NCBI RefSeq assembly: GCF_900258045.1
Contig: NZ_OGVD01000002.1
Span: 310,001-374,000, forward strand
Length of the DNA: 64,000 nucleotides
Source: Sphingorhabdus sp. EL138
Lineage (GTDB): Bacteria > Pseudomonadota > Alphaproteobacteria > Sphingomonadales > Sphingomonadaceae
Reading direction: 5' to 3'
In this document: in pieces, positions 1 to 64,000 of the stretch
How positions within the stretch are numbered: position 1 is the stretch's first letter
Layout: each line of letters opens with the position of its first letter
Notes under the pieces: generated by a model
Seen by the model: only the letters and a program-made list of their open reading frames with translations
Told to the model about the DNA's origin: nothing
Database searches by the model: none
Translations under genes and position numbers: made by a program

Positions 1-303
1 TGCATCTTCCGATGCGACGACAAAAACCGGTGCGCCAAACTTGATTTCGGTGGGCAGCTCTTCCGGTGCATCCTGTTTGGGGTCGAGCCATTCGAGCAGG
101 CCGATCATGCCGATCATGTCATGCTCGCATTTCAGGATGATCAGGCGGGTCTTGTCACCCTTTTTACCAGCAGCCAGTTGCGTGCCTGACAGGGTAAAAG
201 GGGTGTCCATCCATTTGGTCATGCCAAAGACGGTTTCATACCAGTTCGACGCGGCATCCCCGTCACGAACCATAAGGGTCGTACGTTTGATAATATCAGT
301 CAT
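1..303 (-). CDS. VOC/glyoxalase-superfamily protein, C-terminus beyond the window
   Basis: The frame reads from an ATG at 303 down to base 1 without a stop, giving 101 residues of an open-ended protein. It begins MTDIIKRTTLMVRDGDAA and continues with a beta-alpha-beta arrangement typical of the vicinal oxygen chelate fold (VxD near the start, then SNWYETVFGM). VOC proteins bind a divalent metal and act as lyases, isomerases, dioxygenases or binding proteins; the metal ligands cannot be judged from this fragment. Its ATG overlaps the TGA of the upstream DUF1330 gene as ATGA (300-303), so the two are translationally coupled and share the palindromic control site at 623. Substrate unknown. Confidence 0.75.
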   Translation of the reverse strand, partial: MTDIIKRTTLMVRDGDAASNWYETVFGMTKWMDTPFTLSGTQLAAGKKGDKTRLIILKCEHDMIGMIGLLEWLDPKQDAPEELPTEIKFGAPVFVVASEDA

Positions 304-602
304 GCGATTTTGGGACTTTCTATAACAAGGACCTGGCAATCGGCGATATCAGCGCGCAACTTCTTGGCTTCCTGATATTCCGGACTGTTCCAGAATTTAT
401 GAACGGCGGCTTTGTCGGGCCATTCTGAAATCACCATCGACGCGCCGTCGCCAAAATCGCCTTCCAGAAGCTCTGCTCCCGGGCCGCGCAAGACATAGCG
501 TCCGCCGAACTTCTCAACCAGAGCACCGGCAGCAGCGCCATAGCCCTTGATGAATTTGTCGCGATCTGAAATTTTCGCAGTAACGATCATATAGGCAGGC
601 AT
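300..602 (-). CDS. DUF1330 family protein
   Basis: A 100-residue protein with the small alpha/beta ferredoxin-like (dimeric alpha-beta barrel) pattern of DUF1330: it opens MPAYMIVTAKISDRDKF and carries the family-type stretch SEWPDKAAVHKFWNSPEY. Members are soluble and their reactions are mostly undefined; they often sit in catabolic clusters. The ATG at 602 is preceded by a GAAGGGGA ribosome-binding site and, 21 bases upstream of the start, by the palindrome TTGTCCGGACAA. The gene is therefore probably the first of its own transcription unit, followed by the overlapping VOC gene. Function beyond family is unknown. Confidence 0.8.
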   Translation of the reverse strand: MPAYMIVTAKISDRDKFIKGYGAAAGALVEKFGGRYVLRGPGAELLEGDFGDGASMVISEWPDKAAVHKFWNSPEYQEAKKLRADIADCQVLVIESPKIA

Positions 603-622
603 GGGTGAGTCCCCTTCAAAAG

Positions 623-634
623 TTGTCCGGACAA
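623..634. promoter_or_regulatory. Operator-like palindrome TTGTCCGGACAA upstream of the DUF1330/VOC unit
   Basis: Perfect 12-base palindrome between the nitrilase stop (674) and the DUF1330 start (602). It is identical to sites at 3012, 10532 and 12151. Its near edge is 21 bases before the start codon, as for the other members of the set. The form suits a dimeric repressor; the protein is not identified. Confidence 0.7.
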
Positions 635-673
635 ATTACGCAAGAGGCGGCTGATTGCAACCGCTATTTTACA

Positions 674-1825
674 CTATTTCGGCCACCTTGCCTTGTCGCG
701 TAAATAGCGCCCGGAATCCCGTGTGTCCTTGGGTTGATATTCGGCAAAAAGATTGGGACCATAGCGGGATCGATACTGCTCGAACACCGGCATGAACAGC
801 TCGCTATGAACAATCGGCTGGCGGTTACGCGCCCTGAAATTGGCGATCGGGATGCGCGCAGAAACCAGTGTTTCAAAAGCGGTCTCGGCGATATTCATGA
901 CATCGCCATCGGGCGCGTAAATGGCCGATCCACCACCGCCGGCATCAGCAAAATAGTAGGGGTTTTCCGGCGATGCGGCATTGTTCGCCACCGCTGTATA
1001 GACGCCATTGTAGAGGCTGGTTGCTTGCATATCGATGGGGTTGAAACCGCCCGTCGCGGTGCGCAGGATAATCTCTGCGCCTTTCATCGCAAAGGCCCGG
1101 AAGAGTTCCGGTTCGCGCTGTACCGAGCTAGTCGCAATATTACCGATCGGCGTACGTGTGACAGGGAGAACCGCGTCGGCTCCGTACATTTCGACATAGC
1201 GGTCCAGCACATCATAAATGGTGGTGGTAAACAGTTCGAAATCGCCCCCGAAAAAGCCCTTTATGTTGCGGGCCTTCCAGTGCTTGTCGACAATCTCACC
1301 TTTGCCATTCATGATTGTGGTGATGGACAGCAGGCTTTCCGGCCAGTCCCGATCGCGCACATAGGAGCCGAAAACGAGCCAGCAACCATATTCGCGGGCC
1401 TTGCTGGCGAGCATTTCCGTCTCTTCACCAGGTATCTCGATGGCCGCCTTTCGCGCGTCCTGGATATTCCACTTATGATAATAGCCGGTAATCGGAAATT
1501 CGTGAAAGAAGATCAGATCTTTCGGACCGGAAAAACCATTTGCAGCGTCGATCAGGTCCATCATATGCTGCACATTGGCGCGGCGGGTCTGCTTCAGGTT
1601 GCTGAGCTCGACCGGTACGACCCGCGCCTGGGCGACACCTAGCGAAATGATATCCTTGGCCAATGGCGCCGTTTCATAACGGCCATCTGGCGTGATGCTG
1701 ATCTTGTCCGGTCCGCCTTTCTTGGCGGCATGGGCGAAATCAGTCCAGCTTAATGCAGCTCCAGCCGCCAGACCCGCGCCCGCTGAAAAGAGGCTGCGCC
1801 GTGAAACACCATCCTTTTGGTCCAT
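674..1825 (-). CDS. Tat-exported nitrilase-superfamily protein with Ser at the nucleophile position
   Basis: 383 residues. The N-terminus has a twin-arginine signal (SRRSLFSAG at 8-16, then an Ala/Gly-rich stretch to about A34), so the protein is expected in the periplasm. The remainder matches the carbon-nitrogen hydrolase fold: Glu109 in FFHEFPITG and Lys184 in KHWKARN are the expected general base and lysine. The segment that normally holds the catalytic Cys reads GNIATSSVQREPELFRAF, with Ser233 aligned to Cys. The enzyme may be inactive, altered, or a carrier/binding protein. It lies 13 bases after the alpha/beta-hydrolase gene and is probably co-transcribed with it from the site at 2845. 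Confidence 0.8.
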   Translation of the reverse strand: MDQKDGVSRRSLFSAGAGLAAGAALSWTDFAHAAKKGGPDKISITPDGRYETAPLAKDIISLGVAQARVVPVELSNLKQTRRANVQHMMDLIDAANGFSGPKDLIFFHEFPITGYYHKWNIQDARKAAIEIPGEETEMLASKAREYGCWLVFGSYVRDRDWPESLLSITTIMNGKGEIVDKHWKARNIKGFFGGDFELFTTTIYDVLDRYVEMYGADAVLPVTRTPIGNIATSSVQREPELFRAFAMKGAEIILRTATGGFNPIDMQATSLYNGVYTAVANNAASPENPYYFADAGGGGSAIYAPDGDVMNIAETAFETLVSARIPIANFRARNRQPIVHSELFMPVFEQYRSRYGPNLFAEYQPKDTRDSGRYLRDKARWPK

Positions 1826-1838
1826 GATAAAATTCCTC

Positions 1839-2792
1839 TCATTTCTCGCTCATATTGGGGGGATCATTGTCCAGGAACGGACGGATGACCGTGACATATT
1901 TTTGCGATGCGAGATCAAAGCCGCCCAAGGTGACGCCGTTGATATGTATTAGCGTGGCTTGCGGGAACAAGGGCAAGGCTGCCTCTGTCTCTTGTTTGAG
2001 GCTACCGTCATTGGTGATCAGCAGGACAGGCTGCTCGACGTTCGGGAAACGCTCTTCGGCAGGATAGGTGAAGACGCCGTGATAGGCTTCCCAACAATGC
2101 GGATAACATTGCATCATGTCACCGAAATGCTCCTGCGCGCGCTCCAGGGACAGACCAGCTTTGGTCGCTGCTTTGGCAAAATCCCATTTTTTGGCGAGAT
2201 GAGAGCCGTCGGACGCAACTTGTTCGGGCTTGGCGTTGGCTTGATAGGCCTTTTTGCGCTCAGCGCCGGTGAAGAAGGGCAGGCCGGGTAGGACCAGCCT
2301 GCGGACGAGGCCAGGATGCTGGATGGCAAGCTCTGCCGCGATCAGGGTGCCTGTGTGATAACCGAGTAGATCAACCGGCTGTCCCTTTTTGCCGCCATAT
2401 CCCATCGCCTTGAGGACGGTCGCTGCAGATCCGGCATAGCCATTAATGGATTGCAACTCCTTTGGCCGATCCGAATCGCCATAGCCGGGTGTATCAATGG
2501 CGATGACTGTTCGATCGCTTGCCATGCGCCGCATGAACTTGAGGAAATAATCACTGGAATAAGGTGTGGGGTGGAATAGCACTAGCGGGGGTTTTGGGGA
2601 TTCGGTCTCGGGGCGTGCGATGCGCACATGGACCTGGCCGAACGGTCCAGCGATAAAGTCGCGTTCGATTTTTGCTGTGGAGATTTCTGCCTTGGCGGGC
2701 GGTTGCGACGCGGCGATGCCCTGAGTTGCAGCAAAAAAAAGCACGGATATCATAACGCAGACCAGAAAAACGCAAGTTTGATAGAGCCGCAT
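1839..2792 (-). CDS. Secreted alpha/beta-hydrolase-fold protein with His in the nucleophile elbow
   Basis: 317 residues with a clear Sec signal peptide (MRLYQTCVFLVCVMISVLFF, cleavage near AQ/AAS around residue 28). The fold is recognisable from the oxyanion region VLFHPTPYS (71-79), the DTPGYGDSD loop (100-108) and the elbow DLLGYHTGTLIAAELA. The canonical GxSxG is replaced by GYHTG (144-148), so His146 stands where Ser is expected, and the C-terminal catalytic His region reads NGVTLGGFDL with no His. A normal esterase mechanism is therefore unlikely. A strong AAGGAGG site precedes ATG 2792. It heads the operon with the nitrilase-like gene, transcribed away from the TonB receptors. Confidence 0.75.
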   Translation of the reverse strand: MRLYQTCVFLVCVMISVLFFAATQGIAASQPPAKAEISTAKIERDFIAGPFGQVHVRIARPETESPKPPLVLFHPTPYSSDYFLKFMRRMASDRTVIAIDTPGYGDSDRPKELQSINGYAGSAATVLKAMGYGGKKGQPVDLLGYHTGTLIAAELAIQHPGLVRRLVLPGLPFFTGAERKKAYQANAKPEQVASDGSHLAKKWDFAKAATKAGLSLERAQEHFGDMMQCYPHCWEAYHGVFTYPAEERFPNVEQPVLLITNDGSLKQETEAALPLFPQATLIHINGVTLGGFDLASQKYVTVIRPFLDNDPPNMSEK

Positions 2793-2844
2793 GAAAGACC
2801 TCCTTCCCGATTATTTTAGCATAGATGGTCAGAATGCAAGCAAA

Positions 2845-2856
2845 ATGTCCGGACAA
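2845..2856. promoter_or_regulatory. Operator-like palindrome ATGTCCGGACAA (core TGTCCGGACA)
   Basis: One-base variant of the TTGTCCGGACAA site, 53 bases upstream of the alpha/beta-hydrolase start at 2792. It is one of three copies in the divergent intergenic region 2793-3046, and the only one of the set that is not within about 25 bases of a start codon. Confidence 0.6.
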
Positions 2857-2960
2857 ATTATATCCACAGAAAATGACTGAAATCTAACATATTTTGAGCA
2901 TTTCAGACTTAAGAGTGATATTTTTGCGACAGTTTTTGCATACAGTTCGCATTATTATAA

Positions 2961-2978
2961 AATTTGTCTGGACAAATT
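2961..2978. promoter_or_regulatory. Operator-like palindrome AATTTGTCTGGACAAATT
   Basis: Two 8-base arms (AATTTGTC / GACAAATT) around a TG centre; one centre base departs from the CCGG consensus. It lies 48 bases left of the perfect copy at 3012, upstream of the first TonB receptor, so two copies may be bound together. Confidence 0.6.
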
Positions 2979-3009
2979 TGACTGACAGTGGAAACTAACG
3001 ATTGGAGAT

Positions 3010-3025
3010 AATTGTCCGGACAATT
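3010..3025. promoter_or_regulatory. Operator-like palindrome AATTGTCCGGACAATT
   Basis: Perfect 16-base palindrome whose 12-base core (3012-3023) ends 24 bases before the ATG of the first TonB receptor at 3047 and just upstream of its GGGAGA ribosome-binding site. Confidence 0.7.
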
Positions 3026-3046
3026 GGACATCAGGGAGAAGCTATA

Positions 3047-5476
3047 ATGAAAACCGTACTTAAAGGCCTTTTGCTGGCTGCTACAGCGGCAACCCCGACA
3101 CATGTACTTGCGCAGGACGTCGGACAGCAAGATGCCGTAGAATCCGATAATGTTATCGTGGTTACTGCTCGTAAGAGAGAAGAAAGCCTGCAAACGATCC
3201 CTGTTGCAGTTAGCGTTTTTGGTGAAGATCTGATCGATGATGCAAATATTTCTGGATTGGAGCAAATCTCTGACTTCACTCCTGGCTTTCAGTTGCAATC
3301 TGCATTTGGTCGCGACGCTGATCGCCCCGTCATTCGTGGCACATCGAACATTTTGATTTCTGAAGGCAAGGTCGGTTTCTTTATTGATGGCGTGCCATTT
3401 GTAGGTGCCTCGACTGCGCTCGACCTGGAAAATTATCGCCGGGTAGAAGTGATCAAAGGTCCGCAAAGTGCGGTCTTTGGTCGCGGTACGCTCTCTGGCG
3501 CCATAAACTATGTGTCCAAGCAGCCCGATGATGAGCTGACCGTTGATTTTGAGCTAACTGCTGCGACCCATGATGACTATGACATTTTTGGCCGTGTCGC
3601 CGGGCCCATTGGTGACGGATTGAGTGGCTTTGTGTCCGGAAAATATAACAGCTTCGGTGGCGACTATACCAATTCTGTCACTGGCAACAGTCTGGGTCAG
3701 GAAACTCTCACAATTTCTGCGGGACTCAACTACCAAAGCGAAGGTTTTGAGGCCAGTGTCATATATCTTCGGACTGAAGACGATGATGATCATTATGCAA
3801 TCGGACTTCAGGACTCCAGCTTCAACAATGTCTTTACCGCAGGCAGTCGGGGATATTTTCAAGGTGAAGTGGAGTTAAGAGAACCCATTGGTCTGAACAC
3901 AGATGAATTGATTGAACCAGGATTAAACAGGAAGGCAAATCGCTTCATTGCAACGGCAACAGCGGAGCTGGGCGATTCTGGTTACACGGCGACAGCCTTG
4001 TTCGGTTATACGGATATTACCGAGCGAACCGGTACTGACCAGACATTCAACGATCAGACAGCCCTATTCATCAGCTCGCCATTTGTTTGCGCGAATTTCA
4101 TACCGGATTGTGCTTTTGGTGTGTCGCCCTTTAATACTGATTCCGAGATCGAGCGTACTGCAATTTCGGCGGAGCTGCGATTTGCCTCGCCCCAGGACAA
4201 GGCGATCCGTGTCGAAATTGGCGGCTTCTTTTTTGACGATAAGACCAATGGCACCGATTACGGCCGTAAGCAGACTGAATTTGGTTTTGATTCTATCTCG
4301 GAAACAGATGTTACGACGAACCTGGCGGCATTTGGTTCCATCGAGTTTGACGTTACGGACCGTTTAACGATCGGCGGCGAGCTCCGCATTGCAAGAGAAG
4401 AAATCGGCACGCGGCCTGGAGCTTCCTATCGGCTCGGCGATTTGTTCGCAGGTGTTGCAGATCCTGATCGGATCATTGCAGGGGACGGCGCTGTCCGGAA
4501 TGCAACGTTCAAGTCTGTTCTTCCCCGGATTACCGTAGATTATCAAGCTAATGACAATTTGTTGGTTTATGCCAAATATTCGGAAGGTAACTCTCCGGGC
4601 GGTTTCAACTCCACTGACGCGCCTACGACTACTTTTGGGGAGGAAAGCCTGAAAAACTACGAGGTTGGCATCAAGTCCGAACCTTTGGACGGCCTGCGCA
4701 TAAACTTGGCGGGCTTCTTTATTGACTATAGCGATCAGGTGCTGACGAGCACGTTCACGACCGGAGCTGGCGGAGTGAATTCCTTCAGCGACAATATCGG
4801 AGACACAGAAATTTACGGCTTGGAGTTGGATGCCTCGTGGCGAGTAACCGATTTTCTTACGCTGTCAGGAACATACGCCTATATTGATGCTGAAGTTACA
4901 AATGGTGTCAGCACCGACCAGGCTATTTTGCTGGGCGGGACAACGGGCACAGGAACGGTCGCTGATCCTAATAATCCTGGTGCAACTCTGGTAACAACAG
5001 ATGGCTGCACCAATCCAGCGGCGATTCTGGATGCCGGGCAAGTTCTTGGCGACGGCACTCTGACGACGGGCCCAACGCCTTGTGCCACTTTTGCCGATGT
5101 ATCCGGTCAAGCTCCTCCATTGGTATCCAAACATCAAGCCACGTTCAGCGCAGCTTTGGATGTTCCTGTTGGAGACAGTGGCTGGGACGTTTTTGCGCGC
5201 GGCGATCTAATCTATCGATCTTCCTTCTTTGCACAAATTCATAATCTGGCGGAAACGGGAGACTCTACCAAAGCCAATTTTTCTCTGGGTGTTCGGAAGG
5301 ATAATCTGTCTCTCAGGTTTTGGGTCAAGAATGCTTTCCAAGATAAAACACCACGCGGCATTTTGCGTTATGTCGATTTTTCCGCTCCGACGCTCAATGG
5401 TGTTCGGCAACGTGCCTTTGCAATTACCCCGCCTGAGAGACGGCAGTTCGGCGTGACTCTAAGCGGGTCTTTCTGA
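3047..5476 (+). CDS. TonB-dependent outer-membrane receptor (first of a tandem pair)
   Basis: 809 residues from ATG 3047, chosen because GGGAGA precedes it and because it begins a proper signal peptide (MKTVLKGLLLAATAATPTH, cleavage after LAQ at 23); the longer TTG-started reading would run through the operator. A TonB-box-like segment NVIVVTARKREE (35-46) is followed by a plug domain (GTSNILISEGKVGFFIDGV; RRVEVIKGPQSAVFGRG) and a barrel that ends in a terminal Phe. Such receptors import bulky substrates across the outer membrane using TonB energy. It belongs with the downstream paralogue; both are richer in A/T than the catabolic genes further right. Substrate not identifiable; the context suggests a hydrophobic organic compound. 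Confidence 0.92.
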   Translation: MKTVLKGLLLAATAATPTHVLAQDVGQQDAVESDNVIVVTARKREESLQTIPVAVSVFGEDLIDDANISGLEQISDFTPGFQLQSAFGRDADRPVIRGTSNILISEGKVGFFIDGVPFVGASTALDLENYRRVEVIKGPQSAVFGRGTLSGAINYVSKQPDDELTVDFELTAATHDDYDIFGRVAGPIGDGLSGFVSGKYNSFGGDYTNSVTGNSLGQETLTISAGLNYQSEGFEASVIYLRTEDDDDHYAIGLQDSSFNNVFTAGSRGYFQGEVELREPIGLNTDELIEPGLNRKANRFIATATAELGDSGYTATALFGYTDITERTGTDQTFNDQTALFISSPFVCANFIPDCAFGVSPFNTDSEIERTAISAELRFASPQDKAIRVEIGGFFFDDKTNGTDYGRKQTEFGFDSISETDVTTNLAAFGSIEFDVTDRLTIGGELRIAREEIGTRPGASYRLGDLFAGVADPDRIIAGDGAVRNATFKSVLPRITVDYQANDNLLVYAKYSEGNSPGGFNSTDAPTTTFGEESLKNYEVGIKSEPLDGLRINLAGFFIDYSDQVLTSTFTTGAGGVNSFSDNIGDTEIYGLELDASWRVTDFLTLSGTYAYIDAEVTNGVSTDQAILLGGTTGTGTVADPNNPGATLVTTDGCTNPAAILDAGQVLGDGTLTTGPTPCATFADVSGQAPPLVSKHQATFSAALDVPVGDSGWDVFARGDLIYRSSFFAQIHNLAETGDSTKANFSLGVRKDNLSLRFWVKNAFQDKTPRGILRYVDFSAPTLNGVRQRAFAITPPERRQFGVTLSGSF

Positions 5477-5556
5477 TTGCATGTTTGTCTAATGCGAGTG
5501 GATGGAAAATACTTATAATTTTTGGTCAAAAAAACCGGACGATGATGCAGAAATTA

Positions 5557-5568
5557 TGGTCCAGACAA
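5557..5568. promoter_or_regulatory. Degenerate operator-like site TGGTCCAGACAA
   Basis: Matches TTGTCCGGACAA at 10 of 12 positions and ends 24 bases before the ATG of the second TonB receptor (5592), exactly the spacing seen for the first receptor. The spacing is the main support; the sequence match alone would be weak. Confidence 0.45.
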
Positions 5569-5591
5569 ATAAATCAAGGGGAGATGTGGGG

Positions 5592-8081
5592 ATGCGATTA
5601 ATATTAAAGGCTGCGCTATTATCGGCGACGATTTTAGGCAGTTCACCCGTTTACGCACAAGATACGGCTGATGAAGGTGTTGATGATAATTCCAATGTGA
5701 TCATCGTTACGGCGCGTAAGAAAGAAGAGACACTGTTGGACGCGCCTTTGGCGGTTACCGTAATCGGTGAAACGGAGCTTGAAGGCGCTGGTTTCCAGGA
5801 TATTACAGAAGTCACCAAGGCGGCACCGGGCGCTTTTGTTGAACCCTTTGGTGATAATACCAACGGCACGGCGCGCATTAACTCAACGCCACGGTTTCGC
5901 GGCATTACGTTGATCAGCGGCAACCGCTTGCAACAGACAGCAACGGTATTTCTGGATGGCGTATTCCTCAGCGGCGGTGCGCAGACCATTGGTATCAATG
6001 AATTGCAACGCGTGGAAATTATCAAAGGTCCGCAATCGGCTTTGTTTGGCCGCAACACTTTTGCTGGTGCGATCAACTATGTGACCAAGGATCCCAGCGA
6101 CGAGTTCCAGGTTGATCTGAGCGTCACGGCGGCCACCCGGGATGAATATAATTTCGCGGCAGGGGTAGAAGGTCCGATTACAGACGGCCTGTCTTTCCGC
6201 TTGAGCGGTAATTATGATACGAAAGACGGCCATTTTGACAATATTGCTGTTCCTGGCCAACGCCTGGGTGACGAATCACAATGGTCGATCGCCGGCACGT
6301 TGCTGATCGAACCAAGCGATGGCATCCGCCTCAAATTGAGAGGGTCCTATCAGGAAATTGATGATGGCCCTGCCGCTTCTGTTTTGTACTTTGGTACCAG
6401 TCAGCATAATTTCGGGGGTTTTCAGTTCGTCAATGGCATTGCCGATCAAACGGACTCGGTCGTGCCTTCACCGGGCGGTGGTCGCGGCGAATCGGTCTTC
6501 CGCGGACGGATTACGGAACCTCCTGCTGATCGCATCGGACTGAACACAGCTCCGGAAAACCTTCAGGCATTTCTCGGTTTTTTGAATGATGGGCGTTCCG
6601 ATCCCAGTGACGCGATATTTGATTTCAAATATAATCCGACGACGGTGGATGATTTCGGTTTGAACCTTGATTCATTGCGTCTGAGCGCAATTGGATCTGC
6701 GGACCTGACTGACAATATCGAGTTCAGTTTTCTGGCGGGATATAACAAGGAAAGATTTGGTTTTTACACAGATTTTGATTCAACTCCCGACAATAGTTTC
6801 ACGAGCTTTACCGCACGTGAAACAGAAGATGTGACGGTTGAAGGGCGCCTGTCGGCATCTTTGTTTGATGATAGCTTGAATCTCTCTGCCGGAGCGAGCT
6901 ACGTCAAAATCGATATTGATGAGCTGGGCGGAACGGCGAGTTTTTTTGGTCCGTCGATCTTCTTTGGTGACATTTTCCGGTCTGATCCCTTTGTGTCGGG
7001 TGCTGAAACTCTGGGCTTTTTTGGTTCGCTAGATTACCAAATTACGGACCAGATATCGATCACGCTCGAGGGCCGTTTCCAGAAAGACGAATTCAGCAAT
7101 CCCGAGGTAAATGACGGTCTGGCGACGCCCATCTCGCCTGGGGAAATTAACAGCTTCCTGCCGCGCGGAACGTTGCGATATCAGCCGTCAAATTACACGA
7201 CATTCTATGCAACCTACAGCGAAGGCAACTTGCCAGGCGGCTTCAATCCACAGATCGCTGGACTGGATGCACAGCAACTGGCCGAACTGGCCGCTTTGGC
7301 ACCCGATGCCAGGGTGCTTTTTGGCGAAGAACAGCTGACCAACTATGAATTCGGATGGAAGCAACAACATCCTAGCGGTATCTTTGCTTTCAACCTTGCC
7401 GCCTTTTACATGAAACGGAGCGACGAAATTTTCAGCTCCATTGAGGTGATAACCGACACGGATCCGGGAGCGCCCAATCCGGTTCGTACGGTCAACTTCA
7501 CGTCGAACGGGGCGAGCACCAATATCTACGGTGTCGAGTTTGATGCGACAGTGAACGTCAGTGAAAACCTGTCCATGCAGGGCTCTTTTGCCTATATTGA
7601 TGCGAAGATTTCATCCTTTCCTGCCGACGGTGGAACCGGAGATTTTGGTGATATCTTTGGCCCCAATGCAGATATTTCCGGACAACGGGCACCGCGCTTC
7701 CCACCTTTGACGCTCTCATTGGGCGCAACCTATGAGGATGATTTCAATGGTTTTGGCGGCTTTTTCGATAGCTGGTATTTGCGCAGCGACCTTTATTTTA
7801 CGGGCGACTATTTTGACAGCAATGCCAATGTCGCCGAGGTCGAGGAAGCAACGGATGTCAATCTTCGCCTGGGCCTGACGGGCCAGAATGCGGGTATCGA
7901 ATTTTTCGTCACCAATCTTCTGAACGAAGACGCCCCGACAACGGCCTTCAACTTTGCGGATACAAGCTTTGGTACCCGTGCACTTCCCGGCGGGTTCTTC
8001 AACTTTGGCCGCGAAGGCGACCGTGTTGGCCTGCGTGACAAGCGGCAATTTGGCATCAAGTTGAAATATACGTTCAACTAG
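5592..8081 (+). CDS. TonB-dependent outer-membrane receptor (second of a tandem pair)
   Basis: 829 residues from ATG 5592; AAGGGGAG precedes it and the protein then starts with a signal peptide (MRLILKAALLSATILGSS, cleavage after YAQ at 23). An upstream in-frame ATG at 5502 would add 30 hydrophilic residues ahead of the signal and span the operator, so it was not used. TonB box NVIIVTARKKEE (35-46), plug motif QRVEIIKGPQSALFGRN, then a long beta-barrel with Asp/Gly/Phe-rich loops. It is clearly related to the preceding receptor by layout and N-terminal sequence. The 115-base gap contains its own weak control site, so the pair may be independently expressed. It is followed by a rho-independent terminator at 8101. 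Confidence 0.92.
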   Translation: MRLILKAALLSATILGSSPVYAQDTADEGVDDNSNVIIVTARKKEETLLDAPLAVTVIGETELEGAGFQDITEVTKAAPGAFVEPFGDNTNGTARINSTPRFRGITLISGNRLQQTATVFLDGVFLSGGAQTIGINELQRVEIIKGPQSALFGRNTFAGAINYVTKDPSDEFQVDLSVTAATRDEYNFAAGVEGPITDGLSFRLSGNYDTKDGHFDNIAVPGQRLGDESQWSIAGTLLIEPSDGIRLKLRGSYQEIDDGPAASVLYFGTSQHNFGGFQFVNGIADQTDSVVPSPGGGRGESVFRGRITEPPADRIGLNTAPENLQAFLGFLNDGRSDPSDAIFDFKYNPTTVDDFGLNLDSLRLSAIGSADLTDNIEFSFLAGYNKERFGFYTDFDSTPDNSFTSFTARETEDVTVEGRLSASLFDDSLNLSAGASYVKIDIDELGGTASFFGPSIFFGDIFRSDPFVSGAETLGFFGSLDYQITDQISITLEGRFQKDEFSNPEVNDGLATPISPGEINSFLPRGTLRYQPSNYTTFYATYSEGNLPGGFNPQIAGLDAQQLAELAALAPDARVLFGEEQLTNYEFGWKQQHPSGIFAFNLAAFYMKRSDEIFSSIEVITDTDPGAPNPVRTVNFTSNGASTNIYGVEFDATVNVSENLSMQGSFAYIDAKISSFPADGGTGDFGDIFGPNADISGQRAPRFPPLTLSLGATYEDDFNGFGGFFDSWYLRSDLYFTGDYFDSNANVAEVEEATDVNLRLGLTGQNAGIEFFVTNLLNEDAPTTAFNFADTSFGTRALPGGFFNFGREGDRVGLRDKRQFGIKLKYTFN

Positions 8082-8100
8082 ACTGGCAACGTCCATAGAT

Positions 8101-8134
8101 AAAAAAGGCGTCTCTCAGGAGGCGCCTTTTTTTG
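8101..8134 (+). terminator. Rho-independent terminator after the second TonB receptor
   Basis: A GGCGTCTC / GAGGCGCC stem (one G-U pair) flanked by an A-run on the left and a run of seven T on the right, 20 bases after the receptor stop. The A-run makes it potentially bidirectional for the convergent gene at 8171. Confidence 0.8.
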
Positions 8135-8170
8135 ATATTTGCGGTGCGGATAGAATATAGCGCGCTTCCC

Positions 8171-9031
8171 TTACCCGGTTAAAATTGCCACGAGTTCGTT
8201 GGGTGCCGTGATCATAGCGTCATGGCCAGTGGCCAGCGCATGATAGGTCCAGCTTGGGTCTGTTTGGGCCTGCGCGGCATGATAGGGAAAGCTGCTATTG
8301 GGCAGGACCGGCGCGGTGCAATGGATATAGTTGCGTTTCAGTCCCAGCGATCCGCCATTTTCAAGCTGGATCGGGTCCAGCCATGTTTTGAGCGGATGGG
8401 GTGTCAGTTTCCGTGCAACCCAATCATAGCCAGAGTGATGTTTTGGAATGCCCAGAAATTCGGGCGGGAAGGCTGCCATGGCAATTCCGTCGGGGGCGAA
8501 GCCTTCCAACGCCTTGCGGGTTTGTTCGATGACTGCCGGGCTGCGTTCTGGTCCTTGCGTAATCATTGTTTCGCCGTCATTTGGCAGGGCGGCATCGAGA
8601 TAGATAATCTCGCTGATCCGATCCTTCATCGCGTCGGCAACACCGGTAATCACCATCCCGCCATAGCTGTGACCGACCAACACAATGTCGGTCAGGTCAT
8701 AATAGTCGATCAGCGATGTGATATCTTTGATATGCGTGTCCAGCCCGACATCCGCTGACAACAGATGCGCACGTTCCGCAAGCCCGGTCAGTGTTGGCGT
8801 GAACACACGGTGCCCCAGTGCTTCCAGCTGCGACCGGACATCGCGCCAGCACCACCCGCCATGCCAGGCACCATGGATCAGAACGAAAGTCTGGGCGGTC
8901 TTCGTGGACCTTCGCTCTTGATGACTGGCACGCGATTTGGCCTTACCTGTCACCGAAGTCGCAAGACCTGTCGCTGTCACCGCAGCAATAAATGCGCGGC
9001 GACTGGTCAGGATTTTGGAGCTGTCACTCAT
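8171..9031 (-). CDS. Tat-exported alpha/beta hydrolase (esterase type)
   Basis: 286 residues. It starts with a Tat signal (TSRRAFIAAVTATG at 9-22). The catalytic part has the oxyanion motif HGAWHGGWCW, the nucleophile elbow VGHSYGG and a late His in ATGHDAM, so the Ser/His machinery is complete, unlike the hydrolase at 1839. The family resembles small-ester hydrolases such as plant methyl-salicylate esterases and bacterial lactone/ester hydrolases. It follows the FAD amine oxidase gene by 17 bases on the same strand, so the two Tat substrates are probably co-expressed and may act on the same periplasmic compound. The substrate cannot be told from sequence. Confidence 0.85.
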   Translation of the reverse strand: MSDSSKILTSRRAFIAAVTATGLATSVTGKAKSRASHQERRSTKTAQTFVLIHGAWHGGWCWRDVRSQLEALGHRVFTPTLTGLAERAHLLSADVGLDTHIKDITSLIDYYDLTDIVLVGHSYGGMVITGVADAMKDRISEIIYLDAALPNDGETMITQGPERSPAVIEQTRKALEGFAPDGIAMAAFPPEFLGIPKHHSGYDWVARKLTPHPLKTWLDPIQLENGGSLGLKRNYIHCTAPVLPNSSFPYHAAQAQTDPSWTYHALATGHDAMITAPNELVAILTG

Positions 9032-9048
9032 GTCTTCCTATTTCTCCG

Positions 9049-10494
9049 CTAGACAAGGGCTAGCACTCTGCTTGCGGCCCTTTCAGCGGTTTCAAGCGCA
9101 CCTTCCATACCGGGCCAGTTTTGCGTCATATGTTCGCCGGCAAAATGAAGCCGCTCGCCCTGATGCTGGACGGTGCTGGCAAGGGCAGCGCCGAGGCCCG
9201 TCCCAATATGGTGATAGATACCGCGTGCAAAAGGCTCCTTTTGCCAGCTGAACATGTCAAGATAAGACAATTTCCCCTTTGCCGATGGCCTGATCTTCTC
9301 AATGCGTGTGATTATTTCGGCGGCAGCCTGTTGCGGTTCCATCTTGTCGAGAGCTTCTGCAGCGGGGCCGTTGACCCATATCTTGAGCAATGGCGGGTCG
9401 CTGTTCAGCGTGAAGACCCGGCCGATTAGCGGGTCATCACTCCAGATATATTCCGGTAGGTCATCCTCTTTCCAGAAGGCATCGGACGCGCGCAGGAAAA
9501 CAAAACTGGCCTTTGTATAGGGCAGTTGCTGGATGGTATCGCGCAGGTCTGCCGATAGGGCGGCGTCGATTTTCATATTTCTGACGGTGCTGAAAGGGGC
9601 TGTGCAAATTACCTGACGCGCTCCATATTTGCGTCCGTCGGTCAGGCTGACTTCCACGCCATCACCCTTGTCCTCGATTGCCGACACCGGGGCGCTTAAT
9701 ATGATATCCGAATTTATGGCATTGGTCATGGCATCGGTCATACGCTGCGAACCGCCGCGGATAAATTTGGTCGGTCCGGGATTTGCCTTGCGCGCAGTGC
9801 TGAACATGGAAAGCGTCCGCTGCATGTGGAGCATCGACATTTCTTCAAGCGTACGACCGTTCAGATTGGCGTTCATGAAGCGCATCGCTTCACCTGATGC
9901 ACCTTGCGCCTTTAACCAGCTGGCAAGGGAGATATCCTTCGCGGTGATTGCAGGAGACATCCAGTCGGTGGTCGTTTCGAGCGCCGGCAGTTTGCGCATA
10001 TAGGAGAAAAAAAGTGCATCCGGGCTCGTCTCCTTCTCATCATCCGCCAGCATATTTTGCGGCAGGTCCGGCCACTGATCCTTCAGGAAATTCTGCCCCC
10101 GGACATTATAAAGATAGCCGCCTTGACCGCTTTCGGGCAGATAGCGCTCAACGCCCAGTCGATCGGCAATGGTGTTGAAGCGCTTATAGGCGGCCCCAAT
10201 CTGGACACCGCCGGCGTCGGGCGTTCCGGGCAGGTTGTCCAGCGTATATAGCCGTCCGCCAGTCCGATTATTGCCTTCCAGCAACATGACTTTCAATCCG
10301 GCCTGTTCCAGCTGCCAGGTTGCGTGCAATCCCGCCAGTCCGGCGCCGATCACAATCACATCTGCGGTAGTTTTGCCCCATGCCATGCGCGGTGCGACAC
10401 AGGCGACAAGAGACGCGCTGGCACCACCGATAAAGGCGCGCCTACTGATTGCCCGCCCATTTATCGAATATCTACCGTCTTGCGTCATGTTCAT
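9049..10494 (-). CDS. Tat-exported FAD-dependent amine oxidase-family protein
   Basis: 481 residues from ATG 10494 (ATG 10488 is equally possible; a TTG at 10524 would place a Cys-rich stretch ahead of the signal). The N-terminus carries a Tat motif ISRRAFIGGASASL, followed by the FAD dinucleotide fold VIVIGAGLAGLHATWQLE, the second signature LLEGNNRTGGRLY and a C-terminal FAD segment HFAGEHMTQNWPGMEGALE. These are hallmarks of the flavin monoamine oxidase/phytoene-desaturase group, which oxidise C-N or C-C bonds. Tat export suggests it is folded with FAD before reaching the periplasm. It shares the operator at 10532 with the divergent gene at 10562. Confidence 0.85.
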   Translation of the reverse strand: MNMTQDGRYSINGRAISRRAFIGGASASLVACVAPRMAWGKTTADVIVIGAGLAGLHATWQLEQAGLKVMLLEGNNRTGGRLYTLDNLPGTPDAGGVQIGAAYKRFNTIADRLGVERYLPESGQGGYLYNVRGQNFLKDQWPDLPQNMLADDEKETSPDALFFSYMRKLPALETTTDWMSPAITAKDISLASWLKAQGASGEAMRFMNANLNGRTLEEMSMLHMQRTLSMFSTARKANPGPTKFIRGGSQRMTDAMTNAINSDIILSAPVSAIEDKGDGVEVSLTDGRKYGARQVICTAPFSTVRNMKIDAALSADLRDTIQQLPYTKASFVFLRASDAFWKEDDLPEYIWSDDPLIGRVFTLNSDPPLLKIWVNGPAAEALDKMEPQQAAAEIITRIEKIRPSAKGKLSYLDMFSWQKEPFARGIYHHIGTGLGAALASTVQHQGERLHFAGEHMTQNWPGMEGALETAERAASRVLALV

Positions 10495-10529
10495 ATGTTG
10501 ACAGAAACCACAGGTACAAGGCAAGGTAA

Positions 10530-10545
10530 ATTTGTCCGGACAAAT
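10530..10545. promoter_or_regulatory. Operator-like palindrome ATTTGTCCGGACAAAT between divergent genes
   Basis: Perfect 16-base palindrome in the 67-base gap between the amine oxidase (start 10494, -) and the LolA-like gene (start 10562, +). The core 10532-10543 ends 19 bases before the + strand start. One site could control both directions. Confidence 0.7.
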
Positions 10546-10561
10546 AAGAAAGAGCGGTCAG

Positions 10562-11323
10562 GTGAACAGATATCTAAACTATTTGATAGTGACGGTCTTG
10601 GCGATAATGGCGGTTCCCGTGGGAGCGGCGGATGAGCCGCTGGAGGGCGCCGGGATACTGGCGATGGCCCGGGAAGCGGCGGGTGGTGATGATTGGGCCA
10701 ATGCCCGGACTTTGACCTTGTCCGGTCACGCCGTTTTCTATGGACCCAAAGGCCACGAACCGCGCACCAGAGCCAGCAGTTACCGAATGTGGCGCGTCTT
10801 TGATCCCGATCGTACTGTTGCCCATGGCGCGGATGGCAAGGTCCGCATCATCGCCAAAGATGCGGACAAGCTGATTTTCGAAGTGGGCTATGACGGAGAA
10901 ACCACTTGGACGGAACGCGGGATCACGCCCAAGGCAGACGCGGACAAGTTCTGGGCGAGCAATTTTGGTTTCGGGATTATCCGTCAGGCTGACAAGCCCG
11001 GCTTTGTCGCCACCCGCTTGCCAGATGACGACGTCGGCGGCCATGCGCTCTACATGGTCGAGCTAACCGATCCAAAGGGCGGCAAAACCCTTTTCGGCAT
11101 TGACCAGCAAAGCTATGCTATCCGTACCATGGGCTTTCGCACGCCAAGGGGTTGGCATTTGCGGGTCTATGATGATTTCGTGCGTCTCGAAGACCCGCGC
11201 TGGCTGCAGGCGCGTCATGTCACGCTTTACTATGATGGGCGCAAATCCAATGAGGTCTTCTGGACAGAGACCAAGGTGAATGCGGAAATTGATCCGGCGC
11301 TGTTTGCACCACCGCCCCAATGA
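10562..11323 (+). CDS. Secreted protein, LolA/outer-membrane lipoprotein-sorting-like
   Basis: 253 residues from GTG 10562; an in-frame TTG at 10532 lies inside the operator palindrome and is unlikely to be the start. The first 25 residues form a signal peptide ending VGAA before DEP. The mature part is mostly beta (SGHAVFYGPKGHEPRTRAS; GYDGETTWTE; TLYYDGRKSNEVFWTET), which resembles the half-barrel of LolA-type proteins that bind acyl chains. I cannot assign a reaction; a periplasmic binding role for a hydrophobic substrate or intermediate fits the neighbours. Its stop at 11323 abuts the stop of the convergent gene at 11324 with no bases between. Confidence 0.65.
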   Translation: MNRYLNYLIVTVLAIMAVPVGAADEPLEGAGILAMAREAAGGDDWANARTLTLSGHAVFYGPKGHEPRTRASSYRMWRVFDPDRTVAHGADGKVRIIAKDADKLIFEVGYDGETTWTERGITPKADADKFWASNFGFGIIRQADKPGFVATRLPDDDVGGHALYMVELTDPKGGKTLFGIDQQSYAIRTMGFRTPRGWHLRVYDDFVRLEDPRWLQARHVTLYYDGRKSNEVFWTETKVNAEIDPALFAPPPQ

Positions 11324-12130
11324 TCAGCCGCGGAAATTTTGGCTCGTCACATCCGAAGCTCTCTCGGCACCTTTAATCGTGCAACTGGCCTGCATCCAAC
11401 GCAGGTTTAGGCCCACACGGCTGGCATTGATATCGGCCCAGCTATAGCTGACGGCGCTATCCGGCTTTTCGGGCTTGTGGACATAAAGAACCATGCTCGG
11501 CCGGTTGGTGCTGGGTTTCGGCCAATAAACGGCGCGCATGCGCAAGATTAACGGTTCTGCTCCGCTCTCTCCCCCGCCGACCATGACCCGTCCGCCCTGA
11601 TCATGCAGGTTTAGTTTTTGGACGAACAACCAGTCCGGGCTGCCATCTGCCTTGGGTTCAGTCTTCTTCGCTGCGGCCCAGCATTCGACAGGGCGGGCGC
11701 GTTTCAATTGGGTTTCGGTGCCATCGGCAAAGCGCAGTTTTAATCCATCGGCATTCACGCCGGTAATCTGATAATCCTGATTACAAAGTTTTCTGTTTTG
11801 CAGCTTGCTATAGGCCCAACCCGCATCTGTGCGATCAAAATTGCGGGTACACCCACCCAATGTCAGGCTGTCTCGCTCTACACCTATGGCTGCATATCCC
11901 TTTAAAGGTGCCGCAACCGCTTTGCCGAACGCATCTGTCCGGGTGACGATCAGATCATCGCCTTGCTTTTCAATTTTCAGTGCAATCCACGGTGGTGGAG
12001 TCCGGCCCGCATCCTTTTCAAAATAGGCTTGCTCTTCATTTGTATAAACACCAAGCAATTGCTGATCCAGCATCGCACTATTTTGTGATCCGGCAGTGAG
12101 CGCAAGAGCGGAGAGGCTGGTGAGAAACAT
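11324..12130 (-). CDS. Secreted protein of unknown function
   Basis: 268 residues from ATG 12130, preceded by AAAGGA and, 21 bases upstream, by the TTGTCCGGACAA site. A short signal peptide (MFLTSLSALALTAGS) leads into a protein I do not recognise. It contains at least five Cys residues after the signal (in LGGCTRNF, RKLCNQDY, VECWAAAKK, ASCTIKG), consistent with disulfides in the periplasm, and has a beta-rich look (LIVTRTDAFGKAV; GLKLRFADGTETQL). Membership of the operator set ties it to the same regulon as the receptors and the amine oxidase. It overlaps nothing and meets the LolA-like gene tail to tail. Confidence 0.65.
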   Translation of the reverse strand: MFLTSLSALALTAGSQNSAMLDQQLLGVYTNEEQAYFEKDAGRTPPPWIALKIEKQGDDLIVTRTDAFGKAVAAPLKGYAAIGVERDSLTLGGCTRNFDRTDAGWAYSKLQNRKLCNQDYQITGVNADGLKLRFADGTETQLKRARPVECWAAAKKTEPKADGSPDWLFVQKLNLHDQGGRVMVGGGESGAEPLILRMRAVYWPKPSTNRPSMVLYVHKPEKPDSAVSYSWADINASRVGLNLRWMQASCTIKGAERASDVTSQNFRG

Positions 12131-12150
12131 AGGGGTGGTCCTTTGCAAAT

Positions 12151-12162
12151 TTGTCCGGACAA
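12151..12162. promoter_or_regulatory. Operator-like palindrome TTGTCCGGACAA
   Basis: Perfect copy, 21 bases upstream of ATG 12130. The gene on the other side (SnoaL-like, stop 12194) is on the same strand, so this site marks a new transcription unit. Confidence 0.7.
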
Positions 12163-12193
12163 TTTAACAGCAATTGCGCAGGACGCAACAGCG

Positions 12194-12670
12194 TTAGGCC
12201 ATTGAGGCTGCACCTCGCTTGGCAGCCAGTTCGAACAGACCGCGATCACCCATTTCCCATGTCACGTTGAGTTGGGTCTTGTGGATCAGCCAGCCACTAC
12301 CGTTTCGCTCCAGTTCGTGCACATAATAGCCGCCGATACTATGCATTTGCCGGTCGTCATTAACAACAAGATGGTGATGGGCGGCCATATAACAGGTACA
12401 GGTGGCGCTATCGCCCTCGAGGGTGATGATAAAATTTGTCAGCACATGCTGAGTGGCATCAAACGGCTCCAGCGTCGCTCGAACACCTGCGACCCAATTA
12501 TCGGCTGGCATGGTACTGGCTGGATCGCCCGACCAGCTGGAGAAATCCAATCTGACCTCATCCGCGAAGATGGAGCGGTAGAGATCCCATTGGTGCCGGT
12601 CGATACCCGTGGCATATTTCAGCACATGGTCGGTAATGGTCGCCCGGTCGATCAAGTCATCATGTGTCAT
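12194..12670 (-). CDS. SnoaL-like / scytalone-dehydratase-type NTF2-fold protein
   Basis: 158 residues from ATG 12670 (TGGAG ribosome site; an in-frame TTG at 12682 is less likely). The layout is the cone-shaped NTF2 fold: helical start DLIDRATITDHVLKYATGIDRHQWDLYRSIFADEVRLDF, then strands with AAHHHLVVNDD and NGSGWLIHKTQLNVTWEMG. Families with this fold include dehydratases, isomerases and ring hydroxylases. A SnoaL-like protein is known to dehydrate 7-hydroxysteroids in a bile-acid-degrading sphingomonad (my recollection of Hsh2), so a dehydratase on a cyclic substrate is a fair hypothesis here. It follows the TIM-barrel gene by 12 bases. Confidence 0.75.
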   Translation of the reverse strand: MTHDDLIDRATITDHVLKYATGIDRHQWDLYRSIFADEVRLDFSSWSGDPASTMPADNWVAGVRATLEPFDATQHVLTNFIITLEGDSATCTCYMAAHHHLVVNDDRQMHSIGGYYVHELERNGSGWLIHKTQLNVTWEMGDRGLFELAAKRGAASMA

Positions 12671-12682
12671 TCTCGTCTCCAA

Positions 12683-13480
12683 TCACGCAAGCAACGCCTT
12701 GCTTGCTGATATTGCTTCAAACGCCCATTGTTCTGCGTCAAAATGTTGTCCGGGCGCATAATGGGGTACTTCAATGTCAAGATCGACATGATCTCCCAGA
12801 AGATCAATTAGTGCGCTGAGCGGGAACATGCCCTCGCCGGGGATCATCCGGTTCATCGCTTCCTCAACATAGTCATCGGATTGTCGAAAATGCGGGCCGT
12901 CGCATATCTGGGCATAGCCGATGATCCGGGGATCAACGGCGTTGAGTTGTTCCAACGTTCCACCTGTCCGGAACATATGAAGGGCGTCGATGGCGATTCT
13001 CAGATTGGCTTGGTTCATCGCCTCATGCAGTTTCACTGCTTTTTCAAGACTGTCGCAGCCTTTCGCAAAGCCGGTAAACTCCAGACCAATTTCCAATCCC
13101 AAACCGCGCACCGTTTCGCAAAGCGCGCCCAGTTGATCAGCGATGCGGGTAGTATCTGTTTCATGGATATGTGTGACGGCACGTTTGGCGCCCAATTCCG
13201 CGGCCAGCTCCAACGCGCCGGTATATTCGATGACATCAATCTCTGGCATGACCGGGAAATATTCGGCGTTGACGATAGAAACACCATGATCGGTGAGCAG
13301 AGATTGAAATTCTTCTCGATCACCGGCTGCCACAACCGGAAACATATTCTCACCGGCCTCTGTTTTAGGAGAGCTGGTAAATAGACAGATTTTCTTCAGA
13401 CCCGCTTTTGCCGCGAACAGGACAAGCCCCGCCGGGCCACCTTGTGTCATTGTAATTTGATGGAGAGCCAAGTCGCGCAT
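12683..13480 (-). CDS. Sugar-phosphate isomerase/epimerase-like TIM-barrel protein
   Basis: 265 residues of the xylose-isomerase-like barrel. Likely divalent metal ligands appear at strand ends: Glu in IGLEFTGF, Asp/His in IAIDALHMFRTGG, and Glu in DLDIEVPHY. The family includes isomerases, epimerases and some lyases or dehydratases used in catabolism (for instance inositol and dehydroshikimate routes), so the name does not imply a sugar substrate. It is the first gene of a two-gene unit with the SnoaL-like protein and is divergent from the CoA ligase at 13640. The 159-base divergent gap contains an inverted repeat at 13510. Confidence 0.75.
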   Translation of the reverse strand: MRDLALHQITMTQGGPAGLVLFAAKAGLKKICLFTSSPKTEAGENMFPVVAAGDREEFQSLLTDHGVSIVNAEYFPVMPEIDVIEYTGALELAAELGAKRAVTHIHETDTTRIADQLGALCETVRGLGLEIGLEFTGFAKGCDSLEKAVKLHEAMNQANLRIAIDALHMFRTGGTLEQLNAVDPRIIGYAQICDGPHFRQSDDYVEEAMNRMIPGEGMFPLSALIDLLGDHVDLDIEVPHYAPGQHFDAEQWAFEAISASKALLA

Positions 13481-13509
13481 GGTTCAAATTTAGCCCAATC
13501 CACCATTAT

Positions 13510-13530
13510 TGCACCTATGAATTTGGTGCA
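13510..13530. promoter_or_regulatory. Inverted repeat TGCACC-N9-GGTGCA in a divergent promoter region
   Basis: Six-base perfect arms with a 9-base spacer, 29 bases upstream of the TIM-barrel gene start (13480) and 109 bases from the CoA ligase start. LysR or similar regulators can use such sites, but the arms are short and there is no second copy in the window that I found. Confidence 0.3.
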
Positions 13531-13639
13531 CGGTCACTCATCGGGCTAGTCAATATGCTAGGCTGTCTCCACGGCTGTCGCGATTAGATAGAGAGAGAAG
13601 AATCGACCATAAGAAGGTCGCTAGAGACAGGACAGGACC

Positions 13640-15220
13640 ATGCTGAAAGAAGATATTGTTACTATCGCGGACGTGATCCGGCAACAGGCCAAGGATCAGG
13701 GCGACGGGCTGGTGTTCACCTTTGAAGGGGACGAGATGACCTATGTCCAACTGGACGCTGGTAGCAGCCGGGCCGCCAACGGGCTCGCTTCACTGGGCGT
13801 CAAGAAGGGCGACCGGATCGCCTATATGGGCAAAAACTCGCATCTCTATTTCGAGATTCTTCTGGGTGCGGCCAAGATCGGTGCGGTGATGACGCCGGTC
13901 AACTGGCGGCTGGCTGGTCCGGAAGTCACTTATATTGTCAACAATTGTCAGGCCAAAATCTTGTTCATTGGCCCGGAATTTGTCGATCTGGTGAAGCAGA
14001 TCAAACCGCAGTTTGAATATGTTGAGACCATCTTCTGCTCTGAAGAGGCGACTGAAGAATTTGCCGGCTATCCGGAGTGGCGTGACGGGTTTTCGGATGT
14101 CGACCCGATGGTGCCTTGCGCGCCAGATGACGACGCGCTGCAGCTTTATACATCGGGAACAACCGGCCACCCCAAGGGGGCGATCATGACCGGTTATTCG
14201 ATTTTCGGGGCGCGCTCCAAGCTTACGGATGACGATCTGGCCGACTGGCAGAAATCGCAACCGGGTGAGACTATGCTGCTCGCCATGCCCTGTTTTCACA
14301 TCGGCGGTACCGGGTCCGGGCTCGGCAATATGTATAGCGGCGGTCATGCCATTGTGGTGCGGGAATATGATCCGGCGCAGGCGCTCGATTTCATAGAGCA
14401 ATATGGGATCAGCAAGATATTCATGGTGCCGGCCGCGATCCAGATATTGCTCAATCATCCGCGTGTGGGAGAGGTGGATTTCTCTAAACTCAAATATATC
14501 ACCTATGGTGCTTCGCCCATTCCACTCGAAATGATGAAGCAGAGCATAGATATGTTCGGCTGCGAATTTGTGCAGATGTATGGAATGACAGAGACATCGG
14601 GAACAATTGTCGCGCTCCCGCCAGAGGATCATGATCCAAACGGCAACGACAAGATGCGTTCGGTCGGAAAGCCGCTTCAGGGTGTCGAAGTGAAGATCAT
14701 CGATGATGATGGCAACACATTGGCTGCACGCGAAGTGGGCGAAATTGCCACGCGCTCGTCGTTTAACATGAAAGGCTATTGGAATATGGCCGAAGCGACA
14801 GCCGCGACAATCGACAGCGACGGCTGGCTGCGCACCGGTGATGCAGGCTATTTTGACGAGGACGGCTATCTCTACATCCACGACCGGGTGAAGGACATGA
14901 TCATCTCCGGTGGGGAGAATATCTATCCAGCCGAGGTTGAAAATGCGATCTATGGCCATCCGGCCATTGCAGACGTAGCGGTCATTGGCGTGCCAGATGA
15001 AAAATGGGGCGAGGCTGTGAAAGCCTGTGTCGTATTGAAAGATGGCGCAGAGATGGATGAGGCTGATCTGATTGCCCATGCGCGGACCAATATTGCCGGT
15101 TTCAAATGCCCCAAGTCCGTGGACTTCATCCCGGAGCTACCGCGCAACCCGTCGGGTAAGATCCTGCGCCGTGAGTTGCGCGCACCCTATTGGGATGGCA
15201 AAGACCGGGCCGTTAACTAG
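13640..15220 (+). CDS. AMP-dependent acyl-CoA synthetase/ligase
   Basis: 526 residues. Activates a carboxylic acid to its CoA thioester through an acyl-AMP. Motifs in order: ATP-binding loop YTSGTTGHPKG (170-180), YGMTETSG, the hinge region YFDEDGYLYIHDRVKDMI, and the C-terminal lysine motif NPSGKILRREL. The start is an ATG with GGACAGGACC upstream. The next gene, an enoyl-CoA hydratase, follows after 26 bases, so ligase and hydratase form a beta-oxidation starter unit. Length and motifs fit the fatty-acid/FadD3-like class, which handles side chains and ring-derived acids; the actual acid is not defined. Confidence 0.92.
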   Translation: MLKEDIVTIADVIRQQAKDQGDGLVFTFEGDEMTYVQLDAGSSRAANGLASLGVKKGDRIAYMGKNSHLYFEILLGAAKIGAVMTPVNWRLAGPEVTYIVNNCQAKILFIGPEFVDLVKQIKPQFEYVETIFCSEEATEEFAGYPEWRDGFSDVDPMVPCAPDDDALQLYTSGTTGHPKGAIMTGYSIFGARSKLTDDDLADWQKSQPGETMLLAMPCFHIGGTGSGLGNMYSGGHAIVVREYDPAQALDFIEQYGISKIFMVPAAIQILLNHPRVGEVDFSKLKYITYGASPIPLEMMKQSIDMFGCEFVQMYGMTETSGTIVALPPEDHDPNGNDKMRSVGKPLQGVEVKIIDDDGNTLAAREVGEIATRSSFNMKGYWNMAEATAATIDSDGWLRTGDAGYFDEDGYLYIHDRVKDMIISGGENIYPAEVENAIYGHPAIADVAVIGVPDEKWGEAVKACVVLKDGAEMDEADLIAHARTNIAGFKCPKSVDFIPELPRNPSGKILRRELRAPYWDGKDRAVN

Positions 15221-15246
15221 ATACTGACGGCCAAGGAGGATTTGCT

Positions 15247-15984
15247 TTGACGGATTGTGTATTACGGGAAGACCATGACGGATGGTCGATGCTGACGCTC
15301 AACAGGCCTGACAAGCTTAATGCGCTGACTGTCGAGATGTTTCGCGAATTGCGAAGCCACGTTGCGGACCTTCGCAAAGACGATGCGATTGGCTGTGTTG
15401 TCGTTCGCGGAACAGGCAAATGTTTTTCCGCCGGACATGATCTGAGCGATATCGCGGAGGGTGAAGAAGTGCCTTCGCGCGGCTGGCATTCCGAAACCCT
15501 TCGTTTGCTGGAAAAGCTTCCCAAACCGGTGATCGCGGCGGTGCATGGTCATTGCTATACTGGTGCACTGGAAGTGGCGTTGGCGGCCGATTTCATTCTG
15601 GCCGCTGATAGCGCGCGCTTTGGTGACACCCATGCGAAATGGGCATTGACTCCGGTCTGGGGCATGAGCCAGCGCCTGCCGCGCCGTGTCGGTATCGCAA
15701 CGGCCAAGCGCCTGATGTTTACGGCGGATATGATAGATGCTGAGGAGGCTGTACGTATCGGTCTGGCGGAATATACCGTGCCAATCGCGCAATTTGATGA
15801 CGAGATTGTGCAGCTGGCCGAGAAAATTGTCTCTAACTCCGGCTTCTCTCATGCCGCAAACAAGCGGCTTTTAGAGGCAACCGATGGCGATCCGCTCGAT
15901 GCGGGCTTGCAATGGGAAGTGATGGAATCGGAAGGCCATGGTCCCGATATGCATGACCGGATTTCGGCTTTTACAAAGAAATAG
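15247..15984 (+). CDS. Enoyl-CoA hydratase/isomerase family protein
   Basis: 245 residues of the crotonase fold. The oxyanion-hole segments CFSAGHDLSDI and VHGHCYTGALEVALAADF are present. The start is a TTG supported by an AAGGAGG site seven bases upstream. Members hydrate, isomerise, or cleave CoA thioesters; of the two usual acidic residues the position in TGALEVAL keeps a Glu, which allows hydratase or isomerase activity. It is co-directional and probably co-transcribed with the CoA ligase. The protein ends DRISAFTKK and is followed by hairpin-rich intergenic DNA. Confidence 0.88.
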   Translation: MTDCVLREDHDGWSMLTLNRPDKLNALTVEMFRELRSHVADLRKDDAIGCVVVRGTGKCFSAGHDLSDIAEGEEVPSRGWHSETLRLLEKLPKPVIAAVHGHCYTGALEVALAADFILAADSARFGDTHAKWALTPVWGMSQRLPRRVGIATAKRLMFTADMIDAEEAVRIGLAEYTVPIAQFDDEIVQLAEKIVSNSGFSHAANKRLLEATDGDPLDAGLQWEVMESEGHGPDMHDRISAFTKK

Positions 15985-16042
15985 TGGTTGGGGAGGGGGT
16001 GAGAGGTCCTAACAAACCTCCACCCCTCTCCAACTCGACTAT

Positions 16043-16089
16043 GGCAGCAAGCTGCCAAGTCTGCGTTTCCTCTCCCTCAAGGGGAGAGG
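16043..16089. repeat. Hairpin-rich intergenic element between convergent genes
   Basis: Two adjacent hairpins: GGCAGC-aa-GCTGCC (16043-16056) and CCTCTCCC-N5-GGGAGAGG (16069-16089). This type of element is familiar to me from sphingomonad intergenic regions. It separates the convergent genes ending at 15984 and 16098 and could serve as a transcription end for both. Confidence 0.55.
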
Positions 16090-16097
16090 AGTGTAGC

Positions 16098-16856
16098 TTA
16101 GAATTGAACGCGCTTGGTAAAGCCGCCATCAATCACCAGATGCGCGCCGGTGGTATAGCTTGATGCCGGGCTGGCGAGGAAGACCACGCTGCGGGCGACA
16201 TCATCGGCTTCACCGAAATCACCGAGGGCAAAGCCTGCTTTGGTCATCTCATAAAATTCTGGCATACCCGCTTCGATTTGCGACCAGTTGCCGCCCGGGA
16301 ATTTGATCGGCCCCGGGGATACCATGTTGACGCGAATGCCTTTGGGGCCAAGCGCCTGGCTGAGCTGGCTGCCATAGGTGATCAGCGCCGCTTTCATGGC
16401 GTTAAACGCTTGCGGTGCAACAAATGTTTCAAACGCAGCGGTCGATGACATAAAGATCACCGAACCGTCATCTGATTTCTCGAGATGCGGTTCGAGCACT
16501 TCAAGAGCCTTCACAGCACCGATAATATCGGTATTGAAAGTGACTTCCCAATCACCAGTCGCGCCCGCACCGGAAGAGCTGACATTGTGGATGAAGATAT
16601 CACAGCCACCGAGTTCACCGGCTGCCTTTTCAAGCCATTTGGGATAACCCTCGGCATCGGTCATATCGAAAGCTTCGGCAAAAACTTTCCCGCCATGGGC
16701 TTCCAGTTCGCTTTTGGCTGCGGCCACTTGCTCGGCATTGCGCGAGAAAAACGCGACATCCGCGCCTTCTTTCGCGAAATGCTCTAGCGCAGCGCGCCCT
16801 AGTCCGCGGCTACCGCCGGTGAGAATAACTTTTTTGCCCTTCAGTCCTAAATCCAT
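16098..16856 (-). CDS. SDR-family oxidoreductase with Phe in place of the catalytic Tyr
   Basis: 252 residues with a Rossmann fold: nucleotide-binding GGSRGLG (14-20), structural HNVSSSGAG (90-98), and the C-terminal SPGPI and IDGG segments. The usual active-site YxxxK reads FNAMK (Phe151, Lys155), while Ser137/138 are present. The Tyr acts as the proton donor in classical SDRs, so this protein may be inactive, use another residue or have a non-redox role. It trails the GST-VOC-ThuA operon by 53 bases on the same strand and could be its last gene. Confidence 0.85.
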   Translation of the reverse strand: MDLGLKGKKVILTGGSRGLGRAALEHFAKEGADVAFFSRNAEQVAAAKSELEAHGGKVFAEAFDMTDAEGYPKWLEKAAGELGGCDIFIHNVSSSGAGATGDWEVTFNTDIIGAVKALEVLEPHLEKSDDGSVIFMSSTAAFETFVAPQAFNAMKAALITYGSQLSQALGPKGIRVNMVSPGPIKFPGGNWSQIEAGMPEFYEMTKAGFALGDFGEADDVARSVVFLASPASSYTTGAHLVIDGGFTKRVQF

Positions 16857-16909
16857 TTTGCTCTCCTTTTAAAAGTCTTGGGGTTTGTTTTGCGTCTAGA
16901 ATTCTGTGC

Positions 16910-17698
16910 CTAAAATTTCGCAATTGCGGGCTGACAGCACCATTTGATGCCACGGCGCAACAGGTCATAGATGATCGGCTGCTGCCAACCGGAACGGTCT
17001 ACTTCTGGCCACCAGTCGAGGACCGGATCCATGTCATAATGGCCGCGGCAATGCCCCATGGTCAGATAGAGCACGGCGCCTTCACCCATCTTGCGAATAT
17101 AGAAAACCGGATGACGGCTTTTTTTTATATCGCTGTGGACGAAGCCACTAATATCATCCTCGCCATTATATTCTGTATCGAGCAGGACATCGATTTCCGC
17201 GCGGGTCTCGACCAGATATTGCTCATCCGTGGTTTCAAAACTCGGGATGCCCTTGACCAGCGGATGATCCGGCTGAGCATTGTCGACGGTGAACGGGATG
17301 ATCGGCGGATGGGACAGAAACCGGCTGCCCAATGTGTCGACAAAGGTCGGCATGTCATCGGGCGCGTCGACCCGGCCGTCTTCAAGAAACTTCAAGACGC
17401 TGTTGGTGCCATGGAGCGCAAAATATTGCCCGCCGCCTTTGACGAAGTCCTGAATGTTTTTCTGTGCCGCTTCGCTGGGCAGCAGATCACAGGTATAGCT
17501 GATCAGGATATCGGCGTTCTTAATCGCTTCGAGATTTTCATAATCTTCGAAGACCCGCACTCGGATACGGTCATCCTCGGCCAGCAGCTTTAATATTTCG
17601 AGCCGGGCAAAATCAATATCGTGATATTTGCCAGCGGCGACCAATACGCATCTGATCGGTTTCTGGTCGGGCCTGCGTTCGGGTGGAGTTTCGCTCAT
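16910..17698 (-). CDS. ThuA-like (glutamine-amidotransferase-fold) protein
   Basis: 262 residues with the ThuA-domain pattern: CVLVAAGKYHD, NADILISYTCDLLPS, FVKGGGQYFALHGTN, and MGEGAVLYLTMGHCRGHYD near the end. ThuA-domain proteins share the class I glutamine amidotransferase fold but the reaction is poorly defined; several lie in sugar or hydrocarbon catabolic operons. It starts three bases after the VOC stop, so it belongs to the operon GST - VOC - ThuA. I infer an accessory catabolic role. Confidence 0.75.
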   Translation of the reverse strand: MSETPPERRPDQKPIRCVLVAAGKYHDIDFARLEILKLLAEDDRIRVRVFEDYENLEAIKNADILISYTCDLLPSEAAQKNIQDFVKGGGQYFALHGTNSVLKFLEDGRVDAPDDMPTFVDTLGSRFLSHPPIIPFTVDNAQPDHPLVKGIPSFETTDEQYLVETRAEIDVLLDTEYNGEDDISGFVHSDIKKSRHPVFYIRKMGEGAVLYLTMGHCRGHYDMDPVLDWWPEVDRSGWQQPIIYDLLRRGIKWCCQPAIAKF

Positions 17699-17701
17699 AT
17701 T

Positions 17702-18250
17702 CTATTCTTTTCCTATTACCGGATTGCTCACGCCATCCCAATCGAGATGGGCTTGTCGCATGGCCGCAAAGCCATCGAGGCCCGCTTGCGGGATTTGGAG
17801 ATATTCGATGATCGTGCCGGGGCCGCCGCCATAGTCGGCATAGAAAGCCCCGCCGACACCGCCGGGTAGACTGACTTCCTGAATGACGTCGCCGCCTTTG
17901 CTTTCGGTTATCTGCCGAGCTTCGCTCAAATCATCGACGATGATGCAGAGATGCTGGACACCCTGCAGGCCCTTGGCGCGCCAGTCCTTGAACATCGAGG
18001 GCGCATCATTATCAGGACGGATCAGTTCGACCTGCACATCACCCCAATAGCCGATCGCCATGGAAAACTGGATGTCAGACGGCGCGCCGCGATATTTGAC
18101 ATTCTCGACCTGCACGCCCTCGGTGTGGAAAAACGGGCCCGCGCCCATTTTCTGCGTCCAGTAATCCAGTGCCGCGTCATAATCGTCGGGCACATAGCTG
18201 ATTTGCATGATCGTGCCGAGTTTGGCCAAAGTGGCGGGAGAAGCGCTCAT
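17702..18250 (-). CDS. VOC/glyoxalase-family protein
   Basis: 182 residues from ATG 18250, which overlaps the TGA of the GST gene as ATGA (18247-18250); the longer reading upstream overlaps the GST gene and lacks a ribosome site. Two beta-alpha-beta modules are visible: AKLGTIMQISYVPDDYDAAL and GVQHLCIIVDDLSEARQIT, with Glu in VQVELIRP and IIEYLQIP as likely metal ligands. The pattern resembles glyalase/epimerase types such as methylmalonyl-CoA epimerase, but substrate cannot be set. Coupling to a GST suggests handling of a reactive or conjugated intermediate. Confidence 0.82.
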   Translation of the reverse strand: MSASPATLAKLGTIMQISYVPDDYDAALDYWTQKMGAGPFFHTEGVQVENVKYRGAPSDIQFSMAIGYWGDVQVELIRPDNDAPSMFKDWRAKGLQGVQHLCIIVDDLSEARQITESKGGDVIQEVSLPGGVGGAFYADYGGGPGTIIEYLQIPQAGLDGFAAMRQAHLDWDGVSNPVIGKE

Positions 18251-18876
18251 TCTTCGCCGCGCCAGATTTCGGCAGAGGGGCGTTCTTCCATCTTGGCTGC
18301 AAAGCGTGCCAGATTGTCCGTCCCTTCGGGCAAGGTCCATCCGACCGTGCCGCCAAATTTGATGAAGCAGAAGGCGACAAGATCGGCCAGCGTCAGCTTG
18401 CCGTGGCAAATATGGTCTTTGTCACCCAATTGTCCGTCCAGCCAAATCCAGTGCTTGTCGGACATGGCGGACAATTCAGCGGCGGCCTCTGTGCTAACAA
18501 CGTTCATACGTGGTTCGAACATGGGCCGGCCTCCGCCGCCACGAAAACCCAGTGTCATCGGAACCGCAATTTCCTGATCGATACGCCGGGCCCAGCGCCG
18601 GGTTTCCGCACGCTCTTCAGGGGTTGATCCGATCAGTACGGGATCCGGTTTTGTCTCCTCGAGATACTCGCAGATCACTGTCGATTCACTCAGCAATGTC
18701 CCATCATCCAGTTCCAGCGTCGGGGTGGTCTGCATGACATTCTTCTGGGCATAATCGTCGCTCCGGTTTTCGCCGGTGATGATATCGAGATGGATTCGTT
18801 CCACCTCAATGCCCTTTTCAACCAGGAACATTCGGACGAGCCGAGGATTGGGACCAAGGCTGGAATAGAGTTTCAC
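18247..18876 (-). CDS. Glutathione S-transferase-family protein
   Basis: 209 residues, GTG start with AGGAGAG upstream. N-terminal thioredoxin-like domain (MKLYSSLGPNPRLVRMFLVE; the cis-Pro motif in MQTTPTLELDDG; ESTVICEYL) followed by the all-helical C-terminal domain. GSTs conjugate glutathione, or isomerise/dehalogenate substrates in aromatic and ether degradation. First gene of the operon that continues with VOC, ThuA and perhaps the SDR. It is divergent from the Rieske oxygenase; a perfect palindrome at 18944 sits between the two. Confidence 0.88.
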   Translation of the reverse strand: MKLYSSLGPNPRLVRMFLVEKGIEVERIHLDIITGENRSDDYAQKNVMQTTPTLELDDGTLLSESTVICEYLEETKPDPVLIGSTPEERAETRRWARRIDQEIAVPMTLGFRGGGGRPMFEPRMNVVSTEAAAELSAMSDKHWIWLDGQLGDKDHICHGKLTLADLVAFCFIKFGGTVGWTLPEGTDNLARFAAKMEERPSAEIWRGEE

Positions 18877-18943
18877 GGGTTTGCTCTCCTTTTTTCGGCA
18901 GACTCAAAACCTGCTTCTTGCAGGGCAGGATACACAGGTAAGC

Positions 18944-18957
18944 GGACCGAACGGTCC
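18944..18957. promoter_or_regulatory. Perfect palindrome GGACCGAACGGTCC, TetR-operator-like
   Basis: Fourteen-base perfect palindrome (arms GGACCG/CGGTCC around AA) in the 225-base gap between the GST operon and the Rieske gene. The ACCG-NN-CGGT core is typical of TetR-family operators. It is 67 bases upstream of the GST start and 144 bases upstream of the Rieske start. No TetR gene is in the window. Confidence 0.5.
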
Positions 18958-19101
18958 TCTCAAAAGCACTAGGTTATATCGCAAGTTTCGCCTTGCAAAA
19001 TACGCAACTCGACACGCCCATGGCTGCCAGATTCACTAGTGGAGTTTGCCAGCTCTTGCGGTAGTCTGCCCGCAAATAAGTTTAGTTTTCAGGAGAAGAT
19101 A

Positions 19102-20682
19102 ATGGTCGAGACGTTAACGGGTCACAATCGGTCAAACGGTATTTCCTACACGGAGTTGCTAGAAGGCGACAAAGTGCGTGCTCCCGAAGTATATTTTGAA
19201 GAATCTCCGATGGAGCCCGGCCTGACAGAAGTGGAGGTCAGCCGGTACTGGACGAAAGAAGAGCATGACCGCGAGGTGGAAATGCTCTGGAAACGCGTCT
19301 GGCAAATGGCTTGTCACAAAGATGATATCAAGGATGTTGGTGATACCCATGTCTATGATATTGCAGGATTGTCTTTCATCGTGGTGCGTGTTTCTGAAGA
19401 CGAAATAAAGGCCTATCCCAACAGCTGTATGCACCGTGGCCGTGCGATTTGTGACAATCATAAAAAGGGCCAGAAAGCCTTGCGTTGTCCATTCCATGGC
19501 TGGTCATGGGAACTGGACGGCAAACTGAAAGAAGTGCCATGCCAGTGGGATTTCCCGAGCGTCAGCGAAGAAACCCATAGTTTAAAGGAAGTGCGCGTTG
19601 GCGAATGGGGTGGATTTGTTTTCATCAACCCCGATCCCAATTGCGAGCCATTGGAGGACTTTCTGGGCGATCTCGACCGGCATTTCCAGATCCCGTTTGA
19701 GCGTCGGTATAAAGCGGCGCATATGATCAAGCGGCTTCCGTGCAACTGGAAAATTGCGCAGGAAGCTTTCATGGAATCCTATCATGTGGTCGGTACGCAT
19801 CCCGAATTGATGCCGGCCTTTGCCGATGCAAACAGCAAATATGACGTTTGGAACAATGTGTCGCGCGCAATGTCCGCGCACGGTGCGCCAAGCCCGCATA
19901 CGGATCTTGAAAACCCTGATCCGACGGCTTTTCCGGATCAGAAGGCATTTCAAAGCTTTATCCACCCGATCAGCAAGCACACATTCAAGCGGCTGGAAGA
20001 AAACCGTGTCGAGGTGTCTTTGCCCAATGGCAAAAGCGGTATTTTCGACATGGAAGCCAACTATGTTGAAGGCGATCTGAAATCGGCAGATCCCCATATG
20101 TGCAACTGGGTTGGTGGAAAAATCGCTCCCGAAGAAGAAGACATGCCGATGGTTTTTACTGACGTGTCTGCCCATATGATGCGGGATGAGGCTGCACAGG
20201 CCCGGCGCGAAGAAATGCGTCCGACCTGGGGTGATGACGTCGACAAGATCAGTGACGCCGATCTCACAGACGCCATCTTCTACAGTGTGTTTCCGAATAT
20301 GAGCCCTTGGGCGGATTTCAATCCGATCTTTTATCGCTTCCGCCCCGATGGTGATAATCCTGAGCAATCATTGCATGAGGTCATGTTCATGGTGGCCTTG
20401 CCCGAAGGCGCTGAACGCCCTGAGCCGGCAAAATGCACGTTCCTTGATTTGCACGATGACTATACGGAAGCGACCGAGTTTGGCAGCTATTTGAACAAGG
20501 TATTCAATCAGGATTATATCAATCACAAGGCTATGCAGAAGGGCGTAAAAAATCAGCCGCACGGCGTTTCTATCTTTGCCCAATATCAGGAAAGCAAGAT
20601 TCGTCATTTCCATGAAACACTGGAAAAATGGCTGACGAGCAAGGAACCACCCAAAAGTCCCAAGCTCGAGGCGGCTGAATAG
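19102..20682 (+). CDS. Rieske non-haem iron oxygenase, alpha-subunit type
   Basis: 526 residues from ATG 19102 (AGGAGAAGATA just upstream). The Rieske [2Fe-2S] ligands are Cys109, His111, Cys129 and His132 (CMH ... CPFH). The mononuclear iron site is indicated by EAFMESYHVVGTHPEL, with His228 and His233. Such enzymes insert oxygen into aromatic rings or C-H bonds, with electrons from separate ferredoxin and reductase proteins that are not encoded nearby. At 526 residues it is longer than typical alpha subunits (about 450) and much longer than KshA. No beta subunit follows; a hotdog thioesterase starts 4 bases after it. Confidence 0.9.
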   Translation: MVETLTGHNRSNGISYTELLEGDKVRAPEVYFEESPMEPGLTEVEVSRYWTKEEHDREVEMLWKRVWQMACHKDDIKDVGDTHVYDIAGLSFIVVRVSEDEIKAYPNSCMHRGRAICDNHKKGQKALRCPFHGWSWELDGKLKEVPCQWDFPSVSEETHSLKEVRVGEWGGFVFINPDPNCEPLEDFLGDLDRHFQIPFERRYKAAHMIKRLPCNWKIAQEAFMESYHVVGTHPELMPAFADANSKYDVWNNVSRAMSAHGAPSPHTDLENPDPTAFPDQKAFQSFIHPISKHTFKRLEENRVEVSLPNGKSGIFDMEANYVEGDLKSADPHMCNWVGGKIAPEEEDMPMVFTDVSAHMMRDEAAQARREEMRPTWGDDVDKISDADLTDAIFYSVFPNMSPWADFNPIFYRFRPDGDNPEQSLHEVMFMVALPEGAERPEPAKCTFLDLHDDYTEATEFGSYLNKVFNQDYINHKAMQKGVKNQPHGVSIFAQYQESKIRHFHETLEKWLTSKEPPKSPKLEAAE

Positions 20683-20686
20683 CGCC

Positions 20687-21094
20687 TTGGAGTCTGTACC
20701 GGAAGGATTTGTGCCGGCGACATTTTCCAGCGGTTTTCTGGATGTTGCCGGTCCATATTTCACCCGCAAAGAGGCAGATCACATCGCCGTTGGTATCCGG
20801 ATATCGGAAGGGCATTTGAACGGTATCCAGGTTGCGCATGGCGGTGTCCTGACAACTTTGGCCGATGTGGCTCTTAGCTACCAATTATTCGTTAGCGAAA
20901 AACCGCGGCTGCCCATCGCCACAATCAACCTCAATACAAATTTCCTGAGCGGCGCAAAGCTCGACGATTGGGTCGTGGCCCATGCGCATATCGACCGCAA
21001 GGGCAAGCGGACCGCCTATTGCCATGGCGAAATTGTTGCCGGTGAGCGATTGTTAATGACGATGACCGGGGTGTTTGCATTGTTACGGAAGTAA
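20687..21094 (+). CDS. PaaI-like hotdog-fold acyl-CoA thioesterase
   Basis: 135 residues. The hotdog signature GIQVAHGGVLTTLADVAL is central, followed by INLNTNFLSGAK, which fits the 4-hydroxybenzoyl-CoA thioesterase/PaaI group that hydrolyses aryl- or acyl-CoA and frees CoA. The start is uncertain: a TTG at 20687 lies four bases after the Rieske stop and is chosen for tight coupling; a GTG at 20711 is an alternative. It is followed by a long inverted repeat that probably ends the transcript. Confidence 0.82.
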   Translation: MESVPEGFVPATFSSGFLDVAGPYFTRKEADHIAVGIRISEGHLNGIQVAHGGVLTTLADVALSYQLFVSEKPRLPIATINLNTNFLSGAKLDDWVVAHAHIDRKGKRTAYCHGEIVAGERLLMTMTGVFALLRK

Positions 21095-21108
21095 ATTCCC
21101 AACGTAAC

Positions 21109-21186
21109 CGTCATCCTGAACTTGTTTCAGGATCTCTTATGTCATGCGCTCCTTTGAGGAGATCCTGAAACAAGTTCAGGATGACG
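21109..21186. repeat. 28-base perfect inverted repeat (REP-like), 22-base spacer
   Basis: Arms 21109-21136 and 21159-21186 are exact reverse complements; the left arm starts CGTCATCCTGAACTTG and ends CAGGATCTC. It lies between the convergent thioesterase and LuxR genes. The sequence type (GTCATCCTGAAC...TTTCAGGAT) is one I associate with dispersed sphingomonad intergenic repeats. It could act as a bidirectional terminator or mRNA-stabilising hairpin. Confidence 0.75.
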
Positions 21187-21199
21187 AACCAATAGCAGG

Positions 21200-22012
21200 T
21201 TAGTCGGTCGCCCCGAGATAGCCGAGCTGGCCAGCCTTGAAAATCGTCTGGCCCCGATTGACGCTGTTCAATTTCTGCCCGGCACGATTAACGTGATAGC
21301 GGATCGTTGCATGGCTGAGCGACAGGATCATGCTGATCTCTTTGTCGGTTTTGCCGATGGCGGCCCAATGCAGGCATTCCGCTTCGCGTTTGGACAGGAT
21401 GCAATTGGTCGGCATCCGGTGTTTCTTGCGCATCGCCAGCACATAGCCGGTGACAAAGCGGCTGGTGACGATGGATAGAAAATCCGAGTATATTCGATAA
21501 GGTTCACTCAGATCAGTGACGCTATAATCTATTGGTGTAAAGCTGACCGCAGCGATCTGACCGAATGGCAGGTGAACCGGAATCAGGATAGCGGATTTGG
21601 CGGTCGCACCGGTTTCGTAAAAATCCTTAAGGTCAATCTCGTCCAGATATTCGTTTTGCCAATGGCCATGAAAGCCATCGGCATTGCACCAGATTGGCTC
21701 GCTTTCATAACGGCAGGCGCGGGGCAGGGGCGAACTGAGTGCCAGCCTGGTATCTTCCCACCAGCGCTCGCCTTCGGCGACCCAGCCAAAAATATCCTTG
21801 TTGATAAGTTCGCCTTCAGCATCGACCAAATGGGCTTTTGAGGAGATGTCCGCGCTCACGGCAATGCGAAAGCCATAGGATTGTGCGATCTTGTGGATTG
21901 CTTCTGCAGCAGATCTGATTTCCGCCGCGCTGGTGATAGTAACACTGTCCACATTCCGGCGAAATGTAGCCTTTGAAACATCAGGTATTTCTGCGACGAA
22001 ATTCTCAGCCAT
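21200..22012 (-). CDS. LuxR-family transcriptional regulator (solo)
   Basis: 270 residues. The C-terminal LuxR/GerE helix-turn-helix is clear (LSKREAECLHWAAIGKTDKE; SLSHATIRYHVNRAGQKLN). The N-terminal 170 residues look like an autoinducer-binding-type domain, with WWEDTRLALSSPLPRACRY and ESEPIWCNADGF occupying the region of the ligand pocket. No luxI-type synthase is visible in the window, so it is a solo receptor for an external or non-AHL ligand. Convergent with the Rieske-thioesterase unit and upstream of the lipoyl/E1 operon; an AHL-lactonase-like gene lies 2.4 kb away. Confidence 0.82.
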   Translation of the reverse strand: MAENFVAEIPDVSKATFRRNVDSVTITSAAEIRSAAEAIHKIAQSYGFRIAVSADISSKAHLVDAEGELINKDIFGWVAEGERWWEDTRLALSSPLPRACRYESEPIWCNADGFHGHWQNEYLDEIDLKDFYETGATAKSAILIPVHLPFGQIAAVSFTPIDYSVTDLSEPYRIYSDFLSIVTSRFVTGYVLAMRKKHRMPTNCILSKREAECLHWAAIGKTDKEISMILSLSHATIRYHVNRAGQKLNSVNRGQTIFKAGQLGYLGATD

Positions 22013-22146
22013 AGTAACGCTCGTCCTCCCAGGAGCCCTTATTTGGACTCTCGATTTGCGTCACTTGTCGCGTTGTTTGGTTTTGCAGTCAACCAAACAT
22101 TACTATTAATATTGGTAGGGCTTTGGCCAGCCGTCTTTGTGGATGC

Positions 22147-22380
22147 TTATTCAATCGTACCGATTAGTTCGCCAACCGGATATTCTTCCCCTGTTGTATC
22201 GATCAGGATTTTGAGTTTTCCGGTGGCAGGAGATTCGACTTCCTGCGTCGATTTATCATTTTCCAGGGCATAGATTTCCTGCCCCTCGGTCACGTCGGAA
22301 CCATCAGGTACAAGCCATTCTGCCAGCGTCCCGACTTCCATGCTGAAACCCAGTTTAGGTATGCGTATTTCAGTAGCCAT
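22147..22380 (-). CDS. Free-standing lipoyl-domain protein
   Basis: 77 residues and nothing but one lipoyl domain: IRIPKLGFSMEVGTLAEW, then ALENDKSTQEVES with Lys43 as the lipoylated lysine in the E-N-D-K-S turn. A normal E2 would add a peripheral-subunit-binding domain and a catalytic acyltransferase domain; both are missing and the stop is clean. It follows E1 beta by two bases, so it must be the swinging-arm partner of this E1. The acyl acceptor step would need a separate E2 core or a different chemistry. Compare stand-alone lipoyl proteins such as GcvH in design. Confidence 0.85.
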   Translation of the reverse strand: MATEIRIPKLGFSMEVGTLAEWLVPDGSDVTEGQEIYALENDKSTQEVESPATGKLKILIDTTGEEYPVGELIGTIE

Positions 22381-22382
22381 TT

Positions 22383-23375
22383 TTACCCCAATATTTTGCG
22401 AATTTCGCGTTCGATATCATCTTCGCTGAACATCCATGCTTTCTCGATGGCGGGAGAGAAGGGCACTGGCGCATAGCCAGATCCGACCCGGCCGACAGGC
22501 GCTTTGAGTTCAGAGAATAATTCTTCGTGAATGCGTGAAGAGATTTCCGCGCCGGTGCCGAAATTCTTCACGGCTTCATGGACGACCACGGCAGCCTTGG
22601 TCTTGGCGACACTTTTCAACACAGTTTCTTCGTCAAATGGTGCGATAGTGCGTAAGTCGACGACTTCACAGGAAATTCCTTCGCCTGCGAGCTTTTCGGC
22701 CACCGCGTGAGATGCGCCGACACCGCGGCCATAGGTGATCAGGCTGATGTCGGTTCCTTCGCGCGGAACAGACGCTTTGCCCAATGGGACAACATGGTCG
22801 GGTGCAGGAGCGGGCCCCTTGGTGAAATATGTCGGTGTATTCTCGATAAAGATTACCGGATTGGGGTCCATGATCGACGAATAGAGCAAACCATAGGCAT
22901 CTGCCGGATTGGAGGCCGCAACCACCTTCAGGCCGGGTACGTGAGCTAACCAGGCTTCGAGCATATCGCTATGCTGGCCGCCCAGGCCTGTACCTGCGCC
23001 GGTCGTGGTCCGAATGGTCAGCGGCACGCTTGTCTGGCCGCCCGACATGAAGCGTAATTTTGCGGCGTGATTGACAATCTGATCCATAGCCACAGTGATG
23101 AAGTTCATCAGCATGATTTCCGCGACCGGTTTGTAACCTACCAATGCCGAACCAACGGCGGCGCCGACAATTGCCTGCTCCGAAATCGGCGTCGAGCGGA
23201 CCCGGTCTGTTCCATATTGAGCAGACAGGCCAGCCGTGACTTTGAACACTCCGCCGCCCTGTTCGTCCGCAATATCTTCGCCGAGCAGAATGACTTTGTC
23301 GTCATCTGCCATGGCCTTGTTCATCGCCATGTTACAGGCTTGGGCGAACATGATTTCTGCTGGTTTCTCACTCAT
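22383..23375 (-). CDS. 2-oxoacid dehydrogenase E1 component, beta subunit (transketolase-like)
   Basis: 330 residues. Pyrimidine-binding and transketolase C-terminal domains: NKAMADDDKVILLGEDIADE, RVRSTPISEQAIVGAAVGSA, and the C-terminal VSLITYGR-type segment (DISLITYGRGVG). With the alpha subunit it forms a ThDP-dependent alpha2beta2 E1 that decarboxylates a 2-oxo acid (or cleaves acetoin, as in AcoAB). Its ATG overlaps the E1 alpha stop as ATGA (23372-23375). The downstream lipoyl protein receives the acyl or hydroxyalkyl group. Confidence 0.9.
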   Translation of the reverse strand: MSEKPAEIMFAQACNMAMNKAMADDDKVILLGEDIADEQGGGVFKVTAGLSAQYGTDRVRSTPISEQAIVGAAVGSALVGYKPVAEIMLMNFITVAMDQIVNHAAKLRFMSGGQTSVPLTIRTTTGAGTGLGGQHSDMLEAWLAHVPGLKVVAASNPADAYGLLYSSIMDPNPVIFIENTPTYFTKGPAPAPDHVVPLGKASVPREGTDISLITYGRGVGASHAVAEKLAGEGISCEVVDLRTIAPFDEETVLKSVAKTKAAVVVHEAVKNFGTGAEISSRIHEELFSELKAPVGRVGSGYAPVPFSPAIEKAWMFSEDDIEREIRKILG

Positions 23376-24355
23376 GCTGCAATCTCCACGTCGAGAACAT
23401 CGATGCGATATTCATCGCCTGGAGGATATGGCGCGTCGAGCGCAAATTGGGCGGCTTCTTCAATCGTTGCCGCATTTTTCGCTTCAATAGCTGCGATGTC
23501 TGTCTCGCTAATCTGCATGTCGAGCAGCTGCTGGCGCAATATCGGCATTGGATCGTCTTTCAGTGCCTGCTCCATTTCGTCTTCGGGGATATAGTGGCTG
23601 GTATCTCCCAGCAGGTGCCCGTGAAAGCGGAATGTCATTGCCTCGATCAATGTCGGTCCGTTTCCGGCGCGCGCATATTCGACAGCCTCTTTTGCTGCGG
23701 CATACATTTCGCTGGCGTCATTGCCATTGACCCGCACAGACCGCAGGCCAAGGCCATCGCCGCGCTGCTTGATGGTTTCGGATCCCGTGGTGTCGCGCAT
23801 ATGGGTATGCTCACCATAATGATTGTTCTGGCACAGGAATATTACCGGCAGTTTCCAGATCTGCGCCATGTTCAGGCCTTCGTGGAATGCACCGATATTG
23901 GAGGCGCCATCGCCAAAGCAGCAGACCGTCACCTTGCCATCTTTTTCCAGCTGACTGGCCAGACCCAGACCATTGGCAATCGGAATGCCCGATCCGACAA
24001 TGCCGGTCGTCACCATCACCCCGGTTTCGGGATGAGTGATATGCATCGGCCCGCCCTTGCCCTTGCAGGTTCCTGCCATCTTGCCAGCAAATTCGGCCCA
24101 GAGGTCTTTCGAAGGAATGCCCTTGGCGAGCTGATCGTGGAGGCCGCGATAGATTGTGACGAGATAATCTTCCTGATTGACCGCCGCCATCATTGCGGCA
24201 GAGACCACTTCCTGTCCGCGGACAGGATAATAGACGATCTGCAACTGTCCGGCGCCGATCATTTTGCGGAATTTGATGTCCGACTGCATGATCAGGTCGG
24301 CTCGGGTAAAGATGTCAATCAGCACATCTTTGTCTGCCATCTGTGTATCGCTCAA
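23372..24355 (-). CDS. 2-oxoacid dehydrogenase E1 component, alpha subunit
   Basis: 327 residues. The ThDP/Mg motif is GDGASNIGAFHEG with the closing Asn pair in LCQNNHYGEHT (148-178), and the substrate-side segment GGPMHITHPE is typical of acetoin/pyruvate E1 alpha. The start is a TTG at 24355 with AAAGGAG seven bases upstream; an in-frame ATG at 24340 has no ribosome site. First gene of the operon E1 alpha - E1 beta - lipoyl protein. No E3 gene is adjacent; the flavin disulfide reductase at 42005 is far away and membrane-fused. Confidence 0.9.
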   Translation of the reverse strand: MSDTQMADKDVLIDIFTRADLIMQSDIKFRKMIGAGQLQIVYYPVRGQEVVSAAMMAAVNQEDYLVTIYRGLHDQLAKGIPSKDLWAEFAGKMAGTCKGKGGPMHITHPETGVMVTTGIVGSGIPIANGLGLASQLEKDGKVTVCCFGDGASNIGAFHEGLNMAQIWKLPVIFLCQNNHYGEHTHMRDTTGSETIKQRGDGLGLRSVRVNGNDASEMYAAAKEAVEYARAGNGPTLIEAMTFRFHGHLLGDTSHYIPEDEMEQALKDDPMPILRQQLLDMQISETDIAAIEAKNAATIEEAAQFALDAPYPPGDEYRIDVLDVEIAA

Positions 24356-24461
24356 GGCTTCGCTCCTTTAATGATTACCCTCTGCCGGGGAATTTGCTCT
24401 CAATTCTTCATAGCGCAGGCAGGGGCGCTCGCCACTATTGTTATAGGGAGTAGGGCCTTTT

Positions 24462-25232
24462 TCAGATTGCTTCAGGGCCGCCCAGATCGAGAGCTTGCGC
24501 CTGCGGAATAGTGGCCCAGAAATCCGGGTCATGCCCATAGAAAATTCGCGCTCCGTTTCGCCTTAGTTGCGAGAGTTTCTCGAGCGATCCGCGATACTGA
24601 TCCACATTATAGCAATGATCGGGCAGGTGCATCTCATCGAGGGACCGCCGCATATTACAGCAATCGGCAGCAAGCACGGCTTCGCCGGTCGCCGTCTTCA
24701 CCCGAACCGATTGATGGCCGGGTGTGTGGCCTGCTGTTGGAAAAATAACGATAGTGCCGTCACCAAACAGGTCATGGTCTCCGGCGATGCGCTTGACCGG
24801 CTGGCCGGTGTCAAAATCTTGCAGGTCATAAGCGGTGTCTTCACCGGTCATGCCAAAATCCCATTCCGGACCCTGTACGATGATGGTGGCGTCGGGAATC
24901 AGGGCGTTGCCGCCGGCATGGTCGATATGGAGATGCGAGTTGATGACATAGTCGATCTGTGCCGGATCAATGTCGAGCGCACGCAATCGATCGGCAATGC
25001 TTTCGCCCTGTGGCATATCAACAATCTTGCCGAGTCCTTTTTCCAGGCCAATGAACCGGTCGCTGAAGCCGGTATCGAAGAGCACCAGACCGCCGGGATG
25101 ATCGATCAGGAAGACGCAGGCCGGGACTTTGGCCTTGCCCGGTTCGCCATCCAGAAAGAAGCTCATCGGCAGGGTGATATAGCCGCAGGTAAAGGCGTAG
25201 AGCAGGACGCCTTCATCATTGCTGGTCCTCAT
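24462..25232 (-). CDS. Metallo-beta-lactamase-fold hydrolase, AHL-lactonase-like
   Basis: 256 residues. The dinuclear zinc motif is His100-x-His102-x-Asp104-His105 (SHLHIDHAGG), with His169 in TAGHTPGHQS, Asp190 in LAADCCN and His234 in FYGHDPDF. These positions and the overall size match the N-acyl-homoserine lactonase (AiiA/AttM) branch rather than glyoxalase II. Relatives also hydrolyse other lactones and esters, which could fit a catabolic role. It has a GGAGAGGAGAAC ribosome site. It follows the kelch gene by 35 bases on the same strand and lies close to a LuxR solo. Confidence 0.82.
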   Translation of the reverse strand: MRTSNDEGVLLYAFTCGYITLPMSFFLDGEPGKAKVPACVFLIDHPGGLVLFDTGFSDRFIGLEKGLGKIVDMPQGESIADRLRALDIDPAQIDYVINSHLHIDHAGGNALIPDATIIVQGPEWDFGMTGEDTAYDLQDFDTGQPVKRIAGDHDLFGDGTIVIFPTAGHTPGHQSVRVKTATGEAVLAADCCNMRRSLDEMHLPDHCYNVDQYRGSLEKLSQLRRNGARIFYGHDPDFWATIPQAQALDLGGPEAI

Positions 25233-25267
25233 GTTCGTTCTCCTCTCCGCTGAATACTATCAGATTC

Positions 25268-26239
25268 TCATGCTTCTGGTTTTATCGCCAGTGTCTGAGC
25301 CGTACCGGTTACGGAATAGATGGTTTCCATTCCCGGTCGCGCACCGCCGCCAACGATTGTAATACCACCCGATATTTCGCGATCGCTGACCGCGAAGCCA
25401 TGGCGGGGCTGACCAAGAGGCTCTCCGGAAGACCATTGCCTGGTTTCAAGATTCAATATGTGATGATCAGCAAGGACCTTTCCGGCACTGAGCGACTCGC
25501 CTCCAAATATATGAAGTCGGTTGCCATCGACAAAGGCGCCATGGCCGCCGCGCCCGATGGGCATGTCTGGCAAACTCTCCCAACGGTCTTCGGTTAAATG
25601 ATAGACGTCTACCTGCGTCATCTCGGTGCCAAATTCGGCGCTGCGTCCGCCGGTGATATATAGCAGCGGCCCGGAACGGGCGATGGCATGGGAATGGCGC
25701 GCCATCGGTATCGGCTGCATGGCTGACCATGTGTCGGCCGCGATTTCATAGCGCCACATTGTGTCGAGATCTTTCCCGTCATTCTGCCCGCCAGCCAGGT
25801 AGAGCGCGTCGGCAAAATGGGTCATCGCATGCTGGCCGATTGGATGTGGCAACTTACTGATTTCAGTCCAGGTGCCGGTTGCAGGATCATGGCGAAAAAG
25901 GCCGGCCTCCTGATCCGCTTCAAACGGCAACGCGACATATCCCCCCGAGGCATAAACATACCGGTTATCGGCAGCCATCGCCACATGGTGCAGCGCTCGT
26001 GGCAGTTTGCCGCAGGACGACCAGCTGCCCGATTTCAAATCCAGCGTTTCGCAACTGTCGAGCACCCGGAACAATCCAATACCGCCCGCAACACAGAGCC
26101 TGTCGTCGAGCGTGGTCGCATGAATTTCCGAACGGGCTTCGTTCATTCCGTCGTTCCAGCCGAGAAAAGTGCGAGCCAGAAAACCGGCTCCGATAAGCAG
26201 AAGGATCAGCAAGACCGTGAAGGCGAGAAATTTCTTCAT
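25268..26239 (-). CDS. Membrane-anchored or secreted kelch-repeat protein
   Basis: 323 residues. An N-terminal hydrophobic segment (MKKFLAFTVLLILLLIGAGF) acts as anchor or signal peptide. The rest is made of kelch-type blades with the Gly-Gly and Tyr/Trp spacing: YVYASGGYVALPF, ADALYLAGGQNDGKD, PLLYITGGRSAEFG, NRLHIFGGESLSAG, GITIVGGGARPG. Kelch propellers bind proteins or sugars and sometimes have enzymatic roles (epimerases, sialate mutarotase). Divergent from the double-bond reductase at 26360. No firm function. Confidence 0.8.
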   Translation of the reverse strand: MKKFLAFTVLLILLLIGAGFLARTFLGWNDGMNEARSEIHATTLDDRLCVAGGIGLFRVLDSCETLDLKSGSWSSCGKLPRALHHVAMAADNRYVYASGGYVALPFEADQEAGLFRHDPATGTWTEISKLPHPIGQHAMTHFADALYLAGGQNDGKDLDTMWRYEIAADTWSAMQPIPMARHSHAIARSGPLLYITGGRSAEFGTEMTQVDVYHLTEDRWESLPDMPIGRGGHGAFVDGNRLHIFGGESLSAGKVLADHHILNLETRQWSSGEPLGQPRHGFAVSDREISGGITIVGGGARPGMETIYSVTGTAQTLAIKPEA

Positions 26240-26359
26240 GTACGCGATATGCCACAGTATCGGAAAATCGCTACCCCCGGGCGGCTATCAAAGCTGCCAG
26301 TTATATCATGGACCTTCCGTGATCTATCAGGCTGCAATATTGCGAAACGGGAGAAGATA

Positions 26360-27361
26360 ATGACCGACAACAGACAGTGGCTGATCAACGGACGTCCCAA
26401 AGGCCGCGGGCTGGTGGATGATGATTTCAAGAAAGTCGTTACCCCGGTGCCAGAAGTTGCGGAAGGTCATGTGCTGGTCAAGAACGAGATTCTCGGCTTC
26501 GATCCTGCGCAAAAAGGCTGGATGGAAAATATCGGTGGCTATGTTGCTCCGACCGAAATTGGTGAAGTCATGCGCGGCAGCGGTGTCGGCACTGTGGTCG
26601 AGTCGCGCGATGAGAAATTTGCGGTTGGAGACAAGGTCATGGGCATGCTGCGCTGGCAGGATTATGCCATGCTTCCCGGCAGTGAATTGAACAAGGTTCC
26701 TGATGATGAATTGCTGGGCGCGAATCTCGGCGCGCTGGGAACGACCGGTATGACGGCCTATTTCGGCTTGCTCAAGCACGGCCGACCACAACCGGGTGAC
26801 ACATTGGTTGTCTCCGGTGCGGCAGGTGCAACCGGATCGATGGTCGGACAGATAGGCAAAATTGCCGGATGCCGGACTATTGGTATCGCAGGTGGTAAGG
26901 AAAAATGTGACTGGCTGACCCAGGATGTGGGCTATGATCATGCGATTGATTATAAAAACGAAGATGTTCGCGCAAAGCTGAAAGAGCTTTGCAACCAGTC
27001 TATCAACGTCTTTTACGACAATGTTGGCGGCAGCATATTAAACGACGCGCTTTCCCATATCGCCATGCACGCCCGAGTTGTGATTTGCGGTGGTATTTCC
27101 CGCTATGAAAAAGGCGATATGCCGGCCGGTCCGGAAAATTATTTCAACCTGATCTTCAAGCGCGGGACGATGTCCGGCTTTATCGTGCTCGATTATATGA
27201 GCGAATATCCCGAAGCGCAAAAACGGATGCGTCAGTGGATCAAGGAAGGAAAAATCACCTTCAAGGAAGACATTCAGGAAGGTTTCGACAATATTCCCAA
27301 TACGCTGAAGCGGCTGTTTGCGGGCCAGAATTTCGGTAAGCAAATGTTGCGGCTCGACTAA
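26360..27361 (+). CDS. NADP-dependent MDR-family double-bond reductase
   Basis: 333 residues from ATG 26360 (GGGAGAAGATA upstream; the longer frame to the left overlaps the kelch gene). Medium-chain reductase without the zinc ligands; the nucleotide motif VVSGAAGATGSMVGQIGKIAG and the typical NEILGFDPAQKGWM start match the leukotriene B4 12-hydroxydehydrogenase/curcumin reductase branch, which reduces alpha,beta-unsaturated ketones or aldehydes with NADPH. A paralogue lies at 34039. First gene of a + strand series followed by paired acyl-CoA dehydrogenases. Confidence 0.88.
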   Translation: MTDNRQWLINGRPKGRGLVDDDFKKVVTPVPEVAEGHVLVKNEILGFDPAQKGWMENIGGYVAPTEIGEVMRGSGVGTVVESRDEKFAVGDKVMGMLRWQDYAMLPGSELNKVPDDELLGANLGALGTTGMTAYFGLLKHGRPQPGDTLVVSGAAGATGSMVGQIGKIAGCRTIGIAGGKEKCDWLTQDVGYDHAIDYKNEDVRAKLKELCNQSINVFYDNVGGSILNDALSHIAMHARVVICGGISRYEKGDMPAGPENYFNLIFKRGTMSGFIVLDYMSEYPEAQKRMRQWIKEGKITFKEDIQEGFDNIPNTLKRLFAGQNFGKQMLRLD

Positions 27362-27458
27362 CGCGCTACTGGGCTGGTTCTTCCTTCGGGCTAACTATTT
27401 GCGCAGTGCCAGCCTTTCGCAGTCTGCAATATGACGGTTTGATTACGAGAGGGAAATT

Positions 27459-28670
27459 ATGAGCGATTTGGAACAGTTCCGCGCGGAAACACGGGCTTGG
27501 CTGGCAGAAAACTGCCCGGAAGAAATGCGTGACGGTGACATTACAGCAGAGAATCAATGCTGGGGTGGTCGTCAATGGGAGTTCCAGTCCGAGGCCCAGA
27601 AACGCTGGTTCGAGGCCGCTTTGGCCAAGGGCTATACGGTTCCGACCTGGCCCAAGGAATATGGTGGCGCCGGATTGTCAGCCGACGAAGCGAAGATTCT
27701 TACCGAAGAGCGCGACCGGATCAACGCGCGCAAGCCGCTCAGCAACTTTGGCATATCCATGCTCGGCCCCGCTTTGCTGGCCTTTGGCACGCACGAACAG
27801 AAACTGATGCACCTGGGAGCGATTGCGCGCGGTGAAATCCGCTGGTGTCAGGGCTATTCGGAGCCGGGTGCGGGTTCTGACCTCGCTTCGCTCAAAACCA
27901 AATGTGAGGACAAGGGCGATCACTGGCTGATCAACGGCCAGAAAATCTGGACGTCCAATGCCGATATCTCTGACTGGATATTCTGCCTGGTCCGTACCGA
28001 TTTTGACGCGCCGAAACATAAGGGTATTACTTTCATCCTGATGGATATGGCCAGTGAGGGGATTAGCGTGAAGCCAATTATCCTCATCTCCGGCCATTCG
28101 CCCTTTTGCGAAACTTTCTTTGATGATGTGAAAGTTCCGAAAGCTTATGGCGACGATAACTTATCGGTCGTTGGCGAGGTTAATCGCGGCTGGGATGTCG
28201 CGAAAAACCTGTTGGTGCACGAACGCGGCATGCTGGGTACAATGTCGCCACTGCGCGGCGCGACGGGACCGGAAAATCTGGGTGGCTATGCCGCAGGAGA
28301 AATTGGCGTGGATGCAACCGGGCGTTTGGATGATCCGTCTTTGCGTCAAAAAATCGCCCAGGCCGAAATTGATGACTGGGCCTATAACCTGACGGTTGAG
28401 CGGCTGAATGACGAGGCCAATGCCGGAAACGGGCTGGGCGCAAAATCGTCCATGCTGAAATATGCGGCGTCTGAACTGACCAAGAAAGGCAGCCAACTAC
28501 GCATGGACATTGGCGGAACCGACGCTGCGACCATTGGCCCTGACGGTATTGAATATGGCAGCCTGGCGAACACGTGGCTCTACAATCGCGCCTATTCCAT
28601 CCTTGGCGGCACGACCGAGGTTCAACTCAACATCATTTCCAAGCGCGTCTTGGAACTACCCAGCGCGTAA
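27459..28670 (+). CDS. Acyl-CoA dehydrogenase, likely catalytic half of a heteromeric pair
   Basis: 403 residues. FAD/substrate segments include CQGYSEPGAGSDLASLKTK, WLINGQKIWTSNA, and the C-terminal ILGGTTEVQLNIISKRVL. It introduces a 2,3 double bond in an acyl-CoA. The GGTTEVQ segment is the FAD/active-site loop found in the FadE29-like subunits of steroid acyl-CoA dehydrogenases, which are alpha2beta2 rather than homotetramers. The next gene, 15 bases on, encodes a divergent paralogue that lacks this loop, as expected for a partner subunit. Both are likely co-transcribed. Confidence 0.9.
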   Translation: MSDLEQFRAETRAWLAENCPEEMRDGDITAENQCWGGRQWEFQSEAQKRWFEAALAKGYTVPTWPKEYGGAGLSADEAKILTEERDRINARKPLSNFGISMLGPALLAFGTHEQKLMHLGAIARGEIRWCQGYSEPGAGSDLASLKTKCEDKGDHWLINGQKIWTSNADISDWIFCLVRTDFDAPKHKGITFILMDMASEGISVKPIILISGHSPFCETFFDDVKVPKAYGDDNLSVVGEVNRGWDVAKNLLVHERGMLGTMSPLRGATGPENLGGYAAGEIGVDATGRLDDPSLRQKIAQAEIDDWAYNLTVERLNDEANAGNGLGAKSSMLKYAASELTKKGSQLRMDIGGTDAATIGPDGIEYGSLANTWLYNRAYSILGGTTEVQLNIISKRVLELPSA

Positions 28671-28685
28671 GAAGGCGAGATAGCT

Positions 28686-29825
28686 ATGTCCCTAATTCTC
28701 ACCGAAGAACAGGAAATGTTGCAAGATGCAGCCAATGGGTTTTTGACCGAAAATGCCCCAGTTGCGGCGTTTCGTGAGGTTAGGGATAGCAAAAATCCGG
28801 ACGGTTTTTGCCGGGACTTGTGGAAAGAAATGGCCGACATGGGCTGGGCCGGTATCATTGTTGAAGAGGAATTTGGTGGCAGCGAATTCGGCTATGTCGG
28901 CGCCGGTGTTCTGGCTGAACAAATGGGCCGGAACCTTACCGCTTCGCCGTTTTTCTCGACTTCTGTCTTGGGCGCAACCGCTGTTCAGCGTTACGGCACG
29001 ACCAAGCAGAAAGAAGAGCATCTGGGCTCGATTTGTGATGGTTCGACCCTGTTCGCGCTGGCCGTTGATGAAGGACCGCGGCACCGCCCGGAACATGTCG
29101 AGTTTGCCGCTACGCCGCATGGCAATGGCTATAAACTATCTGGCGCAAAGACCTTTGTCGCGGACGGCCATGTTGCCGACAAATTGATAATCGCGGCCCG
29201 CACTTCGGGTGAAGCTAATGATCCATCGGGCATCACATTATTTCTGGTTGATGCGGATGCAGAAGAGATTGATCGCACGCACACGCCGATGATCGACAGT
29301 CGCAATGCAGCGAATATCAAGGTCGATGGCCTTGAGGTTACGGGCGATGATATATTGGGTGAAGTCGACAAGGGTTATGAAGCCCTGGAAGGCATTTTGT
29401 CCGCCGGCCGTGCGGTATTGGGCGCCGAAATGTCCGGATCGTCACAACAGGCCTTTGCGATTACCACTGATTATCTGAAAGAACGCGAGCAATTTGGCCA
29501 GAAAATAGGCTCGTTCCAGGGGCTGCAGCACCGCGCCGCGCATCTCGCGACCGAGATAGAGATGACCAAATCAGCAGTGCTCAAATCCCTGCAATTGCTT
29601 GACGATGATTTTGAAAGCGCATCCGCTACCTGTTCCATGGCGAAAGCCAAATCGGGCATGACCGCGCAACTATCCACCCAGGAAGCAATCCAGATGCATG
29701 GCGGCATTGGAGTGACCGACGAATATGATGTCGGCCTTTATTTCAAACGAGTCCATGTCGCCCAGCAGATGTTTGGCGATGCCGGTTTCCATGCAGATCG
29801 GTTGGCGAAGCGCTCCGGCTATTGA
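28686..29825 (+). CDS. Acyl-CoA dehydrogenase, likely partner subunit
   Basis: 379 residues of the acyl-CoA dehydrogenase fold (MSLILTEEQEMLQDAANGFL; KEREQFGQKIGSFQGLQHR; IQMHGGIGVTDEYDVGLYFKR). The C-terminus ends VAQQMFGDAGFHADRLAKRS and has no GGTxE loop or obvious catalytic Glu, and the usual substrate segment (EPGAGSD in the partner) is replaced by VDEGPRHRPEHVE. In mycobacterial steroid degradation, heterotetramers pair a catalytic and a non-catalytic subunit from adjacent genes; this gene order and divergence fit that model. Convergent with the KSI gene, 16 bases apart. Confidence 0.85.
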   Translation: MSLILTEEQEMLQDAANGFLTENAPVAAFREVRDSKNPDGFCRDLWKEMADMGWAGIIVEEEFGGSEFGYVGAGVLAEQMGRNLTASPFFSTSVLGATAVQRYGTTKQKEEHLGSICDGSTLFALAVDEGPRHRPEHVEFAATPHGNGYKLSGAKTFVADGHVADKLIIAARTSGEANDPSGITLFLVDADAEEIDRTHTPMIDSRNAANIKVDGLEVTGDDILGEVDKGYEALEGILSAGRAVLGAEMSGSSQQAFAITTDYLKEREQFGQKIGSFQGLQHRAAHLATEIEMTKSAVLKSLQLLDDDFESASATCSMAKAKSGMTAQLSTQEAIQMHGGIGVTDEYDVGLYFKRVHVAQQMFGDAGFHADRLAKRSGY

Positions 29826-29841
29826 CCCTTTGAAAGACGGC

Positions 29842-30222
29842 TCAACCTTCGCTCATCGTTATGTTTGCAGGGCCGAAATGCGCCGTCATTTTCTCAACTT
29901 TACCCACCTCGTCAAATTCAAAGATATCAATCACTTCGACGATCAACACCTTGCCATCCCCTTGACCAATCTCTGCACGAAACGGGAAGGCCGCAGTCTT
30001 TGCGCTTATTCTGATGCTGTCGGTCAATTCAACTTTGGCGCCGCCGGAAAACGCATTTTGATAAAATGTCAGAATCTCGGATCCCGTTTTCGGCTCGGTA
30101 CCGGCAGGATCTTCGACAGCGGCATTGTCGGCATAAATTTCCATCACCGCTTGCATATCGCCGGCATTAATCGCTGCCAGATAGCTATTGACGATCTCGG
30201 TCATATGTTCGGGCGTTGGCAT
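29842..30222 (-). CDS. Delta5-3-ketosteroid isomerase (KSI) homologue
   Basis: 126 residues from ATG 30222 (AGAAAGGAAG upstream). The start MPTPEHMTEIVNSYLAAIN matches, from memory, the Comamonas testosteroni KSI start, and the catalytic residues fall at identical numbers: Tyr14, Asp38 (in VEDPAG) and Asp99 (in VIDIF). KSI moves the 5,6 double bond of a 3-oxosteroid into conjugation through a dienolate. It is read divergently from an SDR at 30316, an arrangement suitable for successive 3-hydroxysteroid oxidation and isomerisation. This is the strongest single pointer to steroid-like substrates in the window; activity on a related terpenoid is possible. Confidence 0.88.
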   Translation of the reverse strand: MPTPEHMTEIVNSYLAAINAGDMQAVMEIYADNAAVEDPAGTEPKTGSEILTFYQNAFSGGAKVELTDSIRISAKTAAFPFRAEIGQGDGKVLIVEVIDIFEFDEVGKVEKMTAHFGPANITMSEG

Positions 30223-30281
30223 GAGGCTTCCTTTCTGAAGAACGGCATGAATAATAGAGGCGCAGGGTAGAAACCGGCGTC

Positions 30282-30299
30282 TCCCTAAATTGATAGGGA
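30282..30299. promoter_or_regulatory. Inverted repeat TCCCTA-N6-TAGGGA between KSI and SDR genes
   Basis: Six-base perfect arms, six-base spacer, in the 93-base divergent gap; it ends 16 bases before the SDR ATG (30316). A possible operator, short and without a second copy seen. Confidence 0.3.
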
Positions 30300-30315
30300 C
30301 TTGAGGAGAGATGAT

Positions 30316-31086
30316 ATGACAGGGCGGTTGCAAGGAAAAGCGGCGATTATTACCGGCGGCGCATCTGGTATTGGCGCCGCGATGGTGAAGCGCTTTGCCG
30401 AAGAGGGCGCGCAAGTGCTTTCCACCGATGTTCAGGTGAAGCTTGGTCAAAAGGTCGCCGATGAAGCCGGTGCGCTTTTCATGGAACAGGATGTTTCAGG
30501 CGAGGAGCGCTGGCAGGCGGTGGTAGCCAAAGCGCAATCGGAATTTGGCCGTCTCGATATTCTCGTCAACAATGCCGGTATTGTGGCAGCCAAATCGATT
30601 GAGGATATTGATCTGGAAAGCTGGCACCATTTGCTCGGCATCAATCTGACCGGTGTGATGCTCGGGTGTCAGAATGCGATTAAGGCGATGAAGCAGAATC
30701 CCGGCGGATCATCGGGGTCGATTATAAACATCGCCTCGACATCAGCATTTGCAGCGCTTCCCGGCGACGTGACCTATACCGCTTCCAAAAGCGCCGTGCG
30801 TATGTTGACTCGGTCCGTTGCAGTACATTGCGCGCAATCCGGCTTCAACATTCGCTGCAACAATATCGTGCCGGGCGGCACGCATACCGGGATTATCGAT
30901 GCGGCAAAAGAGGTTGTACCGGACATTTATGACCGGGTTGCCGCCATGTCGCCGATGAATCGCATGGGTGAGGGGGCGGATATGGCCGGCGCGGCAGTCT
31001 ATCTGGCCAGCGATGATGCGGCTTTCGTGACCGGCAGCGACCTGTTGGTCGACGGCGGGATGCTCGCCGTTCATCCCGGTTACTGA
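30316..31086 (+). CDS. SDR-family dehydrogenase (hydroxysteroid-dehydrogenase-like)
   Basis: 256 residues from ATG 30316 (AGGAGAGATGAT upstream; a TTG at 30301 is less likely). NAD(P) motif GGASGIG, Asp37-type coenzyme residue in STDVQVK, NNAG, catalytic Ser in IASTSA and YTASK, then NIVPGGTHTG. This is the classical 3-alpha/20-beta or 7-alpha hydroxysteroid dehydrogenase layout, giving a C=O from a secondary alcohol. Divergent from KSI, which would act on the 3-oxo product of such a step. Exact position specificity cannot be read from sequence. Confidence 0.88.
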   Translation: MTGRLQGKAAIITGGASGIGAAMVKRFAEEGAQVLSTDVQVKLGQKVADEAGALFMEQDVSGEERWQAVVAKAQSEFGRLDILVNNAGIVAAKSIEDIDLESWHHLLGINLTGVMLGCQNAIKAMKQNPGGSSGSIINIASTSAFAALPGDVTYTASKSAVRMLTRSVAVHCAQSGFNIRCNNIVPGGTHTGIIDAAKEVVPDIYDRVAAMSPMNRMGEGADMAGAAVYLASDDAAFVTGSDLLVDGGMLAVHPGY

Positions 31087-31164
31087 AGGCTTAGCCTAGC
31101 CGTTTTGGCAGTTATTGGGCATCATGCTTTGCCCTAATGTCCCCAGCAATAAAGGAGAGGGCGA

Positions 31165-31572
31165 ATGAACGCGCAGCCAATTGCAGATAATCTGTTCACC
31201 GACGACAATATGACCGCTCTGGTTGGCGCGCGAAACAAGCAGACGGGCCATATATCTTTCCCGCTGCCGTTGACGCCCAATGACGATATCGAGCCGATAG
31301 CGCTGGCTTCGCGGGGCACCGTGTGGACCTATACCGTGCAGCGCTTCCCGCCCAAAACGCCTTATGCGGGTCCGGCTGATCCTGAGAATTTCAAACCCTA
31401 TATCGTCGCCTATGTTTCGCTGCCGGGCCAGACGATGGTGGAATCGCGGCTGACGGGTGTTGAACCGGAAGATGTTAAAATCGGAATGGAAGTGGAACTG
31501 ACTGCCATCCCGCTGGACCCGGATGCGCCGGCCAGCGAGCAAAAAATGATCCACGCTTTCCAGCCTGTTTGA
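31165..31572 (+). CDS. OB-fold (DUF35-type) thiolase-associated protein without zinc ribbon cysteines
   Basis: 135 residues with an N-terminal region where DUF35 proteins carry a CxxC rubredoxin-like ribbon; here that part reads LVGARNKQTGHISFPLP, with no Cys anywhere in the protein. The OB-fold region follows (GTVWTYTVQRFPPKTPYAG; VSLPGQTMVESRLTG). DUF35 proteins pair with SCP-2/Ltp-type thiolases in aldolase complexes and in acyl transfer. The thiolase starts 12 bases after the stop, so the pairing is clear. GGAGAGGGCGA precedes the ATG. Confidence 0.8.
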   Translation: MNAQPIADNLFTDDNMTALVGARNKQTGHISFPLPLTPNDDIEPIALASRGTVWTYTVQRFPPKTPYAGPADPENFKPYIVAYVSLPGQTMVESRLTGVEPEDVKIGMEVELTAIPLDPDAPASEQKMIHAFQPV

Positions 31573-31584
31573 GGAGAAATTGCA

Positions 31585-32730
31585 ATGAGCGACGTATGCA
31601 TAGTGGGCGCGGGTATCCATCCCTTTGGCCGGACCGAAGGCCGTGATGGCATGGATCAGGGCGTCTATGCCGTTAGACAAGCGCTGGCTGATACTGGCAT
31701 CGCCTGGGAAGATGTTGAATTTGCATTTGGTGGCTCGGCTGCCTCCGGTGCTGCTGATACCATGGTGTCGAAACTAGGGTTGACCGGAATTCAGTTTATC
31801 AATGTCTCCAATGGTTGCGCAACGGGAGGCTCAGCACTGAACGCTGCGGCGAGCGCGATCAAGTCGGGCGAATATGAGATTGGCATGGCCGTCGGATTCG
31901 ACAAGCACCCCCGAGGTGCGTTTAACGCGGACCCGGGCGCTTATGGGCTACCCAATTGGTATGGCGAAGCTGGCTATATGCTGACCACGCAGTTTTTCGG
32001 CGCGAAGATCATGCGCTATCTGCATGAGAACGGCTTGAGCAGAGAGGCACTCGGGCGGGTTTCGGAGAAAGCCTTTCGCAATGGCGCCAAGACCGATCAT
32101 GCCTGGCGGCGCAGTGAAGTCGATCTGGAAACGATCATGAACGCGCCGATGATCAGCGACCCGCTCAACAAATATATGTTCTGTTCGCCTGCTGAAGGCG
32201 CGGTGGCTCTGATCCTTGCGAGCGAGAAAAAGGCGAAGGAACTGGGCGGTCCGATGATCCGTCTGAAGACCTCCGTCATGCGGACGCGGCCACCGGGATC
32301 GTTCGAGGTTTTTGCCGCCTCCATCGACAATGAGCGCGGCGGGACGGCGACCGAGATCGCAGCCAAGGCAGCCTTTGAACAGGCAGGCATGGGACCGGAA
32401 GATATTGATGTCGCACAGCTTCAGGATACCGAGTCCGGCGCAGAGATTATGCACATGGCGGAAAATGGCTTCTGTCCGCATGGCGATCAGGAAAAATGGC
32501 TGATCGAGGGCCGGACCGAGATAAACGGGGCCTTGCCCGTGAACACCGATGGTGGCTGTCTGGCTTGCGGAGAGCCAATTGGTGCTTCCGGCTTGCGGCA
32601 GGTTTACGAAAATGTCGTGCAGCTGCGCGGGACCGCTGGCGAACGGCAGGTTCCGGGTGATCCGAAAACCGCCTACACGCAGGTCTATGGCGCACCGGGT
32701 GTGTCCGCCGTGACGATATTGCAGCGTTGA
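31585..32730 (+). CDS. SCP-2/Ltp-type thiolase-superfamily protein
   Basis: 381 residues. Nucleophile-cysteine segment VSNGCATGGSALNAA; C-terminal segment NTDGGCLACGEPIGASGL, and a late PGVSAVTILQR. In steroid side-chain degradation, Ltp2-like proteins with a DUF35 partner carry out a retro-aldol cleavage, and other SCP-2 thiolases do a retro-Claisen step; the sequence alone does not separate these. It is coupled to the OB-fold gene and followed by a 24-base inverted repeat and a third acyl-CoA dehydrogenase. Confidence 0.85.
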   Translation: MSDVCIVGAGIHPFGRTEGRDGMDQGVYAVRQALADTGIAWEDVEFAFGGSAASGAADTMVSKLGLTGIQFINVSNGCATGGSALNAAASAIKSGEYEIGMAVGFDKHPRGAFNADPGAYGLPNWYGEAGYMLTTQFFGAKIMRYLHENGLSREALGRVSEKAFRNGAKTDHAWRRSEVDLETIMNAPMISDPLNKYMFCSPAEGAVALILASEKKAKELGGPMIRLKTSVMRTRPPGSFEVFAASIDNERGGTATEIAAKAAFEQAGMGPEDIDVAQLQDTESGAEIMHMAENGFCPHGDQEKWLIEGRTEINGALPVNTDGGCLACGEPIGASGLRQVYENVVQLRGTAGERQVPGDPKTAYTQVYGAPGVSAVTILQR

Positions 32731-32756
32731 GGTTTTGCTGTATTCCTGAAGAGCTT

Positions 32757-32833
32757 GTGCTCCGCACTTGATGCGGAGCCCAGGTAAGATGGGCGTAACA
32801 GCCATCCTAGGCTCCGCATCAAGTGCGGAGCAC
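32757..32833. repeat. 24-base perfect inverted repeat, 29-base spacer
   Basis: Arms 32757-32780 and 32810-32833 are exact reverse complements (left arm begins GTGCTCCGCACTTG). The element lies between the thiolase and acyl-CoA dehydrogenase genes on the same strand, 28 bases before the latter's start, so it may terminate or attenuate the upstream message. It is of the dispersed intergenic type. Confidence 0.7.
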
Positions 32834-32860
32834 GTTGCTAGAATATTTAAGGAACAATAA

Positions 32861-34024
32861 TTGAACCACGAAATCAGCGCCGAAGCCCGGACCATTGCCG
32901 ACAACGTAGAAACCTTTGTCCGCGACAAAATCTTCGCTTATGAAAAAGACCCGCGCTGCGAGGATCACGGACCGACCGATGAACTGGTGCAGGAGATGCG
33001 GGCCTTGGCGAGAGAAGCCGGTGTCCTGACGCCGCATATTCGACAAGACGGCAGCCATTTGACGCATTTGGAAACTGCGTTGGTGTTGCGCAAATCAGGA
33101 CTTTCGCCACTCGGCCCGCTGGCCGTCAACACCTTCGCGCCGGATGAAGGGAATATGTACCTCCTCGGCAAATGCGCATCGCCGGAGCAGAAAGAGCATT
33201 TCCTCAAACCGCTGGTCGAAGGTACCACCCGCTCAGCCTTCTTCATGACCGAACCGGCTAGCGAAAATGGGGCCGGTTCTGATCCGATGATGATGCAGAC
33301 CACCGCCAAACCGGACGGCAATCACTGGGTTATCAATGGCCGCAAGACCTTCATCACCGGGGCCAAGGGCGCGACCGTAGGGATCGTTATGGCGAAGTCC
33401 GATGACGGCGCCTGCATGTTCCTCGTCGATCTACCCGATCCGGCAATCACCATTGAGCGTGTTCTCGACACGATCGACAGCTCCATGCCCGGTAGCCATT
33501 CGGTTGTGAACATCGACAATTTGCGGGTGCCCGCTGACCAGATGCTTGGCGAAAGTGGTGAGGGCTTCAAATATGCGCAGGTCCGGCTGGCACCGGCACG
33601 GCTTACCCATTGTATGCGCTGGCTCGGCTGCTGTGACCGGGCGCAGGAAATTGCCACCGACTATGCCTGCAAGCGGATGGCCTTTGGCAAACCGCTGGTC
33701 GATCATGAAGGCGTCGGCTTCATGCTGGCGGAAAACCAGATTGACCTGAAGCAAGCGGAGTTGATGATCGACTGGTGCGCGCGGGTGCTCGACACCGGTG
33801 ATATCGGCACAACCGAAAGTTCGATGGCGAAAGTCGCGGTGTCCGAAGCCTTATTCCGCATTGCCGACAAATGCGTGCAGGTCATGGGCGGCACCGGTCT
33901 GAGCCAGGACACGGTCGTTGAGCAGGTCTTCCGCGAAGTCCGCGCTTTCCGTGTTTATGACGGCCCGACCGAAGTCCACAAATGGTCACTGGCTAAAAAA
34001 ATCAAGAAATCCCATAAGGTTTAA
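32861..34024 (+). CDS. Acyl-CoA dehydrogenase (ACAD10/11-like)
   Basis: 387 residues, TTG start with an AAGGA site eight bases upstream. Substrate/FAD segments: FFMTEPASENGAGSDPMMMQ, WVINGRKTFITGAKG, KRMAFGKPLVDHEGV, VMGGTGLSQDTVVEQVFREV, and the terminal VYDGPTEVHKWSLAKK with the DGPTEVH loop typical of the ACAD10/11-like clade. Introduces a double bond in an acyl-CoA; substrate may be branched or ring-linked. It is followed after 14 bases by a double-bond reductase and a limonene-epoxide-hydrolase-like gene on the same strand. Confidence 0.88.
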   Translation: MNHEISAEARTIADNVETFVRDKIFAYEKDPRCEDHGPTDELVQEMRALAREAGVLTPHIRQDGSHLTHLETALVLRKSGLSPLGPLAVNTFAPDEGNMYLLGKCASPEQKEHFLKPLVEGTTRSAFFMTEPASENGAGSDPMMMQTTAKPDGNHWVINGRKTFITGAKGATVGIVMAKSDDGACMFLVDLPDPAITIERVLDTIDSSMPGSHSVVNIDNLRVPADQMLGESGEGFKYAQVRLAPARLTHCMRWLGCCDRAQEIATDYACKRMAFGKPLVDHEGVGFMLAENQIDLKQAELMIDWCARVLDTGDIGTTESSMAKVAVSEALFRIADKCVQVMGGTGLSQDTVVEQVFREVRAFRVYDGPTEVHKWSLAKKIKKSHKV

Positions 34025-34038
34025 GAAGAGAAACGATC

Positions 34039-35061
34039 ATGACCAAAAACCGCAAATTCACCCTCGTCAGCCGCCCCGACGGTGAACCTAAGCCCAGTGA
34101 TTTCGCTCTTGTGGAAGAAGATCTGCCGGAACTGGCTGAAGGATCGTTCCTTGTGCGCAATCATTATATCTCACTCGATCCCGCCCAGCGCGGCTGGATG
34201 AGTGACGCAGAAAGTTACATGCCGCCAATCCCCTTGGGCGATGCCGTGCGCGCCAGCGCCGTGGGCCGCGTCCATGCTTCCAAAAATCCCGACTTTCCGG
34301 TCGGCCAGTGGGTTGTCGGTCTGGCCGCGATGGAAGAATATTCGGTGGTTGAGGCGGGTGGCTTCACTTCACCCGTTGACGCATCACTCGTGCCATCGCC
34401 GACCAATTTCCTGTCGGTACTCGGTGCAGTCGGTATGACCGCCTATTTCGGGATGATCGACGACGGCAAGCCGAAGGAAGGTGAAACCCTATTGGTCACT
34501 GGCGCGGCTGGTGCGGTCGGATCACTTGTGGGACAGATTGGCAAGATCAAAGGTTGCCGGGTCGTTGGTATCGCTGGCGGTGCCGACAAATGCGCAAAGC
34601 TGGTGGATGACTATGGTTTTGATGCAGCAATTGATTATCGCGGCAAAAGCCAGGCTGAACTGGAAGCTGAAATTGCAGCTGCCGCGCCCGATGGGGTCGA
34701 TATCATCTGGGAGAATGTCGGCGGCATCATCATGGATGCGGGCATTGCTTCGATTAACGAATATGGCCGGATGGTGCTGTGCGGTCTGATCAGCGAGTAC
34801 AACAGTCCGGAGCCTGTGGGCACGCGTAACCTGTGGTATCTGATCTCGCGTCAGGCGACGATCAAGGGTTTCCTCGTGCGCGATTATCCGCCGCGCTTTC
34901 CTGAGGGCATTGCGCAGATGGGGCAATGGCTGGCCGAGGGTAAAATCAAGCATGACGAGGATATCGAAAAAGGTATCGAGAACAGCTATGATGCTTTCAT
35001 GAAGCTGTTCTCCGGCGGCAATCAGGGCAAGATGATCCTGGACGTTTCACCCGAGGAATAA
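34039..35061 (+). CDS. NADP-dependent MDR-family double-bond reductase (paralogue)
   Basis: 340 residues. Same family as the gene at 26360: start NHYISLDPAQRGWM, nucleotide-binding VTGAAGAVGSLVGQIGKIKG, and the C-terminal MGQWLAEGKIKHDEDIEKG. No zinc ligands. Reduces conjugated enones or enals. Two paralogues in one catabolic region suggest two enone intermediates or two positions on the substrate. Follows the acyl-CoA dehydrogenase by 14 bases and precedes the LEH-family gene by 11. Confidence 0.88.
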   Translation: MTKNRKFTLVSRPDGEPKPSDFALVEEDLPELAEGSFLVRNHYISLDPAQRGWMSDAESYMPPIPLGDAVRASAVGRVHASKNPDFPVGQWVVGLAAMEEYSVVEAGGFTSPVDASLVPSPTNFLSVLGAVGMTAYFGMIDDGKPKEGETLLVTGAAGAVGSLVGQIGKIKGCRVVGIAGGADKCAKLVDDYGFDAAIDYRGKSQAELEAEIAAAAPDGVDIIWENVGGIIMDAGIASINEYGRMVLCGLISEYNSPEPVGTRNLWYLISRQATIKGFLVRDYPPRFPEGIAQMGQWLAEGKIKHDEDIEKGIENSYDAFMKLFSGGNQGKMILDVSPEE

Positions 35062-35072
35062 GGAGTTTCGCG

Positions 35073-35468
35073 ATGTCAAATGCTGCCGAACAAATCGTCG
35101 TCGACTTTATCGAAAGCTGGAACCGGATGGACTATGACTCCATCTACGCGGCGATGGCGGATGATATTTTCTACCACAATATCCCGATGGAACCCTGCGA
35201 AGGGATTGACGCGGTGCGCGCCTTTTTCGAAGGCTCCGGCATGGGATCGGATGGGGCGGAATGGATAACCCATCATATTGCAACCAACGGGAATGTCGTG
35301 CTGACGGAACGGACCGACAAGTTCCGGATTGACGGGCAGTGGATTGCAATCCGGGTGATGGGGACGTTTGAAATTGAAGACGGCAAGATCGCTAAATGGC
35401 GTGACTATTTCGATCTCGGTCAGTTTCAGGGCGAAATGGCGCGCGTGATGGGTGCGGGCAACGCATGA
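35073..35468 (+). CDS. Limonene-1,2-epoxide-hydrolase-family protein
   Basis: 131 residues, AAGGAG ribosome site. The family's active-site pattern is all present: Tyr34 and Asn36 in FYHNIPMEP, Arg80 and Asp82 in LTERTD, and Asp111 in KWRDYFDLGQF. In limonene epoxide hydrolase the corresponding Asp-Arg-Asp set with Tyr/Asn positions water for one-step epoxide opening; a mycobacterial relative (EphG) acts on lipid or cholesterol epoxides as I recall. An epoxide hydrolase or related cyclic-substrate enzyme is therefore likely. Tail-to-tail with the SDR at 35473, four bases apart. Confidence 0.85.
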   Translation: MSNAAEQIVVDFIESWNRMDYDSIYAAMADDIFYHNIPMEPCEGIDAVRAFFEGSGMGSDGAEWITHHIATNGNVVLTERTDKFRIDGQWIAIRVMGTFEIEDGKIAKWRDYFDLGQFQGEMARVMGAGNA

Positions 35469-35472
35469 CCGT

Positions 35473-36234
35473 TCAGCTTGGCTGATACAACGTGCCGTTA
35501 TCCACCGGATATTCTCCTGCCGTCATAAAGCGCGACGCATCGCTGGCCAGATAGACGCATAGTTCGGCTACATCATTGGGGTGGCCCAATCCGCCGAGCG
35601 GGATCATCCCTGTTTCAGGTGTCGGATCGCCTTCTGCTCCTACAGCAGCCTGCCGGACCATCGGGGTGTCGATGCCAGCGGGGTGCAGGCTGTTGCAGCG
35701 GATCGGATAATTTTGTTCCTTGCAATGCAGCGCCACCGATTTGGTCAGCGATCGCACACCGCCCTTTGCTGCTGCATAGGCCAGAAACGGAGAGTAGCCC
35801 TGCAGTGCTGCCATCGAACTCAGGTTGATGATCGAGCTTGGTTGATCATTGTCTTTCATCGCACGAACAGCCGTCTGGCAACCGAGAAAAACGCCTTCCA
35901 GCATGACCGAATTGGTGAGACGAAACTGTTCCAGGGTACAGTCTTCAATAGTGGCGGGTATAACCAAACCGGCATTGTTGACCAATATATGGGGCGTTCC
36001 GAAGGCTTTGCCGGTCTCGTCAAATATCTCCGCCCAACGCCGCTGATCTGCAACATCCTGATGCAAGGCAAGCGCATCTGGGCCAATATCCGCAGCCACT
36101 GCCTTAACATTTTCGGTGTTAACATCGGTCACCACAACCTTGGCGCCTTCATGAGCGAATGTTTCGCTGATAGCTTTGCCAAGCCCAGAACCGGCACCTG
36201 TGACAATCGCGATTTTACCTTCCAAACGACCCAT
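35473..36234 (-). CDS. SDR-family dehydrogenase
   Basis: 253 residues from ATG 36234 (GGGAGAGG upstream; the longer reading adds a hydrophobic lead that would be an unusual anchor for this family). Classical SDR: VTGAGSGLGKA, VVVTDVN coenzyme loop, NNAGLV, NLSSMAA, AYAAAK and the later HPAGIDTPMV. Probably NAD-dependent oxidation of a ring hydroxyl, given the surrounding genes. Divergent from the third TonB receptor with a 272-base gap. Confidence 0.85.
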   Translation of the reverse strand: MGRLEGKIAIVTGAGSGLGKAISETFAHEGAKVVVTDVNTENVKAVAADIGPDALALHQDVADQRRWAEIFDETGKAFGTPHILVNNAGLVIPATIEDCTLEQFRLTNSVMLEGVFLGCQTAVRAMKDNDQPSSIINLSSMAALQGYSPFLAYAAAKGGVRSLTKSVALHCKEQNYPIRCNSLHPAGIDTPMVRQAAVGAEGDPTPETGMIPLGGLGHPNDVAELCVYLASDASRFMTAGEYPVDNGTLYQPS

Positions 36235-36506
36235 ATTAACCTCTCCCAAACCTGCATTTTGGATAGTATAGGCGGTGATGATCCCAATCATGGCAATACC
36301 CATTATCGCTAGTATCCGTAGCGGATTCCGGATGGGCATTGCTCATAATGTTGCGCGAATATCACAGTTTGGCATATTTGCTATCAAATTGGCTAGCAGA
36401 GCGTCTGTAAACTCCTGCTTAAGATGATCCCATAATTAGCGCGGAAAAACCGCCAGTTATTTTGGATGAGACTCTGGTCCGCGACCGGGGAATTTGGGAG
36501 AGAGCG

Positions 36507-39083
36507 ATGACTAAACAATCACAACACCACAAAACTATCTTTTCAGGCAAATCAGTACGGGGATTGCTGATGGGCTCTGCAGCAAGTCTGGCTTTCGCCG
36601 GCGTTGCTGCCCCGGCCTATGCGCAGGATGAAGTTGCAGAAGATGACAGTAACGTCATTACGGTCATCGCCCGTAAGCAGACGGAAACACTGCAGGAAGT
36701 GCCCGTAACGGTGACAGCCATTGGCGGCGATACGCTGGAAAACTTTCAGGTTAATGAAATTGCCGATGTGGTAAGCCGTGTTCCCGCATTGAATGTTCAG
36801 GTGGGTGGCTCCGGTTCGGGTGGCCAGATCAGTCTGCGCGGCGTCGGTTCATCCAATATTTCGGCTTCCTTTGACTCTGCCGTGGCCTTTGACTTCGATG
36901 GCGTGCAGATCAGCACCATGCGCCTTGTTCAAGCAGGCTTTTTCGATGTCGAACAAATTGATGTGCTCAAAGGTCCGCAGTCATTGTTCTTTGGTAAAAG
37001 TGCTTCGGCTGGTGTGTTTTCCGTTCGTTCCGCTAATCCAACGCCGGATTGGGAAGTGGGCGTCAAGGTTTCTCAGGAATTTGAGGAAAATGGCACGACC
37101 ATTGGCGGTTATATTTCCGGGCCTATTTCAGATACGTTTGGCGTCAGATTGGCGGCGCAGTTCAACAATATCGAAGATTATGTGGACTTGGCACCCGGCA
37201 CACCGGCATTTAATCCCAATGGTTCAGTCCGGACAAGTCGCGGCTTGGAAAACTTCGTCAGTCGTCTGACTTTCCAATGGGACCCTTCTGACAATTTCAA
37301 CGCCAATCTGAAATTGAACTATATCAAGAATGAAAATGACGGTGCGATTGCGCATTCCGATATTAACTGCGGACCAAATGGCGTGGCGGATCCAGTATTC
37401 TTGCTACAAGGTGGACTCGTCATTCCTTCCAATGCAGATTGTAACGATCGTGATGGTCTCTACCATCATGTCGACGCTGCTGCTGCTTTGTCCGGGCGTT
37501 TACCAGATGGTTCTGCCGGTCAGGGCAGGTTTGAAAATGGTATTCCCTACGGCGAGACCGACATTTTCTTCGGTCGGCTGAAATGGGATCTTGATGTGTC
37601 GGACACACTGACGATTTCTTCGGTTTCCGGCTATCTTGGTATGGATGCTGTCGATACTGATTGTTATGCTTATGTCGGGACTTTTGGACCAGGCGTGCCT
37701 GCGGGCTCCGGGTGTAGTGACCCCGAAAATAAAATTGAACAATTTACCCAGGAGTTCAGGCTTGCCAGTGATTATGATGGCATCTTCAACTTTATGATCG
37801 GCGCTTTTTATGAAAGCCGTGAAATAGACTTCAACACATCGCAGCAAGCCGTGAACATCTCTTTCGCAGCAGCCGATCCTACGCTTCCTATTTTTACGAT
37901 CCCCGACCCCACACAGCCGGTGTCGGCGGTCAATGCTCCGGTTTTCCAAGGACTTGTAAACGGAACCGGTACAACATATGACTGGCTCAAGCAGCACAAA
38001 ACAAAAACAGAAGCTCTCTCTTTCTTCGGTAGCATCACACTGGATTTGACAGATCAGTTGCAGATTTCCGGCGGTATTCGCTGGACCGACGAGAAAAAGG
38101 TGAACACAATACGTGTGCCATATCTTCACAATCTGCTGGAGTTTACTGGCAATGATCCAGTAACAGGTGATCCACTACCAGCTGGTGTTTTTGTGGATAG
38201 TCCGGGGTTTGTAACTGAAGGTTTCTTCTCTGGGCCAATCAACTTTTCGGACTCGAACTTTTCGCCTGAGGTCTCGATAAGGTATCAAGCAACGCCAGAT
38301 ATCAATATTTATGCTGCATTTAAGACAGGTTTTAAATCGGGCGGTATTGACAACAGTGCGTTGCCATCAAATTCACTGCAAGCCGCAGCTGCAGCCGGCA
38401 GTTTCGACTCCTTGATCTATGATTCGGAAACCGGTCTTGGCGGTGAAGTTGGCGTTAAGGCGCAATTTGCTGATCGCAGCGTCACCCTGAATACATCGGT
38501 ATTCTACTATGTGTTCGATGATCTGCAGGTACAGAATTTCGATGCGACGACTATTCAATTCCAAACCTTCAACGCCAGTCAGCTGACGAGCCAAGGTGTC
38601 GATGTGGAATGGGCATGGCGGACACCGGTCGACGGTCTGAACCTTTCCGGTTCACTGGCTTACACGGATGCTGAGTTTACCGCACCCTTCGTAACCACAT
38701 CGGGTGAGGATATCAACGGTCGGGCAGCGGCGCGTGCACCGAAATTTGCTGCGAATGCCGCGTTTGACTGGTCCATTCCCATGAGCGACGCCTTTGAGTT
38801 GGGATTGAACGGCAATCTGCAATATAGCGGGTCCTATTTCACCAACGAAGACTCACTGACCGATCTTAAGCAAGATAGCTACGTGTCGATTGATGGTTCC
38901 ATTTCAGTGGGTGATCCTGACGGCGCATGGAAATTGTCACTGGTCGGTGTGAACCTGACCGATGAAATCTGGATCAACACTAGCGGTGGCCGTCCATTCC
39001 TTGAGCCCGGTGTTGGTGATGATCTTGTCGTCACCCAAAACCGTGGCCGCCAGGTCTTTGTGGAGGCCAGCTTCAAGTTCTGA
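36507..39083 (+). CDS. TonB-dependent outer-membrane receptor
   Basis: 858 residues from ATG 36507 (GGGAGAGAGCG upstream). Long signal peptide ending APAYAQ at 40, TonB-box-like NVITVIARKQTE (49-60), plug elements SLRGVGSSNISASFDS and EQIDVLKGPQSLFFGKSAS, and a barrel closing with a terminal Phe (VEASFKF). Less like the 3-8 kb pair than those are to each other, and without a TTGTCCGGACAA site. Its position next to the SDR/epoxide-hydrolase genes suggests uptake of the same class of substrate. Followed by a strong terminator. Confidence 0.92.
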   Translation: MTKQSQHHKTIFSGKSVRGLLMGSAASLAFAGVAAPAYAQDEVAEDDSNVITVIARKQTETLQEVPVTVTAIGGDTLENFQVNEIADVVSRVPALNVQVGGSGSGGQISLRGVGSSNISASFDSAVAFDFDGVQISTMRLVQAGFFDVEQIDVLKGPQSLFFGKSASAGVFSVRSANPTPDWEVGVKVSQEFEENGTTIGGYISGPISDTFGVRLAAQFNNIEDYVDLAPGTPAFNPNGSVRTSRGLENFVSRLTFQWDPSDNFNANLKLNYIKNENDGAIAHSDINCGPNGVADPVFLLQGGLVIPSNADCNDRDGLYHHVDAAAALSGRLPDGSAGQGRFENGIPYGETDIFFGRLKWDLDVSDTLTISSVSGYLGMDAVDTDCYAYVGTFGPGVPAGSGCSDPENKIEQFTQEFRLASDYDGIFNFMIGAFYESREIDFNTSQQAVNISFAAADPTLPIFTIPDPTQPVSAVNAPVFQGLVNGTGTTYDWLKQHKTKTEALSFFGSITLDLTDQLQISGGIRWTDEKKVNTIRVPYLHNLLEFTGNDPVTGDPLPAGVFVDSPGFVTEGFFSGPINFSDSNFSPEVSIRYQATPDINIYAAFKTGFKSGGIDNSALPSNSLQAAAAAGSFDSLIYDSETGLGGEVGVKAQFADRSVTLNTSVFYYVFDDLQVQNFDATTIQFQTFNASQLTSQGVDVEWAWRTPVDGLNLSGSLAYTDAEFTAPFVTTSGEDINGRAAARAPKFAANAAFDWSIPMSDAFELGLNGNLQYSGSYFTNEDSLTDLKQDSYVSIDGSISVGDPDGAWKLSLVGVNLTDEIWINTSGGRPFLEPGVGDDLVVTQNRGRQVFVEASFKF

Positions 39084-39106
39084 TCAACTCTCCCGTTGAT
39101 CAAAGC

Positions 39107-39144
39107 GGGCCGGGACAGCGGGGGGCTGTTCCCGGCCCTTTTTT
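39107..39144 (+). terminator. Rho-independent terminator after the third TonB receptor
   Basis: GGGCCGGGA-CAGC pairs with GCTG-TTCCCGGCCC and is followed by six T, 23 bases after the receptor stop. Confidence 0.88.
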
Positions 39145-39241
39145 GTGCATCACAAAGGTTGGACGATAGCCATATTGAGAGTGGTTTCCGGCTGATGATC
39201 ATCTAGTTTGAAAGACATATTCAGGAATTGAGGAGCAGATT

Positions 39242-40036
39242 ATGGGACGTCTTGAAGGTAAAAAGGCTGTTGTGCTGGGTGCGGCTGGCCCGGGCAATAT
39301 GGGGCAGGTGATTGCCAAGCGTTTGCGAGATGAGGGTGCGGATGTTCTGGTTGCCGGCCGCAAGGAAGACGAGCTGAAGGGTTTTGCCGAAGAATTGGGC
39401 GGCCATTATGCGCTATGTGACTTAACGAACGAAGCGGAAATCAATGCCCTCGCGGAAACGGCTACCAGCAAAATGGGTGGCTTGGATATTGCGGTAAACG
39501 CCACTGGTCTGGGTTTTCTGAAACCGTTTCTGGAGAATACCAAGGAAGAATTGGAGATGATGTCGGCGCTACAGCTGGTCGGTCCGTTCCAGTTTTATCA
39601 GGCGATGATCAAGGCAATGAAAGATGGCGGTTCGATTATCCAGATCAGCTCGGCTACCGCAACGATCATGCTCAACGACCATGCGGCCTATATGGGTACC
39701 AAGGCAGCGACCGATCACATCATCCGCTGTATTGCACATGAATTTGGTGATCGCGGCATCAGAGCCAACAGCATTTCGCCTGGCCTCACCCGCACACCGA
39801 TGACGGCCGGCGTCGATCAGGTTCCGGGATTGGTGGAATCGTTTGAAGCGCGCTATCCGCTCGGCCGTATCGGCACCAGCGAGGATATTGCCGCTGCCGC
39901 TGTTTTCCTCGCCAGTGACGAATGTTTCATGACCGGCGAGAATCTTCAGGTCAACGGCGGACTATGCCTGCGCGGAAATCCGACCCGAAAGGATCAGGAG
40001 TTGATGATGGGGGCTGTCGCGGCGGCTAACAACTGA
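39242..40036 (+). CDS. SDR-family oxidoreductase
   Basis: 264 residues. Rossmann start GAAGPGNMGQVIAKRL has an extended glycine motif with PGNMG, coenzyme loop VAGRKED (Arg favours NADP), NATGLG in place of NNAG, ISSATA, and YMGTK. Such enlarged motifs occur in SDRs of the enoyl-ACP-reductase-like or atypical type. No partner gene is adjacent; the previous transcript ends at 39144 and the next gene encodes a nucleoside transporter. Substrate unknown. Confidence 0.85.
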   Translation: MGRLEGKKAVVLGAAGPGNMGQVIAKRLRDEGADVLVAGRKEDELKGFAEELGGHYALCDLTNEAEINALAETATSKMGGLDIAVNATGLGFLKPFLENTKEELEMMSALQLVGPFQFYQAMIKAMKDGGSIIQISSATATIMLNDHAAYMGTKAATDHIIRCIAHEFGDRGIRANSISPGLTRTPMTAGVDQVPGLVESFEARYPLGRIGTSEDIAAAAVFLASDECFMTGENLQVNGGLCLRGNPTRKDQELMMGAVAAANN

Positions 40037-40115
40037 AGGCATAAATCCCTGTTGGCGATGTGATAAATTTCCGCCATGGTGATGCACTATTGCTTCGCCA
40101 CGGGAAATTTAATCA

Positions 40116-41384
40116 TTGCTTGATATAGTGAGCCAGTTTCAGGGCTTGATCGGGATTGCCTTCATCCTGACCCTTGCCTGGACATTGTCGGAAAATCGTG
40201 GCGACAGACCAAGCTGGCGCTGGATTGCCGGAGCCATTGCGGTTCAGTTCATTCTTGCCGTCTCAATTGTCCGTATCCCGTTTATCTGGGATATTATAAG
40301 CCTTGCCAATCAAGGGGTGCAGGCGATTGAACAGGCGACGCTGGCGGGTTCAAGCTATATGTTTGGCTATGTTGGCGGTGCGGAATTGCCCTTTGTGCTC
40401 AAGGAAGGCGCGGCCCCGCCATTGATTATCGCTTTCCAGATATTGCCGCTTGTAATCGTTTTCTCGGCGCTAGCGGCCTTGCTATGGCATTGGCGGGTTT
40501 TGCAGATGATTGTCAGGGGTCTGTCCTGGGCCTTGCAAAAAACACTGGGTGTCAGCGGTGTTGTCGGTCTGAGCGGCGGCGCCAATATCTTCCTCGGCGT
40601 CGTGGAATCGCCGCTGGTGGTGCGCGCCTATTTTGAAAAGATGAGCCGGGCCGAGTTGTTCGCGATCATGGTGCTGGCCATGTCGACCATTTCCGGTGCG
40701 ATATTGGTGCTCTATGCAACCACGCTGGAAAAGACGGTGCCGAATGCGGTTGGGCATATGATCTCGGCTTCGCTAATATCTCTGCCAGCAGCCATTCTGC
40801 TCGCAAGGTTGATGGTGCCGGGGCTGTCGGATACAAAGGTAAACCGGGAAGAACCGGGCCTTAAATATGAGGGCAGCTTTGACGCGATCATCAAGGGCAC
40901 GATGGACGGCGTGCAGCTGTTTCTGACTGTGATTGCGGTGATTATCGTGATCTTCGCCTTTGTCGCGCTGATTGACCAGATATTGTCGGTTCTGCCTTTG
41001 ATTGGCGGCGAGGCGTTGACGCTCAAGCGCATATTCGGGTGGATATTCGCACCGCTCATGTGGATGATCGGGGTGCCGTGGGAGGAGGCCGCAGCGGCGG
41101 GATCGTTGATGGGGACCAAAGCGATACTCAATGAATATGTCGCCTATCTGGAACTCGCGGCGTTGCCCATCGATACATTCAGCGCGAAGGGGCAATTGAT
41201 CGTCACCTATGCGCTATGCGGTGTGGCAAATCTTGCCAGTGTCGGCCTGATCATCTCGACCATAGGTACGCTGTGCCCGGAGCGCCGCGGAGAAGTAGCA
41301 GGATTAGGTATGAAAAGCTGGTTCGCTGGCAATTGCGCCACCGCGATGACCGGCGCGGTAATCGGTATCATCACATGGGGTTGA
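40116..41384 (+). CDS. Concentrative nucleoside transporter (CNT family)
   Basis: 422 residues, about ten hydrophobic membrane segments. Family features: the N-terminal FQGLIGIAFILTLAWTLSEN, GVSGVVGLSGGANIFLGVVE, ESPLVVRAYFEKMSRAE, and GLGMKSWFAGNCATAMTGA near the end. CNT proteins import nucleosides with Na+ or H+. The start is uncertain: TTG at 40116 gives the complete first segment, and a GTG at 40128 is an alternative. Co-directional with the phosphatidyltransferase 12 bases downstream. Confidence 0.88.
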   Translation: MLDIVSQFQGLIGIAFILTLAWTLSENRGDRPSWRWIAGAIAVQFILAVSIVRIPFIWDIISLANQGVQAIEQATLAGSSYMFGYVGGAELPFVLKEGAAPPLIIAFQILPLVIVFSALAALLWHWRVLQMIVRGLSWALQKTLGVSGVVGLSGGANIFLGVVESPLVVRAYFEKMSRAELFAIMVLAMSTISGAILVLYATTLEKTVPNAVGHMISASLISLPAAILLARLMVPGLSDTKVNREEPGLKYEGSFDAIIKGTMDGVQLFLTVIAVIIVIFAFVALIDQILSVLPLIGGEALTLKRIFGWIFAPLMWMIGVPWEEAAAAGSLMGTKAILNEYVAYLELAALPIDTFSAKGQLIVTYALCGVANLASVGLIISTIGTLCPERRGEVAGLGMKSWFAGNCATAMTGAVIGIITWG

Positions 41385-41396
41385 GGGCTTTTCGCA

Positions 41397-42002
41397 ATGT
41401 TTGACGCCAAGATTCGGCCACTGATCGATCCGCCGCTGAACGCGGCTGGTCGTGGTCTGGCGCGGGTTGGCTTCACTGCAAACGGTGTCACGTTGCTCGG
41501 CTTGGGATTTGGTTTGGGAGCCGCCTATGCCATTACGATTCAGCATTTTGGTTGGGCGTTGGCACTGATCGCAATCAGCCGGATATTGGACGGTCTTGAT
41601 GGCGCCGTGGCGCGGGCAACGGAGAAGACAGCCTTTGGCGGCTATCTCGATATCGTCTGCGATTTCATCTTCTATGTGTCCATCCCGCTGGCCTTCGGGA
41701 TTACCGATCCCTCCAATTTACTGCCTGCACTGGCGCTGGTCGCGGCCTTCACCATCACCGGGGTCAGCTTCCTTGCTTTTGCGGTGACAGCGGCAGAGCA
41801 GGGCGCTGAAACGAGCGCTCATGGCGAGAAGAGCTTCTTTTACAGCACTGGGCTGGCCGAAGGCGGTGAGACGATCGCCTTCTTCCTGATCATGTGCCTG
41901 TTGCCGATGCATTTTGTGGGGCTAGCTTATGTTTTCGCCGGACTGTGCGTGGTGACGGTGTTGCAACGGACGGTGCTGGCATGGCTTAGTTTTCGGCGTT
42001 GA
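41397..42002 (+). CDS. CDP-alcohol phosphatidyltransferase family protein
   Basis: 201 residues, roughly six membrane segments. The CDP-alcohol motif is DGLDGAVARATEKTAFGGYL continuing to two more Asp (in DIVCD), which bind the divalent metal and CDP-lipid; the spacing between AR and the next G-x3-D is one residue shorter than in PgsA as I recall it. These enzymes transfer a phosphatidyl group to an alcohol in phospholipid synthesis. The alcohol (glycerol phosphate, inositol, etc.) cannot be assigned. Convergent with the flavoprotein at 42005, two bases apart. Confidence 0.85.
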   Translation: MFDAKIRPLIDPPLNAAGRGLARVGFTANGVTLLGLGFGLGAAYAITIQHFGWALALIAISRILDGLDGAVARATEKTAFGGYLDIVCDFIFYVSIPLAFGITDPSNLLPALALVAAFTITGVSFLAFAVTAAEQGAETSAHGEKSFFYSTGLAEGGETIAFFLIMCLLPMHFVGLAYVFAGLCVVTVLQRTVLAWLSFRR

Positions 42003-42004
42003 GC

Positions 42005-44158
42005 CTAACTCCGGGCCCAGTTAAAATAACGCTCCAGCCATTTCAGTGCCCATTCCGGCTTGTGCTTCTTGCGCCATTCGCCAGCAGCAAATTTATTCGC
42101 CTCCGCCATGGTCGGATAGGTATGGATCGTACCGAGAATCTTGCCGAGGCCAAGGCCGTGTTTCATTGCCAGCACATATTCGGTAAGCAGCTCACCGGCA
42201 TTCTGACCCACTATGGTCACGCCCAAAATCCTGTCCTTACCCGGCGGTGTCAGCACTTTGACAAAGCCTTCGGTCGCGCTTTCGGCAATGGCGCGGTCGA
42301 GATCATCAAGACCATATTTGGTGACCTCATATTCGATGCCCTCTTTTTCAGCCTCTTGCTCATTGAGGCCAACATGCGCGATTTCGGGATCGAGGAACGT
42401 CGTCCACGGTAGAAATTCATAACCTGGCTTGAACTTCTTATACCGCCCGAACAGCGCATTTACCGTGGCGAACCATGCCTGATGAGAGGCATTATGGGTC
42501 AGTTGATAGGGACCTGCAACGTCGCCTGCAGCATAGATATGTGGGAAAGTCGCCTGAAGATGGTCATTGGTGACCAGCGTCCGGTCGGTTTCAACGCCAA
42601 GCTCTTCAAGACCGAATCCTTCAAGCCGCGCCGCGCGGCCAACAGCGATCAGCAGATCGTTAAAGGGCAGGGCCTGTTCGCCGCTGTCATTCTCGACAAT
42701 GATCATTTTGGTGCCGTTCTGTATCTCTGTGCGTAGAGCCTTGTGATTGCAGAGCAACGTAACACCGGAGTCTTTCAGTGCCTTGGCTGCGATCTCGGAA
42801 ACATCCTCATCCTCGATACCCATTACCCGATCGGCCATTTCGATCAGTGTGACATTGCTGCCGAGGCGCGCAAAGGACTGCGACAGTTCACAACCAATCG
42901 GGCCGCCGCCCAGCACCACCATTTTTTCCGGTACAGTATCGCGTTTGGCCATTTCCTCCCACAACGTATCGCTGGTCAGATAGCCGGTCTCATCGAGGCC
43001 GGGCAGGGGCGGAACGAACGGTCGTGCACCAGTCGCGAGCACAATCGCCTTGCCGGTCAGCGTTTGGGTACCGCCGTCATTGCGTTCAATCTCGACGGTC
43101 CAGGGATCAGTCAACCGGGCATAGCCCTGCACCACATCCACGCCGAGGCCTTCAAACCGTTCGACGCTGTCATGCGGCTCAATGGTTTTGATGATGTCTT
43201 CGACCCGGGTGATCACATTTTTAAAATTGATGATCGGCTTGGTGGCGGTCAGGCCATAGCGATCGGCATGCTGCATCTGATCGGCAATTTTGGCACTCTT
43301 GATGAGCGCTTTCGATGGGACACAGCCATAGTTGAGGCAGTCTCCACCCATCTTGCCTGACTCGATAAGTGTGACCTTGGCATTGATCGTCGCAGCGATC
43401 AGTGAGGATACGAGCCCGCCGGAACCCGCACCAATGACGATGAGGTTACGGTCGAATTTCTTCGGTCTGTTCCAGCCTTTGTAGATTTTCCGGTTGTTGA
43501 TAAAGCCGATAATGCCTTTGGCGATCCAGGGGAATATCGCCAGCAGGACAAAGGAGCCGATGACCGAGAGGGAGAAGACCCCGCCAACCGAGTCGACTTG
43601 CGACAGCTGCGTACCCGCGTTCACATAAACGATCGTGCCGGCGAGCATGCCAATCTGGCTGGCGATAAAATATTTCCACACCCGCATTTTGGTGAGACCC
43701 ATGAGCAGGTTCACAACAAAAAACGGAAAGGCCGGGACCAGCCTGATCGAGATCAGGTAGAAAACGCCGTCGCGCTTGATGCCTTCGTTGATGTTTTTGA
43801 GTCGTTGGCCGAATTTATTCTCGACCCAGTCGCCGAGCAGGTAGCGTGAGGTGAGGAAAGCAATGGTCGCACCGATGGTAGACGCAAAGGACACGACAAT
43901 AGTACCGACGACAACGCCAAATAATGCACCGGCGGCCAGTGTCATCACCGCGGCACCAGGAATCGACAGGGCAGTGACGGCAACATAGATCAGGAAAAAC
44001 ACGCCGATGATGATGAGCGGATTGGCTCTGTACTGCGCATCAATCGCGTCCTGCTGTGCTTTCAGGTTTTCTAGCGTGAGCTGCGAACCGAGATCATAGT
44101 AAAAAAATGCAAATATCGCCGCGACGATAACGGCCAGAACCAGTAATTTCTTCCACAT
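42005..44158 (-). CDS. TVP38/DedA-like membrane domain fused to a flavin disulfide reductase
   Basis: 717 residues from ATG 44158 (AGGGGAA upstream). Residues about 1-225 are a TVP38/TMEM64 (SNARE-associated) membrane domain with several hydrophobic helices (GVFFLIYVAVTALSIPGAAV; FYLISIRLVPAFPFFVVNL). From about 235 the protein is a pyridine nucleotide-disulfide reductase: GAGSGGLVSSLIAA, redox CLNYGC (CxxxxC), FAD segment GDVAGPYQLTHNAS and a C-terminal HTYPTMAE. It resembles MerA/dihydrolipoamide dehydrogenases but lacks the mercury-binding HMA domain and terminal Cys pair. Membrane quinone or thiol redox is plausible; substrate unknown. Confidence 0.88.
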   Translation of the reverse strand: MWKKLLVLAVIVAAIFAFFYYDLGSQLTLENLKAQQDAIDAQYRANPLIIIGVFFLIYVAVTALSIPGAAVMTLAAGALFGVVVGTIVVSFASTIGATIAFLTSRYLLGDWVENKFGQRLKNINEGIKRDGVFYLISIRLVPAFPFFVVNLLMGLTKMRVWKYFIASQIGMLAGTIVYVNAGTQLSQVDSVGGVFSLSVIGSFVLLAIFPWIAKGIIGFINNRKIYKGWNRPKKFDRNLIVIGAGSGGLVSSLIAATINAKVTLIESGKMGGDCLNYGCVPSKALIKSAKIADQMQHADRYGLTATKPIINFKNVITRVEDIIKTIEPHDSVERFEGLGVDVVQGYARLTDPWTVEIERNDGGTQTLTGKAIVLATGARPFVPPLPGLDETGYLTSDTLWEEMAKRDTVPEKMVVLGGGPIGCELSQSFARLGSNVTLIEMADRVMGIEDEDVSEIAAKALKDSGVTLLCNHKALRTEIQNGTKMIIVENDSGEQALPFNDLLIAVGRAARLEGFGLEELGVETDRTLVTNDHLQATFPHIYAAGDVAGPYQLTHNASHQAWFATVNALFGRYKKFKPGYEFLPWTTFLDPEIAHVGLNEQEAEKEGIEYEVTKYGLDDLDRAIAESATEGFVKVLTPPGKDRILGVTIVGQNAGELLTEYVLAMKHGLGLGKILGTIHTYPTMAEANKFAAGEWRKKHKPEWALKWLERYFNWARS

Positions 44159-44426
44159 GCGTTTTTCCCCTAACCTTTGAACAGGACGCTTTTCATAGTT
44201 CTCCTTGGTTCGTGCCAAGGCCTTAACGGGTTACAGGAACGCCGTCGATCTCGTTTTTTGCTATAAAAGCGTTGGAATTGCAGCAAAAAAACAGAAAATT
44301 CTCCGCCAATTGCCAAATCGCAACAAGCGAAAAAGCGAATCGGCATAACAAGGGGATGTCGCATGAAGCGGCACATAACAGGGCCTCTTTACCCCCTTCC
44401 TTGTTCGTTCAGGGAAAGATGAGAAG

Positions 44427-44441
44427 CCTTAGACCCTAAGG
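44427..44441 (+). promoter_or_regulatory. Small hairpin masking the ribosome-binding site of the Asn-rich gene
   Basis: CCTTAG-ACC-CTAAGG forms a 6-bp stem with a 3-base loop; the right arm overlaps the AAGGAG ribosome-binding site (44438-44443) of the gene starting at 44451. It could modulate translation, for instance with temperature. Confidence 0.4.
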
Positions 44442-44450
44442 AGAATACCG

Positions 44451-44957
44451 ATGAAAATGACTAAAGTATTGGCGGCATCCGCTGCAGCAGCTGCTTTGGC
44501 CGTTGGCGCACCTGCCATGGCTCAGCTCAATCAAAATAACGATGTCACCGACACAGACAATGGTGCTGTCGTTGTTAACGATCTGCTTGATGTATATCTG
44601 GCAGCAGATGCCAGCACAACAAATACGCTGGACGACATCAACAGCAATAACAACAACAACAACGACCTTGTTATTGCTACGCAAACGCTGACGGCATACA
44701 ACACCAACTCTCAGATGGATGAACTCATCGATCTTGATGGTGAAGATGGTACACCGGCTCCCGTCGGTTATAACAGCGGCGACAACTATGTTCGCGGCAG
44801 TGCCTTCGCAGCTTTTGCGGGTATCTTGAACCAATCATGGAATACCGGCGTAAACAACAACAACCAGGCTGCAACCAACATTGCGGCACAGGGCTCCATC
44901 AACTTCGGTGATGGCGCTGGTGAAGCAGCTGGCGGCGGCGCTGGCGGCGGCGATTAA
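44451..44957 (+). CDS. Secreted Asn/Gly-rich protein, candidate amyloid subunit (Fap-like)
   Basis: 168 residues with a Sec signal peptide (cleavage after APAMA at about 24). The mature protein is low in charge and rich in Asn, Ala, Thr and Gly: an SNNNNNND run near the middle, TGVNNNNQAATNIAAQGS near the end, and a Gly-rich tail. The G-V-N ... N-Q-A ... N-I-A pattern is reminiscent of the imperfect repeats of FapB/FapC functional amyloids, though only one clear copy is present. It is first in a four-gene + strand group that includes a C39-type peptidase. An amyloid or adhesive surface role is inferred. Confidence 0.6.
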   Translation: MKMTKVLAASAAAAALAVGAPAMAQLNQNNDVTDTDNGAVVVNDLLDVYLAADASTTNTLDDINSNNNNNNDLVIATQTLTAYNTNSQMDELIDLDGEDGTPAPVGYNSGDNYVRGSAFAAFAGILNQSWNTGVNNNNQAATNIAAQGSINFGDGAGEAAGGGAGGGD

Positions 44958-44976
44958 TCGCCCAAGCGACAAGGAC

Positions 44977-45005
44977 GGGCCGGTTTCAGCCGATGGAGCC
45001 GGCCC
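44977..45005 (+). other. Intercistronic hairpin
   Basis: GGGCCGG (44977-44983) pairs with CCGGCCC (44999-45005) across a 15-base loop in the 90-base gap between the first two genes of the group. With no T-run it is better read as an RNA-stability or attenuation hairpin, which would raise the ratio of the first product over the rest. Confidence 0.5.
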
Positions 45006-45047
45006 CTCCATCCTCCACATCCGCATCCCCAATCGGGAGTAAAGACG

Positions 45048-45419
45048 ATGAAAAAGCATTTTTGGCTTCTTATGACAGCCCCTCTGGCCATGACCGCCTC
45101 CCACGCGAGCGCTCAGGTAGCAGATCAGAATGCTGCGCCTCAGGCACCCGCGACTACCGAGCAGCAATCTGCGTCCCCGCTAATGTCGTTGGAAGAGCTC
45201 GACGAGCTCCGTGGCGGCACACAAATAGCGATTAACGAACAGACCTTTAACTCGGATAATACCGGCAACACGATCAATGGCGATTTTACCGCCGGCGATG
45301 TCAATCTGTCGGACAATTCACTGTCCAGCTTTAACGGTCTTGGTAATATTGTGATCAACACCGGCGCACAGTCGGCACTCCAGGCAGGCCTGGCGGTGAC
45401 GATCAACATTACCGATTGA
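45048..45419 (+). CDS. Secreted protein with double-glycine motif (amyloid-locus component)
   Basis: 123 residues with signal peptide (cleavage near SHASA at about 22). After a Gln/Ala/Pro-rich spacer comes MSLEELDELRGGTQ (46-59), resembling a double-glycine leader end (Leu/Glu pattern then GG at 56-57). The part after GG is Asn/Thr/Ile rich (NEQTFNSDNTGNTINGDF; LGNIVINTGAQS) and looks beta-prone. A closely similar motif occurs in the protein at 46251, and a C39-type peptidase, the class that cleaves after GG, is encoded between them. Ribosome site GGGAG. I infer a processed, exported minor subunit. Confidence 0.65.
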   Translation: MKKHFWLLMTAPLAMTASHASAQVADQNAAPQAPATTEQQSASPLMSLEELDELRGGTQIAINEQTFNSDNTGNTINGDFTAGDVNLSDNSLSSFNGLGNIVINTGAQSALQAGLAVTINITD

Positions 45420-45433
45420 GTAAGGTGTAGGCC

Positions 45434-46240
45434 ATGACCCCCTCTTCCCCCATCCCGAATGGCCTATCCCACGCCTCTCCGCCCTTTAAGAACCGCTTGA
45501 AAGCCATCTTGAAGGGCGGACTGCTGGCTCTTGCCGGCACCTCCCTGTTTTGCAGTTCCATAGCCCAGGCCGAAGTCCGCTTGGGGCGGGAATCTATCGG
45601 CGGAGACTATTATGTCGGCGTGATGACCTGGTGGGATATCCCGTTCCGTTCGGTCATTCGCCAGAAATATGATTTCAGCTGCGGCTCCGCGGCGGTCGCG
45701 ACGTTGCTGACCTATCACTATGATCGCCCCACCAGTGAACGCACCCCGTTTAAGGCAATGTGGGACCTGGGCGATAAGGAAGCGATTAAAGAGGTCGGTT
45801 TCTCGATGCTCGACATGCGCCGGTATCTGCAATCTATCGGTTATCGTGCCGAAGGCTTCAAGCTGACAATGGATCAGCTCAGCCAGGTAAAACGCCCGGT
45901 TATCGTGTTGCTCGACCTTGATGGTTTCAAGCATTTCGTTGTGGTCAAGGGGCAGACAAAAGACCAGGTGCTGGTCGGCGACTCTGTTCTGGGTATCAGC
46001 AAATATTCGACCGAGGATTTTACGAAATACTGGAACGGCGTCGCGCTGGCGATTGTTGACGGGCCGATAAAAAGCCTGCCCAAATATAATCTTGCCGGTG
46101 ACTGGAACCGCTGGTCCACTGCACCAACCGACCAGGTTTCGGCAACAGCCACGATCGGCAATCTAACCAACCACCTTCCCCCCCTGTACCAGATATCGCC
46201 AGAGCTATTGCTCGATGTGCGGGTTGGTACGATCAGATGA
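45434..46240 (+). CDS. Periplasmic C39-type cysteine peptidase (FapD-like)
   Basis: 268 residues. An N-terminal signal peptide (hydrophobic about 28-45, ending SIAQA) precedes a papain-like C39 domain: Gln77 and Cys83 in IRQKYDFSCGSAAVATLL, His167 in GFKHFVVVKG and Asp183 in LVGDSVLG. C39 peptidases cleave after Gly-Gly in leader peptides and normally sit on ABC exporters; a free secreted version is the design of FapD, which is required for Fap amyloid export. It lies between the two GG-motif proteins (14 bases after the first, 10 before the second). Confidence 0.85.
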   Translation: MTPSSPIPNGLSHASPPFKNRLKAILKGGLLALAGTSLFCSSIAQAEVRLGRESIGGDYYVGVMTWWDIPFRSVIRQKYDFSCGSAAVATLLTYHYDRPTSERTPFKAMWDLGDKEAIKEVGFSMLDMRRYLQSIGYRAEGFKLTMDQLSQVKRPVIVLLDLDGFKHFVVVKGQTKDQVLVGDSVLGISKYSTEDFTKYWNGVALAIVDGPIKSLPKYNLAGDWNRWSTAPTDQVSATATIGNLTNHLPPLYQISPELLLDVRVGTIR

Positions 46241-46250
46241 GAGACGAGTC

Positions 46251-46844
46251 ATGACCTATAGACAAAAAGTTTTCGCCACGGTCGCCTGCATCGCGTCTTC
46301 TACCGCGATGCTATTGCCCCAAACCGCCAACGCTGAACCCGCAGCGGCGGTTGGTCTGCCCGCACTTGTTCCTGACGAAGATCTGGACAAGTTGCGTGGC
46401 GGGTTTGTGGTCAACGGGTTGGGCGTCAATTTCGGAGCTGATATACGCACATACGTCAATGGTGAGTTGCTGTTGCAAACCGTGCTGACCATGAATGACG
46501 ATGGTGCGCACACCTCCCAGACAGCTGCGGCAGGGCTAAGCCCGGTTGATGTCTCGACACTGGAAAATGGCGTGTTGTCAAATGGCAATATACGTATGAA
46601 AGTCGGCGACACACCCGTCTATCTGCTCAACAACGGCCAGACCGCGATTGCGCATGAGACCGCCAATGGCGTTCAGAACATGCTGATCAATACCGCCAGC
46701 GGCTTTGAAGCTGTCCAGGAAGTGGACGCCACCCTGTCTCTATCCGGATATGAGAGCTTCAATAGCGACCTGATGATGGATCGGATCGGCAACGCACTGA
46801 ATGACGTTGTGGGGCAAGCCGGAATTGGGGCGCTTAGAAACTAA
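46251..46844 (+). CDS. Secreted protein with double-glycine motif (second)
   Basis: 197 residues from ATG 46251 (GAGAGACGAG upstream; the frame opens earlier inside the peptidase gene). Signal peptide cleaves near QTANA (about 28). PDEDLDKLRGGFVV at 41-54 puts GG at 50-51, matching the LDELRGG of the gene at 45048. The remainder has no recognised domain; it is neutral, Asn/Thr/Ala/Leu rich and beta-prone (NGLGVNFGADIRTYVNG; NVNEGVL-like LENGVLSNGNIRMKVGD). Position and motif suggest a second substrate of the C39 peptidase. Confidence 0.65.
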   Translation: MTYRQKVFATVACIASSTAMLLPQTANAEPAAAVGLPALVPDEDLDKLRGGFVVNGLGVNFGADIRTYVNGELLLQTVLTMNDDGAHTSQTAAAGLSPVDVSTLENGVLSNGNIRMKVGDTPVYLLNNGQTAIAHETANGVQNMLINTASGFEAVQEVDATLSLSGYESFNSDLMMDRIGNALNDVVGQAGIGALRN

Positions 46845-47241
46845 GGCCAAACCGAGGAGGATTGACCGGTTGCCAATCCAGCCGGTCCAGACTGAAAGCA
46901 CCATGAACCATAGAGGGGGTTTGTGGTGCTTTTTTTGATGACCAGCCTTTTGATCGACCAACATCTTCCGCCGCCACGAGATTGATAGCCACAACCGCAA
47001 GACCCTGCGCCGTGTTTATCCAACGAAGGAGCCGGGTGGAGTTCCAGCGAGACTTTCCTGCATCGCCAAGTCCGGGTAACTTCCACTCGGTTCTTTCTCA
47101 ACTTTATATAAGCGGCCTATAAAAGGGTGTGTGATCTGTGTGAACTTTGGCACAGATCACTCGGTCAGACAGGCCAAAGGAGCTTGCAAACATTGTAAAC
47201 TTCGCCGGCAGCTCCGCTGGTACCCTCAAACCCTGGATGGT
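46845..47241. other. 397-base gap between convergent units
   Basis: I see no supportable gene here. It contains the terminator of the + strand group at 46895 and, to its right, unremarkable sequence up to the stop of the barrel gene at 47242. A 64-residue frame starting at 47131 overlaps the barrel gene and has no convincing ribosome site. Confidence 0.6.
46895..46936 (+). terminator. Rho-independent terminator of the four-gene group
   Basis: AAAGCACCA (46895-46903) pairs with TGGTGCTTT (46924-46932) over a 20-base loop and is followed by a T-run to 46936, 51 bases after the last stop. Confidence 0.7.
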
Positions 47242-48813
47242 CTAAAAGCGAAAGGGTATCCGGGCGACGATACTGACATCCGGGGCATCTTCAGTCACAC
47301 CGAACTGGAAACCCAGATTCAGTGACTGTTTTTGGCTAAGCCGATAGGACATTCCAAAATTGAGTGCCCCGACCTGAATGTCGTTGCTCTCCTGCAGCGT
47401 GTCGCCGAGCTGGCTCTTGGTAGAGAAAATATAGTTGTGGCGATAGCCTAGCGAAAAGGAAAAACGCGGGTTGAGCGCAAAGCCAAAGCCAACGCTGGCG
47501 TTAATTGCGTCACCGGGATCGACCTTGCCGACAAATACATCGCCAACGACCCGGTCGATATTGCGTTCGATATTCCATAAATAACCGGTGCCGCCATAGA
47601 TTACGACGGGGTCAGAAGGCAGCAAAAAGCTGATACTTGGCTGCACACCCCAAAAGCCCGATCCGGTGGCAAGTCCGGTTGCAACACCAAATTCGTCAAA
47701 CGGAATCTCGTAGGGACTGGTGCCTGTGTCGGTTTTGACACGTAGGCCAGCAACCCAAATAGGATTTTGTGGCTTGGGCCGGTTGAGCTGATAACGCAGA
47801 GAAATTTCCGCGTCACCTATTCCGGTTTCCTCCAAACCGACTTCTCGGGTAATCTGTTCTTCGCGTTGCTGGACGACCTGAATTCTGTCCTTGCGATAGA
47901 GCAGAGGAACGCGGCCCTCAATTTCGAGCCGGTTGGTCAAACCATAGCGCATGGCAAAAGTTCCGATAACGGTATCGCGGTCTGCATCGCTGGCTTCGAT
48001 CGCCCCGATCTGGATGCCGGGAATAAGTTCGATGCCGCGGAAAACCAGTCGATTGGTTGACGAGCGTGTATATTCGATCGAGGGATCCAGCACGAATTGG
48101 CCGCGCGGTGTGAGCACGCCTTGGCCTTCCGGCACAGCCTCAACTTTTTGCTCGATATTATTGGCGGCCGGTGGTGCTTCGCCAACGGGGCCTTCCGGCA
48201 TGGTCAGTTCGTCATCCGGGGTCGTCCCGATCTGTACCGCAGCCGTCTCTACCTGGCTTCGCTGAATGCCAGCGCCGCGCATTTGTGACAGGGCAAAAGG
48301 CGTTTCCACCGGCGCTGCTGCACGTACTAGCTGATTGTGCAACTCGAGTTGCTTGATCTTGTCATTTTGTGACTGGATGAGTGCATTCTGGCTCGCGATC
48401 AGTTGCTTCTGCTCCGCCAACTCCGATTGAATGGCCTGCAAGGCAGCGGTGATATTTGTCGTGTCCTTTGCGATTTGTGACTTCTTGGGGACAGGTCGCG
48501 ACTCCTTGGAAGCAGGTTGCGATTTTTGTGGAACTGGTTGGGGCTTTGCCTCGACAATCGCTAGTTTGACGGTTGGTTTCTCCGGCTCGGCGGCCTGTTG
48601 AACCGCGGGTGATTGAACTTCCCGTAGCCGCGCAATGATGCGGGCGGTTTCCGCTTCCGCTTCGGCGGCGGTCAGTCTCGGCTCCTGGCTCATGTGGTTC
48701 GGCTCGGGGGTCTCGGAGGTTTCGGAGGTCGCGGCCATTGCCGATCCTCCGGCAAAAGTGGCAACGGGAAAGGCGATAATGGCTTTAAAGGGGGTGAAGC
48801 GATTGCTGGTCAT
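47242..48813 (-). CDS. Outer-membrane beta-barrel with N-terminal coiled coil (FapF-like)
   Basis: 523 residues from ATG 48813 (CGGAGAA upstream). Signal peptide ends near SAMA (27). A Pro/Lys/Gln-rich region follows, then a heptad-like coiled coil at about 120-165 (ALQAIQSELAEQKQLIASQN). From about 240 the protein alternates amphipathic strands (LVFRGIELIPGIQIGAIEAS; FSFSLGYRHNYIF) and ends in Phe, typical of outer-membrane barrels in the phenol-degradation/MetA-like group. FapF, the Fap amyloid export pore, has the same plan: coiled coil then a barrel of that family. Transcribed toward the amyloid-like genes; a Crp/Fnr regulator precedes it by 35 bases. Confidence 0.78.
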   Translation of the reverse strand: MTSNRFTPFKAIIAFPVATFAGGSAMAATSETSETPEPNHMSQEPRLTAAEAEAETARIIARLREVQSPAVQQAAEPEKPTVKLAIVEAKPQPVPQKSQPASKESRPVPKKSQIAKDTTNITAALQAIQSELAEQKQLIASQNALIQSQNDKIKQLELHNQLVRAAAPVETPFALSQMRGAGIQRSQVETAAVQIGTTPDDELTMPEGPVGEAPPAANNIEQKVEAVPEGQGVLTPRGQFVLDPSIEYTRSSTNRLVFRGIELIPGIQIGAIEASDADRDTVIGTFAMRYGLTNRLEIEGRVPLLYRKDRIQVVQQREEQITREVGLEETGIGDAEISLRYQLNRPKPQNPIWVAGLRVKTDTGTSPYEIPFDEFGVATGLATGSGFWGVQPSISFLLPSDPVVIYGGTGYLWNIERNIDRVVGDVFVGKVDPGDAINASVGFGFALNPRFSFSLGYRHNYIFSTKSQLGDTLQESNDIQVGALNFGMSYRLSQKQSLNLGFQFGVTEDAPDVSIVARIPFRF

Positions 48814-48848
48814 GATGTTTCTCCGGACATGCTTGCGCACGTCAAATT

Positions 48849-49565
48849 TTATGCGGCGGACAACTCGCCGAGGCAAAGGTCAGCTGCGGGATGGATATCG
48901 GCTGCCGGTTCTGCGGTCAGGCTTTCCTGATACTCGCCGGCTAGGCGGCACAGCCCCGCATTATCTGTGATGATGACAGAGTCCCGGCCATTGATCCTGA
49001 TCAGGCCGCGGCGCGCCAAGTCGGTAAACGTCCGGCTGACGGTATGAACTGTTAGGCCCAGGAAGTCGGCTATGTCGCTTCTCGACATCGGAACAAATAT
49101 GTTGGGATCATCGTTGGCCTGTTGTTTCAGGCACAGCAGGAAGGCTGCCAGCTTTTCGGTTGCAGTCCGGTGACCCATTATGAACAGGTAGCGCTGAGCG
49201 GTCGACATTGCGCGAAACAATATCGAAACAGCCTCGTCCAGTTGCGGCTTTGGCGTTGAATCCTGCGTGATATCTCCGACCCGGTAACAGCGCACGACAA
49301 CATCGGTCACTGCCTCGGCTGCCGTTCCATAGGTTCCGTAATCGGCTCCGAAGACGTCGCCGCTAAAGAAAAAGCCGGTGAGATGCCGGTGCCCATCCAT
49401 ATGAAAACGGCATGTGCGAACAGTGCCCTGCACCACCTCGTACCAGCGTGTAGCTTTCTGTCCTTCGTCAAAGATTAATTGCCCTGCACGAAACCGCAAA
49501 GTGGTCGAGCGCAAGTTTGAATGAAGCCCCTGCATCATCGCGGGGGCGGATAGTAGCGATTGCAT
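48849..49565 (-). CDS. Crp/Fnr-family transcriptional regulator
   Basis: 238 residues. Cyclic-nucleotide-binding-type beta roll (FRAGQLIFDEGQKATRWYEV; TGFFFSGDVFGADYG), long dimer helix (ILFRAMSTAQRYLFIMGHRT) and C-terminal HTH SRSDIADFLGLTVHTVSRTF, similar to the FixK/FNR recognition helix. There is no N-terminal Cys cluster for an oxygen-sensing Fe-S site. It is just upstream of the FapF-like barrel gene and probably in the same transcript, hence a candidate regulator of this locus. Confidence 0.85.
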   Translation of the reverse strand: MQSLLSAPAMMQGLHSNLRSTTLRFRAGQLIFDEGQKATRWYEVVQGTVRTCRFHMDGHRHLTGFFFSGDVFGADYGTYGTAAEAVTDVVVRCYRVGDITQDSTPKPQLDEAVSILFRAMSTAQRYLFIMGHRTATEKLAAFLLCLKQQANDDPNIFVPMSRSDIADFLGLTVHTVSRTFTDLARRGLIRINGRDSVIITDNAGLCRLAGEYQESLTAEPAADIHPAADLCLGELSAA

Positions 49566-50102
49566 CCGTGCTGTCTCCTCTGGACCCTCAGCACGACCCT
49601 TTTCGTTTGTTCCGCACCCATATTCTTTAGAATATTGAACACGGCCTCAGATGCGACCTTCTGTTGTTTTGTGGCGATTATGTACGGCAAAAGCACCGAA
49701 ATGGTCTATCCAGCGATTCGCGTGTTTTGAATCCCAAGCGAATCTGCGTGCTGGTTTTTACTAGGTAATTTTACCTATGGAATTTCCATAACATGTAAAT
49801 TACTGTAAATTCAAAGAGTTGGCATGGACGTTTTTGTCCTATCGCGATTCTATGGTATGAGAGTAAAAGATTAACCATCGCAGGACAGCAATGATCCAGC
49901 GATTCAAAATTTGCGACGATTTGTTGGGGAGGGAACCACCAACAGTCTAATTGGTCGGTCCTTTGAGACCGTACTATGTTGCGAGCACCGCTCAGCTGCA
50001 GCGATCGATGTCGCTCGCGGTATAGCGGCCGAGACAAATGGGGGCATTTGTTAGTCGGCAAGCTTCACGGCTTGTTCGATATTATAGAAGGTATTCCTCG
50101 TG
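49566..50102. other. 537-base gap between Crp/Fnr and LuxR-type genes
   Basis: No gene seen. AT-rich stretch around 49750-49810 contains two overlapping perfect palindromes (separate entry) and repeated GTAAAT words. It presumably holds promoters for the regulator at 49565 (-) and for the small LuxR protein (+). Confidence 0.6.
49762..49790. promoter_or_regulatory. Two overlapping perfect palindromes
   Basis: TAGGTAATTTTACCTA (49762-49777; 7-base arms, TT centre) overlaps TATGGAATTTCCATA (49776-49790; 7-base arms, single T centre). Their placement in the divergent promoter gap 197 bases upstream of the Crp/Fnr start suggests paired operators. Neither matches a consensus I can name. Confidence 0.5.
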
Positions 50103-50399
50103 ATGTTACAGCAAAAGAGTTTGACCAACGGTCCAGTGCTCACGCTGAGAGAGCATGAGATATTGGAGTTTATTGCGCAGGGGCTTTCGACCAAGGAAGT
50201 GGCGCAACATATCGATATTGCGCCGCGTACAGTGGATCGACATGTGGAGAATGTACGGCTGAAGTTAAGAGCAAAAAACCGCACGCATATGGTGGCTTGT
50301 GCCGTGATGGAAGGTCTTTTGCAGGTCAAGGTGGACAGGGAAGAGCATTCCTCTCCCAGCGCGTTCCCGCAGATGGATATGTCAGAACATGATGATTAA
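50103..50399 (+). CDS. Small LuxR-type HTH regulator
   Basis: 98 residues consisting of little more than a LuxR/GerE helix-turn-helix: LTLREHEILEFIAQGLSTKE, then IDIAPRTVDRHVENVRLKL and an acidic tail. No sensory or receiver domain. ATG 50103 is used (AAGG about 12 bases before); the adjacent GTG at 50100 is possible. Such single-domain regulators are typically controlled by their own level or by partner proteins. Between the amyloid-like locus and the beta-galactosidase, so its targets could be on either side. Confidence 0.75.
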   Translation: MLQQKSLTNGPVLTLREHEILEFIAQGLSTKEVAQHIDIAPRTVDRHVENVRLKLRAKNRTHMVACAVMEGLLQVKVDREEHSSPSAFPQMDMSEHDD

Positions 50400-50476
50400 G
50401 GTCTTTTTGAACGATATCATCGTCTGACTACATGACGCCTTTCCAATTTTTCCCAAATTCAGAATTGTTGTTTCCC

Positions 50477-50496
50477 CCTGCCGTACTGTAGGCAGG
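50477..50496 (+). promoter_or_regulatory. Hairpin overlapping the beta-galactosidase ribosome-binding region
   Basis: CCTGCC (50477-50482) pairs with GGCAGG (50491-50496) around an 8-base loop; the right arm carries the probable ribosome-binding purines just before ATG 50501. Could lower translation; may be chance. Confidence 0.3.
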
Positions 50497-50500
50497 TGTC

Positions 50501-53500
50501 ATGCGTTTGGATATTAAAGATATATTGCAACCCGAGCTGACGGATATCAACCGTTTGCCGTCGCGGGCGTCCTATACGCCCTTCACTACCGGTGAAGAGG
50601 CACTTCAGCAGAATTCGTCGTCTTCTTTATGCCGTTCACTGGACGGAGAATGGGAATTCCTGTTGGCTGACCGGCCCGGTGATGCGCCTGCAGGATGGGA
50701 AGGTCCGTCCCATGATACCGGCGGCTGGCGCTCCATCGTGGTGCCGGGCAGCTGGACGTGCCAGGGTACCAGCGATCTGCCGCAATATACCAATGTGCAG
50801 ATGCCTTTTTCCTACAAAGCCGCACCTGAAATACCGGATGAGAACCCGACGGGCCTCTATCGTACGTCCTTTGATTTGCCTGCTGATTGGAAAAACCGGA
50901 AAACAATCCTGCATGTCGGGGGTTTTGAAAGTGTCGCCTTGCTCTGGTGCAATGGTAAATTTGTCGGAATGGGCAAGGATTCCCGGTTGCCGAGCGAGTT
51001 TGATCTGTCACCTCATCTGGTCGAAGGGTCCAATCTTGTCGCAATCATGGTGATCAAATGGTCCGATGCTACATGGATCGAAGATCAGGACCACTGGTAT
51101 CATGGTGGGCTTCATCGCTCCGTATATCTTCAATCGCGTGGCGCTACCCATATTGCCGATCTGAGCGTGACCGCTGATTTTGATCCTGAAACGGGTTCCG
51201 GCAAGCTGCACCATATAGTCAAAATCGATGGTGCGTCCGCAGGATGGAAAGTGCGCGGCCAGCTATTGGGACCAGATGACAGTCTGATTGCCAAACTGGA
51301 CGATAGTCCGGTGATCCAGTTTCCCGATGGCAGTGTGTTCGAGCAATATACCGCCGCCTACAGTTTTGTTGATAACCGGGCGGAACTGAACGCGGAAATA
51401 GAGGATGTCCAGCCTTGGTCATCGGAAACGCCCGTGCTGTACAAGCTGGTGACCGAACTGGTCGATGATAAAGGCAATGTAACCGAAGCCAACGTTACAT
51501 CCGTCGGCTTTCGCAGGATCGAGGTCAGGGATCGCCAGCTCCTGATCAATGGCAAACCGATAGTCATCATTGGCGTTAACCGGCATGATCATCATCCTGA
51601 GACAGGCAAGACATCGACCGTTGAAGAGATGCGGGAAGAACTGCTGTTGATGCGTCGGCATAACATCAATGCCATCCGCACGGCTCATTATCCCAATGAT
51701 CACCGCTTGCTTGATCTGTGCGATGAGCTGGGATTCTATGTCATTGATGAAGCCAACGTGGAATGCCACGCCCGCTGGCAGGCGGTATCCAACGACCTGC
51801 GATACCAAAAAACGATTGTCGAACGAGTGATGCGAATGGTCTACCGGGACCGCAACCACGCAAGCGTCATTGGTTGGTCTTTGGGCAATGAATCCGGTCT
51901 TGGTCCAGCACATGATGCGGCCGCTGCCATGGTCCGGCGGATCGACAACACGCGCTTTCTGCACTACGAAGGCGCGATATTCCACCGGTTCCAGACCCTT
52001 ATGGGGGATCCGACGGAAAGCTCTCGCAATGCGCCCGATATGCGCGAACGGATGACCACCGATTTGATTTGCCCAATGTATCCTTCCATCGACTTCATTG
52101 TTGGTTGGGCACGCTGGGCAGAGGAAACCAAACTAGATGACCGGCCGATGATCCTGTGCGAGTTTTCTCATGCCATGGGTAACTCCAACGGCTCCATTGC
52201 GGATTATGTCGATGCTTTTTTTGCAGAACCAGCGCTCGGAGGCGGCTTTGTATGGGAGTGGCGGGATCACGGGTTTGCGATGACCGATGATGAGGGCCGG
52301 TTCTTCTGGGCCTATGGTGGGCATTTTGGCGATGACCCCAATGATGTGAATTTCTGTTGCGACGGTCTGGTCGGCCCGGATTTGACGCCGCATCCCGGAC
52401 TGCGCGAATATCAATGGGCTGCGCGACCGGTCCGCGGAGAATGGATCGGTCCGGGGGAAGTGCGCTTCACCAATCGTCGGGCTTTTACGGGAACGGATGA
52501 CCTTGAATTGACATGGACACTCCAGAAAAACGGGGTGGCAGTGGAAAGTGGCACGTTTCGACCCGATATTCCGGCGGGGCAAAGCGCGGTGGTGGCTATT
52601 GATCACGGTGCACCAACTGACAACGATGCCGAATGGCATTTGCTGACACAGTGGGCTTTGCGAAGAGCGACGCCCTGGGCGAAAGCAGGTCATATGGTCG
52701 GATGGGACCAGTTTGACCTGACCGCGAAACAGCATTCGCCTGCACCTGCGGAACAGGACTTTCGCTTGGCAGGATCACAACGGGTGACAGGCAATATTTC
52801 GGTCGGGCCGGTCAAGCTGGGTTTTGACGAAGAAGGTCGGATCGCATCGGTGGATGTGAATGGCCGGCGGATTGTTGATGGCGATATCACCGCCACACTC
52901 TGGCGTGCACCGATGGACAATGACGGTGGGAAGATCGGCTGGCGTGAGGAACGCCCCAGCAAACGGATGGAATGGGTGAACCATGGTCTGGACAAGCTCA
53001 AGATCAAGGCTTCTCCGGCACAATTTGTCGAACAGGACGGAAGAGCGTTGCTCGATTTCGAACGATCTTTGATGGGCGCTAACGGGGAGCAGGCGGCGCA
53101 CAGATCACGCTGGACACTGGACGCCAATGGTGCACGGGTTGATGAAGAAATTATCGTACCGGAAGCGTGGATTGATCTGCCCAGGGTTGGCATCCGGTTT
53201 ACGGTTCCGGCGGGGTTGGAAGAACTGGCATGGCTCGGTCTGGGGCCGGACGAGTCCTATCCTGATCGCATAGGTGCCCAAACCGTTGGTCTCTGGACTT
53301 CAAGGGTGACAGATCAGTATCATCCCTATGTTCTGCCACAGGAGCATGGCGCGCATGAACAGACCCGGTCGTTCACCCTGAAAGACCAAGCAGAACAGGG
53401 TTTTGAAATTGGGCTGCCTAGTCTCAGTTTTTCGGCCCGGCACCACCATGATGCGGATATCAGCAAGGCGACGACGATTGCCGATGTGATCCGGCGAGAC

Positions 53501-53629
53501 AGTGTCGAAGTGCATATCAGTGCGGCCATGCGCGGGGTCGGCACAGGCGCCTGCGGGCCTGATGCCCTGCCAGCTTATCGTGTTGGCCCGGGCAAATATA
53601 CCTTTCACTGGTTTATCAGACCGCTTTGA
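50501..53629 (+). CDS. lacZ: GH2 beta-galactosidase (LacZ-type)
   Basis: 1042 residues, close to the E. coli LacZ length. Domain order: jelly-roll sugar-binding domain (GLYRTSFDLPADW), immunoglobulin-like domain, TIM barrel with GVNRHDHHPETG, acid/base Glu464 in GWSLGNESGLGPAHD and nucleophile Glu554 in ILCEFSHAMGNSNG, then the C-terminal beta-sandwich (LGLGPDESYPDR). Hydrolyses terminal beta-galactosides; no signal peptide, so cytoplasmic. No permease is adjacent. A serine hydrolase gene follows after 30 bases. Confidence 0.93.
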   Translation: MRLDIKDILQPELTDINRLPSRASYTPFTTGEEALQQNSSSSLCRSLDGEWEFLLADRPGDAPAGWEGPSHDTGGWRSIVVPGSWTCQGTSDLPQYTNVQMPFSYKAAPEIPDENPTGLYRTSFDLPADWKNRKTILHVGGFESVALLWCNGKFVGMGKDSRLPSEFDLSPHLVEGSNLVAIMVIKWSDATWIEDQDHWYHGGLHRSVYLQSRGATHIADLSVTADFDPETGSGKLHHIVKIDGASAGWKVRGQLLGPDDSLIAKLDDSPVIQFPDGSVFEQYTAAYSFVDNRAELNAEIEDVQPWSSETPVLYKLVTELVDDKGNVTEANVTSVGFRRIEVRDRQLLINGKPIVIIGVNRHDHHPETGKTSTVEEMREELLLMRRHNINAIRTAHYPNDHRLLDLCDELGFYVIDEANVECHARWQAVSNDLRYQKTIVERVMRMVYRDRNHASVIGWSLGNESGLGPAHDAAAAMVRRIDNTRFLHYEGAIFHRFQTLMGDPTESSRNAPDMRERMTTDLICPMYPSIDFIVGWARWAEETKLDDRPMILCEFSHAMGNSNGSIADYVDAFFAEPALGGGFVWEWRDHGFAMTDDEGRFFWAYGGHFGDDPNDVNFCCDGLVGPDLTPHPGLREYQWAARPVRGEWIGPGEVRFTNRRAFTGTDDLELTWTLQKNGVAVESGTFRPDIPAGQSAVVAIDHGAPTDNDAEWHLLTQWALRRATPWAKAGHMVGWDQFDLTAKQHSPAPAEQDFRLAGSQRVTGNISVGPVKLGFDEEGRIASVDVNGRRIVDGDITATLWRAPMDNDGGKIGWREERPSKRMEWVNHGLDKLKIKASPAQFVEQDGRALLDFERSLMGANGEQAAHRSRWTLDANGARVDEEIIVPEAWIDLPRVGIRFTVPAGLEELAWLGLGPDESYPDRIGAQTVGLWTSRVTDQYHPYVLPQEHGAHEQTRSFTLKDQAEQGFEIGLPSLSFSARHHHDADISKATTIADVIRRDSVEVHISAAMRGVGTGACGPDALPAYRVGPGKYTFHWFIRPL

Positions 53630-53659
53630 CATTTTTTCGATTTCAGGAGCCTTTTTCAT

Positions 53660-54844
53660 ATGACAGCAAATATTGACGGTACGACCTCAGCGAAATTCAC
53701 GAGTATCAAAGATGAATTTGCCCGTAATTTTGCTGAGCGCGGAGAGGTTGGTGCATCCGTCTGTATCAGTGTGAACGGCGAAACGATCGTTGATCTTTGG
53801 GGCGGCATTGCTGATCCGGCAACCGATACACCCTGGGAAAGGGATACGATTTCGATTGTTTTTTCCTGTACCAAGGCTGCCACAGCGTTATGCGCGCACA
53901 TCCTGGTGGACCGCGGTCTGCTGAAATTGCACGCGCCGGTATCGGAATATTGGCCGGAATTTGCCAAAAACGGTAAAGAGACAACAACCGTGCAGATGAT
54001 GCTCAATCACGAAAGCGCGGTCCCGGCCTTTCGCGACCCGGTGAAGCCTGGCGGCTTTCTGGACTGGGACTATATGATCAAACGTCTCGAAGATGAGGAG
54101 GCTTTCTGGGAGCCTGGCACCCGCAACGGCTATCATATGGTCAATTTCGGCTGGACGGTTGGTGAGCTTGTCCGCCGGGTGTCGGGTAAATCTCTGGGCC
54201 AGTTTTTTCAGGATGAAGTTGCGGGGCCGTTGGGAGCAGATTTCTGGATCGGACTGCCAGAAGATGTGTCCCGACCGATCGCACCGATCATTGTCGCTAC
54301 ACCAGACCCAAAGGCGGAACTCAGCCCTTTCACGAAAAAACTCCTGACTGATCCCGATTCAATACAGGCGCTATCGTTTCTAAATAATGGCGGTTGGAAC
54401 CAGAACGACCCGGAGGCGCACAAGGCCGAAATTGGCGGGGCGGGCGGCCTCGCAAACGCACGCGGTCAAGTGGCTATGTATGAACCACTGGCGCTGGGTG
54501 GTTCGCACAAGGGGGTCACGCTGGTATCGCCAGAGCGGCTGGCATCGATGGCGCAGGTCTCAACGGCGACGCAGATTGATGCCACTTTGCTTGCACCGAC
54601 CCGCTTTGCTTCGGGTTTCATGAAATCGATGGACAACCGGGCCTATCCGGGCGGTGATCAGATGTCAGCTGTCCTGGGCAATTCCGCTTTTGGCCATGTT
54701 GGTGCCGGTGGTTCGATCGGCTTTGCCGACCCGGACTATGGTCTGGCCTTCAGCTACACGATGAACCAGATGGGCATGGGGCTCCTGCTCAATGATCGCG
54801 GCCAAAACCTGATCGATGAAACCTACAGGCTTTTGCGTGCTTAA
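53660..54844 (+). CDS. Serine hydrolase, beta-lactamase (class C)/EstB-like
   Basis: 394 residues. S-x-x-K nucleophile motif in IVFSCTKAATALCAH, a YHMVNFGWTVGELV segment equivalent to the Tyr-x-Asn motif, and HVGAGGSIGFAD in place of the KTG box. This pattern (HxG rather than KTG) marks the carboxylesterase branch (EstB-like, transesterases) rather than true beta-lactamases. No signal peptide, so cytoplasmic. AGGAG site upstream. May share a transcript with the beta-galactosidase; stops two bases before the convergent Lrp gene. Confidence 0.88.
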   Translation: MTANIDGTTSAKFTSIKDEFARNFAERGEVGASVCISVNGETIVDLWGGIADPATDTPWERDTISIVFSCTKAATALCAHILVDRGLLKLHAPVSEYWPEFAKNGKETTTVQMMLNHESAVPAFRDPVKPGGFLDWDYMIKRLEDEEAFWEPGTRNGYHMVNFGWTVGELVRRVSGKSLGQFFQDEVAGPLGADFWIGLPEDVSRPIAPIIVATPDPKAELSPFTKKLLTDPDSIQALSFLNNGGWNQNDPEAHKAEIGGAGGLANARGQVAMYEPLALGGSHKGVTLVSPERLASMAQVSTATQIDATLLAPTRFASGFMKSMDNRAYPGGDQMSAVLGNSAFGHVGAGGSIGFADPDYGLAFSYTMNQMGMGLLLNDRGQNLIDETYRLLRA

Positions 54845-54846
54845 GC

Positions 54847-55308
54847 CTAGGCGCGTTTGTCAGTCGGAGAACCCAGACAGATATGCGAGGTAATACTGCT
54901 GACCTGCGGCAGCGTTCCCAGCACGTCGGCATGAAAAGCTTTATAAGCGGCCAGGTCCGACACCTCGACGCGCAGCAGATATTCCACGGACCCCGTGATA
55001 TTGTGGCACTCTCGGACCTCTGAAGCCTTGGCGACCGCTCGCTCGAAAGCCTGCGCATCTTTCTTCAAATGTTCGGACAGCCCGACCATCACAAAAATCG
55101 TTATGGCGGCACCACGAACGACAGGATCAACAACCGCACGATAGCCCTTGATCAGGCCGGTGCGTTCCAATTCCTGCACCCGCCGCAAACAAGCGGATGC
55201 GGATAGCCCCACTTTTTGAGCCAGGTCAGTATTACTGATTCGTCCGTCTCGTTCTAGCTGGTGCAATATTTTGCGGCTAATGGCATCCAAATTTGTCATA
55301 TGTTGCAT
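54847..55308 (-). CDS. Lrp/AsnC-family transcriptional regulator
   Basis: 153 residues. N-terminal winged HTH (LDAISRKILHQLERDGRISN; TDLAQKVGLSASACLRRVQE) and a C-terminal RAM effector domain (FVMVGLSEHLKKDAQAFERA; CHNITGSVEYLLRVEV). Lrp-type proteins sense amino acids. It is divergent from the tryptophan/indoleamine dioxygenase gene with a 90-base gap, so it most likely controls that gene in response to tryptophan or a product. ATG 55299 is an alternative start. Confidence 0.9.
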   Translation of the reverse strand: MQHMTNLDAISRKILHQLERDGRISNTDLAQKVGLSASACLRRVQELERTGLIKGYRAVVDPVVRGAAITIFVMVGLSEHLKKDAQAFERAVAKASEVRECHNITGSVEYLLRVEVSDLAAYKAFHADVLGTLPQVSSITSHICLGSPTDKRA

Positions 55309-55398
55309 ATGATGGAATTTCGGCCGTCATAAGGCAAGCACATTGCGGCTTTTATAAGATAATATTGTGCATTCTAATTTTTCTACACGGAGTACAGG

Positions 55399-56568
55399 AT
55401 GGCCGCCTTCAATCTTGCCAATTATGATGTGACCGCAGAGCGCGGTTTTCTCTCTTCATTCAACCCGGACAAGGTTACGCTGCCATCAGAACTGCACCCG
55501 GTGCAGGATGCCGCCATGAGCTTACCGCGCACGCTCGTCTCTGGCGAACCCCGCCGGCATATCGAAAGGCTGGCTCCCCTTGATCTGACCGACTTTTGTG
55601 CCACCGCGACCCTGGCCGAGCGGCGCGTAGCGATGGTTCATTATTCGTTTTTGGTGCAAGCCTACGTCTGGGGCGAACCGGGTGCACCGAAAAAGCTTCC
55701 CCAATGCCTGGCTCTGCCGATCTGGCAATTGGGTGCATCCATAGAGCAACCACCGCTGCTTACCTATTCCAGCTATGTGCTCGACAATTGGGGCTTAATT
55801 GATGAGGCAGGCCCGATTGATTTGGCCAATACCTACATGATCCAGCCGTTTCTAGGTGGGCAGGATGAAGCATGGTTTGTCCTGATCCATGTTGCGATTG
55901 AAGCAAGGGCGGGGGAGATGCTGGCGTCCATACCTGCGCTTGTCGAAGCTTGCCGGAGTGGAGATACCGACGCGCTGGAGAACGGACTATCGGCGATGTC
56001 CGCGGTGTGGGATGATATGAATGACATTTTCGGCCGTATGCCGGAACGTTGCGACCCCTATGTCTATTTCCACCGCGTGCGGCCTTGGATTCATGGCTGG
56101 AAGGATAATCCGGCTCTCGCAGGCGGATTGATTTACGAAGGCGTTGAGGAGACAGGCGGCAAACCGCAGGTGTTTCGCGGTCAAACCGGATCGCAATCGT
56201 CCATTGTCCCGTCCATGGATGCGTTTCTAGGCATAGATCATGCGGGTGATCCGTTGCGCGAATATCTCGATCAACTTCATATTTACCGGCCGCCCGAGCA
56301 TCGCCAGTTTATAGACGATATTCGCGCGAACAGCGTTTTGCGATCTTTCGTCCAGTCAGCCGGTTCACCGATATTGAACCAACTTTATAACGACTGCGTA
56401 CAAAACCTGACCCGCTTCCGGACGCGGCATCTGGAATATGCGGCAAGCTATATCAACAAACAGTCCAAAGGCGGCGCTGGCAATACGTCAGATGTCGGAA
56501 CAGGCGGGACACCTTTCATGAAATATCTGAAAAAGCATCGGGACGAAGCATCTGCCCATATGCTTTAG
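55399..56568 (+). CDS. Indoleamine/tryptophan 2,3-dioxygenase (IDO-like)
   Basis: 389 residues of the haem dioxygenase superfamily. The proximal haem ligand is expected at His344 in RFRTRHLEYAASYINKQ; the C-terminal SDVGTGGTPFMKYLKKHRDE and FRGQTGSQSSIVPS match the IDO family rather than bacterial TDO (KynA, about 280 residues). Opens the indole ring of tryptophan to N-formylkynurenine. Formamidase and kynureninase are not nearby. Likely regulated by the divergent Lrp/AsnC protein. GGAG precedes the ATG. Its stop overlaps that of the NRDE gene. Confidence 0.88.
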   Translation: MAAFNLANYDVTAERGFLSSFNPDKVTLPSELHPVQDAAMSLPRTLVSGEPRRHIERLAPLDLTDFCATATLAERRVAMVHYSFLVQAYVWGEPGAPKKLPQCLALPIWQLGASIEQPPLLTYSSYVLDNWGLIDEAGPIDLANTYMIQPFLGGQDEAWFVLIHVAIEARAGEMLASIPALVEACRSGDTDALENGLSAMSAVWDDMNDIFGRMPERCDPYVYFHRVRPWIHGWKDNPALAGGLIYEGVEETGGKPQVFRGQTGSQSSIVPSMDAFLGIDHAGDPLREYLDQLHIYRPPEHRQFIDDIRANSVLRSFVQSAGSPILNQLYNDCVQNLTRFRTRHLEYAASYINKQSKGGAGNTSDVGTGGTPFMKYLKKHRDEASAHML

Positions 56569-57326
56569 ACGGGCCAGGAAAAGGTAAGGTTGGTTTCGCC
56601 TGTCGATTGAGCCGAAGGGGAATAACGTCGCTCGATAATCATTCCTGCGCCTTGATCATCAATGACCACCACGGTGCTGCAACGGGTGCCATAAACAGGA
56701 TTGCAAATAAAAACGCCGGAATATTCGGGTTCCAGTGCCGATTGACCAACGGTATCCACTGGTCTTGCGGGAGGAAAGGTCGTCTGGTCGGTGAGCGCAT
56801 TCAGCAATATTGCCGGATCATCGGATCCCTTTTCCATCCAGTTTGCCAATACCTGGTTGAGGTGCCCGGACTTTGGCCAGGGTCTGTCCAGCGGACCATT
56901 GGACAATCCATGGATTCCCGGTGTGAGAATCCCGCTTGTAGAACCCGGGCGGTTGGAATGTGCCAGCGCTTCTTCCCCATCAACCGTGATCAGATTGAAC
57001 GGATTAAAATCGGAAAAATCTGTGCTGGAGAGGTCTGAATAGAGGCCATCGCCAGACAAATAATCCTTTAAAAGATCACCGCGCGATGCCAGATCGGCAT
57101 CCGGTGTTCCTTGTCCGCTAAGGTTGGTGACGACGGCGAAGCGGCCTTGCTCGGACACACCAAGCCAGGTGCCACCGGCCTTTGTATCCCGGCCAGCCAG
57201 TAAATGACGGACACCGTCCCACCGGGTCAGCGGTTCCGCGGGCCGGGCATGCATTTCATCCCGGTTGCCTATGGCGATGAGTTTCCAGCGCGGATGGGCT
57301 TGCCAGGCAAAAGCGACGATACACAT
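56565..57326 (-). CDS. NRDE (TANGO2-like) family protein
   Basis: 253 residues starting MCIVAFAWQAHPRWKLIAIG followed by the family-defining NRDE (in GNRDEMHARP). The N-terminal Cys2 after Met removal suggests an Ntn-hydrolase-like mechanism. Eukaryotic TANGO2 relatives affect haem/lipid metabolism; bacterial function is undefined. Convergent with the dioxygenase gene and overlapping it by four bases at the stop codons. It is a stand-alone gene. Confidence 0.9.
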   Translation of the reverse strand: MCIVAFAWQAHPRWKLIAIGNRDEMHARPAEPLTRWDGVRHLLAGRDTKAGGTWLGVSEQGRFAVVTNLSGQGTPDADLASRGDLLKDYLSGDGLYSDLSSTDFSDFNPFNLITVDGEEALAHSNRPGSTSGILTPGIHGLSNGPLDRPWPKSGHLNQVLANWMEKGSDDPAILLNALTDQTTFPPARPVDTVGQSALEPEYSGVFICNPVYGTRCSTVVVIDDQGAGMIIERRYSPSAQSTGETNLTFSWPV

Positions 57327-57490
57327 TCATTCTCTATTGCCGAATGAAACAGGTTTGGCGATCAGATTCTGGTTGTCGGGAGGCCGGAAGAAATCGGCAA
57401 GTTGAACACCATGTCTGGCAAGCATAAGGGCATACGGCTGAAAAGAGGTATCGGCATCAGGGTTTGAAAGGCTAACAGATAGAATAATAG

Positions 57491-59548
<2,058 letters not shown>

Positions 59549-59574
59549 AGCGTTCCCGTTTTCTATAGCTCTAT

Positions 59575-62229
59575 TTAATCGGTTGCCTCTGCTGCATCCG
59601 TCCGCATAACCTTTCCATAAATCCAGCCGATACCGATCAAGGCGATACCGAGGCCGAGGAAAGACAAGATACGCAAAATACCCTCAAGCTGAGCGGCGTC
59701 GATCAGGAATACCTTGAACGTCACCAAAGTCAGCAAGAGAAGCCCCGCGATCCGCAGCAAGGCGTTGGTGGTCTGGATACCGCGCGCCAGCCATGCAATA
59801 GCGAGCACCAGCAATCCGGCGCTATAGAGATAGGTCTCGGTCGAAGTGAAGGGCGGGGTAGCGATATCTGTGCCATGGACGGCTTGACGGACAGTGACCA
59901 TCACTGCGGCAATGGCTGCCAGCAGGCTGGCAATTTCCAGAGACCGGACCAACCGGGGCAAGGCAGCCGCGATCGTTTCTGTCCGCGCGTAAAACCACAG
60001 CCATAAGGTCATAGCGACAAAGTGCAGCGTGCCCAGATTGGCTATCGGCGCCGGGCCCATGGCCTGTTTGACGTTGGTCGGGCTGAGTAGCAAAATATCG
60101 AAATAGACGAAGCGGGCAAGGGCCAGACCAGCCAGAGCAAGGCCCAATGATTTGAGCGGTGTTGCAAGCTTCTCGGACCATGTCTTTCTCAGCAACAACC
60201 AGCCGCCTAGTGCCAGCAAATGCGTGAACACAGCGCGCTCGGCAAAACCATAGGCAACGAAATCCTCAATCGGCCCGATGGCGAGCGGCTGTTTCAGCAG
60301 CAAATAGATAAAGCCGCCGGTGGTGATCAGGCCGATGCCGGCGATGATTTTAGAAAGCACCTTGCCGAAATTGTCGCGGAAGACGTAAGCGATGGCGACA
60401 ATTGCGATAGCTGGAACCAACAGTTCGATGGCTGTCGAACCAACGCTTGGCAGATAGCGATAGAGATCTGTCTCGCCTCCGAGAGACCCGAACAGAGCTT
60501 CCAGCAAACCCTCTGCATTGAACAGCATGATGAAACCGCCAAGACCGATGGCCAGAGCCGATTGCACGATAATCGACTTGCGCTGAGTAAATCCGGCCCA
60601 GGCAGCAAGACTGCCGGCCACCGCGATCGCGACCAGAGCGGCGAGGCTGTCTGGCGTCCATATCCAGAGGGCGATGGCGATTAGGATCGCGGTAACCGCA
60701 CTGGCCGCTGGCTGCACAAACGGCTCGCTGGCAGCACGTATGCGCCAGGCCATGAGACCGGTGGTAAGAGCCGTAGCGACACAGATGCCGGCCCAGATAT
60801 TTTCACTCCAATCAAAGCCGCCAAGCGCCGCAGTGATCAACAGCATTGCGGTAGGCGCTGAAAGGCCGATGAGGGACCACATCCAACCGCTTTTTTCGCG
60901 CAAGGTAAAAATATGACCAGCGCCGCCGAACAGAACCGTCAGGCCAATCGCCGCGAACAGTGTCATCCGGTCTGCATATATGTTGTAAAAGGCGGTTGCG
61001 ACCATGGCCAGAGACAGGCCAAGCGCGCCGGCAACAGCCGGTGTCATCGCTTCATCACGCCAAGCGAGAGCGATAGCAAAAATGGCCAGGACGCCAAAGA
61101 ACAGCCAGCTCATCAGAGAAAATTCGATTAACGGGGCTAGCAGCATCAGCTGCAACAGACCGACGCCGAGCGGTATCGCCTGCATAACAACTTTGGGAAT
61201 GCCAAAGCTGGTGCCGGTGCGAGTGATGGTGAGCACGCCGCCAATGGCGAGCAGTACAATAAATGCGCCGACAAACGGCACATCGCCGCTGAGGTCCATG
61301 AACAACAAGGCGGTTGTCCAGATAACACTGCCGCCCGTTGCGAGAAGCGCCAACCAAGCCCAGCCGCGATGGATTGCGAGGCCGAAAAGGCCTGCGGTGA
61401 ATACCCCGAGGTAGATGAGCAAAGGCGCGACTGATTCTGGACCAAGGCCAGCAACATAAGGTGCGGCAAAGCCGCCCAGCAGACCCATGATCGCCGTTGG
61501 CGGGCCGTGCCGCTGCGACAGCACGAAAGCCAATATGGTGACCGCTACGACGCCGCCGAGAGCAGTATAAAGGCCCAGCAACTGGTATAGTTCACTGGCC
61601 ATGTAGAGTGTGGCGTAGAGCACGGCGATTCCAGCGCCGGCGATGCTGTGACCGATGCGCACATCATCTGTGAAGATCTTGCCGAATTTGGGAATCCTGT
61701 AGCCAAATTCGCTCAGGCCGATGAGCAGCAGTCCGAACAAAGCGGCGGTGATACAGCGCGCTGTTGGTCCGAATAGCCCTGCCTCGATTGAAAAGCGGAC
61801 TAGGAAGAAACCGGCGAAAATCAGCGCTATACCGCCAATCCAGATGGGAAGCTTGCCGCCAATCAGGTCTTCAAATCGTTTCGCCGCGCTGGGGGGGGGG
61901 TGTTTCGGTTCCTCGTTGGCTGGCGGTGGTGGAGGAGAAGTCGGCTGATAAACGCGCCGGGATACCGGTTCTGGCGCTGGTGTAGCGACGCGCTCGGGCT
62001 TGACTGTCTCCTTGGCTGCGCGTTTCACCGGCTCGACTGGCTCTGGTTTTGGTTTCGGCTCGGCTGGTGCGGTGGGTTCTGTGGCAACGGCTTGGCTGGT
62101 TTCAACCGCAGTTTGATCCGCCCGGTCTTCGAGTATCGCTATCCGGTTGCGCAGCGAGGCAATGGTGCTGCGGGAATCGAATACCAGCACCGTGAGGACA
62201 ATAATTCCGACAAAGACCAGGAATTCCAT
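59575..62229 (-). CDS. DUF2339 multi-pass inner-membrane protein
   Basis: 884 residues. A short N-terminal anchor (MEFLVFVGIIVLTVLVF), then a coiled/linker region rich in Pro, Glu and Lys (about 40-125), then more than 20 hydrophobic segments. This is the DUF2339 plan; function unknown. The linker contains a C10 run in the coding strand (61891-61900 on the + strand as G10) that encodes Pro codons. Its ATG directly follows the TGA of the peptidase gene (62230-62232), so the two are transcribed and translated together. Confidence 0.9.
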   Translation of the reverse strand: MEFLVFVGIIVLTVLVFDSRSTIASLRNRIAILEDRADQTAVETSQAVATEPTAPAEPKPKPEPVEPVKRAAKETVKPERVATPAPEPVSRRVYQPTSPPPPPANEEPKHPPPSAAKRFEDLIGGKLPIWIGGIALIFAGFFLVRFSIEAGLFGPTARCITAALFGLLLIGLSEFGYRIPKFGKIFTDDVRIGHSIAGAGIAVLYATLYMASELYQLLGLYTALGGVVAVTILAFVLSQRHGPPTAIMGLLGGFAAPYVAGLGPESVAPLLIYLGVFTAGLFGLAIHRGWAWLALLATGGSVIWTTALLFMDLSGDVPFVGAFIVLLAIGGVLTITRTGTSFGIPKVVMQAIPLGVGLLQLMLLAPLIEFSLMSWLFFGVLAIFAIALAWRDEAMTPAVAGALGLSLAMVATAFYNIYADRMTLFAAIGLTVLFGGAGHIFTLREKSGWMWSLIGLSAPTAMLLITAALGGFDWSENIWAGICVATALTTGLMAWRIRAASEPFVQPAASAVTAILIAIALWIWTPDSLAALVAIAVAGSLAAWAGFTQRKSIIVQSALAIGLGGFIMLFNAEGLLEALFGSLGGETDLYRYLPSVGSTAIELLVPAIAIVAIAYVFRDNFGKVLSKIIAGIGLITTGGFIYLLLKQPLAIGPIEDFVAYGFAERAVFTHLLALGGWLLLRKTWSEKLATPLKSLGLALAGLALARFVYFDILLLSPTNVKQAMGPAPIANLGTLHFVAMTLWLWFYARTETIAAALPRLVRSLEIASLLAAIAAVMVTVRQAVHGTDIATPPFTSTETYLYSAGLLVLAIAWLARGIQTTNALLRIAGLLLLTLVTFKVFLIDAAQLEGILRILSFLGLGIALIGIGWIYGKVMRTDAAEATD
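61891..61900. repeat. G10 homopolymer within the DUF2339 gene
   Basis: Ten consecutive G on the + strand, bounded by T on both sides; on the coding strand it is CAC-CCC-CCC-CCC-AGC (His-Pro-Pro-Pro-Ser). A gain or loss of one base would shift the frame of the whole membrane domain. Confidence 0.85.
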
Positions 62230-64000
62230 TCACTTATCCCCGTTCAGCAGATATTCTTGCCAGAATAGAAGTGATGCCCAGAACTGGTAGTCTGCATTGG
62301 CTTTCTTGCGAAAACCATGACCTTCGTTTTTGGCAAGCAGATGCCAAGCAGGCCGGTCATTGGCGCGAACTGCCTCGACAATCTGGTCCGCTTCGCTGGC
62401 CGGCACGCGCGGGTCGTTGGCGCCGGTCACCACCATCAACGGGATATCAATTTCACTTGCGCGCCGCAGGGGACTGATTTCTTCCAGTTTAGCGCGCTGT
62501 TCGGGTATGCGTTCGTCGCCATATTCAACCCGGCGCAGATCGCGGCGATAGGGCTGCGTATTTTCCAGGAAAGTGACGAAGTTGGATATGCCGACAATTT
62601 CCAGTCCGGCCTTTAACTTGTCGCCATAGCGGAGCATCGAGGCCAGCGTCATATAGCCGCCATAACTGCCGCCGGTGACCGCGATGCGGCGCTTGTTGAT
62701 GCGCTTGTCCTTTCGCAAATGAGAAAGGAAAGCACCGATGTCCTTCACGCTGTCTTCCCGCCGGAACGGACCGTTGTCGAGGGCGACAAACCGTTTGCCG
62801 AAACCGGTGGACCCGCGCACATTGGGATAGAAGATTGCGATACCCAGCTCGTTGATCAGATAATTGTTTCGGCCTAGAAACCGCGGCGTGGCCTGTCCTT
62901 CCGGCCCGCCATGAATATTGATGATCAGCGGACGTCTGCCCTTATGCTTTTCGGGATCGGGCCTGTACAGAAAGCCGGACATTTTCTCGCCATCGAAACT
63001 GGTAATTTCCACCAGTTCCGGCGCGACGTTATTGGCGGCATCCAGCCCGCCGGTTTCGCTTCTTGTCCAGCGTGTGATGGCCAGTGTTTTGGGGTTGAGG
63101 CTGTAACTGTCACTACCAGTCTGGTTAGCGTTAAGCGTGAAACCAAGCTCTCCCCATGGTGCGAATTTAATCCCGCCAATCACGCCCGCCGGCAGATCAG
63201 TCACCGTACGAACCGCACCGCTTTGCACATCATAGATTTTCAACACGGAACGGCCTGCCTGATTGACTTCATAGGCGATCCAGCGGCCATCCTTGCTAAT
63301 ATCAAAGTCGGAAATATCCCAGATTTTCTCGTCAATAACCGGTTCAAACATGGCTGTTTCCAGATTGACGGTACCGAGCCGCTGGACATCGCTGCCATCA
63401 TCCGACGCCGCCCAAAGGCGACCGTCCGGCGCAAATTGCAGACCGTTATAGGCAACCGGATTGCTGCTGTTGGTCAGCTTGCGCGATGTGCCATTGGCGA
63501 TATCGATAAGATGAAGCTGGTTATCGGTGACCGATACATAGTTGAAAACCAGCAGGTGCTTGTCATCGGGCGAAAAGTCGATCGGAAACCAGCCGCCACC
63601 GGAAGACGCGACCAGCATGACGGCGCTATCGGGCTTTGCCGGGTTCATCAGGTAGATGTCGTTATAAAGCCCGGTGCGCTTGTTGGACCCGAATGCCAGC
63701 AAATTGCCCTTGCTGGACCAGGGACCAAGACTGTTGCGACTCTTGCCATCAGTCAGCATTTTCGGGACGCCGTCTTTCAGCGCAAAAATCTGGTTCACCT
63801 CATTGCCGCCAATGTCCTTCTGGAACAACAAGGCGGATCCGTCCGGTGCGTAACTGGCTGACCGCGCGGGCTCGTCTCCAAAGGTCAGTTGCTCGCGCGC
63901 GCTGAGCGGCTGGGCAATTTTGTGTAGCTGGCTGGTGTCGGCAAAACGGGTGCGAACCAGCATCGCTCTGGTCACGGGATCCCAATCGACAAAACGTGCG
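62230..64000 (-). CDS. S9-family prolyl oligopeptidase/acylaminoacyl-peptidase, N-terminus beyond the window
   Basis: The frame stays open to the right edge (ARFVDWDPVTRAMLV continues upstream of an internal GTG at 63975), so the true start is outside. At least 589 residues: a WD40-like propeller (FGDEPARSASYAPDGSALLF; FPIDFSPDDKHLLVF) then the alpha/beta hydrolase domain with the nucleophile in TGGSYGGYMTLASML, Asp in VTGANDPRVP and His in KNEGHGFRKK. Cleaves peptides after proline or removes acyl-amino acids. Directly followed by the DUF2339 gene. Confidence 0.9.
   Translation of the reverse strand, partial: ARFVDWDPVTRAMLVRTRFADTSQLHKIAQPLSAREQLTFGDEPARSASYAPDGSALLFQKDIGGNEVNQIFALKDGVPKMLTDGKSRNSLGPWSSKGNLLAFGSNKRTGLYNDIYLMNPAKPDSAVMLVASSGGGWFPIDFSPDDKHLLVFNYVSVTDNQLHLIDIANGTSRKLTNSSNPVAYNGLQFAPDGRLWAASDDGSDVQRLGTVNLETAMFEPVIDEKIWDISDFDISKDGRWIAYEVNQAGRSVLKIYDVQSGAVRTVTDLPAGVIGGIKFAPWGELGFTLNANQTGSDSYSLNPKTLAITRWTRSETGGLDAANNVAPELVEITSFDGEKMSGFLYRPDPEKHKGRRPLIINIHGGPEGQATPRFLGRNNYLINELGIAIFYPNVRGSTGFGKRFVALDNGPFRREDSVKDIGAFLSHLRKDKRINKRRIAVTGGSYGGYMTLASMLRYGDKLKAGLEIVGISNFVTFLENTQPYRRDLRRVEYGDERIPEQRAKLEEISPLRRASEIDIPLMVVTGANDPRVPASEADQIVEAVRANDRPAWHLLAKNEGHGFRKKANADYQFWASLLFWQEYLLNGDK

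Follow-up and report, generated by a model that had tools for sequence, protein, structure and literature searches.

A Fap-like locus of Sphingorhabdus apart from fapABCDEF, with predicted double-glycine leaders on both sides of a FapD-type peptidase

Does a compact gene set of the sphingomonad Sphingorhabdus sp. EL138 encode a functional amyloid of the Fap type, or a related export system with another kind of fibre candidate? The genes lie in a 64,000-nt stretch of DNA (GCF_900258045.1, NZ_OGVD01000002.1, positions 310,001-374,000), hereafter the window, in whose own numbering all coordinates are given. The initial annotation read them as a candidate divergent Fap-type locus, in which an Asn/Gly-rich protein and two small GG-motif proteins served as subunits alongside a C39-type peptidase and an outer-membrane barrel.

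Gene set and conservation

The five annotated reading frames are all present (start codons as predicted; signal peptides assessed by eye). Four are on the forward strand: P1 (44451-44957, 168 aa), an Asn/Gly-rich, putative secreted protein and the proposed fibre subunit; P2 (45048-45419, 123 aa), a small, putative secreted protein in a FapA-like position; P3 (45434-46240, 268 aa), a FapD homologue, that is a C39 peptidase with a Sec-type N-terminus; and P4 (46251-46844, 197 aa), a FapE-like, putative secreted protein. P5 (47242-48813, 523 aa), a FapF homologue with a coiled-coil region and a barrel, is encoded on the reverse strand, next to a co-oriented upstream gene for a Crp/Fnr family (FixK-like) regulator (48849-49565, reverse strand). 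Both this placement and the departure from the Pseudomonas fap order (here P1-P2-P3-P4, then convergent P5) are as first annotated.

An intrinsic-terminator-like hairpin with a T-run lies 3' of P4 (46885-46940, forward strand; z -5.0); it is absent from the list of a terminator pattern scan that found 5 candidates against a shuffle mean of 7.0. A promoter scan found 7 (shuffle mean 4.5, sd 2.3). Fnr-type boxes number 14 in the whole window against 8.4 expected, with 3 of 100 shuffles giving as many, and none of the 14 is upstream of P1.

That these genes would be kept together in relatives was a claim on which the earlier reading depended, and they are. Among 40 window-type loci (30 retrieved by a P3 similarity search; several near-identical; L032 and L114 being the same record), P1 and P2 occur in 40/40 and FapF in 34/40, so the set recurs beyond chance. 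Of the 34 loci with FapF inside the fetched stretch, 33 encode it on the opposite strand; among the six remaining loci, five genomes were searchable and FapF is encoded elsewhere in 5/5. A relative of the Crp/Fnr regulator is present in 33/40. The peptidase tree places members of the window-type clade outside Alphaproteobacteria too. On sequence grounds, the locus is a Fap-like lineage apart from canonical fapABCDEF, found in Sphingomonadales and other Pseudomonadota.

The peptidase and the barrel

P3 matches Pfam Peptidase_C39 (9.5e-21) and, as its best named family, NCBIfam FapD (1.6e-46). The complete Gln-Cys-His-Asp set noticed earlier is corroborated by an alignment of 53 homologues, where conservation of Q77, C83, H167 and D183 is 97% or higher at every position. 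P5 matches NCBIfam FapF (3.1e-41) and the solved PDB structure of FapF (1e-29, over residues 235-523), in agreement with its description as a coiled-coil outer-membrane barrel.

The two proteins also match components of Fil, a ‘putative pilus’ system in Acinetobacter with a related C39 peptidase and barrel: FilB for P3 (5.2e-31) and FilC for P5 (1.4e-18). However, FapD and FapF outscore FilB and FilC, and the loci that are Fil-like by appearance (L160, L162, L163 and L167) form a separate peptidase clade; hence, we regard membership of the Fil system as extremely improbable.

P1 and the FapB/FapC repeat

FapB and FapC have imperfect repeats, almost always three according to the available text of a review (PMC12822426). 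Neither the repeat model nor a clean profile comparison detects this repeat in P1, and P1 as a FapB/FapC subunit is not supported: on the proteins of groups A, B and OTH, including window-type ones, the repeat model gives no match above 1.8 bits, and the clean P1 set reaches 4.1% against the FapB/C repeat, a value exceeded by several out of 60 shuffles, the highest of which gave 60.1%. The OTH subset reaches 7.3%, with 2 of 40 shuffles higher (23.8 and 25.1). A value of 27.6% for the P1 C-terminus was rejected because its P1 set had mis-sorted P2 rows. Structure prediction of P1, a check proposed in the initial annotation, yielded no confident model (pLDDT 40.6) and is mute on amyloid.

These results bear on whether the locus is an ordinary canonical Fap operon whose genes have simply been reordered and whose FapC has degenerated into P1. 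FapD and FapF as the best named families would suit such an origin, as would a motif common to the protein downstream of the peptidase (see below). Yet the window-type representatives show no such repeat by the repeat model, the P3 clade is distinct from the Pseudomonas-type FapD enzymes in the peptidase tree, and both proteins fall under their NCBIfam equivalog cut-offs (158 of 330 bits for P3, 141.5 of 700 for P5); we therefore consider this origin improbable. As P1 shows no FapB/C repeat, a defining feature, the locus falls outside the canonical definition of Fap. What stands of the initial annotation is the FapD and FapF homology, the conserved set and the reading as a divergent Fap-type export locus.

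Nor is an alphaproteobacterial Fap, which the initial annotation offered as new or little described, special in itself. Among the 12 group C sphingomonad loci, a loose expression finds two or more FapB/C-type repeats in proteins of 11, and the 9 of those 11 that the peptidase tree includes all fall within the canonical clade.

Double-glycine leaders on either side of the peptidase

P2 and P4, whose genes flank that of P3, each have a textbook double-glycine leader behind a Sec-type N-terminus (by eye). The P2 leader, MSLEELDELRGG (45183-45218, forward strand; matrix score 21.5 against a best background of 5.8 in 246 proteins), has its predicted cut between G57, with which MSLEELDELRGG ends, and T58; that of P4, PDEDLDKLRGG (46371-46403, forward strand), has a predicted cut after VPDEDLDKLRGG and before F52. 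Both fit the C39 leader consensus LSXXELXXIXGG given in the available text of PMC6181422. A search of the organism's own genome for [DE]LxxØRGG, by partial back-translation with Arg as CGN only, returned 4 sites: these two leaders, residue 500 of 807 in a TonB-receptor-like frame, and residue 186 of 281 in another frame.

More widely, 53 of 66 non-redundant loci carry LxxxRG[G/K/R][F/Y] in the product of the gene after the peptidase, including Pseudomonas-type fapE, with 2/304 background proteins and 81/16,800 shuffles as controls; 7 of 10 held-out loci have the leader motif. The strict form is absent from 13 of the 66 representatives, near forms being seen in L059, L062 and L145. The leader matrix, trained on the downstream protein only, gives the upstream small protein 6.4-23.5 in 14 of 15 window-type representatives (best background 5.8, 246 proteins); the same scan has false matches at 6.0-7.5 inside barrels and in overlapping frames. 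P2 and P4 are likely to be substrates of the peptidase P3 and not FapB/C subunits. We found no published description of the leader motif or of FapD cut sites in the open-licence literature; as far as the available texts go, the FapD target was called unclear in 2017 (PMC5557850), its substrate ‘yet to be determined’ in 2018 (PMC6173800), and, according to a 2025 review (PMC12822426), FapD is believed to act on FapE and on the periplasmic portion of FapF.

Leaders fitting the double-glycine consensus and C39 catalytic residues are likewise features of peptides handled by C39 ABC exporters, such as bacteriocins and competence peptides, and a model of bacteriocin-like peptides gives a weak match (0.017, under its cut-off) to residues 44-69 of P2. 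It is nevertheless very unlikely that P2 and P4 belong to the bacteriocin or signal type and are processed by a peptidase of their own: here Sec-type N-termini precede the leaders, the peptidase is stand-alone, inspection of the listed ORFs by eye showed no ABC transporter, the genes are linked with FapF, and P2 shares a C-terminal block with P1 (94.6% versus at most 14.3% in 60 shuffles, clean sets; an earlier 98.4% was dropped as its set held mis-sorted rows).

A different question is whether the motif is cut at all. The 53 motifs, which were selected for RG, have Arg at -3 and Gly at -2 without exception and G, K or R at -1, as might be expected of a docking or chaperone signal to which P3 or P5 binds without cutting it, as in tether-only C39-like domains. 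In the canonical clade the residue following RG is Lys/Arg in 18/18 motif-bearing representatives; this is not predicted by the classical C39 site and counts against the cleavage model. A docking role remains unlikely in our judgement, given that Gln, Cys, His and Asp are kept in P3 relatives and that the Cys is required for FapC secretion in Pseudomonas, where FapD C38A abolishes it (available text of PMC5557850). Peptidase position 79 is Tyr/Phe in 34/35 GG loci and Thr in 17/18 K/R loci; since this pattern coincides with two tree clades, the co-variation is a lead only.

P4, P2 and the barrel linker

The two small GG-motif proteins, first taken for fibre subunits, are better described as a probable relative of FapE, in the case of P4, and, in the case of P2, a protein in a FapA-like position. 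By profile comparison, P4 would be only distantly related to FapE, with a match confined to the leader motif plus about 25 residues: hhalign against canonical FapE profiles gives 73% over 31 columns including the motif and 0.2-0.3% after motif removal. Its mature part is predicted to be beta-rich (pLDDT 64.4), and the model has no fold match at 0.001. For P2, place and motif would suit a FapA counterpart (hhalign 4% versus FapA); the P1-P2 profile match is 90-93%. Iterative profile searches started from FapE, P1 and P2 merged families, and their output was set aside as evidence. In the available text of PMC5557850, N-terminal peptides of FapE are not seen, and the peptide map covers FapA throughout, which is read there as no processing.

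P5 itself has a leader-like LSQMRGA in the linker between coiled coil and barrel (48271-48291, reverse strand). A variant of the motif precedes the FapF barrel in 31/34 window-type loci; of the 13 window-type representatives that have FapF, 3 score above the matrix threshold in the linker, whereas the copy in the window itself is below it, and L050 alone reaches it among group B linkers. The PSE and BETA FapF proteins have no such linker motif. DEASGFFGG of Pseudomonas FapF was rejected as the same motif, being part of the plug helix in the available account (PMC5557850).

A model for export and its implications

With Pseudomonas Fap the locus shares a FapD-type C39 peptidase with a Sec-type N-terminus, a FapF-type coiled-coil barrel, an LxxxRG protein downstream of the peptidase with the motif after the signal peptide, and a small protein in a FapA-like position. 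It differs in that no FapB/FapC imperfect repeats were found here; in its order (P1-P2-D-E and a convergent F next to a Crp/Fnr gene, rather than a single fapABCDEF or fapBCDEF); in a sphingomonad leader ending in Gly-Gly versus the Pseudomonas-type Gly-Arg/Lys; and in a mature P4 whose homology to FapE is undetectable past about 25 residues. Curli (csg) are similar in concept, with Asn/Gln-rich subunits passing through a dedicated outer-membrane pore of a different family.

We think it probable that the locus encodes a separate Fap-like lineage of fibre export. From the motifs and their positions we infer the following order of events: P1 to P5 would be exported by Sec; the periplasm-directed P3 would remove the P2 and P4 leaders after the double glycine at L-x-x-L-R-G-G and possibly also cut the P5 linker at the boundary of coiled coil and barrel, between A181, the last residue of LSQMRGA, and G; these cuts would allow P1, P2 and P4 to leave through P5, the FapF-like barrel; and the exported proteins would assemble as a surface fibre, which may be of amyloid nature. 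More tentatively, and with somewhat less than even confidence, all Fap-type systems may use one FapD code, LxxxRG[G/K/R] or its GA/GT variants, cut in FapE, the FapA-position protein and the FapF linkers of many lineages, such that helpers are released and the pore's coiled coil is detached; in the canonical clade, a change of the motif's final residue from Gly to Lys/Arg would then have gone along with the replacement of Tyr/Phe by Thr four positions ahead of the catalytic Cys.

By this comparison, the export core FapD-FapE-FapF may be able to handle a fibre candidate that has no FapB/C repeats. Published Fap surveys, in their available texts, require those repeats (PMC12822426, PMC12392863), so sets without them would go uncounted. 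The sphingomonad lineage keeps the textbook C39 site, and therefore the cut position is predictable to the residue: its sequences suggest where a FapD-type protease cuts.

Gene layout and identity of the five products

All five genes that the initial annotation had proposed are real, with boundaries as it had placed them. P1 (44451-44957), encoding an Asn/Gly-rich secreted protein, P2 (45048-45419), a small secreted protein, P3 (45434-46240), a C39 peptidase, and P4 (46251-46844), a further secreted protein, lie head-to-tail on the plus strand with intergenic gaps of 90, 14 and 10 bases, and downstream of P4 a T-run accompanies a strong hairpin (z -5.0). The barrel gene P5 (47242-48813, minus strand) is preceded in the same direction by a Crp/Fnr-family gene (48849-49565, minus strand), and this regulator-barrel pair is convergent with P1-P4. 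The best models for P3 and P5 are FapD (1.6e-46) and FapF (3.1e-41), respectively, each match being under the NCBIfam equivalog cut-off; P5 further matches solved FapF structures at 1e-29, and shares 89 identities across 378 aligned columns with one Pseudomonas-type FapF. Family-model searches returned no family match above cut-off for P1, P2 and P4. Beyond the Crp/Fnr gene lies a small LuxR-type DNA-binding protein (50100-50399, 99 aa); beside P1, on the minus strand, is a long frame (42005-44218) that by eye combines a membrane domain with a pyridine-nucleotide-disulphide oxidoreductase.

Linked fapD-fapF pairs outside Fap are already known from three accounts: one describing Fap as confined to Beta-, Gamma- and Deltaproteobacteria, with FapD and FapF as members of larger families (PMC3792158), one recording that homologues of fapD and fapF are co-located in five additional phyla (PMC6173800), and a GTDB survey that took FapB/C repeats as a requirement (PMC12822426). 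A description of the P2 and P4 partners of such pairs, their leaders and cut sites was not found in searches of open-licence literature.

Distribution and conservation of the set

Among named records, P3 has relatives in Parasphingorhabdus marina (at 78% identity) and in numerous Sphingopyxis (61-67%), among others, and a peptidase at least 73% identical to P3 is present in 16 of 32 same-genus genomes, the window's own included. A search of 246 genomes of the order found FapF relatives in 36, and all 36 stretches fetched around them (L032-L067) encode a C39 peptidase relative. We sorted 105 loci into groups, the labels being our own and not taxonomy: A (window-type, 40), B (13), C (12), PSE (8, all exceeding the FapD cut-off), BETA (10) and OTH (22), with L066 and L067 left outside. 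Group A includes 30 loci fetched by P3 similarity, several loci that are nearly the same, and one record entered twice (as L032 and L114); all 40 of its loci have P1 and P2, 34 have FapF inside the stretch (in 33 of them on the opposite strand), and 33 have the Crp/Fnr relative. Among its 15 representatives (<80% peptidase identity) the corresponding counts are 15, 15, 13 (12 opposite) and 12. Where FapF is absent from the stretch, it is encoded elsewhere in all five such genomes searched; the fapF-like gene of L100, L101, L103 and L126 is retained though distant, lying about 80 kb from the peptidase in L126 and about 7-9 kb from it in the other three.

Several variations were observed. The block from P1 to the downstream protein (the product of the gene directly after the peptidase) is tandemly duplicated in L147 (4488-9870), the copies being very similar, and L033 (11931-13156) has two adjacent P1 paralogues within one window-type locus. 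The FapD relative of L054 (LLGGCA) and of some other group C loci has a lipobox-like N-terminus and, judged by eye, may be a lipoprotein. A sigma-54 activator adjoins fapF in all five loci picked for testing (L128 2413-3738, L142 9419-10774, L041 7305-8762, L043 7400-8914 and L146 8795-10120), with a VpsR-type domain scoring above the Pfam cut-off in four of them; window-type loci have a Crp/Fnr-type gene in its place.

A shared leader motif flanking the peptidase

P2 and P4 begin with what by eye is a Sec-type signal peptide, followed by a short leader ending in M-S-L-E-E-L-D-E-L-R-G-G and V-P-D-E-D-L-D-K-L-R-G-G, respectively; both fit the double-glycine leader consensus LSXXELXXIXGG (PMC6181422). 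When [DE]LxxØRGG is back-translated into DNA (with Leu as YTN and Arg as CGN only), the whole 3.66 Mb genome has four sites, against two for the reversed control pattern. Two of the four are P2 and P4, 1.2 kb apart and flanking P3; the others fall at residue 500 of 807 in a TonB-receptor-like frame and residue 186 of a 281-residue frame.

In the downstream protein, [LMIV]xxxRG[GKR][FYMLW] is found in 84 of the 105 grouped loci (A 35/40, B 11/13, C 10/12, PSE 8/8, BETA 9/10, OTH 11/22), and the five group A exceptions have an RGGF form once the downstream protein is located by homology. Non-redundant loci give 53/66 (A 15/15, B 10/12, C 8/10, PSE 5/5, BETA 6/7, OTH 9/15, others 0/2), against a background of 2/304 proteins of sphingomonad stretches and 81/16,800 shuffled N-termini. 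Since the expression was composed after the sequences had been viewed, it was tested on 13 additional alphaproteobacterial loci that do not belong to the order. Three of these drop out, L175 and L185 having no peptidase in the stretch and L177 one cut by its edge; of the ten that could be judged, seven have the motif (scores of 17.8-31.6 with a matrix trained solely on the downstream protein), L180 and L181 being of one genus and L173 and L180 of one genome, and in L176, L182 and L183 it was not found in the downstream protein. In L179 all three proteins show the textbook form, as LSNEELADLRGG|F, as ISTEELAEARGG|S and, for FapF, as LSDDELGEARGG|V.

The same matrix finds the upstream small protein, at the P2 position, in every window-type representative except L126 (14 of 15; scores 6.4-23.5, with 21.5 for the window's own P2), the highest of 246 background proteins scoring 5.8. 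Scanned over the whole FapF length and all frames near the locus, it finds the FapF linker in 8/10 group C representatives (8.0-19.4) but only 3/13 of group A, and also gives hits of 6.0-7.5 in overlapping reading frames and within barrels. Window-type FapF has a variant, [LMIVA]xxxRGxG, in 31/34 (representatives 11/13), 335-375 residues from the C-terminus and ahead of the plug and barrel region; the copy in P5, LSQMRGAG, scores below the matrix threshold. The variant falls in the linker whose processing had been suspected in Pseudomonas (PMC5557850). Group B FapF has RG at the aligned place in L050 and L051, and the linker motif is absent from PSE and BETA FapF. In 7/8 PSE loci a FapA-position protein has L[SNG]DxD[FI]xx[VI]x[SG]G; the looser expression, composed once the sequences had been seen, matches 3/10 BETA and 1/12 group C loci as well. 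A cut in this protein is argued against by a published peptide map, which records FapA peptides throughout (PMC5557850).

Two lineages, and the relation of P1 to P2

By profile comparison, the mature downstream proteins without the motif match at 95-97% within A/B/OTH and 97-99.5% within PSE/BETA/C, and at no more than 1.3% between these sets. With the motif kept, the cross-set values rise to 24-78% (A versus PSE 73%, E 3e-5, 31 columns). A midpoint-rooted FastTree tree of the peptidase divides in the same way; L056, which we had assigned to C, groups with the window-type enzymes (support 0.92), and its motif reads RGG. The 35 Gly-Gly representatives are all on the window-type side and the 18 Gly-Lys/Arg ones all on the other.

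P1 and P2 have a common C-terminal block, roughly [AS][FL]xxxxG[IL]xxxxxNTGxxxxxQ, the family profiles matching at 90-93% and the blocks themselves at 94.6%, where none of 60 shuffles exceeded 14.3%. P1 relatives have longest frames of 166-453 aa, counted from presumed starts. The FapB/C repeat model scored no more than 1.8 bits in A, B and OTH, and a clean profile comparison of P1 with that repeat gave 4.1%, inside the shuffle range.

Proposed mechanism

The gene content, the homologies and the motif are observed features of the system; a periplasmic peptidase, Cys-dependent secretion and FapF as a pore are carried over by homology from the Pseudomonas system as described in PMC5557850; the cuts, their effect and fibre formation are inferred. 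In the most probable scheme, Sec would carry all five products into the periplasm, where P3 would cleave off the leaders of P2 and P4 and perhaps also nick P5; P1, P2 and P4 would then pass through the P5 barrel.
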